Positions 1 to 45,225 of a stretch of DNA of 45,225 nucleotides are shown piece by piece. The stretch comes from Candidatus Desantisbacteria bacterium CG1_02_49_89 (lineage in GTDB: Bacteria; Desantisbacteria; UBA1551). The stretch spans positions 1 to 45,225 of the forward strand of contig MNUP01000051.1 in assembly GCA_001871075.1 (NCBI GenBank), in the 5' to 3' direction. A program made the position numbers and the translations under genes. Within the stretch, counting starts at the first letter, position 1. Each line of letters opens with the position of its first letter. Under the pieces are notes generated by a model. It saw only the letters and a list, made by a program, of their open reading frames with translations. It was not told the DNA's origin and searched no databases.

Positions 1-218
1 GCCAGCCTAAGGGCCAGGAAACGCTCCCGCCATAACTGGACGGTGGGGCGTGAAACACCCAGGCGTCTGGCTATGTCGTGATTGAAAACACCCTGTGAGG
101 CTAACTTAATAATCTGCGCACGCTGCACCAGACGCAACGGAAAGATTCTTCCTTTTACCCAGCAACCGATGGCCGCTTCTTCCTGCGGCGTAAGCACGAT
201 TCGTTCTGATATGTTCAT
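1..218 (-). CDS. IS630-type transposase, N-terminal fragment (runs off window)
   Basis: From an ATG at 218, 72 codons read leftward to the window edge with no stop, so the gene is incomplete here. The product starts MNISERIVLTPQEEAAIGCW and contains a helix-turn-helix segment, DIARRLGVSRPTVQLWRERF, at about residues 49-68. This layout matches the N-terminal DNA-binding half of IS630/Tc1-mariner-like DDE transposases; the catalytic DDE domain would lie outside the window. The start codon is only about 7 bases downstream of a strong -10 box, so the transcript would be leaderless or nearly so. It sits downstream of the restriction-modification operon in the same orientation and interrupts its last gene. 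The family call rests on the HTH pattern alone. Confidence 0.72.
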   Translation of the reverse strand, partial: MNISERIVLTPQEEAAIGCWVKGRIFPLRLVQRAQIIKLASQGVFNHDIARRLGVSRPTVQLWRERFLALRL

Positions 219-224
219 GCATAT

Positions 225-253
225 ATTATACCATATAAATATCCAAATGTCAA
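225..253 (-). promoter_or_regulatory. Consensus sigma70-type promoter for the transposase
   Basis: On the minus strand there is a perfect TTGACA (248-253), a 17-base spacer and a perfect TATAAT (225-230). The expected transcription start falls at about 218, on the transposase ATG itself. It lies inside the proposed insertion sequence. Confidence 0.75.
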
Positions 254-271
254 GTAATTAATGCGACACCA

Positions 272-340
272 TACTAGATCTACTTCTTCCAACATAAATT
301 TTCTAGTAACAGAATCTAAATTTTCAAAGTTAAATAGCAT
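272..340 (-). pseudogene. Truncated fourth gene of the R-M operon, interrupted by the IS
   Basis: Eighteen bases after the beta-class methyltransferase stop there is a strong Shine-Dalgarno (GGGAGG, 345-350) and an ATG at 340. The product begins MLFNFENLDSVTRKFMLEEV, a well-formed protein N-terminus. About 23 codons on, the frame enters the proposed IS630 end and stops at 215-217 after 41 codons. A good ribosome site and sensible start residues cut by a mobile element indicate a broken gene rather than a chance ORF. I do not recognise its function; its place in the operon suggests an R-M accessory or defence gene. Confidence 0.5.
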
Positions 341-358
341 TTTACCTCCCTTCATAAT

Positions 359-1126
359 TTATTTTATTCTTTTTTGAGCAGCTTCGATATATTTTGTTTC
401 CTTTTCAATGCCAATCCATTGTCTTCCCAATCTTTTTGCTATTGCCGTAGTTGTTCCGCTACCTAAAAATGGATCAAGCACAAGATCACCCTTATTTGAT
501 GATGCAATAATAATCCTTTTTAACATCTCTTCAGGTTTTTGTGTTGGATGAAGAGCACGACCATTTGTACTTCTTAATCTTTCCTTCCCTTGAACTAAAG
601 GCATAAGCCAAACGTCTCTCATTTGTTTTAAAGAACCGTCTTTTTGCCTTTCAGGATTAATCTTTTTCAATTCATCATAATTAAAAACCCACTTTTTTCC
701 TTTAACCCCCCACACAACAAATTCAACAGAATGAGTAAAAACCCTTTTTGTCATGTTAGGCATTGAATTTGTTTTTTGCCAAACAATGACATTATTAATT
801 TTAAATTTGTATTTCCTCAAAGCTGACATTACTTCTGCCAAATTATGATAAGTACAGGAAATATAAATTGAACCATTTTCTTTCAGGACATCATGACAGG
901 CTTTAATCCACTTGTTCGTAAATTGAACATATTTTTTATCTGACATTTTATCCCATTCTTCATTGACCATATACCAATCTCCGCCGGTTTGATTTCCCTT
1001 CCATTGTAAACCACCACCGGAAAGATTATAGGGAGGATCGGCAAATATTAGATTGATTGACTTTTTGTCAATTTTTTTACTTAAAATATCTATACAATTA
1101 CCTTTGTGAATTATATTTTTTCTCAT
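359..1126 (-). CDS. Beta-class DNA (N6-adenine or N4-cytosine) methyltransferase
   Basis: The protein (255 aa from the ATG at 1126) transfers a methyl group from S-adenosylmethionine to DNA. The catalytic motif DPPYN (residues 30-34) comes first and the SAM-binding motif DPFLGSGTT (about 218-226) lies near the C-terminus. This order defines beta-class enzymes such as M.HinfI and DpnA; DPPY usually means adenine-N6. The region between carries the target recognition segment. The start is 4 bases past the endonuclease stop; a TTG at 1138 would give a small overlap and four more residues. With the alpha-class enzyme at 2951-4153 it would protect the two strands of an asymmetric site. The coding sequence is AT-rich compared with the genes right of 5400. 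Confidence 0.9.
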   Translation of the reverse strand: MRKNIIHKGNCIDILSKKIDKKSINLIFADPPYNLSGGGLQWKGNQTGGDWYMVNEEWDKMSDKKYVQFTNKWIKACHDVLKENGSIYISCTYHNLAEVMSALRKYKFKINNVIVWQKTNSMPNMTKRVFTHSVEFVVWGVKGKKWVFNYDELKKINPERQKDGSLKQMRDVWLMPLVQGKERLRSTNGRALHPTQKPEEMLKRIIIASSNKGDLVLDPFLGSGTTTAIAKRLGRQWIGIEKETKYIEAAQKRIK

Positions 1127-1130
1127 TTTA

Positions 1131-2948
1131 TTATGCAATTAGATTTTTCTGCCACACAGAAATAATATTTGGAATTTTTTCTATCCATTTATTAACATCA
1201 CTCACTTTTTCGGAAACAGACAATATATTATTATATAATCCAATCAGTTCTGAATGTGGTAAAAACCTTCCCTTCTGTTTCATTATGACAAGGGTTTTTA
1301 GCAATTCAATGAAATTCTGTATTGATAAAGGTATGATCCTTTGTGGTTTACCTTCATATTCATATTTAACTGAAAACCAAAATGTATTTAATGTATCTCT
1401 ATGCAAAGACGGGGCAATAAAAAGGCAATAGGCGTTCTTGCTTTTATTCTTTTCTTCGAAATCTCTTAAATGCCTCATTATCGGTTGCCCTTCGCAATAC
1501 CATTGGTCCCTGCTAGTTAGCATCGTCACTTCACAAATAGCATTGAAAGAATTGTAATAGCATTCTATGTCCGGCTTACCTGCTGGAGCAGTAAAGGTTG
1601 GTTCATTGTCATCTCCAACCGGATAATTTGGTTGAATTTTTAGTGCGTCATTCAAAGCATGAAGTGCTAATGCGGTATATTTTTCTAATGCAAGCGGCTT
1701 ATCTTCTTCTTTATAAATATTTTGCAGGATTTCAATATATTTAGAAATTGCCGTGATATTTTGAGAGCTTACACGATTTTCTTGCTCCTGTAAATATCTT
1801 CTATATTCTCTGAGTTTTTCAATAAGCTCCTTTAATTTATTTTCGTCAAAGTTCTTATAATTAGGGATATCTTTTTCCGGTGCAGATAGCTTCTTTTCGT
1901 AGCTATGCGTATCTGTTACAAGCTCATCCAAGATCTCTTTAAGTTTCTCCTTTGTTTCCCAGGGAAGTTTTGGTTCACTAATATTCGCAATATATTCTAA
2001 ATATTCATCTTTTGTAATAAATGATATGGATTTCCCGCTATCAAAAGCTAATAAGTTTTTAATTTCTACTTGCCTTCTTTGTTCTAAATCTATATAAAAT
2101 CCATTCCCTCTTATACAAATATAACGCGTTAATCTAAAATACCGGATAGCATTATCTCCATAGTCATCAAGGTTATTGAGTAATTTTTCAATCTCTTTAC
2201 GCTTTTTTGTTTTTAGAAATTCTTGAACAAATTGTTTTTTATAACCTTCGAATATCCATCTTTGTTCCCGCTTATTTTTTCCTTTTAGTTTAGCCCTTAA
2301 TTTTAAAATTTCAGCAGCATAATCCTCAATATTCCTGTAATTTATCAGAGTCGGTGCAAAAAGGGAAAATTCATGCTTACTAATACCCTTTGGTTCTTCG
2401 CCATTTTTTATAGCTTTTTGATTGACAGCATGTATTAAATGAAGGGTACCGATAAATGGTTTTATATCGTAACCGACACCTTCTTTGTAATCATCATTAT
2501 CAGGATTTGGGATCTGCCATTTGATAAAACTCTTAAAAAATATTTCACCAAGGTCATAATCGTCTTTTAATAATAAATGCCCCAATCCTGTAATAAAAAC
2601 CTTTCCTTCTTTTATGGATACAAGGCCTAATTTTTTGAGAGGATTAATAGACTGTCGTCCTCTCATGGCTGGATCTTCGTAGCCCTTTAAATCAAATATT
2701 TCCTTAGCTTCTTTAAAACTAATTTCCTTGTTTATATTATCTATAAGATTAACAAACCTTGATGGAAGACCATTATAAAACTGTTTGACACCGTAACCAT
2801 AAATTCTTTCTTTAATCAATAAAATTTGATATTTCTTCTGTGTTTCAGCATTCCATTCTTCACCTTCAATATTTTTCAAGACTATTAAAAAATTTCTAAG
2901 CCTTTCAGGATTTCTAAGCGTTGTTGTTACTGACCATGGTTTTTTCAT
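1131..2948 (-). CDS. AlwI/N.BstNBI-family type IIS restriction (or nicking) endonuclease
   Basis: The 605-aa product matches the length and layout of the AlwI family, which includes AlwI, PleI, MlyI and the nicking enzyme N.BstNBI. From memory, the N.BstNBI catalytic residues are E418, D456, E469 and E482. This protein has E422, D460 (in GKPDIECYY), E473 (in ICEVTM) and E486 (in YCEGQP), with identical spacing. The C-terminal part is thus a PD-(D/E)XK-like nuclease with an EVT triad, preceded by an N-terminal recognition half and a helical linker (about 330-420). Known relatives recognise GGATC or GAGTC; the target here cannot be read from sequence. The gene starts 2 bases after the upstream methyltransferase stop, with a GTGAGGAAG ribosome site inside that gene's end. 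Whether it cuts one or both strands is open. Confidence 0.9.
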   Translation of the reverse strand: MKKPWSVTTTLRNPERLRNFLIVLKNIEGEEWNAETQKKYQILLIKERIYGYGVKQFYNGLPSRFVNLIDNINKEISFKEAKEIFDLKGYEDPAMRGRQSINPLKKLGLVSIKEGKVFITGLGHLLLKDDYDLGEIFFKSFIKWQIPNPDNDDYKEGVGYDIKPFIGTLHLIHAVNQKAIKNGEEPKGISKHEFSLFAPTLINYRNIEDYAAEILKLRAKLKGKNKREQRWIFEGYKKQFVQEFLKTKKRKEIEKLLNNLDDYGDNAIRYFRLTRYICIRGNGFYIDLEQRRQVEIKNLLAFDSGKSISFITKDEYLEYIANISEPKLPWETKEKLKEILDELVTDTHSYEKKLSAPEKDIPNYKNFDENKLKELIEKLREYRRYLQEQENRVSSQNITAISKYIEILQNIYKEEDKPLALEKYTALALHALNDALKIQPNYPVGDDNEPTFTAPAGKPDIECYYNSFNAICEVTMLTSRDQWYCEGQPIMRHLRDFEEKNKSKNAYCLFIAPSLHRDTLNTFWFSVKYEYEGKPQRIIPLSIQNFIELLKTLVIMKQKGRFLPHSELIGLYNNILSVSEKVSDVNKWIEKIPNIISVWQKNLIA

Positions 2949-2950
2949 AT

Positions 2951-4153
2951 TTACTTCCTCACCTTACAATAAAAAACTCTTTCGGTGTGACCATTTGTTA
3001 TACTTTTACCGGTTGTAAAAGCCTTATAATGCTGCTCAAAAATTTCTACTTCGCCCTTATCCTTTAAAATATTTATTATCTCATTATCTTTTATCCTTGC
3101 GTTGGAACGATTGTCTTTTGATTCTCCTGTATTGTTGTAAGAAACAAGGATGTGTTTGCATTTCGCTTTATGAATCAATTCAGAAAAAGATTTTGAGGCG
3201 TCTTTGAGGCAATATTTGCTTTTAAGGTTAGACCTGTCCATCTTTTTGGCTTTACCGACTAAATCCTGCTTATCCCAGACAATGAGATTTTCGAGCAGAT
3301 GATATGAATCACAATATTGTCGAGAGTTATATGGAGGATCTATATACAAGATATCTGGTTCTATATCATTGATAAGCACATTTGAATCCTTATTATAAAT
3401 TTCATTGTTTCGATTTTCGCTCTGTTTAATATCCAACGTGCGTAATTTTAGCGGAACCACCATATCCAATGTTTTGCGAAAGGCATCATAATGACCGCAG
3501 GTGTTTGCGACTTTATCGACCGCATATAACAAAGAAGTTAAAAGAATGCATTTTTCTTTGAAATTAAGTTTTAATTCCTCAATTTTTTCACGAATTGCCC
3601 CTATCTTCCGCGCATTTTCAACAGTAAAATACGTGCCTCCGTAATTGACTGAAAAATAGTTATCGTTATTTGTGGAAAGGGAATTAAGTAAATCTATGTA
3701 TTTTTCAATTTTTTCTCTGTCAAAATATTCCGGAGAAAGCCAGGCATAAAGTGAAACATAGTTGCTGTACAATATTTCATTGCTTATTATTTTTATATTC
3801 TTTGCATTAAAGTGTTCCCCTGTTACCCCTGTTCCTGCAAAAATATCACAGAAACTATTGTAAGGCTTACATCTTTTCTCAATTATTTCTTCAATCAAAG
3901 CTAATAATTTATATTTATTTCCGAGATATCTTCTGTTTTGGATTTGAATAACATTTTCTGTGTTATTATATTTATTTTTAACAGGAATTATCGAAGAATT
4001 CTTTTTAACAATTGAATGCCGAGGAGGTGTTGGCATATCATCAAATAATGATAATTGTGTTCCTGAAATTAAAGAACCCCAGGATATCTCTCCTATAAAA
4101 GGAAAAATGCTAAATTCATTGGAGTCGGTTTTAGGATACAGAACTTTTGCCAT
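2951..4153 (-). CDS. Alpha-class (D12) DNA adenine-N6 methyltransferase
   Basis: The 400-aa protein carries the D12 layout. Motif X is RRYLGNKYK (about 74-82), motif I is FCDIFAGTGVTGEHF (101-115, SAM binding), and the catalytic DPPYNSRQY (272-280) follows a target recognition region. Motif I before DPPY is the alpha-class order. The first 70 residues are an extension without a recognised domain. It follows lexA after 12 bases, with AGGAGCAGGT as ribosome site, and is followed after 2 bases by the endonuclease. Placing the modification gene before the restriction gene would let protection accumulate first. Paired with the beta-class enzyme it fits methylation of the two different strands of a non-palindromic site. 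Confidence 0.9.
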   Translation of the reverse strand: MAKVLYPKTDSNEFSIFPFIGEISWGSLISGTQLSLFDDMPTPPRHSIVKKNSSIIPVKNKYNNTENVIQIQNRRYLGNKYKLLALIEEIIEKRCKPYNSFCDIFAGTGVTGEHFNAKNIKIISNEILYSNYVSLYAWLSPEYFDREKIEKYIDLLNSLSTNNDNYFSVNYGGTYFTVENARKIGAIREKIEELKLNFKEKCILLTSLLYAVDKVANTCGHYDAFRKTLDMVVPLKLRTLDIKQSENRNNEIYNKDSNVLINDIEPDILYIDPPYNSRQYCDSYHLLENLIVWDKQDLVGKAKKMDRSNLKSKYCLKDASKSFSELIHKAKCKHILVSYNNTGESKDNRSNARIKDNEIINILKDKGEVEIFEQHYKAFTTGKSITNGHTERVFYCKVRK

Positions 4154-4165
4154 ACCTGCTCCTTT

Positions 4166-4804
4166 CTATATTTTTCTTATTACTAGCTTAATTTTCCCCG
4201 CGACCCAGACTTGTTTGTCCGCAGGATTAACAAATATCGGCTGCATAGATTCGTTTGCGGGCTGAAGACGAAGCCTGCCGTCTTTTTCCTTATATAATCT
4301 TTTTACCGTGGCTTCTCCGTCTATGAGAATAACTACGGTATCACCATTATAATCGGGAACTTCTTGTTTGTGTACTATTACATAGTCGCCATTAAATATT
4401 CCGGCATCAATCATACTATTACCTTTAACACGCAGAGCAAAAACGTCCTGAGGATTCTTTACAAACGAATTATCAACCGCGAGACTGCCTTCGATGTTCT
4501 GCACGGCAAAAATCGGTTCACCTGCAGCAACCCTGCCGACAATAGGAATATTAACTGCAGAAACACCATTACCGTTTCCGTTGGTTTTTCCATTCGTAAG
4601 CCGAAGACTGCGGGATTTATGAGGATCGCGTTTGATATAACCCTTTCTTTCAAGGGCAAGTATATGGTCTTTGGAAGCATTGGGGGATTTAAAGGAGAAT
4701 TTCTTCTGGATGTCCAAATAAGAAGGCGCATAGCCACAATCTGTTGTGCTCTGCTCAATGAAGCCCAGGATTTCTTTTTGCCTTTTAGTTAGTTCGCCGT
4801 TCAT
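4166..4804 (-). CDS. lexA: LexA-type SOS repressor heading the R-M operon
   Basis: The 212-aa product has the full LexA layout. An N-terminal winged HTH (about 1-70) has the recognition helix FKSPNASKDHILALERKG, which shares the SPNA core of E. coli LexA. A Gly/Asn-rich linker (70-82) follows. The C-terminal S24 peptidase-like domain has the self-cleavage site GRVAAGEP (A94-G95) and the Ser-Lys dyad S130 (KGNSM) and K168 (EATVKR). It would repress until RecA filaments trigger self-cleavage. The start has a good ribosome site (AGGAG). A matching CTGT-type operator sits in the promoter at 4954-4982. The next gene starts 12 bases on, so the R-M genes very likely share the transcript. Whether this is the only lexA of the genome cannot be judged. 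Confidence 0.93.
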   Translation of the reverse strand: MNGELTKRQKEILGFIEQSTTDCGYAPSYLDIQKKFSFKSPNASKDHILALERKGYIKRDPHKSRSLRLTNGKTNGNGNGVSAVNIPIVGRVAAGEPIFAVQNIEGSLAVDNSFVKNPQDVFALRVKGNSMIDAGIFNGDYVIVHKQEVPDYNGDTVVILIDGEATVKRLYKEKDGRLRLQPANESMQPIFVNPADKQVWVAGKIKLVIRKI

Positions 4805-4953
4805 TTAAACTCCTGATTGTGAGATAAATCGCTCTCCTAACTGACTGGCGGGCAGGCACCGCTACAAATGTCCCGATAAATCGGGACTGCTACTTTACGC
4901 AAAGCAAGCTCTGCCACTACTACAGAAAAGCCCTTATTTCCTTTACGTTATAT

Positions 4954-4982
4954 ATTATACTATAAATTTTTACAGTTGTCAA
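4954..4982 (-). promoter_or_regulatory. Consensus sigma70-type promoter of lexA-R-M operon
   Basis: The minus strand has a perfect TTGACA (4977-4982), a 17-base spacer and a perfect TATAAT (4954-4959). Transcription would start near 4947 and give a 5' leader of about 140 nt before lexA. The leader contains a perfect GTCCCGAT/ATCGGGAC hairpin at 4870-4887. A promoter this strong needs a repressor, in line with the embedded LexA box. Confidence 0.85.
4960..4975 (-). promoter_or_regulatory. LexA (SOS) box inside the promoter spacer
   Basis: The minus strand reads CTGTAAAAATTTATAG, a CTGT-N8-ATAG site one base off the E. coli-type consensus CTGT-N8-ACAG, with flanking A and T extending the symmetry. 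It fills the spacer between -35 and -10, the classical place for a LexA operator. The LexA encoded just downstream has the SPNA recognition helix that reads CTGT half-sites, so protein and site agree. Confidence 0.8.
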
Positions 4983-5409
4983 GTAAAAAATGAAATTTCA
5001 TGCATTTTTGCAAAAATTATCTCTTCTTGACAAATGCAGGCAAAAAAATAGATTGCTTCACTTTGTTCGCAATGACCCTACTACGCCAAGGCTTCGTAGG
5101 GCAGGCAAAAATCCCCCTCACCCTAACCCTCTCCCACTCTGGGGAGAGGGAAAATGCAGGGCACACACCACAAAACTGCTGCATGTCGGATAAATCCGAC
5201 CGCTACAAGGGCGGGCAAGGTCGCCCCTACGCGAAAATGTCGGACGAATCGGGCGTCATAAATGTCGCCCGTTGATGAATCAAGCCCCTTCAACTAAAAT
5301 TATGAATTATGATTTATACCCCGAGGGGCATTATGAATCAAAAGCAAGGATGTTTATTTAAATAAAATTTCTTCACTCATAACTCATAATTCATAACTCA
5401 TAATTGAAT
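4983..5409. other. Gene-free spacer with repeat debris
   Basis: No gene is supported here. It holds a CT-rich segment with the palindrome CTCTCCCactctgGGGAGAG (about 5129-5148), related to the C-rich repeats near 8430 and 13925. It also has a GTCGGATAAATCCGAC hairpin (about 5185-5200), similar in style to the one in the lexA leader. At 5376-5405 there is a degenerate CATAACTCATAATT word array ending at the stop of the next gene. Confidence 0.6.
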
Positions 5410-8400
5410 TTATTGTATCACTATTTCCACTGCCGCGTTAGGGCCGGCATTGATGAAAGTGACCCCGTTGCCAGAGAGCTTGCGGAAACCTGTATCCGTG
5501 TAATTCTCCACCTGGGGCGCTTCAACCCCGTTTATCCTCACCGCCCTGACCGCAACGGTCTTGCTCACGGAAACATGCGCGTTCGCCGGCCCGTCCCCAA
5601 GGTCTATCCTTACGCCGTCAGCTATGGCCCCGAAACTTTTGATCCTGGCCTCGGTGCACACCAGGACTTTGCGGCCGTTGAACTGGAGCAGGGCTGAAGC
5701 GATCTCCGGGTTGTCATTCATTATCCTGATGTTCTTCGTGATATCCGACGGGTTTATGTCAGCCCCGCCGTAATTGTCATCCAGGATATTCCAGACGTCC
5801 GGGTAGCAGAACCACCTTCCCTTCTTGGGGTCGCCGTAATAAACCTGCTGCTGCATGCTGCACCTTGTTATGCCCTCGCCGATCTGCCGCCACGGCCTTG
5901 AGTTGTCGTATTTTGAAAGGTACAGAATGCCTCTCGCGTACCACATCCCGCACCACAGAACAGGCACCCCTGTCCATGACCCGTTGAACAGCGTTGAACC
6001 GATGATCGGTATCGTTGCGTAAGCCATTGCCTTCCTGTCAGGAGCGGTCCACAGGTATACGAAATTTATGCCTGTCCTCGCCCAGAACACCGCGTCGTCA
6101 AGGTAGGTTTTGTCGCCTGTAGCCCTGTACGCCAGGATAAAGCACTCCGGAAGCATTCCGGAAGGAAGGATGTCAGGCGCGTGCAAAGGTATTTCCCACA
6201 CCTGCGCTCCTTCAGGCCTTACGAAATTCTTCCTGACGTATTCAAGCCCCCTTATCCCGGATTCCAGGAATTCCGTGTCGCCGGTGTAAAGCGCGCCTTT
6301 AAGCACGTTGAGCAGTTCCCACGCGCTTATGCCGCACGCCTTGTCCCCCGGCTTGCCGTACCAGTCGAACGTGAACGCGTCCGGGTTGCCCACGAGCTTT
6401 CTTTTTTCTTCCTGCATCTTAAGCACGTTGGGGTCCTTGTAATACTTGATCGCGTTCGCGTTAGGCACGTAACCCCATGACCCGTCCGGATTCTGGCTTT
6501 TCATGGATTTCCTCGCCGATCCTGTCGCGCTTCCTATCTCCGCGCGAAGGCTGGGCCACACAATACCTGTTTTTTCGCCCATCCATTTAAGCTCTTCATC
6601 AAAAGACCTGCCTGCCGGCATGGGCGGGATACCGAAAAGGGCTATCCACTCGTCCTGCGCGTCCAGGATGTTCCCGGCAGCGCTGGCGAAAAGCGCTGCC
6701 TCAAGCCTCAGCCTGTTTCCCTTTTTCACCTTGAACGGCGCTGTCGAAACAAGTATGTTCGGTTTTCTTTTGTCAGCGTTGCTCATCGCGAACAGCCCCA
6801 TTGTGGTGTTGTCCTGTTTCTCGAACCTGTTCGGGCTGCCGAAATACGATCTGGGATACGATTCTCCGTCAGCCCAGGCCTGCACCTGGGACCAGAGAAT
6901 GCTGACAAGCCCAAGCGGCGTTTCCACAGCGATCAGCGGGACAGTCGGCATATACGCGGGCGGCGCGAACCGCAGGTCGTCCGGCGGTGAATGAAAAAGG
7001 TAGTTTGAGGACTGCTCCTCAGGCGTCAGGTACTCGACTCCGGAAAAAAGCGCCATCTTCCTCTGCGACCCGAAACCGCCTGTTCCAAGCGAAAGCCACG
7101 GTCCGCGGAAATGGAAAAATCCCGCGTCCCTGTCAGGTGAAACCGCGCTTACAAGCAGGACCTTGTCTTTGTCCGCCGGCGTTATCCTGTATTCGAATTT
7201 CCACAGCGTGCCGCCGTCATCCTTCAAAGCGGCTTCAAGCGCGAGCGCTTCCCCGTTAACGGTCGCTTTCTGGCTAAGGCCTGAAACGTATTCCATCCCG
7301 CCTTCTTTTGTTTCAACGATGGCGTAATGCGGCAGGCCCGTGACCCCGGCAAGCCCCCACCCGTCCCTTTTCAGATAAAGGAAACCGGGTCCGAACCCGT
7401 CCTTTGTTTTCGGGAAATAGAGCCGCAGCTTCGCGTTGGAGAAACAGGCGTAGTCCTGGGTGACGATCGCGCCGGCCGGGATCTCGTAGATCTTCGCTAT
7501 GTCCGGATATTTTTCAATGACAGGCACGTTTATTTTCGCCTTTACCGTTTTATAACCCGGTGCTGAAACCTGCACTGTTATCTTAAGGATCCCCGGCTTC
7601 GCCGCTTTCACGGTCCATTCAGACTTTTTAACCACAGTCGCCCTTATTTCCTCGTATTCAAAAGGCTTTGCGCCCGCGACCCCCGCATCCGCGCCTGAAA
7701 GCGTGACCTTCACCTTCTCAAGCGTTCCGCCCCCCGAGTTCGTTATTTCCGCGGTTATACCAACATCGTCTCCGGCAAGCGCTATGACCTTGTCGGCAAA
7801 AACCCTGTTAACCGCAAGCGCCGGGTCCAGCTCCCTTACCTCTATGTCGTCGATTATCCAGTCCGCGGTAACATTATCAGCCCCTTCTCCCGACATCCTC
7901 GGGGCAAGCACTATCGCCTGGTGCTGGTTCTTGAAATTGAACTTGAAGCTCGCCTTGTGCCATTTGCCGTCAGCGTCTGAAAGCGGTATGGTCACGCTCG
8001 CCCTGGGGTCCACCTCTGTGTTCTTCCAGGATATCGCGTAGAAGATCAGGTTCCCCTTTTTCACCTCGGAGTTTATCTTGTAGAAAAAGGATATGACCCC
8101 GTCGCTTATCATGGTTGGAAGGAAGTAATTTAGTATCGTTGACTTGCCCTGCGAGCTCAGTTTTATAGCGAACTTGCCCGAGTGCGCGTCGCTCACAACG
8201 CTGACCGCGTCCGAAGGGGACGCGCTCCAGCCCGGAGGCGCGTTCTCAGCCGGCACAGCCGGAAGGTCCGGGTTCTCCCCGGGAATTGTGCGCACCCTTT
8301 CCATGTCGCCGTCGTCAAACACGTTATCCCCCGCCATCCCGTACCCTCCGAGACCGCATATCATTACCAACGCCATACCGATACATAAAATCTTTTGCAT
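5410..8400 (-). CDS. Large secreted protein, putative alpha/alpha-barrel glycan-active enzyme
   Basis: From the ATG at 8400 (ribosome site AGGAGAGTTG) the product is 996 aa. A signal peptide (MQKILCIGMALVMICGL) leads to a CBM-like beta-sandwich (about 30-185, ending DWIIDDIEV), then a CARDB-like beta domain (about 200-290), then a long region resembling beta-sandwich plus alpha/alpha-toroid polysaccharide hydrolases or lyases. The toroid part (about 590-860) is rich in W and in helix-pair patterns such as GISAWELLNVLKGALYTGD. A small C-terminal beta domain follows. I cannot identify catalytic residues or a GH/PL number. An in-frame start 24 bases upstream is less likely because it precedes the ribosome site. 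Export and glycan binding are well supported, catalysis less so. Confidence 0.7.
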   Translation of the reverse strand: MQKILCIGMALVMICGLGGYGMAGDNVFDDGDMERVRTIPGENPDLPAVPAENAPPGWSASPSDAVSVVSDAHSGKFAIKLSSQGKSTILNYFLPTMISDGVISFFYKINSEVKKGNLIFYAISWKNTEVDPRASVTIPLSDADGKWHKASFKFNFKNQHQAIVLAPRMSGEGADNVTADWIIDDIEVRELDPALAVNRVFADKVIALAGDDVGITAEITNSGGGTLEKVKVTLSGADAGVAGAKPFEYEEIRATVVKKSEWTVKAAKPGILKITVQVSAPGYKTVKAKINVPVIEKYPDIAKIYEIPAGAIVTQDYACFSNAKLRLYFPKTKDGFGPGFLYLKRDGWGLAGVTGLPHYAIVETKEGGMEYVSGLSQKATVNGEALALEAALKDDGGTLWKFEYRITPADKDKVLLVSAVSPDRDAGFFHFRGPWLSLGTGGFGSQRKMALFSGVEYLTPEEQSSNYLFHSPPDDLRFAPPAYMPTVPLIAVETPLGLVSILWSQVQAWADGESYPRSYFGSPNRFEKQDNTTMGLFAMSNADKRKPNILVSTAPFKVKKGNRLRLEAALFASAAGNILDAQDEWIALFGIPPMPAGRSFDEELKWMGEKTGIVWPSLRAEIGSATGSARKSMKSQNPDGSWGYVPNANAIKYYKDPNVLKMQEEKRKLVGNPDAFTFDWYGKPGDKACGISAWELLNVLKGALYTGDTEFLESGIRGLEYVRKNFVRPEGAQVWEIPLHAPDILPSGMLPECFILAYRATGDKTYLDDAVFWARTGINFVYLWTAPDRKAMAYATIPIIGSTLFNGSWTGVPVLWCGMWYARGILYLSKYDNSRPWRQIGEGITRCSMQQQVYYGDPKKGRWFCYPDVWNILDDNYGGADINPSDITKNIRIMNDNPEIASALLQFNGRKVLVCTEARIKSFGAIADGVRIDLGDGPANAHVSVSKTVAVRAVRINGVEAPQVENYTDTGFRKLSGNGVTFINAGPNAAVEIVIQ

Positions 8401-8413
8401 CAACTCTCCTTTT

Positions 8414-8455
8414 ATCATCCCCACCTTACTCCTCCCCTGTCAAAGGGGAGGAAAT
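8414..8455. repeat. 42-bp direct repeat, copy 1 (right of the DUF559 gene in coding sense)
   Basis: This 42-base segment is a direct repeat of 8921-8962 with three mismatches. Its core is the hairpin CCTCCCCTgtcaaAGGGGAGG. The two copies frame the DUF559 gene. Confidence 0.85.
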
Positions 8456-8480
8456 ATATGATAAATATCATATAAGAAAA

Positions 8481-8921
8481 TTATCTCCTCTCCCCCCTTT
8501 GATTTAAGCTATTTCCATAATCTTCCTCCCCCTTAATGGGGGAGGATTGAGGTGGGGGTGAATGTAGTGGGAGAGGATTAAGGTGAGGGGACAATATTTT
8601 TAATCTTATTAATTCCAATACTCCCTCTGTGTTTTGAAAAACTTCATTGTCCCAGAATCTTAAAACCGTGAATCCCTGCCCCGTTAACCATTTATCCCGT
8701 TCTCTGTCTTTTACACTTTCGCTATGCTGGCTTCCATCCAATTCTACTATTACTTTTCTTTCAAAACAAACAAAATCAGCTACATATCTTCCTATTGGTG
8801 CTTGCCGGCGAAACTTGAGTCCTTCTATCTGCCGCCTTGCCAGATATTTCCATAAATGCCTTTCGGCATCAGTAGGATTATTTCTCAGGTTGCGAGAGAA
8901 AACCGCAATTTCTTTTTTCAA
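8481..8921 (-). CDS. DUF559 (Vsr/PD-(D/E)XK-like) endonuclease-domain protein with repeat-derived tail
   Basis: Residues 1-112 of 146 match the DUF559 family, a PD-(D/E)XK-fold domain related to very-short-patch repair nucleases. NPTDAERHLWKYLARRQIEG is the conserved opening; VADFVCFERKVIVELDGSQH carries the likely metal-binding D and the E of ELDGSQH, and GFTVLRFWDNEV closes the core. From about residue 113 the protein (HLNPLPLHSPPP...) is translated directly from intergenic C-rich repeat sequence. The TTG start at 8921 is the first base of the left 42-base repeat, whose GGCGGGGATGA serves as ribosome site. Both ends of the gene are therefore made of repeat. Function is unknown; a role in repair or in spread of the repeats is possible. 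Confidence 0.8.
   Translation of the reverse strand: MKKEIAVFSRNLRNNPTDAERHLWKYLARRQIEGLKFRRQAPIGRYVADFVCFERKVIVELDGSQHSESVKDRERDKWLTGQGFTVLRFWDNEVFQNTEGVLELIRLKILSPHLNPLPLHSPPPQSSPIKGEEDYGNSLNQRGERR
8518..8592. repeat. Inverted C-rich palindromic repeats inside the DUF559 3' end
   Basis: CCTCCCCCttaatGGGGGAGG (about 8525-8545), followed by ATTGAGGTGGGGGTGAAT and a second half copy (GGGAGAGGATTAAGGTGAGG, about 8569-8588), is the reverse orientation of the 42-base repeats at 8414 and 8921. The DUF559 stop codon and its last ~35 codons come from it. Confidence 0.7.
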
Positions 8922-8962
8922 TCATCCCCGCCTTAATCCTCCCCTATCAAAGGGGAGGAAAT
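8921..8962. repeat. 42-bp direct repeat, copy 2
   Basis: This direct repeat of 8414-8455 matches it at 39 of 42 positions. The hairpin CCTCCCCTatcaaAGGGGAGG lies 10 bases 3' of the clpB stop and could also act as an mRNA-end hairpin. Its other end provides the DUF559 start region. Confidence 0.85.
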
Positions 8963-8971
8963 TTTGTGGAC

Positions 8972-11554
8972 TTATTTTTTAAGGAAAACTACCTCATTCT
9001 TCTTCAGGTCAGCCGTGACCTTGTCACCTTCTTTTATCTCCCCTGAAAGTATTTTCGCGGCGAGCGGGTTCTGTATGTAGTTCTGCAAAGCGCGCTTCAA
9101 AGGCCGTGCCCCGTATGACGGGTCAAACCCCGCCTTCGCTATGAATTCTTTCATGCTGTCGGTAAGCGTTATCTCTATTTTCCTGTCCGCGAGCATCCGC
9201 AGCAAAAACCCGGCCTGGATCTCCACTATTTTTTTCAGGTCATCCGTGCTGAGGTTCCTGAATATTATGATCTCGTCCACGCGGTTGAGGAACTCGGGCC
9301 TGAACGTTTTCCTCAACTCGTCCATCACCCTGTTCCTCGCTGCCTGGGGGTTATCCCCCACCTCGGCTATAATGTGGCTTCCCACGTTTGACGTCATTAT
9401 TATTATGGTGTTCTTGAAATCCACTGTCCTGCCCTGCCCGTCTGTCAGCCTGCCGTCGTCCAGGATCTGCAGCAGTATATTGAAAACGTCCGGGTGCGCC
9501 TTTTCTATCTCGTCGAAAAGCAGCACTGAATACGGCCTTCTGCGCACTGCTTCCGTGAGATACCCGCCTTCCTCGTATCCCACGTATCCGGGAGGCGCGC
9601 CTATCATCCTTGAAACCGTGTGCTTTTCCATGAATTCGGACATATCCATCCGCACCATCGCCCGCTCGTCGTCAAACAAAAATTCCGCGAGCGCCCGCGC
9701 GAGCTCAGTCTTCCCCACGCCTGTAGGCCCCATGAAAATGAACGAGCCTATCGGCCTGTTCTTGTCCTGCAGGCCGGCCCTTGCCCGCCTTACCGCCTCA
9801 GCCACCGCCTTCACTGCTTCATCCTGTCCGACAACCCTCTGCTTTATCTTTTCTTCCATGTGCAGGAGTTTCTGCTTCTCTGTTTCCAGCATCCTCGCGA
9901 CCGGTATGCCCGTCCATTTTGAAAGCACTTCCGCTATGTCTTCCTCGTCAACAACTTCCTTCAGCATCTTTGTTTTCTTCTGCATCTCTTCCAGGGCATT
10001 TGATTCTTTTTCCAATTTTTTCTGCAGTTCTATCAGGGTCCCGTACCTCAGCTGGGAAACCTTTTCAAGCTCTCCCTTCCTTTCAGCCAGCTGTTCCTCT
10101 GTCCTGGCCTTCTCTATCTCGGCTTTTACCTGGCGGATCTTCTTTATCGCCTCTTTTTCCTTCTGCCAGTGGGCTTTCAGCCCGGAATTCTTCTCTTTCA
10201 GGTCCGAAAGGTCCTTTTCGATCTTCTTCAGCCGTTCGACCGCGCTCTTGTCCAGCTGGAGCTGGGTCCCTTTGGGATCCGTTTCTTTTTTAAGCGCGGC
10301 CCTTTCAATTTCAAGCTGGCGGACGTGCCGCTCTATCTCGTCTATCTCAGTGGGCATGCTGTCTATCTCAATGCGCAGGTGTGAGCAGGCTTCATCCACA
10401 AGGTCTATGGCCTTGTCAGGCAAAAACCTTCCGGAAATATATCTGTTTGAAAGCACGGCTGCCTGCACAAGCGCCTCGTCCTTGATCTTCACTCCGTGAT
10501 GCACCTCGTACCGCTCTTTAAGCCCGCGCAGGATAGCTATGGTGTCGTCAACCGTGGGCTCGCCCACGAAAACCGTCTGGAACCTGCGTTCAAGAGCAGC
10601 GTCCTTCTCTATGCTCTTCCTGTATTCGTCAAGCGTGGTGGCACCGATGCAGCGCAGTTCTCCGCGGGCGAGCGCGGGTTTTAGCATGTTCGCGGCGTCT
10701 ATCGCGCCTTCCGCTGCCCCTGCTCCGACAAGCGTGTGCAGTTCGTCAATAAAACAGATGATCCTGCCCTCTGACTGCGTGATCTCTTTTAAAACCGCTT
10801 TCAGCCTGTTCTCAAACTCGCCGCGGTATTTCGCACCCGCAACAAGAGAACCCATGTCAAGGGCGAGTATTACCTTTTCTTTAAGGGTTTCCGGAATGTC
10901 GCCGTTGGCTATGCGCTGGGCAAGGCCTTCGACTATAGCTGTCTTGCCAACTCCTGCCTCGCCGATCAGCACCGGATTATTCTTCGTGCGGCGGCTCAAA
11001 ACCTGGATAACGCGGCGTATCTCGTCATCCCTGCCTATAACCGGGTCCAGTTTTCCCTTTTTCGCGAGGGCAGTCAGGTCCCTCGTGTATTTTTCCAGCG
11101 CCTGGTATTTCTCTTCCGGTTCCTGGTCTGTCACGTTCTGCCCTCCCCTTATTTCTTTTAAAATATTCAAAACAGCGTCTTTTGAGACGCCGGTGTCTTT
11201 CATTTCCCCCGCGATAGCAAGGAACAGGTGCTCTGTCGAGACGAATTCGTCCTTAAGGGCTTTCGCCTCTTCAAACGCCTTGTCGAAGATCCTGCCAAGC
11301 CTCTGCGAAAGGAAAACCTGCACCTCGCCCTGCACCTGCGGCATGGTTTCGATCTTCGAAACCATCTTTCCCGCGAGGTCGCCTGGGTCCTTGCCGGCTT
11401 TTTCAAGGATGGACGGTATAAGCCCGCCCTCCTGTTCCAGAAGCGCGAGCAGAAGGTGTTCGGCATCTATCTGCTGGTTATTGTGCTTCCGCGCGATCTC
11501 CTGCGCGGCTGCAACCGCCTCCTGCGCTTTGATTGTCAGCTTTTCAAACTTCAT
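8972..11554 (-). CDS. clpB: ClpB disaggregase (AAA+ chaperone)
   Basis: The 860-aa protein is a full-length ClpB/Hsp104 family ATP-driven disaggregase that works with DnaK in the cytoplasm. It has an N-terminal Clp_N repeat domain (about 1-145), a first AAA+ module with Walker A GEAGVGKT and Walker [11 protein letters not shown], and a long coiled-coil middle domain (about 400-530, rich in K/E heptads). A second AAA+ module has GPTGVGKT and [16 protein letters not shown], and a C-terminal ClpB_D2-small domain follows. No IGF/IGL ClpP-binding loop is seen, as expected for ClpB rather than ClpA/ClpX. The ATG is preceded by AAGGAACGGGC. Palindromes in the upstream spacer (11571-11591 and 11655-11672) may be repeats or operators; no CIRCE element is evident. 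Confidence 0.97.
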
Positions 11555-11570
11555 GCCCGTTCCTTACCTT

Positions 11571-11591
11571 TTCCAACCTCGTAGGTTGGAA
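11571..11591. repeat. Perfect 9-bp inverted repeat upstream of clpB
   Basis: TTCCAACCTcgtAGGTTGGAA lies 17 bases upstream of the clpB start. A second palindrome, GCAAACCTaaAGGTTTGC, is at 11655-11672, and a GGGGatatcaCCCC is between them near 11616. The ACCTnnnAGGT core recurs in spacers at 19317 and 22816, so these are more likely dispersed repeats than a clpB-specific operator. Confidence 0.6.
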
Positions 11592-11694
11592 TGGTTTATT
11601 AGGGGTAAAATGAAGGGGATATCACCCCATTTTCATCCATATAAAATATAATCAGCAAACCTAAAGGTTTGCCCTACGATAAAAATCCTTGTTG

Positions 11695-11726
11695 TTGCGT
11701 TGACATGTTGATACGTTGACACGCTT
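11695..11726 (-). repeat. GTGTCAACG word array with CAAGGATTT box, 3' of the 722-aa gene
   Basis: In the coding sense the array GCGTGTCAACGTATCAACAT... begins at the stop codon (11725-11727) of the upstream-transcribed gene and ends CAACAACAAGGATTTTTAT. It is one of six arrays with the same words; the others are at 15351, 22929, 26921, 38200 and 40779. Confidence 0.75.
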
Positions 11727-13893
11727 ATTGGTTTGGTGCCTTCTCAAGCAGTCGGATAAAATCTATTTCAACGTTGGAGTCCGGGACAGAGTTGGGGTCA
11801 AAACGCAATTCGCTGATATTCCCTACCCAGGAGTCCTTCTCGCCCAGGTCCACCAGGTATTCGTGGAACTCATTATCCGGCTTTAATTTGAAGGTCTTGC
11901 TGTTTTGCTCGCTGACAGGGCCCTGGTCGTTCGCCCAGAACAGCTGGGCCGAGGAACCTTTGTCTATCTTCATTTTTATAAGCGCGAACCTGTATTTCGA
12001 AGAGTCGATCTCAACCCGGCACAGGAACGAAGGGTCATTCGTCTCGATCTTCGCCTTCATCGCGCCGTTGTCCGCGTCCACGTCAGCCAGGTTCTGCAAA
12101 ACTATCCAGCCTTCGCAGTCGCCGTCCTTATTGAACTCCCACGCTGTTTTTGATGCCTGCTCCTCGATCTTTTTCGGCTCTTTTGACCTGTATATCCTTA
12201 TCCAGTCTATCTCTATCTCGTCGCCCGCAAGCCCTATGTCAAACCTCAGCTTGTCCAGCGTGCCTTTCCACTTGCCTTCCGGCTTTTTGAATATCTGGTA
12301 CGTGTGCCATTTGCCGTCCCCCTCAAGCCCTATCCAGAACGATTTATCCTGCGAAAGGCCTGGCTCTCTTTCCGTGGAGTAAAAAACCTCGGTTCCCATA
12401 ACGTTCTCGCTTGTCCTCATCCTCAGGGCGATGCATTCTATGTCCTTCACGTCCGCGTCCACACCCTGGGTCGTGAGCTGGGGGTCTTCCCCAACCACCT
12501 TTGTCTTGAGCGTTCCATCCGATATTTCCGGGTTCTCAACCTGGTACGGGAACCAGCCCTCGTTACTTCCGGATTCGAATTCCCATTCCTTTATAGTGTC
12601 TGTTTTCGGAAGGGGCTTGTCCTTCTCAACCTGCGTTGTGCGGACTGCCAAAGGCGGGGGTGTATACGCTCTTTTCTCAAGCGCCGCTGCCTTCGCGGTC
12701 TCTGTTTCGTTCAGCACGCTGAAACTTTTTATCTTTTCCGCGGTTGGAACCAGGTCAGTATGGGCTTCCGGAGCGCCTGGAGCAAAAACCTTCCTAACTT
12801 TGTCCAGGAACTCGAATTTGAATTCCTTGTCCGGCTCGATATAGCTTCCCTCTCCCCACTCGTTCCAGGCTTCTATGATAGCAAGGTTTGTCCTTTTATC
12901 GATATATTTAAGACCTATTCGGCACATCTCCTCGAATTTATCCGGGGTTTTCCCGGTTATGACAGCCGCGTTCTCCCTTGCCCTGGGCCTGTCATCCCAG
13001 TTCGAGCCTATGGGCACGATGTACGGCAGCTTTATCGACTTCGTCACTGTCCTCCACATTGTTTCAAAATGCTTTGTCATTTCCTCGTATGGAAGAGAAA
13101 ATCCCCTTTTAAACTCGTATTTTGAATTCACGTCAGCGCCGTAATAGGAATAGGAAGTGAAAGCTGCGAACCCCGCTTCGGTATACGCGCTGCCTGTGCC
13201 CAGGGCTACAAGATATATGTCCTTTATCCCTTTTGAGCGCAGGACCTTGTTCATTTCCGCGAGCGTTTCCCTGAAACCCTCAGGCCCGCTGCTGCCCTGG
13301 ATCAAAGCTTCGGGAACAAAGACCATAACCACCGGCCTTCCGTCCACGCACAGGTAATTAGGGAGCCTGAAATAGTTGCCGGCAAGATATTCTGTCATCT
13401 CGACAAGCGCTTTGCGGCTGAAATCCATTTCAGCCGGCTTCCCGTCTTTCTTCCAGTCCAGGGCGTGGTTGCACCAGTGCACGCAGAACTTCATCATATC
13501 CGCGTATTTTGCTTTCAGGAATCCCTGTTCCAGGGAACGGGCCAGCCTTTTTTCACCCGCGTTCCAGTACCAGTCGAACGAGAACCAGGAAATGCCGTGT
13601 TCAACCGCCCATTTTATGTGCCAGTCGTTTACCTCAGGCAGGGAATCATCGTAAAAACCCAGGAGCGGCCTTGGGCCCGGCTGTTTCGCCACGCAGAGTT
13701 TCCACTCGCTGTCCTCGTCATGCGTCTTGTACGGGTAATCCCCTCTGCCCTTGTCCCTGTACCAGCCAGGAAAAATGTAAACGCCCAGGCTTACGCCGCT
13801 CTTCACCGGCTCCGGGGCCGGGACATACCCGCCTTCCCATACCTTCATCTCAGCGACTCCTGAAACGGTGAACGCGAACAAAACCAAAAGCAT
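11725..13893 (-). CDS. Secreted WbsX/GH99-like protein with two C-terminal beta-sandwich modules
   Basis: After a signal-like N-terminus (MLLVLFAFTVSGVAE) residues 30-370 resemble the WbsX/GH99-like TIM-barrel family. The patterns are GVYIFPGWYRDKGRG, an HGISWFSFDWYW segment and IIEAWNEWGEGSYIEPD, where the acidic residues near the barrel end are typical of this family. Two related modules follow (about 435-560 and 585-715). Both start WEF...EGW and end with a conserved EIEIDWIRI or VEIDFIRL strand, which suggests tandem carbohydrate-binding domains. The ATG at 13893 lacks a ribosome site. Upstream in frame, an ATT at 13914 follows GAGGTGAGGGGG and would add ITKRIFI, a better signal-peptide n-region, so a rare ATT start is possible. 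The substrate is unknown. Confidence 0.78.
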   Translation of the reverse strand: MLLVLFAFTVSGVAEMKVWEGGYVPAPEPVKSGVSLGVYIFPGWYRDKGRGDYPYKTHDEDSEWKLCVAKQPGPRPLLGFYDDSLPEVNDWHIKWAVEHGISWFSFDWYWNAGEKRLARSLEQGFLKAKYADMMKFCVHWCNHALDWKKDGKPAEMDFSRKALVEMTEYLAGNYFRLPNYLCVDGRPVVMVFVPEALIQGSSGPEGFRETLAEMNKVLRSKGIKDIYLVALGTGSAYTEAGFAAFTSYSYYGADVNSKYEFKRGFSLPYEEMTKHFETMWRTVTKSIKLPYIVPIGSNWDDRPRARENAAVITGKTPDKFEEMCRIGLKYIDKRTNLAIIEAWNEWGEGSYIEPDKEFKFEFLDKVRKVFAPGAPEAHTDLVPTAEKIKSFSVLNETETAKAAALEKRAYTPPPLAVRTTQVEKDKPLPKTDTIKEWEFESGSNEGWFPYQVENPEISDGTLKTKVVGEDPQLTTQGVDADVKDIECIALRMRTSENVMGTEVFYSTEREPGLSQDKSFWIGLEGDGKWHTYQIFKKPEGKWKGTLDKLRFDIGLAGDEIEIDWIRIYRSKEPKKIEEQASKTAWEFNKDGDCEGWIVLQNLADVDADNGAMKAKIETNDPSFLCRVEIDSSKYRFALIKMKIDKGSSAQLFWANDQGPVSEQNSKTFKLKPDNEFHEYLVDLGEKDSWVGNISELRFDPNSVPDSNVEIDFIRLLEKAPNQ

Positions 13894-13914
13894 AATAAAT
13901 ATTCTTTTCGTAAT

Positions 13915-14125
13915 AACCCCCTCACCTCAATCCTCTCCCTCATACAACACCCCCATCTCAATCTTCCCCCATCGGAGGGGGAAGAAGATTTAGGAACAAT
14001 AAATTGAAGGGGGCGAGGAAGAATTTGGAATTTACATTTTTCATTTTGCATTTTGTTGAGCTGGTAGCGAAATCCCCCCTGCTTGCCCATTCAGGGCAGG
14101 GGGGGCATTTTGACTTTTGACTTTA
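13915..14125. other. Spacer with C-rich repeats and a bulged hairpin
   Basis: C-rich palindromic repeats like those around the DUF559 gene occupy about 13917-13990. At 14074-14105 there is a hairpin with lower stem CCCCCCT/AGGGGGG, a one-sided 4-nt bulge GCTT and upper stem GCCC/GGGC. This is the same geometry as hairpin 2 of the dispersed palindromic units. No gene is supported. Confidence 0.6.
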
Positions 14126-15070
14126 TTATTTAAAAACTGCCATTCTCTGCCCTATCGTTTTCAGGTCCGCCTCTATCTCGTCCGCTGTTTTTCCGGCAGT
14201 TTCGACCTCAAAAACTTTCACCTTCTGCTCCGCTTCCTTGAACGACGCTTCTATCCTCTTCAGCCAGTTGGCAAGATAGATGAAAACCGGGTCCTCGCTC
14301 GCTTCGCCCGCTACGCTCGCAATCCCGCCTGCTTTCTTCGTAAGCGCTTCCCATAAAGCCTTCTGGATTTTCAACTTCTCTTCGGTCTTTGCCCTGAGCG
14401 TCTGCTCGTCCGCTGTGTGCACTATGCCGAACACTTCCACATTGCTGAACACCACCGCGGTTGTGCCCGGGTTGAACCTTCTCGCTGAAAGCATGATCCT
14501 GCCGGCTTTCGGCGCGGGAATGTCAGCGAGATTATCATCCAGGATGTCTATCACACCCTTGCCGTCTATTTTGATCGCTATGCGGTTTGATTCGGCCTTT
14601 ATTTCAAGGCTGTGCCACTTGCCGTCCATTACCGCGCACCCGTACTGGGCAAGCGGGTTGTTATCGCCTGTGCTTGCGCCTTCGTTCGCCTTGTGCAGGT
14701 ATGCCCCGGAAGCGTAGAAACCCAGGGTGTAGTTCGTGCCCTGGTCCAGGAACCGAAACCCTATCCACGGCCCGTCCCTCCAGTCACCCCCGACCTCCAG
14801 CACCTTGAACTTTAATTTTAAAATGTAATCCTGCCATGCCTCATCCCCTGCAGCAGCGCCCACCGCGGAAAAACCGCCTGTGCCGCTGTTCTTTCCTTCA
14901 AACCCTTCCTCCGTCACTTCCCAGTTCCCGTTCATTATGTCCCACGCCGGCGATGCGTCTGCCCCGGTCTTGTAGTTCTTGAAGTTGTCCGAGAACAGCA
15001 GTTTCTCCGCCGCAAAAGCAGTGCCTGCGGCCAGCAGGATCATTCCCAAAATAATCGCGATTTTTTTCAT
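14126..15070 (-). CDS. Secreted concanavalin-like (DUF1080/LamG-type) domain protein
   Basis: The 314-aa product starts with a signal peptide (MKKIAIILGMILLAAGTAFA). Residues 22-215 form one beta-sandwich of the DUF1080/concanavalin type: LLFSDNF opening, GNWEVTEEGFEG, GPWIGFRFLDQGTNYTLGFY, GKWHSLEIKAESNRIAIKID and VVFSNVEVFG. This pattern is common in proteins that bind or process sugars outside the cytoplasm. The remaining ~95 residues are helical and Lys/Glu/Ala-rich, possibly a coiled coil or cell-surface anchor. The ribosome site GGAGATAAT precedes the ATG. It stands near the large glycan-related secreted proteins. Catalytic activity cannot be assigned. Confidence 0.72.
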   Translation of the reverse strand: MKKIAIILGMILLAAGTAFAAEKLLFSDNFKNYKTGADASPAWDIMNGNWEVTEEGFEGKNSGTGGFSAVGAAAGDEAWQDYILKLKFKVLEVGGDWRDGPWIGFRFLDQGTNYTLGFYASGAYLHKANEGASTGDNNPLAQYGCAVMDGKWHSLEIKAESNRIAIKIDGKGVIDILDDNLADIPAPKAGRIMLSARRFNPGTTAVVFSNVEVFGIVHTADEQTLRAKTEEKLKIQKALWEALTKKAGGIASVAGEASEDPVFIYLANWLKRIEASFKEAEQKVKVFEVETAGKTADEIEADLKTIGQRMAVFK

Positions 15071-15131
15071 ATTATCTCCAAGGATAAGGATTTTTTAAGA
15101 ACTGGCATAGAACCTTAGGAATAGAGCCTTC

Positions 15132-15183
15132 AGGAGTAGACCCTTTAGGGTCGTAAAACAACGGGGCTAAAGCCCCTACTCCT
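15132..15183. repeat. Three-stem repeat (AGGAGTAG type), copy 1
   Basis: The outer stem AGGAGTAG/CTACTCCT encloses two hairpins, ACCCTttAGGGT and GGGGCTaaAGCCCC, giving a three-way-junction shape. A copy with one mismatch in about 50 bases is at 30970-31020. The GAATAGAGCCTT just before it looks like a decayed further arm. Confidence 0.8.
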
Positions 15184-15286
15184 AAATACGCACTAACCTT
15201 CTTTATTTATCAGGGCTCCCTCCTTAAAGATTTCCTCCTTAAAAAATTGGCGGACAAGGGCGGGTCTTCGAAAAGCCCTGAGCTAT

Positions 15287-15334
15287 CCGCCCCGATGTCC
15301 ATCGGGGCGAGACCTCACCCCAAAGGGGCGGGCG
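15287..15334. repeat. CCCCGATG..CATCGGGG palindromic repeat, copy 1
   Basis: GCCCCGATGtccATCGGGGC is followed by GAGACCTCACCCC and an AAAGGGGC complement. The same sequence is at 22859-22905, and a shorter copy is inside a gene at 40971-41000. Confidence 0.75.
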
Positions 15335-15350
15335 ATAAAAATCCTTGTTT

Positions 15351-15390
15351 TTGCGTTGACACGCTGACACGCTGACACGTTGACACGCTT
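15351..15390 (-). repeat. GTGTCAACG word array with CAAGGATTT box
   Basis: Reading leftward from 9 bases after the stop of the 1295-aa gene, four copies of a 9-base word (GCGTGTCAA, CGTGTCAG and similar) are followed by CGCAAAAACAAGGATTTTTA. It is in the same gene-end position as at 11695. Confidence 0.75.
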
Positions 15391-15395
15391 TTAGC

Positions 15396-18300
15396 TTATT
15401 TCTCGTTCGCCACCCAGACAAGCGGCGGGTTCAGTATCTTCTCCCTCAGCGGCGTGATGTCCGCGGGATAAATGCGCTTGCCCACCGCTATTGCTATCCT
15501 GAGCGCGAGCTTCTCGCCCTGCCTGAATTCCTTCTTGCTCCTCAGCCGCACGTCGTAGTCGCTGTCAAAAAATCCGTACCTGACCCTTTTCACCGGGTCT
15601 TTGTCAAGTATGATCATGCCGCACGCCCTGGGCGTGTTCTTGGGTTCGCCGGCGTACATTAGGTACCCGTCGCTGACAGCCCAGGTCTCAAGCCACCCTT
15701 TTTTATCCTTGGTCTTTTCAGGCATGAACCCGACCCCGTTCGGCCATCCCTGCGTGAATTGCGAAGCATCAAGCCTGGCGCTCACAGGCACGAAATCAAA
15801 GAACCGCGCGTCCTTCTTAAAAGTTATTTCCCTTGAAAGCACGCAGTATTTCGCGAGCGACCAGAACGTCCATACATCCCTCACGGAAAAAGTCTCATTT
15901 TCCACCCTGTTCTCAAAGCAGTATTCGACCGGGCCGGAGGAGATCACGCGCAATGTTGAGGGTATCCTGTCAATTGTTTCAAGATCCCAGTCAGCGTCCG
16001 AGTTGATCTCCTCAACCGGCCTGACATTGCTGTTATACCGCACCGCAAATGAGCCGCCCATATAATGCGCGATATCCTTATAGCCTGCCGCTGATATGCT
16101 TACCGGGTTACCGGAGAACCTTTCGTCGAAAACCCACTGGATCGATCCGTTGCCCACGGAAATGAACCCGGGTTTGTTCTCTAAATATGATCTTGCTTTC
16201 AGGTCGGTTCCGGGAACGCCCGCTTTCTTCAGGCCGGAGTAAAGGTAGTATTTGACAAAGTCCGCGCCCCTCAGGTTCACCATGAACACCATCCTGTTAT
16301 CCTTTATCTCGAACGGGACGCTTACGCCCTCGTCGGAGAAAAGCGCGGTTGAGGATGCGCTCAATCCTTTCGGCAAGTCAGCAAGGCTGACGCTTGCAGG
16401 CTCCCAGTCCTTCCTTTTAAACCCGTCGAACTGGCTGATAAGGTAAATATCCGTGCGCCCCTGAACCACGTGCTCGGGGACCGCCGGCTTTAAAGGTATC
16501 GCGATGAACTTAAAAGGCAGCTGCATGCTGACCTCTTTTCCGTTCTCCGCGTAGGAAACATCGCAGGACCCTTCAGCAGAGATCTCTTCAGGGGCTGCCG
16601 GAACCGGCATTGTAATTTTCATTTTTACCGAAGGAGCTTCTTTGCCCGGCTCTATCACGCTGACAGAACCTTTCACGCCCCCAAGCTGAATTTTCATGTC
16701 CTTGACCGCTGAACCGCCTGAGTTCAGGAATCTCAGGTCAACTTCCCTTACTGAACCTGCTTTCCCGATTATCCTGGTTGTCAGCAGGACAGGCTGCGCG
16801 TTTGCCAGGCATTTCATTCCCTTCCAGAATACATATCTCTGCCTGCCTGACATGACCTCCAGCGCGACTGTCCTGGTCCCGGTAGCGTAATCCGTTGCCT
16901 CAACAGGAAGCTCTATTTTTTGCGAGCCGCCTGCCTCAACCGCGAAAGAAATTTCTTTGGAACTTATTCCGGGAGAGCCTTTTAATCTTACGCTTCCTTC
17001 AGCCTTTGCCTTGCCCGGGTTTGAAACAAGGACCGGCACTGATATTTTCTTTCCGGGCGATATCTCCATCACAGGGCATTCTATCCTGACCGGGCACAGC
17101 TGGACAGCGAAAACCGCGTAAAATCTGATTGGGTAAGAAAAAACAAGCTTGCCGCCCTTCATCGAAAAATCCACTGCCTGGAAATTCCCGGAGTCCGAGC
17201 TGACTGCTGTTACTTCGGTCACAGCCGTGCCTTGCGGGATGTCAAGCGCGAACGTAACATTCTTCCTTGCCCAGGGCTTTGTGAATTCATTGCTGTGCCC
17301 CACCCCTATTCCCCATCCAACATCCCTCCACTCCACTATCTGGCCCCAGGGTACCGCGCTTGCGGCAAGCACCACCATTGTGCCGCCTGCTTTCAGGACC
17401 GGAGCCGCCTTTATTTCATAGCTGTCAACGGTTTTGGAATACGCGGGATAAACGGTTCTCAGCGCGCTCTCGAACATCCGTGGCCGCGAATCGTCGTATT
17501 TGCCTTCTCCCAGCGGCGCGTAGAACGCGTCCAGGAAATCCGAGCCGAATTCGCCGTTAATGAATATTACGCTGCCGCCGTTCTTAAACCCGCATTTTAT
17601 GATCTTGGGATTTTTATCAGTAAAATATGAAAGAACTTCGCTGCCCGCGGGCATTCCGGTTATCTTAAGTTTGGCTGAACCGTCTGAAAATTTTACTCCG
17701 CCGAACTCGTATTCCCCGCCTGACTCAGCTGCTTCCGAATACTTGAGCCCCAGCATATCAGCCCATTTTTTGGAAAGCGTAACGAAAACCGCGGTGCCGG
17801 GCGTTGCCTTGACCCAGTCGAAAATAACGCTGTCCGCGAATTCTCCCTTTCCGTTCTTTCCCAGGTTGAAACCGCACGCAGGCACTATCACTACCTTCCT
17901 GCCTTTCAGTTCTTCGGCTGTCAGGTACGGCTCAGGTATCACGTCGAATGACTGGCTAAGGGTTTCAAGCAGTTTCACCATTCCCAGAACGTCTTTGTCT
18001 TTTCCGCCCTCTCCGCTCGCGTTAAGCCTGAACGGCAAATACTCGTTGTAAACCACTGCTATGTCCTTTTTCCTGCGCTTCTCCGCGAAGCCGCTCTCAA
18101 AGGTTTCCTTGAAAATGGAGCCGAACATTTCCGTAAGTTCCAGGTATTTCCTGCCGTATTCCTTAGTCTCGTCTATGACCGAGCCCTCAAACCATTCGGT
18201 GTGCGTCAGTATCATTATTCCCTCAGGCAGAGTGCTCATTGCCTGGACCCAGGAATATTCATACAGGAACGGGTCCCTTTCTATCCTTCCGCCTGTCCAC

Positions 18301-19283
18301 CTTTGCTGGCGGTCCACGTAACCCGGTGATATCGTGTAAAGGAAAAGCGTGTCAGTGAATTTCGCCACTTCGGAGCAGATCTTCGGGCGGCGGAACGGCC
18401 CGTTCATTTCCCAGCCGAAAGTGTACCAGGTCAGGCCTGTGTGGCCCTTCATATACGCTGTCAGCCCCAGGGTGCTGTTCGAGTTGTCCCCGGTATACAC
18501 GGTCTTGAACCCGGTCCTGCCTTCTACTTCCTTTATAGTTCTCTGCCAGCCCTTGATGAAACCGTCAGCGCGGAATTCCTGCAGATCAGCGAATGACGTA
18601 TTCATAGGTTTCGCGTCCGATATCCTGACAGAGCTGAAATCCGGATAATCCTTTTTCCATTCCTGGCTCAATTTTTCAATTGAACCATATTTCGCGCCCA
18701 GGAATTCCCTGAACCCGTCATCACTCGCTCCCGGAGTGTAGTATGAAACGTAGATGTTGGTCAGTTTCTTCCCTCCTATGTCCGGAAAGCACGGCGATTT
18801 GCCGAATTCAGCCATATATTTTGAAATGAACTCAATATTGGGGTCCTGGCCTTTGGGAGTGTCGTAAGTTTTGTTGATCGTGGAAGGCTCAAGGTACGGG
18901 GACATATAAAGGCCGCGGCCTTCTTTCAGCAGTTCTTCCGCTATGCCGATACTCTTCTTGAAAAGGTTGAAGCTGTTGCCGTTATCCCAGTATGAGAACG
19001 CCGCGTGGTTTATCTGGTATTCGGTTATGCTCTTCAGCAGTTCCTTTATGTCCTTTTTATTATTGATGTTGTTATATTCGTAAGGGGCTGTCCAGCCAAC
19101 AAACCTCCACGGAGGCCCGCCGAACCAGGGATAGTAATACACCCCGACAACCGGCTCCCCGTTCTGCAGCAGCGCGTCCTTTATACCGGCCGCCCGCGCT
19201 TCGCGCGCCTGTGGAATTGAGATCGTCATTGCCGCCGCAATTATTGCTATTGCGATCATAACTGTTAAAGTTATTCGCTTCAT
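15396..19283 (-). CDS. Very large secreted TIM-barrel protein (putative glycoside hydrolase)
   Basis: From the ATG at 19283 (GGCGGGGGGAAT upstream) the product is 1295 aa with a signal peptide (about 1-30, ending QAREARA). Residues about 40-400 resemble GH99/WbsX-like or GH42-like TIM barrels: PVVGVYYYPWFGGPPWRF, INHAAFSYWDN and MILTHTEWFEGS. Residues about 410-600 (DIAVVYNEYLPF, then VVIVPACGFN) look like the flavodoxin-like domain that follows the barrel in GH42-type enzymes. Several beta-sandwich repeats with NPGKAKAEGSV and NSGGSAVKD patterns (about 770-950) and a C-terminal beta-rich domain follow. An upstream in-frame start at 19403 would cross a palindromic repeat and is rejected. Catalytic residues and substrate are not known. 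Confidence 0.72.
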   Translation of the reverse strand: MKRITLTVMIAIAIIAAAMTISIPQAREARAAGIKDALLQNGEPVVGVYYYPWFGGPPWRFVGWTAPYEYNNINNKKDIKELLKSITEYQINHAAFSYWDNGNSFNLFKKSIGIAEELLKEGRGLYMSPYLEPSTINKTYDTPKGQDPNIEFISKYMAEFGKSPCFPDIGGKKLTNIYVSYYTPGASDDGFREFLGAKYGSIEKLSQEWKKDYPDFSSVRISDAKPMNTSFADLQEFRADGFIKGWQRTIKEVEGRTGFKTVYTGDNSNSTLGLTAYMKGHTGLTWYTFGWEMNGPFRRPKICSEVAKFTDTLFLYTISPGYVDRQQRWTGGRIERDPFLYEYSWVQAMSTLPEGIMILTHTEWFEGSVIDETKEYGRKYLELTEMFGSIFKETFESGFAEKRRKKDIAVVYNEYLPFRLNASGEGGKDKDVLGMVKLLETLSQSFDVIPEPYLTAEELKGRKVVIVPACGFNLGKNGKGEFADSVIFDWVKATPGTAVFVTLSKKWADMLGLKYSEAAESGGEYEFGGVKFSDGSAKLKITGMPAGSEVLSYFTDKNPKIIKCGFKNGGSVIFINGEFGSDFLDAFYAPLGEGKYDDSRPRMFESALRTVYPAYSKTVDSYEIKAAPVLKAGGTMVVLAASAVPWGQIVEWRDVGWGIGVGHSNEFTKPWARKNVTFALDIPQGTAVTEVTAVSSDSGNFQAVDFSMKGGKLVFSYPIRFYAVFAVQLCPVRIECPVMEISPGKKISVPVLVSNPGKAKAEGSVRLKGSPGISSKEISFAVEAGGSQKIELPVEATDYATGTRTVALEVMSGRQRYVFWKGMKCLANAQPVLLTTRIIGKAGSVREVDLRFLNSGGSAVKDMKIQLGGVKGSVSVIEPGKEAPSVKMKITMPVPAAPEEISAEGSCDVSYAENGKEVSMQLPFKFIAIPLKPAVPEHVVQGRTDIYLISQFDGFKRKDWEPASVSLADLPKGLSASSTALFSDEGVSVPFEIKDNRMVFMVNLRGADFVKYYLYSGLKKAGVPGTDLKARSYLENKPGFISVGNGSIQWVFDERFSGNPVSISAAGYKDIAHYMGGSFAVRYNSNVRPVEEINSDADWDLETIDRIPSTLRVISSGPVEYCFENRVENETFSVRDVWTFWSLAKYCVLSREITFKKDARFFDFVPVSARLDASQFTQGWPNGVGFMPEKTKDKKGWLETWAVSDGYLMYAGEPKNTPRACGMIILDKDPVKRVRYGFFDSDYDVRLRSKKEFRQGEKLALRIAIAVGKRIYPADITPLREKILNPPLVWVANEK

Positions 19284-19309
19284 ATTCCCCCCGCCATTGA
19301 GTTTGTTGT

Positions 19310-19353
19310 AACTCAAACCTTCAGGTTTGATATCAGGGCTGAAGCCCTGAGTT
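19310..19353. repeat. Three-stem repeat (AACTCA type), copy 1
   Basis: AACTCA/TGAGTT encloses AAACCTtcAGGTTT and CAGGGCTgaAGCCCTG. The copy at 22809-22857 has AGACCTtcAGGTCT instead, a compensating change. A CCCCGA..TCGGGG palindrome (about 19374-19392) follows. Confidence 0.75.
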
Positions 19354-19442
19354 ACTCCAATGCCCCGATATACCGTCGGGGATACGGAATCCCCTTGGGA
19401 CAATTTGCAATTTGAAATGTCTTTTTAAGCTCAACTCCTGTC

Positions 19443-20918
19443 CTATTTAAAGCAGAAGGTGAAAAGCTTCGTGCTTCTTGAAACGAACTTAAGCCTGACC
19501 GGCTTATTTGAAAACCGGCTTACGTCGGTTTTTCCTTTCCAGGAAACCGCCTTCCTTATATAATTCCCGTTTATCACGCCGCAATCGCTTATTCCGTACC
19601 CTTCGATCTCCCTGCCTTTTTCGTCCAAAACCCCCACCCTCGCGCTTCCCGCAGCTCCTGTGTCTATGTTAAGCTCTAATTCTTTGCCTTCAAACAATAA
19701 CGGTTTTGTAACGGCAACTCCGCCTTCGTAATTTGAGTCCAGCGAAGCAAATCCGTCCAGCCTTATTTTCAGCAGCCTGATGACCGAAACTCCTTTTCCT
19801 GTTTTTTTGTCAAGCTTGCCGTGAGTGGTCGAGAACCCGCTGTAATACATCCAGACCTCGTCTTTGACAAAAAGCATTCCCTGTCCCATGTACAGCTGCC
19901 CGTCCTCTTCCCCTTCGGCCGAGGGTTCAAGCTGAACGAAAGGCTGGCGCGATATCCTGTCCCATTTTATCCCGTCCCTGCTCACCGCCATGTGTATGTC
20001 CAGGCAACCGTCATTATTATGCTCTCCGCCGTCCTGCGGTTCCGGAAAATGATAATACATGCTGGGGAACATAAAGTAAACGTTTTCCCCGGCCTTGTAT
20101 TTCACGTAACAGGGATTGTAAAAGTCGCAGTTCGGCGGGTCTTTTCGGTCCGCCCTGAGTATTGTGGGCAGCTCAAGGCTGATTGCCGGCTTTTTTTCTT
20201 TCCCCCACAGATAAAAGGGCGCCTTGTTTTTGGCGTACTGCCAGGGCTGCAGAAGATCATTGATCTCCGCCCTGCATACCACGCGGCGGTTTGAACGGTA
20301 AGGCCCGTTCTCCTCTTTTTCCAGAGACCTGAGTGCTTTTGGGGACAGGTCAACCCTGTTCCTCCACCCGCGTAAATAGGCCGTCCATTTTTGGAGCTTG
20401 TTGTCCCAGAGTATCTGGTTGTTCGTATCGCAGCAGAACGGCAGAAGGACTTTTTCGTTCTTTGACCATTTAAGGCCGTCCGGGGAATACCAGACCGTGG
20501 TCCCCCATTCTATTTCGCTCTGCACGTGGGTGAACCTGAACCTTTGATCCGGGCAGGAAGGATTGAAGTCCACCGTTCCCTCACCGCCTTCCGCGCCCAG
20601 GATATTTGTGTTTTTGATCCCCGCGTAATCCCGCAGGCCCAGTTCCGGCTTTTCCCAGTTTATCCCGTCCCGTGAAACGGCGTAACAGAGAGAATGCTTC
20701 CAGGCGTTGTCAAAAGCGGAATAGAACATTTTATATATGCCTTCGTCCTCGCACGCGCTGAAATACGCGCCCACGATGTAGCTCTCCCACGGCCTGTCGC
20801 TGCGCAGAACTACCTCGGCTTTCCGCGGCCGGTTCATCACGATGCTCACGCCGCTGGTCTTTTTTTTATCCAGCAGCCCCGCGTCTATAAAAAATTGTCT
20901 TCCTTCGCACTTACGCAA
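19443..20918 (-). CDS. GH32/GH43-like five-bladed beta-propeller protein
   Basis: The 491-aa product has repeated blade motifs typical of the GH43/GH32/GH62 superfamily: IYKMFYSAFDN, SLCYAVSRDGINWEKPELGL, TTVWYSPDGLKWSKNEKVLL, DIHMAVSRDGIKWDRISRQ and VWMYYSGFSTTHG. A small C-terminal beta-sandwich closes the protein. No signal peptide is seen, so it may act in the cytoplasm or on imported oligosaccharides. The start is a TTG at 20918 with a strong AAAGGAGG 8 bases upstream, 11 bases after the pyruvate kinase stop, so the two genes are probably cotranscribed. The Asp/Asp/Glu catalytic set cannot be confirmed by eye. Confidence 0.72.
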   Translation of the reverse strand: MRKCEGRQFFIDAGLLDKKKTSGVSIVMNRPRKAEVVLRSDRPWESYIVGAYFSACEDEGIYKMFYSAFDNAWKHSLCYAVSRDGINWEKPELGLRDYAGIKNTNILGAEGGEGTVDFNPSCPDQRFRFTHVQSEIEWGTTVWYSPDGLKWSKNEKVLLPFCCDTNNQILWDNKLQKWTAYLRGWRNRVDLSPKALRSLEKEENGPYRSNRRVVCRAEINDLLQPWQYAKNKAPFYLWGKEKKPAISLELPTILRADRKDPPNCDFYNPCYVKYKAGENVYFMFPSMYYHFPEPQDGGEHNNDGCLDIHMAVSRDGIKWDRISRQPFVQLEPSAEGEEDGQLYMGQGMLFVKDEVWMYYSGFSTTHGKLDKKTGKGVSVIRLLKIRLDGFASLDSNYEGGVAVTKPLLFEGKELELNIDTGAAGSARVGVLDEKGREIEGYGISDCGVINGNYIRKAVSWKGKTDVSRFSNKPVRLKFVSRSTKLFTFCFK

Positions 20919-20929
20919 TCCCGCCTCCT

Positions 20930-21964
20930 TTAATTATCACGGTTCTTTTTTAAAACGGATTGCTCCGTGTATTTAATGATCTGGTTCATCATGCCAACAG
21001 CCAGGTCAGGGTGGCGGCCCACGGCGGTTTCCGCGGAAAGCATCACGAGATCAGTCCCGTCAAGTATGGCGTTGGCAACGTCCGTGACTTCTGCCCGGGT
21101 CGGGATACGGTCCTCTGTCATGCTTTCAAGCATCTGGGTCGCCGTGATCACGAATTTTCCCGCCCTGTTGCATTTCTTTATGATCTCCTTCTGGATCATC
21201 GGTATCTTGTACACGGGGACGGATATCCCCATATCGCCCCTTGCGATCATGATGCCGTCCGATACCTTGATTATGCCGTCAATGTTGCCGATGGCTTCCC
21301 TGCACTCTATTTTGGCGATGACGCGGCAGCCCGCCGGTCTTCCCGATATCAATTTCTTCGCCATCAGGACGTCTTCCCTGCTTCGCACGAATGAAAGCGC
21401 GATGTAATCAACCTTGTTTTCTATCCCGAACCTGATATCAACCAGGTCTTTATCGGGTATGCGCGGGAATTCCAGCTTTGCTTCCGGGATATTTACGCCT
21501 TTGTGCTCGTTCAGGAGCCCGCCTGCAACAACCTGCGCCCTGATCATCTTCCCGGTCCTGCCTTTGACAACAAGGCACAGCCTGCCGTCATCTATATAAA
21601 TACAATGGCCTGCCTTGATACCCGAAATAGAACCCCGGTAATCGAAAGGGATCAGGGGCAATTCCCCCGTTGTGTTTTCCCGGGTCAGCCATACAACCTG
21701 CCTCTTCCTCAGCTCAACCGCCCTGTGGCCCTTCAGCAAGCCTATCCTTATGCGGTTGCCCTGCAGATCCTGCATTATCCTGACGCGGCGGCGGTATTTC
21801 CTGTTAAGCTCTCTTACGATATCCAGGCGTTCCCTGTGCTCCCGCAAGCTGCCGTGCGAGAAATTCAGCCGGACCGCGTCCATACCGGCCAGCATCATCT
21901 TCCGGATGACTTTTGCCGTGCTGCTTGCAGGGCCCAGGGTGGCGATAATTTTTGTCTTTGGCAT
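20930..21964 (-). CDS. pyk: Pyruvate kinase lacking the C-terminal allosteric domain
   Basis: The product is clearly pyruvate kinase, which makes ATP and pyruvate from phosphoenolpyruvate. It has the opening TKIIATLGPASS, the phosphate/K+ loop VRLNFSHGS, a full B domain (about 70-165), the catalytic lysine region VIAKIECREAIGNID, ARGDMGISVP and the signature ITATQMLESM. At 344 aa it ends just after the A domain (AETAVGRHPD...), about 120 residues short of the usual 470. No homologous reading frame follows the stop, so this is a stable short form or an old deletion, not a fresh frameshift. Loss of the C domain would remove the site where fructose-1,6-bisphosphate or sugar phosphates usually regulate the enzyme. 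Confidence 0.93.
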   Translation of the reverse strand: MPKTKIIATLGPASSTAKVIRKMMLAGMDAVRLNFSHGSLREHRERLDIVRELNRKYRRRVRIMQDLQGNRIRIGLLKGHRAVELRKRQVVWLTRENTTGELPLIPFDYRGSISGIKAGHCIYIDDGRLCLVVKGRTGKMIRAQVVAGGLLNEHKGVNIPEAKLEFPRIPDKDLVDIRFGIENKVDYIALSFVRSREDVLMAKKLISGRPAGCRVIAKIECREAIGNIDGIIKVSDGIMIARGDMGISVPVYKIPMIQKEIIKKCNRAGKFVITATQMLESMTEDRIPTRAEVTDVANAILDGTDLVMLSAETAVGRHPDLAVGMMNQIIKYTEQSVLKKNRDN

Positions 21965-22019
21965 TGTGTGTAAGCCTAAAACGATTTATCAACGATTTTG
22001 CAGCGATTTTCCAACGATT

Positions 22020-22502
22020 CTATAACGTTTTTTCCAGGAACACCGCTCCCTTCAGCGGGTTATGCCTGTAAGGCCCGATCTCTTGGAAACCCAGGGACTT
22101 GTACAGCGCGTTCGCTTCCTTAAGCGACGCGACCGTGTCCAGCCGCATCCTTTTATAACCTATTTTCTTTGCTTCGGAAATGATCGCTTCCGCCAGTTTC
22201 CTGCCCAGGCCTTTGCCCCTGGACCCCGGCCGCACGAACATTCTTTTCATCTCGCATATTTCTTTGCTGATCTTCCTTAACGCGGCGCATCCCGCTGTCT
22301 CAGCCCCTTCTTCCGCGAGAATAATACATCCATCGGGGCGCGCGTACTCGCCCGGCAGGCCTGCGAGCTCTTCGGTGAAATTCTGGAAATCCAGGCCGAA
22401 ACCAAGCGAATCCGCGTATTCCCTGAAAAGACGGCGCGCGCTGTCTATATCTTCTTCAGATCCCGCTTCTCTCAGCCTTAACCCGGACTCCTTCTTCATC
22501 AT
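22020..22502 (-). CDS. GNAT family N-acetyltransferase
   Basis: The 160-aa protein has the GNAT fold: GCAALRKISKEICEMKRMFV forms strands 3-4, RPGSRGKGLGRKLAEAII is the acetyl-CoA binding loop (R/Q-x-x-G-x-G/A), and MRLDTVASLKEANALYKSLG with FQEIGPYR ends the domain. It transfers acetyl from acetyl-CoA to an unknown amine. It starts with ATGATG after GTAGGTAAACG and precedes pyruvate kinase by 55 bases, a spacer filled by degenerate AACGATT words. Confidence 0.9.
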   Translation of the reverse strand: MMKKESGLRLREAGSEEDIDSARRLFREYADSLGFGLDFQNFTEELAGLPGEYARPDGCIILAEEGAETAGCAALRKISKEICEMKRMFVRPGSRGKGLGRKLAEAIISEAKKIGYKRMRLDTVASLKEANALYKSLGFQEIGPYRHNPLKGAVFLEKTL

Positions 22503-22595
22503 CGTTTACCTACAATATTGAGCTCATCAAAAGGCGTATATAGTTGAATAGTCGAATTGTGTAAGGAAATTTAAAATAAATTCCTTGCACTACCG

Positions 22596-22729
22596 AAGAG
22601 CCATCGATACAGTTCTGGCTCGAAGGTCCCTGTGTTGAGCTGCGCAGCAGCTACAGGGGCAAATACATCGACCCCGTTCTGACCCGAAGGTCCCTGTGTT
22701 AAGTTCCAGTTTCATCGGAACTACAGGGA
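22596..22729. repeat. Two dispersed palindromic units (type 1)
   Basis: Unit 1 (22596-22658) has stem GAGCCA/TGGCTC, a CGAAGG linker, then lower stem TCCCTGT/ACAGGGG with its last pair broken, bulge GTTG and upper stem AGCTGC/GCAGCT. In unit 2 (about 22673-22729) the first stem is eroded; its second hairpin is TCCCTGT, bulge GTTA, AGTTCC/GGAACT, ACAGGGA. They lie in a gene-free spacer of about 510 bases (22503-23014) that also holds the repeats listed next. Confidence 0.85.
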
Positions 22730-22808
22730 AGGGGTTGCAGGGACAAAACTTTTTTACCACGAAGCTACATTTACAACCACAGGTTAACACAGGTTAACAC
22801 AGTTATGT

Positions 22809-22857
22809 AACTCAGACCTTCAGGTCTGATAAAATATCAGGGCTGAAGCCCTGAGTT
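22809..22857. repeat. Three-stem repeat (AACTCA type), copy 2
   Basis: AACTCA/TGAGTT encloses AGACCTtcAGGTCT and CAGGGCTgaAGCCCTG. It matches 19310-19353 with paired substitutions in the first inner stem. Confidence 0.75.
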
Positions 22858-22858
22858 A

Positions 22859-22905
22859 TCCGCCCCGATGTCCATCGGGGCGAGACCTCGCCCCAAAGGG
22901 GTCCC
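22859..22905. repeat. CCCCGATG..CATCGGGG palindromic repeat, copy 2
   Basis: It is nearly identical to 15287-15320 through GAGACCTC(G/A)CCCCAAAGGGG, then diverges into GTCCCtttGGGAC. Confidence 0.75.
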
Positions 22906-22928
22906 TTTGGGACAATAAAATCCTTGCT

Positions 22929-22995
22929 GTTGCGTTGACACGCTGACACAGCGCCTGCCCGCCAATCTTGTTGGGAGGGATACGTTGATACGCTT
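22929..22995 (-). repeat. GTGTCAACG word array split by a hairpin insertion
   Basis: GCGTATCAACGTATC and GTGTCAGCGTGTCAACGCAACAGCAAGGATTT belong to one word array, but about 31 bases containing GCCCGCCAAtcTTGttGGGaGGG separate them. The inserted piece resembles GCCCGCCA..TGGCGGGC hairpins at 24327 and 28571. Confidence 0.65.
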
Positions 22996-23014
22996 TAAAA
23001 CATATGACTCGTAG

Positions 23015-23245
23015 CTATAACTTCAGCAGCTCCAGCACTTTCATCGTCGCGAACAGCGGCCATATAAAGCCCTTGAAAAAGCCCACCACACCGCCCCAGA
23101 ACGAAACCGCGTGCTTCATGAAATAGATCATCGCCCCGATCACCGTTAAAACATAGCAAAAACCCATGGCACCGCCGCCGTTATCCATTCTCATCCTCCC
23201 TGAAGAACCTTTCTTCTCCGCTTCCTGTCCGCAGCACTCATCCAT
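23015..23245 (-). CDS. Small membrane protein, unknown function
   Basis: From the ATG at 23245 (AAAGGGGGGAAGT upstream) the product is 76 aa. A polar N-terminus with CC is followed by two hydrophobic segments (AMGFCYVLTVIGAMIYFM and FWGGVVGFFKGFIWPLFATM). The second, with FWxGVxGFxKxxxWPxF, resembles a widespread family of tiny uncharacterised inner-membrane proteins. A TTG seven codons upstream would place the ribosome site inside the gene and is less likely. The function is unknown. Confidence 0.65.
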   Translation of the reverse strand: MDECCGQEAEKKGSSGRMRMDNGGGAMGFCYVLTVIGAMIYFMKHAVSFWGGVVGFFKGFIWPLFATMKVLELLKL

Positions 23246-23303
23246 ACTTCCCCCCTTTCCTTTCAATTTGCAATTTGCAATTTACAATTTACAATGATGG
23301 AAT

Positions 23304-24155
23304 TTATCCAATAAATTGCCTGAGGAATTTAAGCCCGAGCCTTAATCCCTCATCGGTGCGTTCCCCGCCGAAAACCGGGTCCTCGTGCTCGATGGCCATG
23401 TTCCCGTTAAAACCTACGTCGTTCAGCGCTTTCATGAACGCTTTCCAGTCTATCTCTCCCCATCCGGGTATGCGGTACCTCCACCAGCCCTCGCCGTATA
23501 TTCCCGTCCTGCTGTAAACGTCGCGCATGATCTCGGTGTCCTTCGCGTGCACGCAGAAGATCCTGTCCCCGAATTCGTATACCGCCTTAATATAATCAAC
23601 GCCCAGCCAGAACAGATGCGACGGGTCGTATTCAAGCCCTATCGCTTTTGACGGCACCGCGTCGAACAGCGCCTTCCAGGTAGCCGGGCTCATCCCTATG
23701 TTACCTATGGTTATCGGGTAGCTTCCCATGTGCGGGCAGTTTTCCATTGCGATCTTTACATTGTTCGCGTCCGCGGCCTTCGCGTATTCCTTAAATACCT
23801 CTTTATAAACAGGCAGGTTGTCCTGAAGCGTCTTGCTCCTATCTCCCCAGGTATTGCACGAGATCACTTCAACTCCGAGCTGTTTCGCGGTCTCCATTGT
23901 TTTTATCATAAACTTGTTGTTCCACGCGCGTTTTTCCTTATCCGGGTCAAGATGGTTGACAGTGCAGTGCAGCATCCCCACCGCTATCTTGTTCTCTTTG
24001 AACACTCCGGCCGCGTTCTCGATCTGGTCCTTTGTCATACTCGGCAGGTCAAGCGCCCCTCCCGGATTAACCACAACCTCCAGGCAGTCGAATCCTGCCT
24101 GCGCCGCGAACTTAACCCGCTCCTCTTTGTATTCCGTCACAAACCCCAGCTTCAT
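23304..24155 (-). CDS. Sugar phosphate isomerase/epimerase-like TIM-barrel protein
   Basis: The 283-aa protein belongs to the AP-endonuclease-2 / xylose-isomerase-like TIM-barrel family. Visible strand-end motifs include MKLGFVTEYKEERVKFAAQAG, FDCLEVVVNPGG, VISCNTWGDRS, IAMENCPHMGSYP, IGLEYDPSHLFWLGVDY, IFCVHAKDTEI and NMAIEHEDPVFGGERTDEG. The E, D, H and E residues at these positions are the usual divalent-metal ligands. It probably isomerises or epimerises a sugar or sugar acid; the substrate is not evident. GGGGGTAAG precedes the ATG. A second protein of this broad family is at 33375-34127. Confidence 0.88.
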   Translation of the reverse strand: MKLGFVTEYKEERVKFAAQAGFDCLEVVVNPGGALDLPSMTKDQIENAAGVFKENKIAVGMLHCTVNHLDPDKEKRAWNNKFMIKTMETAKQLGVEVISCNTWGDRSKTLQDNLPVYKEVFKEYAKAADANNVKIAMENCPHMGSYPITIGNIGMSPATWKALFDAVPSKAIGLEYDPSHLFWLGVDYIKAVYEFGDRIFCVHAKDTEIMRDVYSRTGIYGEGWWRYRIPGWGEIDWKAFMKALNDVGFNGNMAIEHEDPVFGGERTDEGLRLGLKFLRQFIG

Positions 24156-24220
24156 CTTACCCCCGTTTTAGATTCAGAGAGTCAAAGAGTCAGAGAGTCA
24201 AAGTAAATACTCTCTGTGCC

Positions 24221-24420
24221 GTAGGGTCATCAGTGTGGCTCTGACCCGCAGGTCCCTGTGTTGAGTTCCAGCGTTATACCGAAGAACCATTCGCCTCGTT
24301 CTGGTTCGTAGGTCCCTGTGCCGCAGCCCGCCACGAATATTGGCGGGCGTAGGTCCCCCCTGTCACTTTCGAAAGAAAGTAGGGGGGATCCTGGGGCTAC
24401 AGGGATCGGAACTACAGGGA
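24221..24420. repeat. Three palindromic units nested inside one another
   Basis: The outer unit has stem GGGTCA (24224-24229)/TGACCC (24242-24247), then left arm TCCCTGTgttgAGTTCC (24253-24269) and right arm GGAACTACAGGGA (24408-24420). In its loop lies unit 2: GAACCA/TGGTTC (24284-24307), left arm TCCCTGT..AGCCC (24313-24329), right arm GGGCTACAGGGA (24394-24405). In the loop of unit 2 lies unit 3: CCCGCCA/TGGCGGG (24327-24347), then TCCCCCCTgtcACTTTC, loop gaaa, GAAAGTAGGGGGGA (24354-24388). All three keep the bulge on the 5' side only. The rest of the spacer 24156-24569 holds word arrays (GTCAAAGAGTCAGAGA at 24181; GAACGAAGAACGATG at about 24500) and a GCCCGCCA..TGGGCGGG hairpin at about 24540. 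Confidence 0.9.
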
Positions 24421-24569
24421 ACTCCGTGCCTCTGTGGTTTGATTTTAACAATGCTCCAAGATGTTCCAACGGTTTATAACACATAACAGTTATCAGCGAT
24501 GAACGAAGAACGATGAACGAAGAACGATGCACGGCTTGCCCGCCAATTTTACTGGGCGGGATGCACGAA

Positions 24570-26519
24570 CTACAGCCACATCAAAAAATTCCCTTTCGCC
24601 CCTGTGAACAGGTCCACGATCACCCATGCTCCCACCGTGACGAATTCGCCGATTATCAGCCCCAGGAACACCGGCATCAGCATCCGGTAGATCTTTATCC
24701 CGCCGAGTTTCACTATAAGGACCTTTGCAAGCCACCCCATCATTGTCATGAACCACAGCCTGCAGGCTGTCCCGGATAATTCCCCTCCCGCGATCAGGTA
24801 TCCTATCGGGTGGAACGGCCACCAGATAAAAACGCGGCCCATCCAGTACAGGAAACCCGTGACCGCGGCTCCTATGCCCATGAACACCACGTCTTTCAGG
24901 CTTGCCTTAACAGGCGTGGTGATATAACTCATCGCGGTGTCCCAGTTATACTGCTTCGGGTACCCGCTCAGCCACCAGGTCTGCCCGAAATTTACCGCCC
25001 CGTACCTGTACGCCATGTTCAGTACCACCACGTAGGACACGACGACCATCAGGATGATAGCGAGCCACATCGAGATGTACAGGCTTTTCCTCTTTATGCC
25101 TGACGATTCCGCCATCTTTATGTTGTTCAGGAAGAACGGCATGAGCAGAACCCTTCCCTCAGCCGGAAAGATGTGGTTGAAGGCGTTCAAAGTCGAAATG
25201 CCCTGCGCGCCTATTACCTGGGACCCGGTCATGGATACGACCGCCTCAAGGGGGAACATGTCATACTGGACAAAGAACAGGCCTGATTCGCTCACGATCC
25301 TTGTTATGACCACCACTGTCAGGAATAATATCGCCGCCCACAGGAACACGGCCCAGAAAGGCGCTCCGGCTGCCATTGCCCAGAAGCAGATGAAAAGAAA
25401 ACCCCCGATAAGGCCGGCGAACGCCAGCAAATATGAGGCTCCCTCTTTCTTATCTTCGGAAGGCGCTCCCTTTCTGAACATTTTCTTTAGCGTATCTGCC
25501 AGTTCCCGCCTCATTGCCCAGAACAAAAGCACAGCGAACGCTATCATCCCTCCCAACTGCTGGTAAGCCAGGAACGACCGCGTGAACCAGCCCCTCACGA
25601 TCGGCATCTGGAAACCCATTGCCGCGCCTGCCACGACCTGCAGCCTGTTGACCCAGTAGAAAAACCATATACTGAAGGATAAAGATGTGGGGATAAGGTA
25701 CGCGAAACCCATTATGCTGGTGGACAGCTTTATCCAGATCGTTATCGAGTTCCACGGCTTGTCCGTGAAATTTATGTAATAGTCGTTCTTGAACGTGGGT
25801 ATTGACGGAAAATAGAAGTGGAGCCCCCTTATCGAATAAATGAGCACGGGAATAAGAAAACCCAGCCACATAAGCTTGTTCTTGAAAAATGAAGGGATGA
25901 GCGATTGCCCTGCCCCGCCTGCTTCTGGTTCTCCTTCCTTTACCATATCCACCGGGACAAGCGCCAGCGGAAAAATAAGTTTTTCGTTCTCCACCCACTG
26001 CTTGCGCACGATCACCGCCAGGCAGAACATCACAAGATACATCGCAAGCACAAGCAAAGTCCACCAGAACAAAGGCGTGATCCAATCCTTGTAAGGGATC
26101 GCCATGCCTTTCGGCAGGCCTTCGTAAAGGTACCTGATAGTATCCGGGTTCTTCGGCGCCATCCAGTCGGGTATCAGCTTGTGCAGGACCTCAACGTAGC
26201 GGTTCGTGGGGTTCGCGTAATAAAAAGGAGAGGCCATTATACCGATCGCGTACAAAACGTAGCCGAAAGAAGGGATCCCGCTCGACACGGCCATCATCGC
26301 GTAGATCAGCAGAAGTTCCTGCGGGGATAACGGGATCTTCAGCGCCTTCAGGAGCGTGTTAAGGACGAACACGAAAAAGAAGAATAAAAATATCGACCCC
26401 ACGGGCATATAGCTCGCGCCGGGCATAACCCCTATCCAGTGCAGGTCGCATACCGGAGTTATTATTCCCAGGGCCGCGACTGCCAGAAGCCCTATCACAA
26501 CCGCCCGCATTCTTAGCAT
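24570..26519 (-). CDS. Multi-pass membrane protein, DUF6785-like
   Basis: From the ATG at 26519 (ribosome site GGAG, with TGAAAAAA between) the product is 649 aa with about 12-14 hydrophobic segments spread over its whole length, starting MRAVVIGLLAVAALGIIT. It resembles the DUF6785/DUF6784 family of large integral membrane proteins known mainly from Planctomycetota-like bacteria. Conserved-looking parts are IPLSPQELLLIYAMMAVSSG, FWWTLLVLAMYLVMFCLAVI and the Trp-rich WWLSGYPKQYNWDTA. A transport role for sugars or oligosaccharides would fit the glycan-related neighbours but is inference only. The reading frame continues upstream to 26615, but that part is a palindromic repeat. Confidence 0.75.
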   Translation of the reverse strand: MLRMRAVVIGLLAVAALGIITPVCDLHWIGVMPGASYMPVGSIFLFFFFVFVLNTLLKALKIPLSPQELLLIYAMMAVSSGIPSFGYVLYAIGIMASPFYYANPTNRYVEVLHKLIPDWMAPKNPDTIRYLYEGLPKGMAIPYKDWITPLFWWTLLVLAMYLVMFCLAVIVRKQWVENEKLIFPLALVPVDMVKEGEPEAGGAGQSLIPSFFKNKLMWLGFLIPVLIYSIRGLHFYFPSIPTFKNDYYINFTDKPWNSITIWIKLSTSIMGFAYLIPTSLSFSIWFFYWVNRLQVVAGAAMGFQMPIVRGWFTRSFLAYQQLGGMIAFAVLLFWAMRRELADTLKKMFRKGAPSEDKKEGASYLLAFAGLIGGFLFICFWAMAAGAPFWAVFLWAAILFLTVVVITRIVSESGLFFVQYDMFPLEAVVSMTGSQVIGAQGISTLNAFNHIFPAEGRVLLMPFFLNNIKMAESSGIKRKSLYISMWLAIILMVVVSYVVVLNMAYRYGAVNFGQTWWLSGYPKQYNWDTAMSYITTPVKASLKDVVFMGIGAAVTGFLYWMGRVFIWWPFHPIGYLIAGGELSGTACRLWFMTMMGWLAKVLIVKLGGIKIYRMLMPVFLGLIIGEFVTVGAWVIVDLFTGAKGNFLMWL

Positions 26520-26556
26520 TTTTTTCACTCCTTTACCGTCGCTCAATTTACAATTT

Positions 26557-26668
26557 ATCCCTATAGTTCCTGTTAACGGAACTAACCATAGGGATCCTTT
26601 ATGGACAATTAACAATTTACCCCTTGCAGGTTTTTTATTAAACCCAAACGCAGGGGTTCTTTATGAAC
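26557..26668 (-). repeat. Two dispersed palindromic units (type 2), reverse orientation
   Basis: Unit 1 (26557-26606) read on the minus strand is GTCCataaaGGAt, then ATCCCTAT, bulge GGTT, AGTTCC/GGAACT, ATAGGGAT; an identical copy is at 38032-38081. Unit 2 (26619-26668) is GTTCataaaGAAC, then CCCCT..GGGTTT/AAACC..AGGGG. GTCC/GGAt versus GTTC/GAAC is a compensating difference. Both lie within the spacer 26520-26984. Confidence 0.8.
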
Positions 26669-26763
26669 AATGAAGGAATTTGTTGAAATAAAAACCTTGA
26701 ACCTCGGAACCACGGAACTTCGGAACCCCGGAACCAGTATTCTAACGATTTAACAACGATTCC

Positions 26764-26880
26764 CGGAGAGCCATAGACATGGCTCTGGCTCATAGGCCCT
26801 CGCGTTATGGTTTCTTCCTAAAGAACCCTCGTGTGTAGATTTCATAAAAAATCTATGAGGGGTAGAAACCTGCAGAGGGT
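26764..26880. repeat. Palindromic unit with a second unit inserted in its loop
   Basis: The outer unit has stem GAGCCA (26768-26773)/TGGCTC (26786-26791), then left arm CCCTCGCgttatGGTTTCT (26797-26815) and right arm AGAAACC (26864-26870) ... GAGGG (26875-26879). Inside its loop a second hairpin runs CCCTCGTgtgtAGATTT (26826-26842) / AAATCTATGAGGG (26849-26861). Both keep a 5'-side bulge of about 4 nt. Confidence 0.8.
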
Positions 26881-26920
26881 AACGATCTTATACCGGTTTA
26901 TAATAAACTAATTCCTTGCG

Positions 26921-26961
26921 GTTGCGTTGACACGCTGATACGCTGACACGTTGACACGCTT
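26921..26961 (-). repeat. GTGTCAACG word array with CAAGGAATT box
   Basis: Reading leftward 24 bases after the stop of the gene at 26985: GCGTGTCAACGTGTCAGCGT and further words, then CGCAACCGCAAGGAATTAG. It has the same gene-end position and the same closing box as the other arrays. Confidence 0.75.
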
Positions 26962-26984
26962 TTTTCCGTGGACTGTGGACTTCT

Positions 26985-28472
26985 TTAATCCCCGATCCCA
27001 ATCTCCGCCCACACAATATTTGTGTCTTGCCCGCAATCTGCTTCCAGAAGATTGTACCCGGACTGCAGCGCGGGAAGAGGAACTATAAAAACGCACGCCG
27101 GAGATTCCGGCCCGGGATCCGGTATTTTTACAACCCCTATGTTCGGGCAATCCTGGCCGTTCACTTTCACCCTGATCTCTTTCAGCATATCCTTGTTGTC
27201 CGCGGAAATGATTGCCGCTGCCTTTCCTATTACCGGCTTTGGCCCTATATGTATGCGGAATGACGCGGTCTTTCCAGGGCCGCACACCGCCGGCAGCGCG
27301 ATCACCCTGGTTTCTTCAGGCGCCCAGGTATCGGAATAAGTCACGATATGCCGCCGTTCCTTTCCTTCCATACGTTCCAAAGAGCCTATCTCCCGCAGCA
27401 GCTTCGGATAATTTTCCATCCCGTTCATGCAGGTTTCCGAATCCATATAGTTAAAAAGGTATATCCTGTCAGCTCCGCGGGAAAGCAGCGACGTTGCTAC
27501 TCCGCGCGCGGTTTCAATGGTATTTGCCTGCTGCCTGGCGCCGGGATAAGGCTGGACATTGAGTTCCAGGCCGGCGCAAAGCATTGCATTTGTGCCTTTT
27601 AAAAGGTCGCGCCATTCCTCTATCGGCATGTCGAATTCTATGGTTGCCCAGAAAGGCGTTGTCGTCAGACGCTGCACAAGTCCTTCGCGCGCCCATACGA
27701 TAGCATCCATGCCCAGCCCCTGCGCTGTAGCCGGCCTGGAAGGAACGCGCGCTCCGAGTTCTATAGTGTGCCCGCGTTTTTTCGCGGTCTCATCCATAAG
27801 TTCCCTGACCTCTCGCGTAAAACCGGTCAGGATCTCGCTTCCCTCCGCTTCATGGCCCGGCTTGAAATGAAAGCCGAACCGCATCCAGTCCATTTCAAAG
27901 CCGTCAAAATCATAGCGCCGGGCGAGCTCGCGGATAAGCGCCATGTGATGGGCGCGCACCTCTTCTTTCGCGTAATCAAAAGCCCTGTCAGTCCACGCTT
28001 CAAAACGGTCGGTCACGCGCCGCAGATCAGGACGCTTGCGCCACAGGTCTGAATGCAGAAAGCTGTCCGGGTTGTCAACGCAGTGCACGTCGTTCATGCG
28101 CATGCTTATCCACGGAGAAATGCCCGCCTTCCTGCTTTTCGCTATCCACCTGGCGTAGGGGTCGATACCTTTTTTGTGGAGCAGGAGCGCGTTGTGCGGC
28201 CACGCTCTCCACCTCAAGCTTTCCGAAGGTTTTATTCCCGCGAAGAACGGCTGGTCATCATTCCCTTTGGGATCATATCCCTTCCAGATCGGGTCCCAGA
28301 CCTCGCTCGCGTAGCTGGTACGCATAGCGTTGGGGCAGAATAATAATTCCTTCACGTCCGTGCCGGCGTAGGTATCTATGAGCCGGTCAACTCCTGCCTC
28401 GCACATGTCCTTGCTCTGCCTGGACCCGAAAAAATGGCTGTCATCCTCGTTCAGCGATATACCAGACATCAT
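26985..28472 (-). CDS. TIM-barrel protein, putative glycoside hydrolase-like
   Basis: The 495-aa protein has no signal peptide. Motifs such as GISPWISMRMNDVH, RRYDFDGFEMDWMRFGFHF and GADRIYLFNYMDSE are typical of GH-like TIM barrels in which the acidic residues of FDGFEMDW sit at the active site. The last ~120 residues (AVCGPGKTASFRIHIGPKPV..., ending VVKIPDPGPESPACVF) form a beta-sandwich domain. The family is common but uncharacterised in Planctomycetota-like genomes. It starts ATGATG after AAAGGATAA. The substrate is unknown; the neighbouring transporter-like and glycan-related genes suggest saccharide catabolism. Confidence 0.7.
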   Translation of the reverse strand: MMSGISLNEDDSHFFGSRQSKDMCEAGVDRLIDTYAGTDVKELLFCPNAMRTSYASEVWDPIWKGYDPKGNDDQPFFAGIKPSESLRWRAWPHNALLLHKKGIDPYARWIAKSRKAGISPWISMRMNDVHCVDNPDSFLHSDLWRKRPDLRRVTDRFEAWTDRAFDYAKEEVRAHHMALIRELARRYDFDGFEMDWMRFGFHFKPGHEAEGSEILTGFTREVRELMDETAKKRGHTIELGARVPSRPATAQGLGMDAIVWAREGLVQRLTTTPFWATIEFDMPIEEWRDLLKGTNAMLCAGLELNVQPYPGARQQANTIETARGVATSLLSRGADRIYLFNYMDSETCMNGMENYPKLLREIGSLERMEGKERRHIVTYSDTWAPEETRVIALPAVCGPGKTASFRIHIGPKPVIGKAAAIISADNKDMLKEIRVKVNGQDCPNIGVVKIPDPGPESPACVFIVPLPALQSGYNLLEADCGQDTNIVWAEIGIGD

Positions 28473-28792
28473 TTATCCTTTGTAACCACAGGTTAACACA
28501 GGTTAACACTGTTTACCACGAAAGCCCTCTGCTGCTCCGAAGAACCCGGAGCAAAACGCGAGGACCTTCGCCCGCCAATAATCGTGGCGGGCTGCGGCAC
28601 GGAATTTCTGAAGCACGGAATAATATATAGATTTTGCTGACAACTGACCGTATAAAACAAGTTCCCCTTTCTGCTTTCATGAAAAAGCAGGGGAACAACT
28701 CACAACTGGCAACTGCCTTTAGTAACCACGAATTCTACAAATTCCTTGGACCATGAGCTATGAGCAATGAGCTATGAGCGATTTTAACGATG
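28473..28792. other. Gene-free spacer with hairpins and word arrays
   Basis: It contains an ACAGGTTAACAC tandem pair (about 28489-28509), a GCTCC..GGAGC hairpin (about 28533-28551) and a CCCGCCA..TGGCGGG hairpin (28571-28592). At 28661-28696 a bulged hairpin has lower stem GTTCCCCT/AGGGGAAC, bulge TTCT and upper stem GCTTT/AAAGC. At about 28741-28785 a word array (minus strand CTCATAGCTCATTG...) closes with CCAAGGAATTTG next to the URO-D gene end. Confidence 0.65.
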
Positions 28793-29776
28793 CTATGTCG
28801 CGCAGTATTCTCTCAGCAGTTTCAGGTATATCCTGTAATTTGAAAGCGAAACTCCCGGCGGCGTCTGGTGGTCAACGCTCGGTATATAGCCGCCCTGCTT
28901 CATAACGGGAAGGATCCTTTCAAACTCCGCGCGCATATCGGATTCGGTTTTTACCATGACCATCTTATCATAAGCGCCGGACAACCTTAATTTAGGGTAT
29001 ATCTCGCGGTACTTCGCGATATCAACGCCTGCCTGGCGTTCCAGCGGAACAAACCCATCTATGCCCGTTTCCGCGAACCACGGGATGATCTTGTCTATTT
29101 TGCCGTCTGTGTCTATGAAAGGTATTGTGCCCCTGCTTTTTAATACCGGCGCTATCTTGCGATAATAAGGAGCCATGAACTCATCGAACAGGTTCTTGGA
29201 GATCATCGGGCCGTTATTATATGACATGTCTTCAGCGAACGTCATGAAATCAGGCACGCATATTTCGCAGAATTCGTCGTAGGCCCTCAGGTTGAACTCA
29301 AGCAGATCCTTGTTTATCTCGTGCATCACGCCCGGCGAGTCGTAAAAAGCGAGCAGGTGTTTTTCTATGCCCAAAAGAGAGCGGGGGAACCAGAAAAATC
29401 CTTCCAGGGTTATCCATATCACCGCGTTCCCCTTCCTCTGCTCCTCAGCCCATCCGGAGACCATATTTCTGTCAAACGGCTGTTCAGGGAAAAGGAAGGG
29501 CCTGATACTTTTATATGCTTCTGCGTCAGCATCGGGATATTTTCCCCATTCGCATCCCGGGAACCCTTCTTTAACTGGTCTTATCCATAACTGCTTATAC
29601 GGGTCCAGGCCGAAATATTTTTCGCGTATTTCCGCTGCACTGGTCAGATCCCTGTCCAGCCCTTCTGCCTTCCATCTTTCAATGGTTTTATCCCACCATT
29701 CGCAGAACTCTATCGTGGGGATCCTGTCCGCTTTTTCAAAATTCATTACTTTTTTGAATCTTTCTCTGTGTGTCAA
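28793..29776 (-). CDS. Uroporphyrinogen decarboxylase (URO-D) family protein
   Basis: The 327-aa protein opens MTHRERFKKVMNFEKADRIP, the classic start of the URO-D-like family, and continues with a TIM barrel: CEWWDKTIERWKAEGL, FMTFAEDMSYNNGPMISKNL, GTIPFIDTDGKIDKIIPWFAETGIDGFVPLE and GGYIPSVDHQTPPGVSLSNY. This divergent branch, frequent in gene clusters of anaerobes and Planctomycetota-like bacteria, is more often linked with methyl transfer or unknown roles than with heme synthesis. No heme genes are near. The start is a TTG at 29776 with GCGAGGC upstream. Confidence 0.85.
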   Translation of the reverse strand: MTHRERFKKVMNFEKADRIPTIEFCEWWDKTIERWKAEGLDRDLTSAAEIREKYFGLDPYKQLWIRPVKEGFPGCEWGKYPDADAEAYKSIRPFLFPEQPFDRNMVSGWAEEQRKGNAVIWITLEGFFWFPRSLLGIEKHLLAFYDSPGVMHEINKDLLEFNLRAYDEFCEICVPDFMTFAEDMSYNNGPMISKNLFDEFMAPYYRKIAPVLKSRGTIPFIDTDGKIDKIIPWFAETGIDGFVPLERQAGVDIAKYREIYPKLRLSGAYDKMVMVKTESDMRAEFERILPVMKQGGYIPSVDHQTPPGVSLSNYRIYLKLLREYCAT

Positions 29777-29877
29777 TTATGCCTCGCAACTTTTTAACCA
29801 CGAATTAACACGAATTTCCACGGATTTTAACTATGTAAACTCTGTAAACTTGTAAACTTTGTAAACTTCTAAGTCTG

Positions 29878-30879
29878 CTATGGTCTATGGTCTATGGTCT
29901 GTTTCTTTATCATTTCCACTTCCCCCGCGTCATACGGCGTCCCGTCTTTGTAAAAAATATCGTGGAACCATAATTTCGATCTCATGACCAGCAGCAGCTG
30001 CCTCCAGGGACAGTTGGTCTGCGTCCTGCCTGCCACAAGCCCCCAGCTGTAACAGCCCACTCGCTCCTGTTTAAATACCGGCATATGCGTTCCAAAACGG
30101 CTGTTAAGAACGCGCGCCATGTATTCGGTGCACACAACCGGGCGCCCGTATGCTTTCAGGTTCTTTATCTGTTCTTTCAGATCTTCAATATCGTTATAAT
30201 TGTGGAACGTAATTATATCGGATCCTGCGGTCTGGAACTCAATAAGTTTTTTTAATTCTTTTTTATTCGCCCATACGCCGGCGGTCAGGGGCTGGCTTGG
30301 GCCGGCTTCCCTTGCCCATTTGAACGCGGATCCCAGCAATCCCAGTGATCTTTCTCCCATCCCCGTATTGCCCGGCTCGTTATAAACGTCCCACGCTAAA
30401 ACCCTCTCATCCGTTGCGAAAGCGCCGATCACGTCGCGGATGTAATCTTCAAGCCTCTGCCAGGCCGCGTTGTTTTTAACGATCTTCTTCCCCGGGCTCT
30501 GCACCCACATGGAATTATGGATGCCGGGTCTGGGGTCCGGCTGTTTTCCTATCTTCGGGTTTGTATTCCAGCAGTCGTCAAAGAAAACGAACATTGTGCT
30601 GATGCCGCAGCCGGCAGCGATGTCCAGATAGCTGCTGACCCTGTCCCTGAATCCCTGCGCGTCAGCCAGCCACGCCAGGTCGTGCAGGAAAACCCGGACT
30701 GTGTTAAACCCAATATCCGCTGCCCACCCCAGTTCCCTGCGTATCGTTTCAGGATCAAAGGTCTCTTCCTGCCACATCTCAAGTTGGTTCACAGCGCTGC
30801 TTGGTATGAAATTGCACCCAACCAGCCATGGCAGTTTATTATACCACTCGTTCGCCTTTTCCTTTGTCCACATCATCAT
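29878..30879 (-). CDS. GH5-like (cellulase-type) TIM-barrel glycosidase
   Basis: The 333-aa protein resembles clan GH-A cellulase/mannanase-type enzymes without a signal peptide. LVGCNFIPSSAVNQLEMWQ, GFNTVRVFLHDLAW, AWDVYNEPGN with the likely acid/base E168, DIITFHNYND and VVCTEYMAR with the likely nucleophile E252 are all present. It would hydrolyse a beta-linked glycoside inside the cell; the substrate cannot be named. The ATGATGATG start follows TAGGCT. The last codons (QTIDHRP, then TAG) are read from a CTATGGT tandem repeat (about 29879-29900), so the native C-terminus has been overwritten by repeat sequence. Confidence 0.8.
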   Translation of the reverse strand: MMMWTKEKANEWYNKLPWLVGCNFIPSSAVNQLEMWQEETFDPETIRRELGWAADIGFNTVRVFLHDLAWLADAQGFRDRVSSYLDIAAGCGISTMFVFFDDCWNTNPKIGKQPDPRPGIHNSMWVQSPGKKIVKNNAAWQRLEDYIRDVIGAFATDERVLAWDVYNEPGNTGMGERSLGLLGSAFKWAREAGPSQPLTAGVWANKKELKKLIEFQTAGSDIITFHNYNDIEDLKEQIKNLKAYGRPVVCTEYMARVLNSRFGTHMPVFKQERVGCYSWGLVAGRTQTNCPWRQLLLVMRSKLWFHDIFYKDGTPYDAGEVEMIKKQTIDHRP

Positions 30880-30969
30880 AGCCTACTTTTTAACCACGAA
30901 TTGTTTGCTTCGCAACATTCTTTGCGGGCTACGTCGATAAACGACGAATTGCACGAATTTTACAACTTG

Positions 30970-31020
30970 AGGAGTAGACCCTTTAGGGTCGTAAAATAAC
31001 GGGGCTAAAGCCCCTACTCC
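30970..31020. repeat. Three-stem repeat (AGGAGTAG type), copy 2
   Basis: It has one mismatch to 15132-15182 over about 50 bases: AGGAGTAG, ACCCTttAGGGT, GGGGCTaaAGCCCC, CTACTCC. Confidence 0.82.
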
Positions 31021-31105
31021 CAAAACTTTTCCACGGAAACACGGAAGGACGGAAACACGGAAAAATCTTTAACTTTGACAAATGGCTAAAGACTACTTTC
31101 AACCT

Positions 31106-31783
31106 TTAACTTTCAACTATTTTCTTTGTAAGAAAATTACAGATCCTAACAACGGCTTTCCTGCCGAACGCGAAAGTCGCTTTCCGCGGGTCATTCTTGC
31201 CTTTCCAGCCGTGGTCCAGGAAATTTTTCCTGCCTATCCTGTTAAATTTTACCTGGCCCGGGAAAAGATACGCAAAAAGCGAGGTCTCCCATATACCCGC
31301 GTGGTCGCCTGTCTTGAAAAAGGAAAGTTCGTCAAACGGGATAACCCTTGCTTTTCCGGTCCTGTTGACCTTTGAAGCGATCCTGTTTATCATCTTGATC
31401 TGGCAATCCGGATAATGCCCCGCGTAAAGCACGATCACTTTGGCTCCGGCGGCGATCATGCCCTTTATTATTTCAAGCAGGTTTAGTTCAGCGGTTTTGT
31501 CAGTGTAAAGATTTCCCCATAAGGAGAACCTTTTCTGCAGATCGGGAGGCAGAAAATGGACACCTGAGTAAAAATGGGCGGGATACACGACCCCGCCTGT
31601 TTTCCTGGCGCAAAGGCAGCAGATCGCGTGCGCCTTAAGAACGTCCAAGCCCATCGGCAAATGATCCCCGTGCCTTTCAAGGCAGCCCACAGGCAGGTAA
31701 GCCACCGGCTTTTTGTTTAATCGCTTTATAGCGTCCCTGCCGTATAAATATTCGAACCGCACTTCATGTCTTATTCTTTTCAT
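31106..31783 (-). CDS. Creatininase family amidohydrolase
   Basis: The 225-aa protein carries the creatininase signature. PVGCLERHGDHLPMGLD supplies the metal ligands E36, H38 and D47, YAGHYPDCQ contains H123, and GDHAGIWETS contains H161 and E166. The family hydrolyses cyclic or linear amides with two divalent metals; besides creatinine, substrates include formamidopyrimidines and, in cofactor synthesis, peptide-linked precursors. The true substrate here is unknown. The canonical NGHGGN is changed to AGHYPD, which marks a divergent subgroup. AAGGTAAGGA precedes the ATG. Confidence 0.85.
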   Translation of the reverse strand: MKRIRHEVRFEYLYGRDAIKRLNKKPVAYLPVGCLERHGDHLPMGLDVLKAHAICCLCARKTGGVVYPAHFYSGVHFLPPDLQKRFSLWGNLYTDKTAELNLLEIIKGMIAAGAKVIVLYAGHYPDCQIKMINRIASKVNRTGKARVIPFDELSFFKTGDHAGIWETSLFAYLFPGQVKFNRIGRKNFLDHGWKGKNDPRKATFAFGRKAVVRICNFLTKKIVES

Positions 31784-31822
31784 TCCTTACCTTTTATCAT
31801 TGTAGATTTTAGATTGCAGATT

Positions 31823-31870
31823 GTCCCTAAAGGACCCCCGCGCATAGGTTTACAAAAAACCTGCGGGGGT
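31823..31870. repeat. Dispersed palindromic unit (type 2)
   Basis: GTCCctaaaGGAC is followed by CCCCCGC, bulge GCAT, upper stem AGGTTT/AAACCT and GCGGGGG. A relative with compensating changes is at 44105-44153. Next to it, 31895-31932 is a CATAACTCATAATT word array which on the minus strand starts at the esterase stop and closes with AAGCAAGGATTTC. Confidence 0.8.
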
Positions 31871-31937
31871 AGATTGAATTATAATGAAATCCTTGCTTCT
31901 GATTCATAACTCATAACTCATAATTCATAATTATTCT

Positions 31938-33218
31938 CTAGTGTATCTCCTCATACTCGCTGCTTACAATAAGGCCTGACCTGTCAATAATATTGAAATA
32001 CCAGGCCGTCACTCCTTCGGGTAGTAAGGCAGAAACCATATTCTTTGACTCGTCAAGCTCAGCCGGTATTATCTCCCATGCGCGCTGCATCCAGGCGCCT
32101 TTGTCTTTCGTGTAATTAAATTCGGCTTTTTCAACCGGTACTTCGGCGCTGAATTTTACCCAGGCTTTGTCCTTATCCATACCCTGTTCCGTGATCCCGG
32201 CAAGCGGTTCCCCTTCTTTTAAAATACTGTCCGCGAACGCGCGGATCTCCTCCGGGTTTTCTCCCGCGCCGCCGTGGCCGTGCGGCATCCTGACCCTTAT
32301 GCACAGAGTCCTGCGGCTCTTCGGCAGGCGGTATGACTTCTGCAGCGAACTAAGCGGGTAGGCAAGATCGTTGGTTCCCGCTACCCAGAGCATCGGCATT
32401 GCCGCATTCCCGAGATAATTCGACGGGTCCCACATCTTGACCCACTTCCCCGCGTTCTTCTTTCCCATATTTTTAAAAGCCCCGGTCCATACCGAATCTT
32501 CATGAAGGAACCCGCACCCGTAAACAGGCACCGCGAACTTAAAACGGCTGTCAACGCCCGCGGCGATGCAGGTCAGGTACCCTCCCCACGAGATCCCCGT
32601 AATGCCCACGCGTTCCGCGTCCACCCCGGGAAAAGACCGCAGCAGCGAATCCGCGAGCACGATGCCGGCGATCGCGTGGAAAACCCACTGGTCTTCCGTT
32701 TTCCAGTTTATCTGCGCGAAACTCGCGTCCCAGCCGGCAGGGCCCGCGTTTTCATGGCGCGTCCAGTTGCCGTAAGTGCCGGAAGGAACGCAGCCGCACA
32801 GGTCCATCGCTATCGTGGCATAACCCCTGCTGACCCAAAGGTCGACCCACGCGTCGAAAGCGGTCCCTCCTCCGCCGTGCACAAGGACTATTGCCGGTAC
32901 TTTTTCACCCTTCTCTGCTTCCGGTATTCCGTACCACGCGAAAACCCTTGTTTGTTTCCCTTTGAACGGAAGCCCTTCGTAGAAGATCGCTTTTACGTTC
33001 TTATGGGGCGAAACAAAGTCGGCAGCGGGAAATACTTTCGGGACCGCGGCGAAAAGCGCGCCTGTGTCCCAGATACCTTCCTTTGTCATTTCTACCTCAG
33101 CTTTTACAGCGGCAGATTCAGCGCTGAACAAACTCCGGCTCATGCATAGAATGGCCAAGCAGATTAAAAAACCAGAGGAACAAAACCTTTGCAACCACGA
33201 ATTATCACGAATTAGCAC
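31938..33218 (-). CDS. Secreted alpha/beta hydrolase, acetyl-xylan-esterase-like
   Basis: The 426-aa product has an N-terminal hydrophobic export signal (FLICLAILCMSRSLFSA) and a dienelactone/acetyl-xylan-esterase type alpha/beta-hydrolase core. It has VPAIVLVHGGGGTAFDAW (oxyanion region), the nucleophile elbow GISWGGY with S210, the acid in GTNDLAYP (D284) and the histidine in MPHGHGG (about H313/H315). It probably removes acyl groups from polysaccharides outside the cytoplasm. The start is doubtful: the GTG at 33218 lies in a CACGAATT-type word array with no ribosome site, and an in-frame TTG about 24 bases further in (33194) gives a cleaner signal peptide. The repeat array seems to have overrun the native 5' end. 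Confidence 0.82.
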   Translation of the reverse strand: MLIRDNSWLQRFCSSGFLICLAILCMSRSLFSAESAAVKAEVEMTKEGIWDTGALFAAVPKVFPAADFVSPHKNVKAIFYEGLPFKGKQTRVFAWYGIPEAEKGEKVPAIVLVHGGGGTAFDAWVDLWVSRGYATIAMDLCGCVPSGTYGNWTRHENAGPAGWDASFAQINWKTEDQWVFHAIAGIVLADSLLRSFPGVDAERVGITGISWGGYLTCIAAGVDSRFKFAVPVYGCGFLHEDSVWTGAFKNMGKKNAGKWVKMWDPSNYLGNAAMPMLWVAGTNDLAYPLSSLQKSYRLPKSRRTLCIRVRMPHGHGGAGENPEEIRAFADSILKEGEPLAGITEQGMDKDKAWVKFSAEVPVEKAEFNYTKDKGAWMQRAWEIIPAELDESKNMVSALLPEGVTAWYFNIIDRSGLIVSSEYEEIH

Positions 33219-33225
33219 GAATTCC

Positions 33226-33296
33226 GTAGAGTCATTAGCCCAGCTCTGACTCGAAGGTCCCTGTGTTAAGTTCCGGTTTTATCGGAACTACAGGGA
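33226..33296. repeat. Dispersed palindromic unit (type 1)
   Basis: Stem GAGTCA/TGACTC (33229-33252), linker CGAAGG, TCCCTGT, bulge GTTA, AGTTCC/GGAACT and ACAGGGA (33258-33296). Confidence 0.85.
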
Positions 33297-33374
33297 TAAC
33301 CTTTTTAACCCCTTTAACCTTTTTACCGATACATCAGTTTCCAACACGACAACACGGCAACACGCAACAGTTAT

Positions 33375-34127
33375 TTATAACATCTTTTGAAAAAAGTTTT
33401 TGCCAAGCAGCGCTGTCTGCAGAGGGTTGCGCGGCTGTATCTCGAAAACCGCGGTGCCGCGGAAATCGATCTCTTTCAGAGTTTTCGCCAGAAGCTCCCA
33501 GTCCTTCTCCGGTATCCCGCCTGTTCCCGGTATGAAATGGTCGTCGCCCCTCCACGGAAGCTTCTTTTCCGCCTCAGGCAGTATATCCTGGATATGCAGG
33601 TGGATAAGACGGTGTTTCAGCGCGGCAAGGAATTTGCTCATAGGATCAGACGTGAAATAAACATGCCCCACGTCTATGCAGATACCCAGCCCCTCTGTTT
33701 TTTCGATCGCTTCGGTAAGAAACAATAACGGCCCGTTCTCAAGGGCAAGTTTTACGGAACGTTCTTTTGCATAAGCAACCGCACTCCGCGCGAGGTCCGC
33801 GTCAAAGGCCTTCTTATCCTTTGTAACAAGGTCATCCGGATGCAGGACTATCAGACCTGCCCCTAATTCCGCTGCCGCGTCGATCTGTTTTTTGTGCAGG
33901 TCAAATGAATTGCTTGCGCCAACGGTATGCAGGGTAACAGTAATATCCTTTAAAAGCGGCTTTATCTTCCTGCATTCCTCTAAATCGTAAAGATTCTTTC
34001 CCTGGTACGAACCCCACATCTCGATCCCAAAACCCAGCCCGCGCACGTGGTTTATGACCTGATCAAGGCCCGGCGAACCCGTGTAATGCAGATAGTTCCA
34101 TAAGCTTATCGAGTATTTTATTTCCAT
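33375..34127 (-). CDS. Sugar phosphate isomerase/epimerase-like TIM-barrel protein
   Basis: The 250-aa protein is a shorter member of the same fold as the one at 23304-24155. Strand ends include MEIKYSISLWNYLHY, GFGIEMWGSYQGKN, LIVLHPDDLVTK, LALENGPLLFLTEAIEKT, LGICIDVGHVYFTSD, LIHLHIQDILPE and GTAVFEIQPRNPLQT. The H, E, D, H and E residues at these ends are the expected metal ligands. It follows the GH50-like gene by about 105 bases filled with AACGATT words. It probably processes a monosaccharide released by the neighbouring hydrolases. AAAGGCGGTAAAG precedes the ATG. Confidence 0.85.
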   Translation of the reverse strand: MEIKYSISLWNYLHYTGSPGLDQVINHVRGLGFGIEMWGSYQGKNLYDLEECRKIKPLLKDITVTLHTVGASNSFDLHKKQIDAAAELGAGLIVLHPDDLVTKDKKAFDADLARSAVAYAKERSVKLALENGPLLFLTEAIEKTEGLGICIDVGHVYFTSDPMSKFLAALKHRLIHLHIQDILPEAEKKLPWRGDDHFIPGTGGIPEKDWELLAKTLKEIDFRGTAVFEIQPRNPLQTALLGKNFFQKML

Positions 34128-34231
34128 CTTTACCGCCTTTTCATTGTAGATTTATGATCGAAGATTGAATAACGATTTAATAACGATTTTTAACGATGTT
34201 CAACGATTCTACAACGATTTTTCAACGATTC

Positions 34232-36322
34232 TCACTTCGCTGACCGCAGTTTATACAGTTCTTTATTGATGCTGCGGGCGCCCGAACGCATTTCCGGATA
34301 AGGATCGTCTGTAACCGTCAGAAAACCTATATTATAATTTTCTCCGTCAAACCAGCGGCCGGTCAAAGATTCGTCAACGAATTGGAACCAGTGCGTTCCC
34401 ACGAAATTAGGGTGCGTGACCGCAGCGCGGATATAGTTTTCAAGCTTCCGGGCGCGTTCATTCTGGTCCCGCGCCGCGCGCAGGCCTGTGTGGAACATCC
34501 CGCGGTCCAGGGCCCCGAAATGGAACTCCCCGACCAGAATGGGGAAATCCATTTCCTTCGCCAGCTCGTCGCCCTCGTTATCAGTGGGCAGCTCCGCGTA
34601 GATATTGAAGCAGACCGCGTCGCAGTATTTTTTTGCCGGCTCCACGACCTCCCGGCTGAAACTGGAAAACCGGCTCCCGAAATAGAGTATCCCGGGCAGA
34701 TACTTATCCATCATTTCCCTGCATTTACCGAAATACTGCGAAGCCATCATTCCCTCGAACTCGACCAGGTCCCGCCTTGCCGCGTTTTGCTGCTGTTCGT
34801 TCAGGCGAAGCGGTTGGCCGGCAAGGTTATCCCAGCTCTCCAGCCTGGTGTGCCAGGAATCGTTGAGTTTGTCTATGCTGCCGAATTTCCGCTCAAGGTA
34901 TGCGGCAGCCTCGGTTTTTGTATAGCATCCGGAACCCTGTTCCAGGACAATGGCTGCCAGTTTGCCGTTCGGGTACCAGGTAAATTCATTGTCGATGAAA
35001 ACCCCCAGGAACCAGGGGTCATCTTTGAACCTGGCAAGTCCCTTAAGGCTTTTTCCCACACCCTCTGCAAAACCCGGATGGAACACGTCGGGAAAATCCC
35101 GGTTATCGACCTTGAACTGGGCAGCCATCCCGGAACTTGCTGACGCTGTGTACGGTACAAGGAGTTTTCTTAAAGCGTTAATATCGCTCCAGTTCCCCAC
35201 TGTATTGAACCCCCAGGAAAGCAGGCGCTTTGCCGAAATCTCAAAATAAAGCTTTCTGTAAGATCTCCCGTATTTTCTGAACAGGTTGGCAGCGAAGAAA
35301 TCATACGTGCCCTGGCCGTAAAACGCGAGAAGCGGATCTCTTGGTCTTTCCGGATCAGCCGTGTCCTTCTTTTTAGAAGGCAGCCATGTGAAATATGCCT
35401 CCCGGCCTGCCACTGTCGTTGCTTCTGACGCCCCTACGCAGTCAACGCCGCTTGACCAGAAAAGATATCCGTCCGGGTCCACGAAACACCACTTACCGTT
35501 GTGTTTTTCCACGCGGAAATGCCCGGAAGGCTCCAATTTCGGGCCTTCTTTCCATCCGCCGTAACCGTCGCGGTCAGGCGGAGGCGGGTTATTCTCAAGG
35601 TCAGCCGCTTCGCTCTTAAGCCGCTGTTCGAATTCCGGTTCATCGTTAAGTTTCCCTGGCCATGATGCCCCGTTATACTGCCCGAAACGATCTACGAACG
35701 CGGCAACTTTTCCCTGTTCAGAAAGGGGAAATTTCAACAACTCGATCCTGTGAATGTATATCCTGTGAGAAATGGACGGTTTTGCCATAAAAACCTGGAA
35801 TGCCGAAATATTCGAGGCATCAATGGGCGCCTGGTTGTCATCGGTCCACGCGCCTTCTTCCTTGTCCAGCGCAAGGCCGGGCGGCTGGCCTCTCATGCCT
35901 GGGATTTTGTTCTGGGTCAAGCTCATGTCCATATACAGTTTCACGGTCTTCCCCGGCCCAAGGCTGTAACCCCCCTGCCTTAAATGATCGGACGCGTCGT
36001 CCACCCGGATGTTGACAATAACCATGTCTTCCGTGGGGTTGGTTACCGTTATCGCGAGAACGTTATACGCTGACCAGTCTGAGAACGCGAAGATCTTCTG
36101 CCTGAAAAAAATGTTAGGCCAGTCGGTATTGTGCCCGTACCGCACCTCTAGCACCTTTGACCCGTTGAATTCAACAACGCCGATCTCGCAGGCGTTCCTG
36201 GTGTACCTGCGGAGGTTTGAGGTATCGGTCACGTCAAATAATACAACGGATTCCGCGGCGCGCGCCGCGCCAGGCTGCATGCCGATCAAGCCAAGTATCA
36301 GCAATAAAAACGTCCCTTTCAT
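34232..36322 (-). CDS. Secreted GH50-like (beta-agarase-type) glycoside hydrolase
   Basis: The 696-aa protein has a signal peptide (to about residue 22, GAARAA), a CBM-like beta-sandwich (about 25-200) and a TIM barrel with GH50 features. These are AFVDRFGQYNGASWPGKL, GYLFWSSGVDCVGA, FLGVFIDNEFTWY with the likely acid/base E446, and ILVGEFHFGALDRGMFHTGL with the likely nucleophile E599. Known GH50 enzymes are exo-beta-agarases, but terrestrial or candidate-phylum members may act on other beta-galactosides. The ribosome site GAGGAAGG lies inside a tiny basic ORF that ends 6 bases before the ATG. Confidence 0.85.
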   Translation of the reverse strand: MKGTFLLLILGLIGMQPGAARAAESVVLFDVTDTSNLRRYTRNACEIGVVEFNGSKVLEVRYGHNTDWPNIFFRQKIFAFSDWSAYNVLAITVTNPTEDMVIVNIRVDDASDHLRQGGYSLGPGKTVKLYMDMSLTQNKIPGMRGQPPGLALDKEEGAWTDDNQAPIDASNISAFQVFMAKPSISHRIYIHRIELLKFPLSEQGKVAAFVDRFGQYNGASWPGKLNDEPEFEQRLKSEAADLENNPPPPDRDGYGGWKEGPKLEPSGHFRVEKHNGKWCFVDPDGYLFWSSGVDCVGASEATTVAGREAYFTWLPSKKKDTADPERPRDPLLAFYGQGTYDFFAANLFRKYGRSYRKLYFEISAKRLLSWGFNTVGNWSDINALRKLLVPYTASASSGMAAQFKVDNRDFPDVFHPGFAEGVGKSLKGLARFKDDPWFLGVFIDNEFTWYPNGKLAAIVLEQGSGCYTKTEAAAYLERKFGSIDKLNDSWHTRLESWDNLAGQPLRLNEQQQNAARRDLVEFEGMMASQYFGKCREMMDKYLPGILYFGSRFSSFSREVVEPAKKYCDAVCFNIYAELPTDNEGDELAKEMDFPILVGEFHFGALDRGMFHTGLRAARDQNERARKLENYIRAAVTHPNFVGTHWFQFVDESLTGRWFDGENYNIGFLTVTDDPYPEMRSGARSINKELYKLRSAK

Positions 36323-36328
36323 CCCGAT

Positions 36329-36379
36329 CTACCTTCCTCTACCGCCTCTATTTTCTTTTCTGCTCTTCTTTTTACCCAT
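36329..36379 (-). CDS. Tiny very basic ORF just upstream of the GH50-like gene
   Basis: This 16-codon ORF encodes MGKKKSRKENRGGRGR and has a strong ribosome site (AAAGGGGGTGATCAAG). Ten of 16 residues are K, R or G in clusters. Its last codons hold the ribosome site of the GH50-like gene, whose ATG is 6 bases after the stop, so translation may be coupled. It could be a leader peptide, a small basic RNA-binding-like protein or a chance ORF; the position of the ribosome site makes it worth listing. No family is recognised. Confidence 0.5.
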   Translation of the reverse strand: MGKKKSRKENRGGRGR

Positions 36380-36460
36380 CTTGATCACCCCCTTTGCTTT
36401 AAACAATCAGTTTCAGTGAACCATAAGTTGCTTTGAACGATCATTTTCTTTAAACAGTTT

Positions 36461-37927
36461 CTATTTGTCCAAAACCACGATATCTTTGCTTCCTTCCTCC
36501 AGCACAAACTTCCCTGTCTCATTCAACGCCCGTGAGCTTCTTATCAATACATTCTGGGAATTTTCCAGCCGTATCAAAGACTCGGCTTTCTTGCTGCCTT
36601 CCGCCTTAAAACCGTCAAGTTCCATATCCTGCGCGTCATCACATACTATTGCCGGGCGCAGGTCCTCGGTTTCCAGCCTGAACGTGACATTGTTCAGCTT
36701 GATCCCTGCCGCGTGGTGTATATACAGCCCGTACGCGGGCAGGTCCCCGAACATGTTGATCTCCGGATAACCTCTTTCAAGGTCAGGCACATTGCGCCGC
36801 GCGCCCTGCTCTGCCGTTCCGCCTCCGGGAAAAGTAATGTCTATGTTACTGAAAGTTATATTCTCAGGCCTGGCTTGCGCGGTCCCGGTTATAGATATGC
36901 AAATATTGTCTTTCTTCGCGGCGCTTCCGGTGATATTTGAGAAAAGTATGTTTTGCAGTTTCCCCTTCGGCCAGTTGCTGTCATTAAACCGCGCCCAGAC
37001 GTCGGAGTCAAATTTCCAGCCCGCGAGGCGGATCGAAATAGGGCCTTTGACATTATCCATTACGATATTGGAGAACGTCATATTGCGTATGGCCGCTCCC
37101 ATTGACTCCTGTATCTTTATGCCGTTCAGGCCTGTGTCACGTATCACGCAGTTGCTCATGGTAACGTTCTCGATATCTTCGACCGCGTCAGGGCCTGCGC
37201 GGAAAGCCGCGCACCACGAACTGAGTATGCAGCTGGTGATCGTTATGTCCTTGCACGGATATCCTGGTTCTATGGCTTTCAACGCTATCGAATCGTCCTC
37301 GGAGTTAATATTGCAGTTCGAGATAAAAACGTCTTTGCACCCGTCAAGGTCTATGCCGTCGGAATTGGGCATTATAACGCTTTCTACCCTCAGGCCCTCA
37401 ATGCGCATCTGCCTGCACTGGATGGGATGGAAAGCGAAAGAAAGGGAATCAGCCAGAAGGATGCCTTCAACGCGCGTGTTCGAGCAGTTGCGCAGGCGTA
37501 TCAGCACTGTCCTTTCGATCTTTTCAGCCGCCACCATCCACCAGCCTTCTCCGTATTTTTCTTTCAGCGCCTTGCTGACCTCAACAGCAGAGCCGTCAAT
37601 GGTTCCCTGTCCCGTGATCGAAATGTCCGTGCAATCCGCAGCGTAAATAAGGGACCGGTTAATGTTCTTATACGGCATTTTCTGGTCTTTATGGTACAGC
37701 GATATGTCTGTCGTGCCCTTCAGGGTCGCGGTTGAAGCCAGGCGCAGTTCAATATGGCTTTTCAGCATGATTGTTCCGATAACATAAACGCCGCCTTCCA
37801 CTAATACCGTGCCTCCGCCTGCCTGCGAGCACGCGTCAACGGCTTTCTGTATCGCCTGCGTGTCAATGGTCCTTCCGTCTCCAACCGCCCCGTACTCCCT
37901 TACGTCGAATATTCTCGCCCTATCCAT
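36461..37927 (-). CDS. GH28-like parallel beta-helix (polygalacturonase family) protein
   Basis: The 488-aa protein opens with the pectate-lyase-3/GH28 start IFDVREYGAVGDGRTIDTQA and AVDACSQAGGGTVLVEGGVYV, followed by a right-handed beta-helix. The three GH28 acids are present: NSDGID (D190) and EDDSIA (D211, D212). The usual GHG histidine is replaced by SSWCAAFRAG (236-245), and RIK appears as KIQ in NGIKIQ. It may be a GH28 variant with a changed mechanism or substrate. There is no signal peptide, which is unusual for a polygalacturonase acting on polymers; oligogalacturonides inside the cell would fit. The start follows CGGGAGTTAAA. Confidence 0.82.
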   Translation of the reverse strand: MDRARIFDVREYGAVGDGRTIDTQAIQKAVDACSQAGGGTVLVEGGVYVIGTIMLKSHIELRLASTATLKGTTDISLYHKDQKMPYKNINRSLIYAADCTDISITGQGTIDGSAVEVSKALKEKYGEGWWMVAAEKIERTVLIRLRNCSNTRVEGILLADSLSFAFHPIQCRQMRIEGLRVESVIMPNSDGIDLDGCKDVFISNCNINSEDDSIALKAIEPGYPCKDITITSCILSSWCAAFRAGPDAVEDIENVTMSNCVIRDTGLNGIKIQESMGAAIRNMTFSNIVMDNVKGPISIRLAGWKFDSDVWARFNDSNWPKGKLQNILFSNITGSAAKKDNICISITGTAQARPENITFSNIDITFPGGGTAEQGARRNVPDLERGYPEINMFGDLPAYGLYIHHAAGIKLNNVTFRLETEDLRPAIVCDDAQDMELDGFKAEGSKKAESLIRLENSQNVLIRSSRALNETGKFVLEEGSKDIVVLDK

Positions 37928-37937
37928 TTTAACTCCC

Positions 37938-38081
37938 GAAGGGTCATTGGCTCGGTTCTGACCCGAAGGTCCCTGTGTTAAGTTCCAGTTTCACCGGAAC
38001 TACAGGGACAAAATACAACAATTTGCAATTTATCCCTATAGTTCCTGTTAACGGAACTAACCATAGGGATCCTTTATGGAC
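37938..38081. repeat. Palindromic units: type 1 forward, then type 2 reverse
   Basis: Unit 37938-38008 has GGGTCA/TGACCC, CGAAGG, TCCCTGT, GTTA bulge, AGTTCC/GGAACT and ACAGGGA. Unit 38032-38081 is identical to 26557-26606, including flanking CAATTT. They fill most of the gene-free spacer 37928-38230, whose end holds a CAAGGAAAT box (about 38150-38165) and a word array next to the following gene end. Confidence 0.85.
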
Positions 38082-38199
38082 AATTTGCAATTTAAAATGA
38101 AGGATTTTTTGTATTTAACGATTCTGCAGCAGTTTTTAATAAGGAACAGGCCAAACTATTTCCTTGCATCATTGAGTGATTTCAGACAATTCCTTGTTG

Positions 38200-38230
38200 T
38201 TGCGTTGACACGCCTTAAACTGACCACTGA
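38200..38230 (-). repeat. Word arrays and CAAGGAATT box, 3' of the 410-aa gene
   Basis: In coding sense the stop is followed by AGTGGTCAGTAGTCAGTGGT words, then GGCGTGTCAACGCAACAACAAGGAATTG. Here two word types are joined before the common box, which extends left to about 38189. Confidence 0.7.
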
Positions 38231-39463
38231 CTACTGACCACTTTTTGTATACAGGTATTCGACCATCCACAGCCACCTTCTATAGCTTTGCCCTTTTGCT
38301 TCCCTCAGGGCCTTTTTCGCGCTCTCTAAGTCAGCAGTGCTGATCTTGTCCTTCTCAAGCAGTTCGATATATTTTTTAGCAAGGCCTTCTCCGCCGAATA
38401 GCGGGGAAAGTTTCTTCGCGGTAAACTCTTCCCAGGTCATTTTCGGGTCATCGCAGAAATCCGCAACGCTCAGGTAATTGATCTCGTTCACTGTGCTGGT
38501 TTGCGGGACCTCGCCGAACAAAGTTACTCCGTCCATTCCCGCTTCCGCAACCTTTTTAACCAGTTTCGCGAAGTCCTTCGCCACCAGCCTGCGCCTTTCG
38601 TTATTCCACTGGCTTCCCATATGCGTCCGTATAACCTTCGGGTGCGTAGGAAGTTTTGCGGCTTTCTCAGGTGTCATTTTGCTCAGGAACTGCGGCAGGT
38701 ATACGTGGTCAATGCAGAACTGGAGTATAGAGCCTTCCGGAAGCGCCTGCAAAGGCTTGTGAAGCTCCGTGTCAAGGATATTGTTAAAATAGCACTCGCA
38801 TATCGGCAGGATACCGGGCCGGGCGTCCCGGGCTTCTTTTATCAAAGGCGGCAGCAGTTCCACGATATCTTCGGGTGACCAAAATCCTGTGCGCTTAGAC
38901 TTGCTCAGGCATTCTTCGCACTTGCACAGGCCGTAATCCCCTGTCTCAAAGTTTATTCCCCCGATCTCAAAGGTCTCGCACAGCCACCTTATTGAGTCCT
39001 TCATCCATTTTCGGTTCTCTTTCTTTGAAGGGCATCCGATGCGCAGGTACGGATGGCCCGGATACGGCTGGCCCACTGCTTCCAGTTCCGGATGCCTGTC
39101 AAGCCAGGTGGACAGGTTGAATTCGTGTTTTCCTTCCCAGTAAACCCCGCCGTAGGAATTCACGCCTATGCCCGGGATAACGCGCACGTTTTTCCCGCGC
39201 CCGTATTTGCAGATCTCCTGCGCCGCTCCTGTCCCGCCGTGGCAGTCGCGCAGGAACCCGTATATGATCACTCCGGTATAATTATTTGCCGCGCAAAAAT
39301 CAATGCAATTTTTGTAATCCTGTATGAAAACCTCGGGTTTTTTATAATATGGATTAGAGCACCCGTATTCCTGGATGCCGTCAACCAGAGGGGTCCAGAC
39401 CATGCTGTGGTCCCACGTCCAGAAAAATCTGTATTTCAGCTTTGTATCTTTTGTTTTATCCAT
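38231..39463 (-). CDS. TIM-barrel protein, GH20/GH67/DUF4838-like
   Basis: The 410-aa protein shows a TIM barrel with GVIIYGFLRDCHGG, VRVIPGIGVNSYGGVYWEG, GGINFETGDYGLCKCEECL, LQFCIDHVYLP and GMDGVTLFGEVPQTSTVNE. The ETGDYGLCKCEEC segment resembles the D/E-x-G-x-CxCxxC segments of DUF4838/GH67-related proteins, where a structural metal may be bound by the cysteines. There is no signal peptide. It is likely a cytoplasmic glycan-related enzyme (glucuronidase or hexosaminidase type), but residues for catalysis cannot be fixed. AGGAATAAAG precedes the ATG. Confidence 0.68.
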   Translation of the reverse strand: MDKTKDTKLKYRFFWTWDHSMVWTPLVDGIQEYGCSNPYYKKPEVFIQDYKNCIDFCAANNYTGVIIYGFLRDCHGGTGAAQEICKYGRGKNVRVIPGIGVNSYGGVYWEGKHEFNLSTWLDRHPELEAVGQPYPGHPYLRIGCPSKKENRKWMKDSIRWLCETFEIGGINFETGDYGLCKCEECLSKSKRTGFWSPEDIVELLPPLIKEARDARPGILPICECYFNNILDTELHKPLQALPEGSILQFCIDHVYLPQFLSKMTPEKAAKLPTHPKVIRTHMGSQWNNERRRLVAKDFAKLVKKVAEAGMDGVTLFGEVPQTSTVNEINYLSVADFCDDPKMTWEEFTAKKLSPLFGGEGLAKKYIELLEKDKISTADLESAKKALREAKGQSYRRWLWMVEYLYTKSGQ

Positions 39464-39559
39464 CTTTATTCCTTTATTGGACTATTTTCGATGTCTGGAG
39501 AATCATCATAAGCACAAATGGGGTAAAATAAGATAGATATTACCCTATTTAGCGTTCTT

Positions 39560-40603
39560 TTACCCTATTTTAACCCACTTAGCGCTTCGGCCGATGCCCG
39601 TTGACTTTATCTTGCCATCATCTCTTAACCGGTGCAAAACTATCCTTATCATATCCCGGGTTACATTAGGGCAGGCATTCTCGACATCAGCAATGGAAAA
39701 CGGTTTAATGGATCCTTCTACGGCTGATCTGACCTGCTCTGTCTTCGAGCCTTTCCCTTTGAAAGCGGCAAACCTGGACTCAAATTCCTTATACGCAGCT
39801 ATCAGGGTGCCGTAGAAATACCTGAGCCACGGAAAAACATCGTGCCTGCCTTCCTGCCAGCCTTGCGAAGACCTGAGCAGGACCTCATAGTAGTTTTTGC
39901 GCGTTGTCTCGGTTATCCTTTCCAGGCTGATATACCTGCCCACCCCGTATCCGGCCTTGTAAAGAAGCAGGAGGGTCAGAAGCCTTGCTATCCTGCCGTT
40001 GCCGTCAAGGAACGGGTGGATGCACAGGAGATCGAGGATAAAAAGCGGTATCAGGATAACCGGGTCAGGAAATTCCTCTTTTACGCGGTTGTTATAAAGG
40101 GATAGCAGTTTGTTCATGAACAAAGGCGTGTCTTCGGCTGAAACCGGGCGGAAGCGGACGGTCTTTGAACCGTTGGGCTTTATTTCCACTATCTCGTTGT
40201 CCCATTTTTTCCAGGCGCCTGATTGTACCGCGGTGTAGCGGTAGATCATTGAATGCAGTTTCAAAATAGTTTCTTCTGAAACAGGTATGTCTTTATAGCC
40301 GCTGTGTATAAGATTAAGCGCGTCTCTGTAACCCGCTATTTCCTGTTCGGGCCGGGTGCGGGGCTGCGCGCCCTTTTCAACAAGCTCTTTGATCCTTTTA
40401 AGGGGCGCGAAAACTCCCTCTATCCTGTTTGAGGATTCAGCGCTTTGTATTATCGCGCTCTCAAGCAATTTTTCAAGGGTTTCAGGGGACTGCCTTGCGA
40501 ACAGCGCTTCCCTGCCCCTGTATTCCCCTATCGCTCTGATATCTGACAGGATCCCTGCCGGGAATTCTAATTTTTTTAGGAAACCATCCTCTATCGATCT
40601 CAT
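39560..40603 (-). CDS. Fic-domain protein with N-terminal self-inhibitory motif
   Basis: From the ATG at 40603 (AAGGAATAAAA upstream) the product is 347 aa. The Fic active-site loop HPFLDGNGRIAR (196-207) is complete, so AMP transfer to a target hydroxyl is expected. SSNRIEG (S58, E62, G63) in an N-terminal helix fits the class II inhibitory motif (S/T)xxxE(G/N), whose glutamate blocks ATP. A winged-helix C-terminus (about 280-345, DMIRIVLHRLRDDGKIKSTG) is typical of the DUF4172/Fic-wHTH group. No antitoxin gene lies next to it, consistent with built-in inhibition. An upstream in-frame start at 40645 reads through a CGGAACC word array and is rejected. The ribosome site is itself part of a CAAGGAAT box. 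Confidence 0.92.
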   Translation of the reverse strand: MRSIEDGFLKKLEFPAGILSDIRAIGEYRGREALFARQSPETLEKLLESAIIQSAESSNRIEGVFAPLKRIKELVEKGAQPRTRPEQEIAGYRDALNLIHSGYKDIPVSEETILKLHSMIYRYTAVQSGAWKKWDNEIVEIKPNGSKTVRFRPVSAEDTPLFMNKLLSLYNNRVKEEFPDPVILIPLFILDLLCIHPFLDGNGRIARLLTLLLLYKAGYGVGRYISLERITETTRKNYYEVLLRSSQGWQEGRHDVFPWLRYFYGTLIAAYKEFESRFAAFKGKGSKTEQVRSAVEGSIKPFSIADVENACPNVTRDMIRIVLHRLRDDGKIKSTGIGRSAKWVKIG

Positions 40604-40778
40604 TTTTATTCCTTGCACCTCGGAACCACGGAACTTCGGAACCAATATCAGTTTTTAACAAATGACAAAAGACTAATGACAAATGACTGCTTCTATATAT
40701 TAAAGTTTATTATATCTCTTTTTATGGAAAAAGCAAGGAAAAATAAAAAAACTGCCAGTTTCCCAGCAGTTCCTTACA

Positions 40779-40810
40779 GTTGCGCTGATACGTTGACACA
40801 TTGACACGCT
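40779..40810 (-). repeat. GTGTCAACG word array, 3' of the DUF1598-like gene
   Basis: In coding sense: AGTCCACAGTCCACGGTC words (about 40817-40850) starting just after the stop, then GCGTGTCAATGTGTCAACGT words, then GCGCAACTGTAAGGAACTG. A second word array (GTCATTTGTCATTAGTC, then GGTTCCGAAGTTCCGTGG) and CAAGGAATAAAA lie at about 40605-40690. Confidence 0.72.
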
Positions 40811-40852
40811 TTAAACCGTGGACCATTGACCGTGGACTGTGGACTGCCTAAA

Positions 40853-42238
40853 TCAGAAATCCCAGTAAAGCGTATTCGCAGCCGGTCTTGTTTTCAAAAC
40901 CTTGTCCTGTATTTGCTCGGGCTTCCCTGGGGCAGCTGCTGGAGCGGCCCGCCCGGCATTAAGCCGGGACGAGGTCTCGCCCCGATGGTCATCGGGGTGG
41001 ACTGAAACACTTTTACCGGTTTTGCTAACTGAACCAGTTTTGACAGCTGGGGCACTTTTAACGGCTTTGCTTCTAATGAAATTACTTTTGCTGATCTCTA
41101 TTTCTATCCCGACCCCGCCGCAGCTTGGCAGCCACAGCCTGTAGGTTTGATAGCCGTCCTGAAGGTCTATCCTGCTTTCATATTTCTTGACATTGGTCCG
41201 CCCCGGCAAAGTCCGGTCAACAGGAGTTTTCGGGATCGAGTATTGCTTTAAAAAATATCCCAGGTCCAGGCCTGACTTTTCCTGGGCAGACATGTATTTC
41301 ATTACCTTGGCGATGGCCACAAAACGGAAAAGATTCTCAAGCTCAACGTAGATCGGCCTTCTTGCCGCTATCTCGCTGTATTTCTCCGAAAAAGCCTCTG
41401 TGAACTTCAGGGCGAGCGGGCTTCCGCCGCCGTAACCCGCGATCTTTCCCTTGTTCAGGTATTGTTCTTCGGTAAGAAGTATTACCGGGCATTTTTCGAT
41501 CATGACCGCGTTATCTTCCTCCCGGTAAAGGTTCTTCCCGGGAAAGAACCAGAAACGGTTCAGGGAAAAACCCGAGAACGCAGCCTCTCCTTTCTGGATA
41601 GCGTTTTTGGCTTCCTCCATTGTCATATCCATAAGGCTGGAAAAACCGGGTATATCCGGGTTATCCGAACCGTTTACCAGGCTTTTCATGTCATAGTCCG
41701 CTTTTACCATAACCCGGGCAAAATGAGTGTCAAAGGGAATGCCCAGCACGCGGACCGCCTGCGGGGATTTGCCGATCCTTTCCCATTCAACGATATATTC
41801 TTCTTCGGTGATACCTGAAGGATCTTCCCTGTTCTTCTTCCCCAGCGCGAAAAGCCTCTGGATAACCGCGGGGTCCGGGTCGATCGAACACCCGGGATTA
41901 GCATAGTAATTCGTTTTCCCGCGCAGTTCGGCGTATTCATACCAGGAATTCCTGAGCGCTACCGCCAGGTCCTCGAGATAAAGAAGCGGCGCCCCGGGGA
42001 TCACGCTGCCCACCAGGATAATATCCTTGTTTGCCGCGTCGATAATATAACCTTCGACCGTGTTCAGCCCGCCCAGCCGGGTGATCCCGTCAGGAACAGC
42101 TCCGGTCTTATCGAAGATTTCAAGTTTCTGCTGAAGTGTTTTCAGAGAAACAGCTCTTTTTGCCCCGTAGGTGCTTCCCGCTGCCGCAGCGCTTAAAATA
42201 AAAACCAAAAAAATTATCAGCAGTATTTGCTTTTTCAT
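40853..42238 (-). CDS. Secreted DUF1598-like protein carrying an in-frame repeat insertion
   Basis: The 461-aa product (from the ATG at 42238) starts with a signal peptide (MKKQILLIIFLVFILSAAAA). Its core resembles DUF1598, a family of unknown function known mainly from Planctomycetota: AVPDGITRLGGLNTVEGYII, IILVGSVIPGAPLLYLEDLAVALRN, YYANPGCSIDPDP and RVMVKADYDMKSLVNG. Near the C-terminus, VSVHPDDHRGETSSRLNAGR is translated from a copy of a palindromic repeat found in spacers at 15287 and 22859, followed by a CCCGGC/GCCGGG hairpin, so the repeat has been domesticated as coding sequence. The start has no clear ribosome site and is preceded by a CACGAATT word array. The function is unknown. 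Confidence 0.72.
   Translation of the reverse strand: MKKQILLIIFLVFILSAAAAGSTYGAKRAVSLKTLQQKLEIFDKTGAVPDGITRLGGLNTVEGYIIDAANKDIILVGSVIPGAPLLYLEDLAVALRNSWYEYAELRGKTNYYANPGCSIDPDPAVIQRLFALGKKNREDPSGITEEEYIVEWERIGKSPQAVRVLGIPFDTHFARVMVKADYDMKSLVNGSDNPDIPGFSSLMDMTMEEAKNAIQKGEAAFSGFSLNRFWFFPGKNLYREEDNAVMIEKCPVILLTEEQYLNKGKIAGYGGGSPLALKFTEAFSEKYSEIAARRPIYVELENLFRFVAIAKVMKYMSAQEKSGLDLGYFLKQYSIPKTPVDRTLPGRTNVKKYESRIDLQDGYQTYRLWLPSCGGVGIEIEISKSNFIRSKAVKSAPAVKTGSVSKTGKSVSVHPDDHRGETSSRLNAGRAAPAAAPGKPEQIQDKVLKTRPAANTLYWDF
40971..41000. repeat. Palindromic repeat inside a coding sequence
   Basis: GAGGTCTCGCCCCGATGG, followed by TCATCGGGGTGG, matches the reverse complement of the spacer repeat at about 22860-22889 in 28 of 30 bases. 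It is read in frame in the DUF1598-like gene as HPDDHRGETS. Confidence 0.8.
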
Positions 42239-42400
42239 AGGAACAACGCTTTTACAACCACGAATTTTCACGGATTTCCACGAATCTTCTAACATTTTCT
42301 CTTAACATCGTTTTCTAACATCTTTTCGTAACATCTTTACTTAACAATCCTGGCGACGCACGATGTTACGATGTTACGATGCACGGTATTTAAGCTAAGG

Positions 42401-43039
42401 CTACCGTCTTCTACTCTTCGTCTTTTCCAGAAGCTGCTTTTTCTTTTTTTCTATTCTCTGTTCTTCCGCAGAGGGCTGGGCTGCCGCTAATCCGGCGATC
42501 TTCTGGGCAAGATTTCTGACCGCGGGCAGCAGATTCTCTTCTGTGCTTGCCTCTTCAGCTTCCGCTTTCTCGATCTTCCCTGACTCTACATTGACAATTT
42601 TTACGTTGAGAATATAGACGTTACCTACTTTCCCGATAGAGCCGGTAAACATCTTGCGCACTCCGAGCAGCTGCCCCAGTTCCACGATGCATTCCTGGCT
42701 CGTGCAGCCGGACATCTGGAATTTCTGTTCTTTCAGGATAGATTCCATGTTCTCTCTTGTGACTATATTGAATTTGTTCGTATTTACAAGCTGGGTGCGC
42801 AGGTAATCCGAAACAGTGGATACCATGCCCGCGGAAACCCCTTCCTTTGCATCCAGTTCCATTACAGCCGCGGTTGTTGTTTTGGTATCCGCAGCTGTTG
42901 TTTTTGTCTCCGCCGCTTGCCCTGAACCTGCCGTGTCCGCCAATTTTGTTGGGTGGAAGCCTGCGAATGGTTCAGCGGCGCGGCAGTTTACAGAAAAAAG
43001 TATCAACAACCCGGTTAAAAGATATAAGTATTTTTTCAT
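42401..43039 (-). CDS. Secreted CsgG/TolB-N-like protein
   Basis: From the ATG at 43039 (GGGAGAATAAA upstream) the product is 212 aa. A signal peptide (KYLYLLTGLLILFSVNC) ends in a cysteine context, so a lipoprotein is possible. After a Thr/Ala-rich linker, residues about 40-180 match the CsgG/DUF2380-type alpha-beta fold: AAVMELDAKEGVSAGMVSTV, LRTQLVNTNKFNIVTRENME, CTSQECIVELGQLLGVRKMF and GSIGKVGNVYILNVKIVNVE. Such proteins usually sit in the periplasm or outer membrane and assist assembly of envelope complexes. A Lys/Arg-rich tail (KKKKQLLEKTKSRRR) follows. Two in-register cysteines (C..QEC) may form a disulfide. Confidence 0.78.
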   Translation of the reverse strand: MKKYLYLLTGLLILFSVNCRAAEPFAGFHPTKLADTAGSGQAAETKTTAADTKTTTAAVMELDAKEGVSAGMVSTVSDYLRTQLVNTNKFNIVTRENMESILKEQKFQMSGCTSQECIVELGQLLGVRKMFTGSIGKVGNVYILNVKIVNVESGKIEKAEAEEASTEENLLPAVRNLAQKIAGLAAAQPSAEEQRIEKKKKQLLEKTKSRRR

Positions 43040-43183
43040 TTTATTCTCCCTAATAGATGAAAAACGAATAGTGGAATTCGAAAACACACGGCTAAACAGT
43101 CCGAGAATATTCGAAGAAAGATGTCAAGACCTGACTCCAGCTTCCGAAAAGTTCGTGGCGGGAAATGGTTCAGTGGCCTGTCC

Positions 43184-43786
43184 CTATTTTACTATTTTTC
43201 TGTTGTGCAAGGCATACGCCTCGTCGATAAACTGCTCCATGGTCTTTTCCTCAATAACCGATGGTTGTTCATAATTGATCTTGTATTTCTTCATCATCCG
43301 CACTTCCAGTTCCTCATTGGCTATCAACCCGCCGTCCTCCATTATGTGCTTTACCTTAACCCCTCTCTTGGAGAGATAATGGGACACGAGAGCAAACCTG
43401 TGGCACACAAAAGGATCGTCCTCGGAACACATTATGGCCGTCCTGCGTTGTTTTTTAAGAAGCTCCACCACCCGGCCCAGCCCACTCTGAAAAGTGAGGG
43501 TCCTGCTCACCTTCTCGTAATCGACGACCCTGGTATCGTTTATAAAAAGGGATGGGTTGCTGTAATGGTCTCCTAAACGATCTCCCATATAGATATATTC
43601 TATCCCCGAATACGCCAGATCCTTTGCCAGCGGTTCCCTGTTGAACTGCTGAAGAACCCAGTTGCTGTGGGGATTACTCCGCACGTCTACGACATACCCC
43701 ACCTGGTGCTTGCTGAGGAGCCTGACGAAATAATCTATGTCGTGTCTGGAATGCCCGATTGTGTAACAGATCAGATCATCGTTCAT
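43184..43786 (-). CDS. DUF488 family protein
   Basis: From the ATG at 43786 the product is 200 aa. It shows the DUF488 pattern: CYTIGHSRHDIDYFVRLLSK at the start, VVDVRSNPHSN with the conserved D-x-R, YMGDRLGD, and CSEDDPFVCHRFALVSHYL carrying the Cys and the CHR motif. The biochemical role of the family is unknown; a nuclease or redox function has been suggested from the conserved acidic and Cys residues. It follows a small membrane protein by 23 bases and the two are probably cotranscribed. The frame is open further upstream to 44020, but that stretch overlaps the membrane protein gene in another frame. Confidence 0.88.
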   Translation of the reverse strand: MNDDLICYTIGHSRHDIDYFVRLLSKHQVGYVVDVRSNPHSNWVLQQFNREPLAKDLAYSGIEYIYMGDRLGDHYSNPSLFINDTRVVDYEKVSRTLTFQSGLGRVVELLKKQRRTAIMCSEDDPFVCHRFALVSHYLSKRGVKVKHIMEDGGLIANEELEVRMMKKYKINYEQPSVIEEKTMEQFIDEAYALHNRKIVK

Positions 43787-43809
43787 TTTTTTAGACCTTG
43801 TGATTTTAT

Positions 43810-44010
43810 TTAATCGCCCTCTTTTCTTCTTTTCAGACGGTATATTATCCAGATAATGCCGGAAACGACAAACCAGATGCCGAAAACAAGCGTCATCGTG
43901 AAAAATACCGGCTCTTCGACCTTCCAGATGCCGTATACCACATTGTGCAGAACAGCGGAACCTGCCGCCGCTCCCAGGAACCAAAAGGGATTCTTTATTC
44001 TTTTCAGCAT
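43810..44010 (-). CDS. Small two-helix membrane protein
   Basis: The 66-aa product has two hydrophobic segments (WFLGAAAGSAVLHNVVYGIW and VFFTMTLVFGIWFVVSGIIW) followed by a basic tail (YRLKRRKEGD), which predicts two membrane helices with a cytoplasmic C-terminus. It precedes the DUF488 gene by 23 bases. No family or function is recognised. An overlapping frame is open over the same bases, but its product has no plausible protein features. Confidence 0.7.
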   Translation of the reverse strand: MLKRIKNPFWFLGAAAGSAVLHNVVYGIWKVEEPVFFTMTLVFGIWFVVSGIIWIIYRLKRRKEGD

Positions 44011-44104
44011 GGCGGCTCATGTCCTTTATTTAAACCCATGACCCATGACACATGACTCATGACTGTATTTAAAAGGCCCGTCCCGGCTGCATTTTATAAT
44101 CACC

Positions 44105-44153
44105 GTCCCTAAAGGACCCCTGCGTCTTGCTTTCATTAGAAAGCTGCAGGGGT
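44105..44153. repeat. Dispersed palindromic unit (type 2)
   Basis: GTCCctaaaGGAC, then CCCCTGC, bulge GTCT, upper stem GCTTTC/GAAAGC, GCAGGGG. Compared with 31823-31870 both stems differ by paired changes. A CATGACCCATGACACATG word array (about 44036-44063) lies next to it. Confidence 0.8.
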
Positions 44154-44185
44154 AATCATCTTCTGATAATCACTGTAATCATTCT

Positions 44186-45079
44186 TTATTTAATGCTTTC
44201 GTCCGCCAGTATCCCGTAACCGGCGAAGAAATTGTCGAACAGTTTCGAGAATTTGGGCCAGTATTCCTCGATATTCTTGTAAGTGCCGTCTTTGTCCTTG
44301 TTCTTCCAGTCGTCCTTTTTTATCCCCGGCCCTCCGGGGATCTTAAGGCAGGCGGAAAACGCCAGCACTGTTTCTTTTCCTGATTTACCTGGAGCGTATA
44401 TCTCCACAAAGCAATCCCCTATCATTATGTCATCGTTCGTATAGCGCAGCAGGACCACCTGCACGACCATTACCGCGTCAGCGCCGGCTTCGGTGACCAG
44501 GGCGGGGAATAATTTCTTCCTGTTTTCTTCGCCGTTTAAAAATTTCAGGCCCAGCGCCGGGCTCATCCACTGGTTCTGGTTCAGGTATTCCCACCAGGCC
44601 CCTCCTTTTCCGGAAGAATGCGGCGTGATCCCGGTATAATATGTCGTGTCCAGCGCCTGGTATGACGCGCATGAATTAACCGTTTCCACCGGGAGGATCT
44701 CTATTTTCGCGGGCTTAAAATTGTTCTGGAATGACTGGGCTATAAGGGGGGTGAGCGCTTCCACCTGCGGTTTTGACTTGCCGATTATGCTCTCTTTCGC
44801 CGATTCCGTGGCGACCATTTCCACTATTCCAAGCAGTCCGCTGCCCCACCCTCCGAAGCCGAAAACAGCGTACCTGACATTAAATGCCGCCAGCGCGACC
44901 TTTTTGGGTATCGCGGCTATCTGCCCCTTGGTGGCCTTGAAATCGGTCACCACCCTTATGTTGTCGTTGATCCACCTTTTCGCCTCCTTGTCGTTATCAA
45001 ACGCGAACGCTCCAACCATCGGCAAAAACATCCCGATAAAAATAAACGCTGCTGCTGATACTACTGCTGATCTTTTCAT
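44186..45079 (-). CDS. Secreted protein of unknown function
   Basis: From the ATG at 45079 (GGAGGAAAA upstream) the product is 297 aa. It has a signal peptide (SAAAFIFIGMFLPMVGAFAF). The mature part is alpha/beta with AALVTEAGADAVMVVQVVLL-like features: LFPALVTEAGADAVMVVQVV and VEIYAPGKSGKETVLAFSAC suggest a CsgG/GNA1162-like fold related to lipoproteins that sense or assemble envelope structures, but this is weak. Three scattered cysteines (SCASY, GDCFV, FSACL) could form a disulfide. Upstream codons back to 45106 come from a palindromic repeat and are not counted. I do not recognise the family with certainty. Confidence 0.6.
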   Translation of the reverse strand: MKRSAVVSAAAFIFIGMFLPMVGAFAFDNDKEAKRWINDNIRVVTDFKATKGQIAAIPKKVALAAFNVRYAVFGFGGWGSGLLGIVEMVATESAKESIIGKSKPQVEALTPLIAQSFQNNFKPAKIEILPVETVNSCASYQALDTTYYTGITPHSSGKGGAWWEYLNQNQWMSPALGLKFLNGEENRKKLFPALVTEAGADAVMVVQVVLLRYTNDDIMIGDCFVEIYAPGKSGKETVLAFSACLKIPGGPGIKKDDWKNKDKDGTYKNIEEYWPKFSKLFDNFFAGYGILADESIK

Positions 45080-45091
45080 TTTTCCTCCTCG

Positions 45092-45225
45092 AAGCGCCAT
45101 TGACACAGCTCTGGCGCGAAGATCCCTGTGTTAAGCTCCGAAGGAGCTACAGGGACCGAAGAGTCATTCGCTAAGTTCTGACTCGTAGATCCCTGCGTTG
45201 AACTCCGAAGGAGTTGCAGGGACCG
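45092..45225. repeat. Two 67-bp tandem palindromic units (type 1) with compensating changes
   Basis: Unit 1 (45092-45158) and unit 2 (45159-45225) are exactly 67 bases each. First stems are GCGCCA/TGGCGC and GAGTCA/TGACTC. Second hairpins are TCCCTGT, GTTA, AGCTCC/GGAGCT, ACAGGGA and TCCCTGC, GTTG, AACTCC/GGAGTT, GCAGGGA. Most differences between the units fall in stems and keep pairing. A further unit may follow beyond the window edge. Confidence 0.92.

Follow-up and report, generated by a model that had tools for sequence, protein, structure and literature searches.

Hairpins with a one-sided bulge in the window

The window, which is the whole analyzed stretch of 45,225 nucleotides, carries near-palindromic hairpins in which extra bases interrupt one arm of the stem. 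The unit is built as a tag, 0-1 nt, an outer stem of 7-8 bp, a bulge with 4 nt on the 5′ arm and none on the other (4/0), an inner stem of 6-9 bp and a loop. The sites, with their assignment to the families T1 and T2 described below, are as follows.

14074-14104, plus strand: bulged hairpin without the common tag, CCCCCC(TGCT)TGCCC; the bulge can be written GCTT or TGCT
22593-22658, plus strand: T1 composite; CCGAAG, hairpin A (GAGCCA..TGGCTC), CGAAGG, bulged hairpin B at 22628-22658 with bulge GTTG
22685-22729, plus strand: T1 bulged hairpin; tag CGAAGG, bulged hairpin at 22691, bulge GTTA, hairpin A degenerate
24219-24284, plus strand: T1 copy whose hairpin B has no 3′ arm (the next unit interrupts)
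24348-24388, plus strand: T1 variant; tag CGTAGG, TCCCCCCT, bulge GTC (3 nt), ACTTTC
26557-26606, minus strand: T2 element; tag GTCCATAAAGG, bulge GGTT (or TGGT, in the other register), hairpin 26557-26595
26620-26668, minus strand: degenerate T2 element; tag GTTCATAAAGAA
26815-26861, plus strand: diverged T2-like element; tag TTCCTAAAGAA, internal loop GTGTG opposite T
28525-28570, minus strand: T1-like hairpin, absent from the sequence-only reading; tag CGAAGG, TCCTCGC, 4-nt bulge, GCTCCG
28661-28696, plus strand: bulged hairpin without the common tag, GTTCCCCT(TTCT)GCTTT; the bulge can be written TTCT or CTTT
31823-31870, plus strand: T2 element, the site at which the sequence-only reading was made; tag GTCCCTAAAGG, outer stem ACCCCCGC, bulge GCAT, inner stem AGGTTT, hairpin 31834-31870
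33224-33296, plus strand: T1 composite; bulged hairpin 33258-33296, bulge GTTA
37936-38009, plus strand: T1 composite; bulged hairpin 37969-38009, bulge GTTA
38032-38081, minus strand: T2 element nearly identical to 26557-26606; bulge GGTT/TGGT, hairpin 38032-38070
44105-44153, plus strand: T2 element; tag GTCCCTAAAGG, stem ACCCCTGC, bulge GTCT plus a T.T mismatch, inner stem GCTTTC, hairpin 44116-44153
45090-45155, plus strand: T1 composite; bulged hairpin 45123-45155, bulge GTTA
45157-45222, plus strand: T1 composite in tandem with the copy at 45090-45155; bulged hairpin 45190-45222, bulge GTTG

All the hairpins named by the sequence-only reading (31823, 44105, 26557, 38032, 14074, 28661 and its type 1) are present in the sequence. 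The structures were read by thermodynamic folding, which handles the T.T mismatch of the 44105-type elements; strictly, the element at 44105 forms a 5x1 internal loop with GTCTT opposite T, that is, a 4-nt bulge plus the mismatch. T2 elements lie inside tandem arrays of differing short units (AGATTG, TAAATTG, TAATCAC) at 31805-31880, 26544-26681, 38019-38094 and 44095-44190, and their junctions are constant, with YGT before the element and TA after it.

Other repeats were also observed. The segments 15128-15186 and 30966-31024 of the window (GGAGTAGACCCTTTAGGGTC..GGGGCTAAAGCCCCTACTCC) are 95% identical; with a GTAG end and a CTAC end, they resemble a double-foot REP (repetitive extragenic palindrome). 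At 11683, 15339, 22918, 26910, 38188 and 40768 of the window, AAATCCTTG..TTGCGTTGACACGC repeats are dispersed together with tandem units of GTTGACACGC. A third hairpin family, CGCCGTAG..AGCAAACC..GAATA loop..CGTAGGCGG, has its bulge (5 nt) on the 3′ arm as seen from its GTAG, the side opposite to that in T1 and T2; its sites are L073:15685-15726 and 18672-18713, L079:6309-6350 and 19596-19637, and one in L076.

Side of the bulge and pairing of the stems

T1 consists of the tag CGNAGG followed by an outer stem that is mostly TCCCTGY, and 70 copies were found by pattern. Their bulges (n = 70) are GTTA in 33, GTTG in 21 and ATTR in 9 copies, and the inner stems include AGCTGC, AGTTCC, AGCCCC, AGTCCGATG and others. 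The composite has the order CCGNAG-A-CGNAGG-B, with both tagged hairpins in one orientation. Hairpin A, which has its own CCGNAG tag, reads GRGYCA..TGRCYC or GCCCGCCA..TGGCGGGC and ends exactly at the CGNAGG tag in 60 of the 70 copies, compared with 12% for random positions. Ahead of the bulged hairpin B the tag contains GTAG in 17 of 70 T1 copies and mostly GAAG or GCAG in the rest, GNAG being nearly constant; GTAG is commoner ahead of hairpin A than ahead of hairpin B. T2 consists of GTCCNTAAAGG, with the tag AAAGG, followed by AYCCCTGC, a GTCT-like bulge and the inner stems GCTTTC, GTCCCGAT or AGATTT. The pattern (one mismatch at most) gives about 30 T2 copies, some of which are other palindromes.

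The sequence-only reading had called the stem sequences unrelated. This does not hold for the main families, which share an alignable tag, outer arm (CCCTGY) and bulge of the GTY type, and in which the inner stem alone turns over. By this alignment from tag to bulge, T1 and T2 are related families whose inner stem changes wholesale.

The reality of the bulge was examined in genome stretches and by pattern and model searches. A strict scan (outer and inner stem of at least 5 bp each, 12 in total, Watson-Crick pairs only) of the window and 18 other stretches, together 400 kb of the genome, found 63 hairpins with a one-sided bulge, compared with 4-8 per dinucleotide shuffle (five shuffles). In the same scan the 4/0 class was found 29 times versus 0 in the shuffles, and the 5/1 class 10 times versus 0.6. 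This comparison with shuffled sequence had been proposed as a check in the sequence-only reading.

Since a bulge that is 5′ on one strand is 3′ on the other, the claim that the extra bases always lie on the 5′ side was circular as first stated, the strand having been picked by the bulge. Therefore, we used a landmark outside the hairpin to set the strand, namely the tag immediately 5′ of it, and folded the downstream sequence without regard to the bulge. The starting sets were every CGNAG[AG] (N not G) followed by YCC, and every TCCNNAARGR-type tag. With the CGNAGG tag first, the bulge was 5′ in 89 hairpins and 3′ in 7, and 74 were exactly 4/0. With the TAAAGG tag first, it was 5′ in 19 and 3′ in 1, and 19 were exactly 4/0. 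Six controls with an altered tag or altered context gave 16 5′ and 14 3′ bulges in sum, and one was 4/0. When the hairpins were oriented by the bulge instead, the tag was found on the 5′-bulge strand in 84 and only on the other strand in 1. Thus, with the strand fixed by the tag, the claim stands; equal numbers on the two sides after correction for orientation, which had been named as the result that would overturn it, were not seen. These results confirm the bulge observation, far above chance. That the asymmetry is due to chance, and was seen because the reader could pick the strand at will, has next to no probability: the strand had indeed been chosen by the bulge, but the shuffle counts and the tag-first test both speak against it.

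Pairing was analyzed with the 70 T1 copies, which were picked on the 5′ arm alone. Under the model with a 4-nt 5′ bulge, 67 of 70 have 10 or more of the 13 positions paired and 42 of 70 have all 13, whereas with shuffled downstream stretches 1/70 reaches 10 paired positions and none reaches more. Across 31 aligned T1 copies, 12 of the 13 pairs change on both sides, which 0 of 500 shuffles reach; the rows of this covariation analysis were preselected as paired, and the 5′-arm pairing is the fairer test. The stems change by compensatory pairs, and the tag, the side of the bulge and its length stay fixed.

Distribution in the genome and the Y1 genes

A covariance model detected at least 109 copies in the genome from which the window derives, 5 copies in one relative of the same order and one weak match among 57 other genomes. 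By pattern, T1 gave two lone matches in 40 relatives, within the reach of chance. With this copy number by model and the 70 T1 copies by pattern, the elements are dispersed multi-copy palindromes, as are those of the REP superfamily. In 251 kb of the same-order relative, about 8 hairpins of similar build were seen, with 5′ bulges of 3-4 nt that are mostly GTYN (GTTT, GTCT, GTCC, GTT and TGCT); two of these elements have a true GTAG tag. In the genome of the window, 61 of 65 T1 copies lie outside ORFs, although ORFs cover 81% of the sequence; they are thus extragenic, as REPs are. GC skew is positive for 22 of 65 element strands, a weak lean in which linked copies are uncorrected and which we left out of the argument.

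The assembly is 93.5% complete, in 150 contigs, and contains ten Y1_Tnp genes. None of the ten has a T1 copy within 1 kb, and none is a RAYT (TnpA-REP) gene flanked by T1. Among the ten, a T2 copy is found only at the C13 gene, about 65 bp ahead of the start and inside the inverted repeats of the gene. Its product is an NCBIfam REP-associated tyrosine transposase, just over the cut-off. The gene (L002:1158-2013) is TIRYT-like; GGGGGACGGTTCYATTATT inverted repeats enclose it, and the T2 hairpin sits between the repeat and its start codon. Because dozens of copies lie in intergenic DNA, the T2 hairpin before the C13 gene can be a coincidence. Relatives of the C13 protein are common (19 of 59 genomes, its own included), and no bulged hairpins were found near the best of them (in G001), the one relative inspected.

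Other Y1 genes have repeats of their own. Two RAYT-like genes about 2 kb apart (L007, L008, G000:C23) lie amid arrays of bulge-less GTAACTCAAACCTTCAGGTTTGA-type palindromes (GTAACTC). The gene of a 188-aa Y1 protein on G000:C111 (L069) is flanked by repeated CCCCGAACAAGTTCGGGGCGTCCTGAAA, a palindrome that looks CGTC-tagged; this gene lies amid CCCCGAACAAGTTCGGGG palindromes. Several other Y1 genes are bracketed by inverted repeats of the GGGGAC or GGGACA type, as described for TIRYT/subclass 2.1. A sequence search of the PDB gave no match.

Enzymes that may read the hairpins

In structure, IS200/IS605 ends and PATEs resemble the elements: they are folded single-strand hairpins with extra-helical bases, a guide 5′ of the foot and fixed junctions. 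The elements could be PATE-like IS200/IS605 miniatures in which hairpin A of T1 is the left end and bulged hairpin B the right end of a lost IS, moved in trans by TnpA-IS200 beside a fixed short target. The two tagged hairpins in one orientation, with A abutting the tag in 60/70 copies, and the constant T2 junctions (YGT/TA) in tandem arrays fit this in part, and the genome has a classical TnpA-like gene (L001). However, L001 has perfect hairpins of its own on its flanks, CCCCGCGGCTTGCCGCGGGG, and neither T1 nor T2, which is a weak negative from one candidate; no full-length element with T1 ends and no transposase gene between such ends were seen. We regard this origin as rather unlikely. It is quite improbable that the hairpins are a structural RNA or an RNA-protein signal in transcripts (a terminator, or a processing or binding site), although compensatory change keeps the stems and the elements adjoin genes. 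They have no strand preference relative to the flanking genes (T1, 26 antisense and 18 sense; T2, 12 and 9), which also tells against the RNA-binding protein suggested in the sequence-only reading. Moreover, G.T pairs are scarce within the stems and about as few (8) as A.C pairs (7), although an RNA on the tag strand would be expected to have G.T in excess; a constant T run after the hairpin is absent, and Rfam gave no match for these hairpins in the window and three other stretches of the genome.

The sequence-only reading had also compared the elements with attC sites, in which one-sided extra-helical bases likewise give strand choice. Nevertheless, integron-type attC recombination sites are a highly improbable identity: integron integrase (TIGR02249) matched only below the curated cut-off, with similar weak matches in 14 of 14 control genomes, the copies are scattered and form no cassette array, and in our own reading of the sequence no paired R box was found.

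We conclude that the hairpins are probably REP elements of the long, bulged kind and that a Y1 (HUH) REP-transposase probably reads them as single-stranded DNA in folded form, with the tag and the bulge marking the strand. The proposal that the bulge gives an orientation to an otherwise palindromic element is supported; the tag accompanies the bulge as another mark of orientation, a combination also seen in the hairpins of REPs and IS200/IS605 that Y1 enzymes read. Subclass 2.2 REPs have a hairpin-bulge-hairpin structure with the tag 0 to 2 nt from the hairpin (PMC6006769), and the present elements have a stem of the same build. As their plan (tag, 0-1 nt, stem, bulge, stem) matches that of published REPs, we take them as REPs read by a Y1 enzyme. 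In E. coli REPs, GTAG and the stem bulge are both needed for cutting by TnpA-REP, and the tagged strand alone is bound (PMC8266576). By analogy, the unpaired tag carried by one strand (CGNAGG or TAAAGG) would be the counterpart of the GTAG foot, and the 4 extra bases on the 5′ arm, mostly GTTR or GTYT, between the outer and inner stems would make the near-palindrome strand-specific. The tag strand may fold while it is single, as in the lagging-strand template or during repair. A Y1/HUH nuclease of the TnpA-REP (RAYT) kind would then read the tag and bulge, present on one strand only, and by cutting and rejoining next to the element would spread copies between genes.

The closest known systems are alike in part. 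The REPs of subclass 2.2/group 2 TnpA-REP (E. coli y, z1, z2) share a 5′ tag, a stem broken in the middle, many intergenic copies and strand specificity. In contrast to the long bulged REPs of E. coli, which have a 2x2 mismatch, the present elements have an extra 4 bases confined to one arm, a GNAG or AAAGG tag, a double hairpin in T1, and no cognate gene found among the ten Y1 genes. The GTAG-tagged REP superfamily comprises short, tagged, high-copy intergenic palindromes, and some of its families vary the tag (GYAG and others) (PMC3733652). That survey dropped repeats whose stem had two or more mismatches and lists bulged repeats as possible omissions (PMC3733652), and the present elements are bulged. 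Against the REP reading count the Y1 genes without T1 nearby, the GTAG tag in only 17/70 copies and the 4/0 bulge. Since no Y1 gene is flanked by T1, we do not place the family among the RAYT-linked REPs; that it works like a REP still stands. The cognate enzyme may have been lost, may lie in the missing 6% of the assembly, or may be one of the ten Y1 genes acting at a distance. Thus, of the unknown enzyme that had been suggested, the cognate gene was not found, but the class that reads such elements is known.

A further possibility, which we consider unlikely, is that T1 and T2 are substrates of a subclass 2.1 (TIRYT) Y1 enzyme or of an undescribed Y1 class, with the 4-nt one-sided bulge as the reading mark. 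Several Y1 genes of this genome share with TIRYT/subclass 2.1 a YIExNP-type motif and GGGGAC-type terminal inverted repeats, and one has a T2 hairpin in its leader, whereas that subclass was reported to be without REPs (PMC6006769). If the enzyme is in fact a subclass 2.1 Y1 protein, the hairpins would be the first REP substrate for that large group.

In a bacterial lineage that has been poorly sampled, the elements form a REP-like family whose stem sequence turns over and whose tag and side and length of the 4-nt bulge are fixed. The fixed tag and bulge amid changing stems amount to a mutagenesis experiment done by nature on the features that a nuclease of single-stranded DNA reads.
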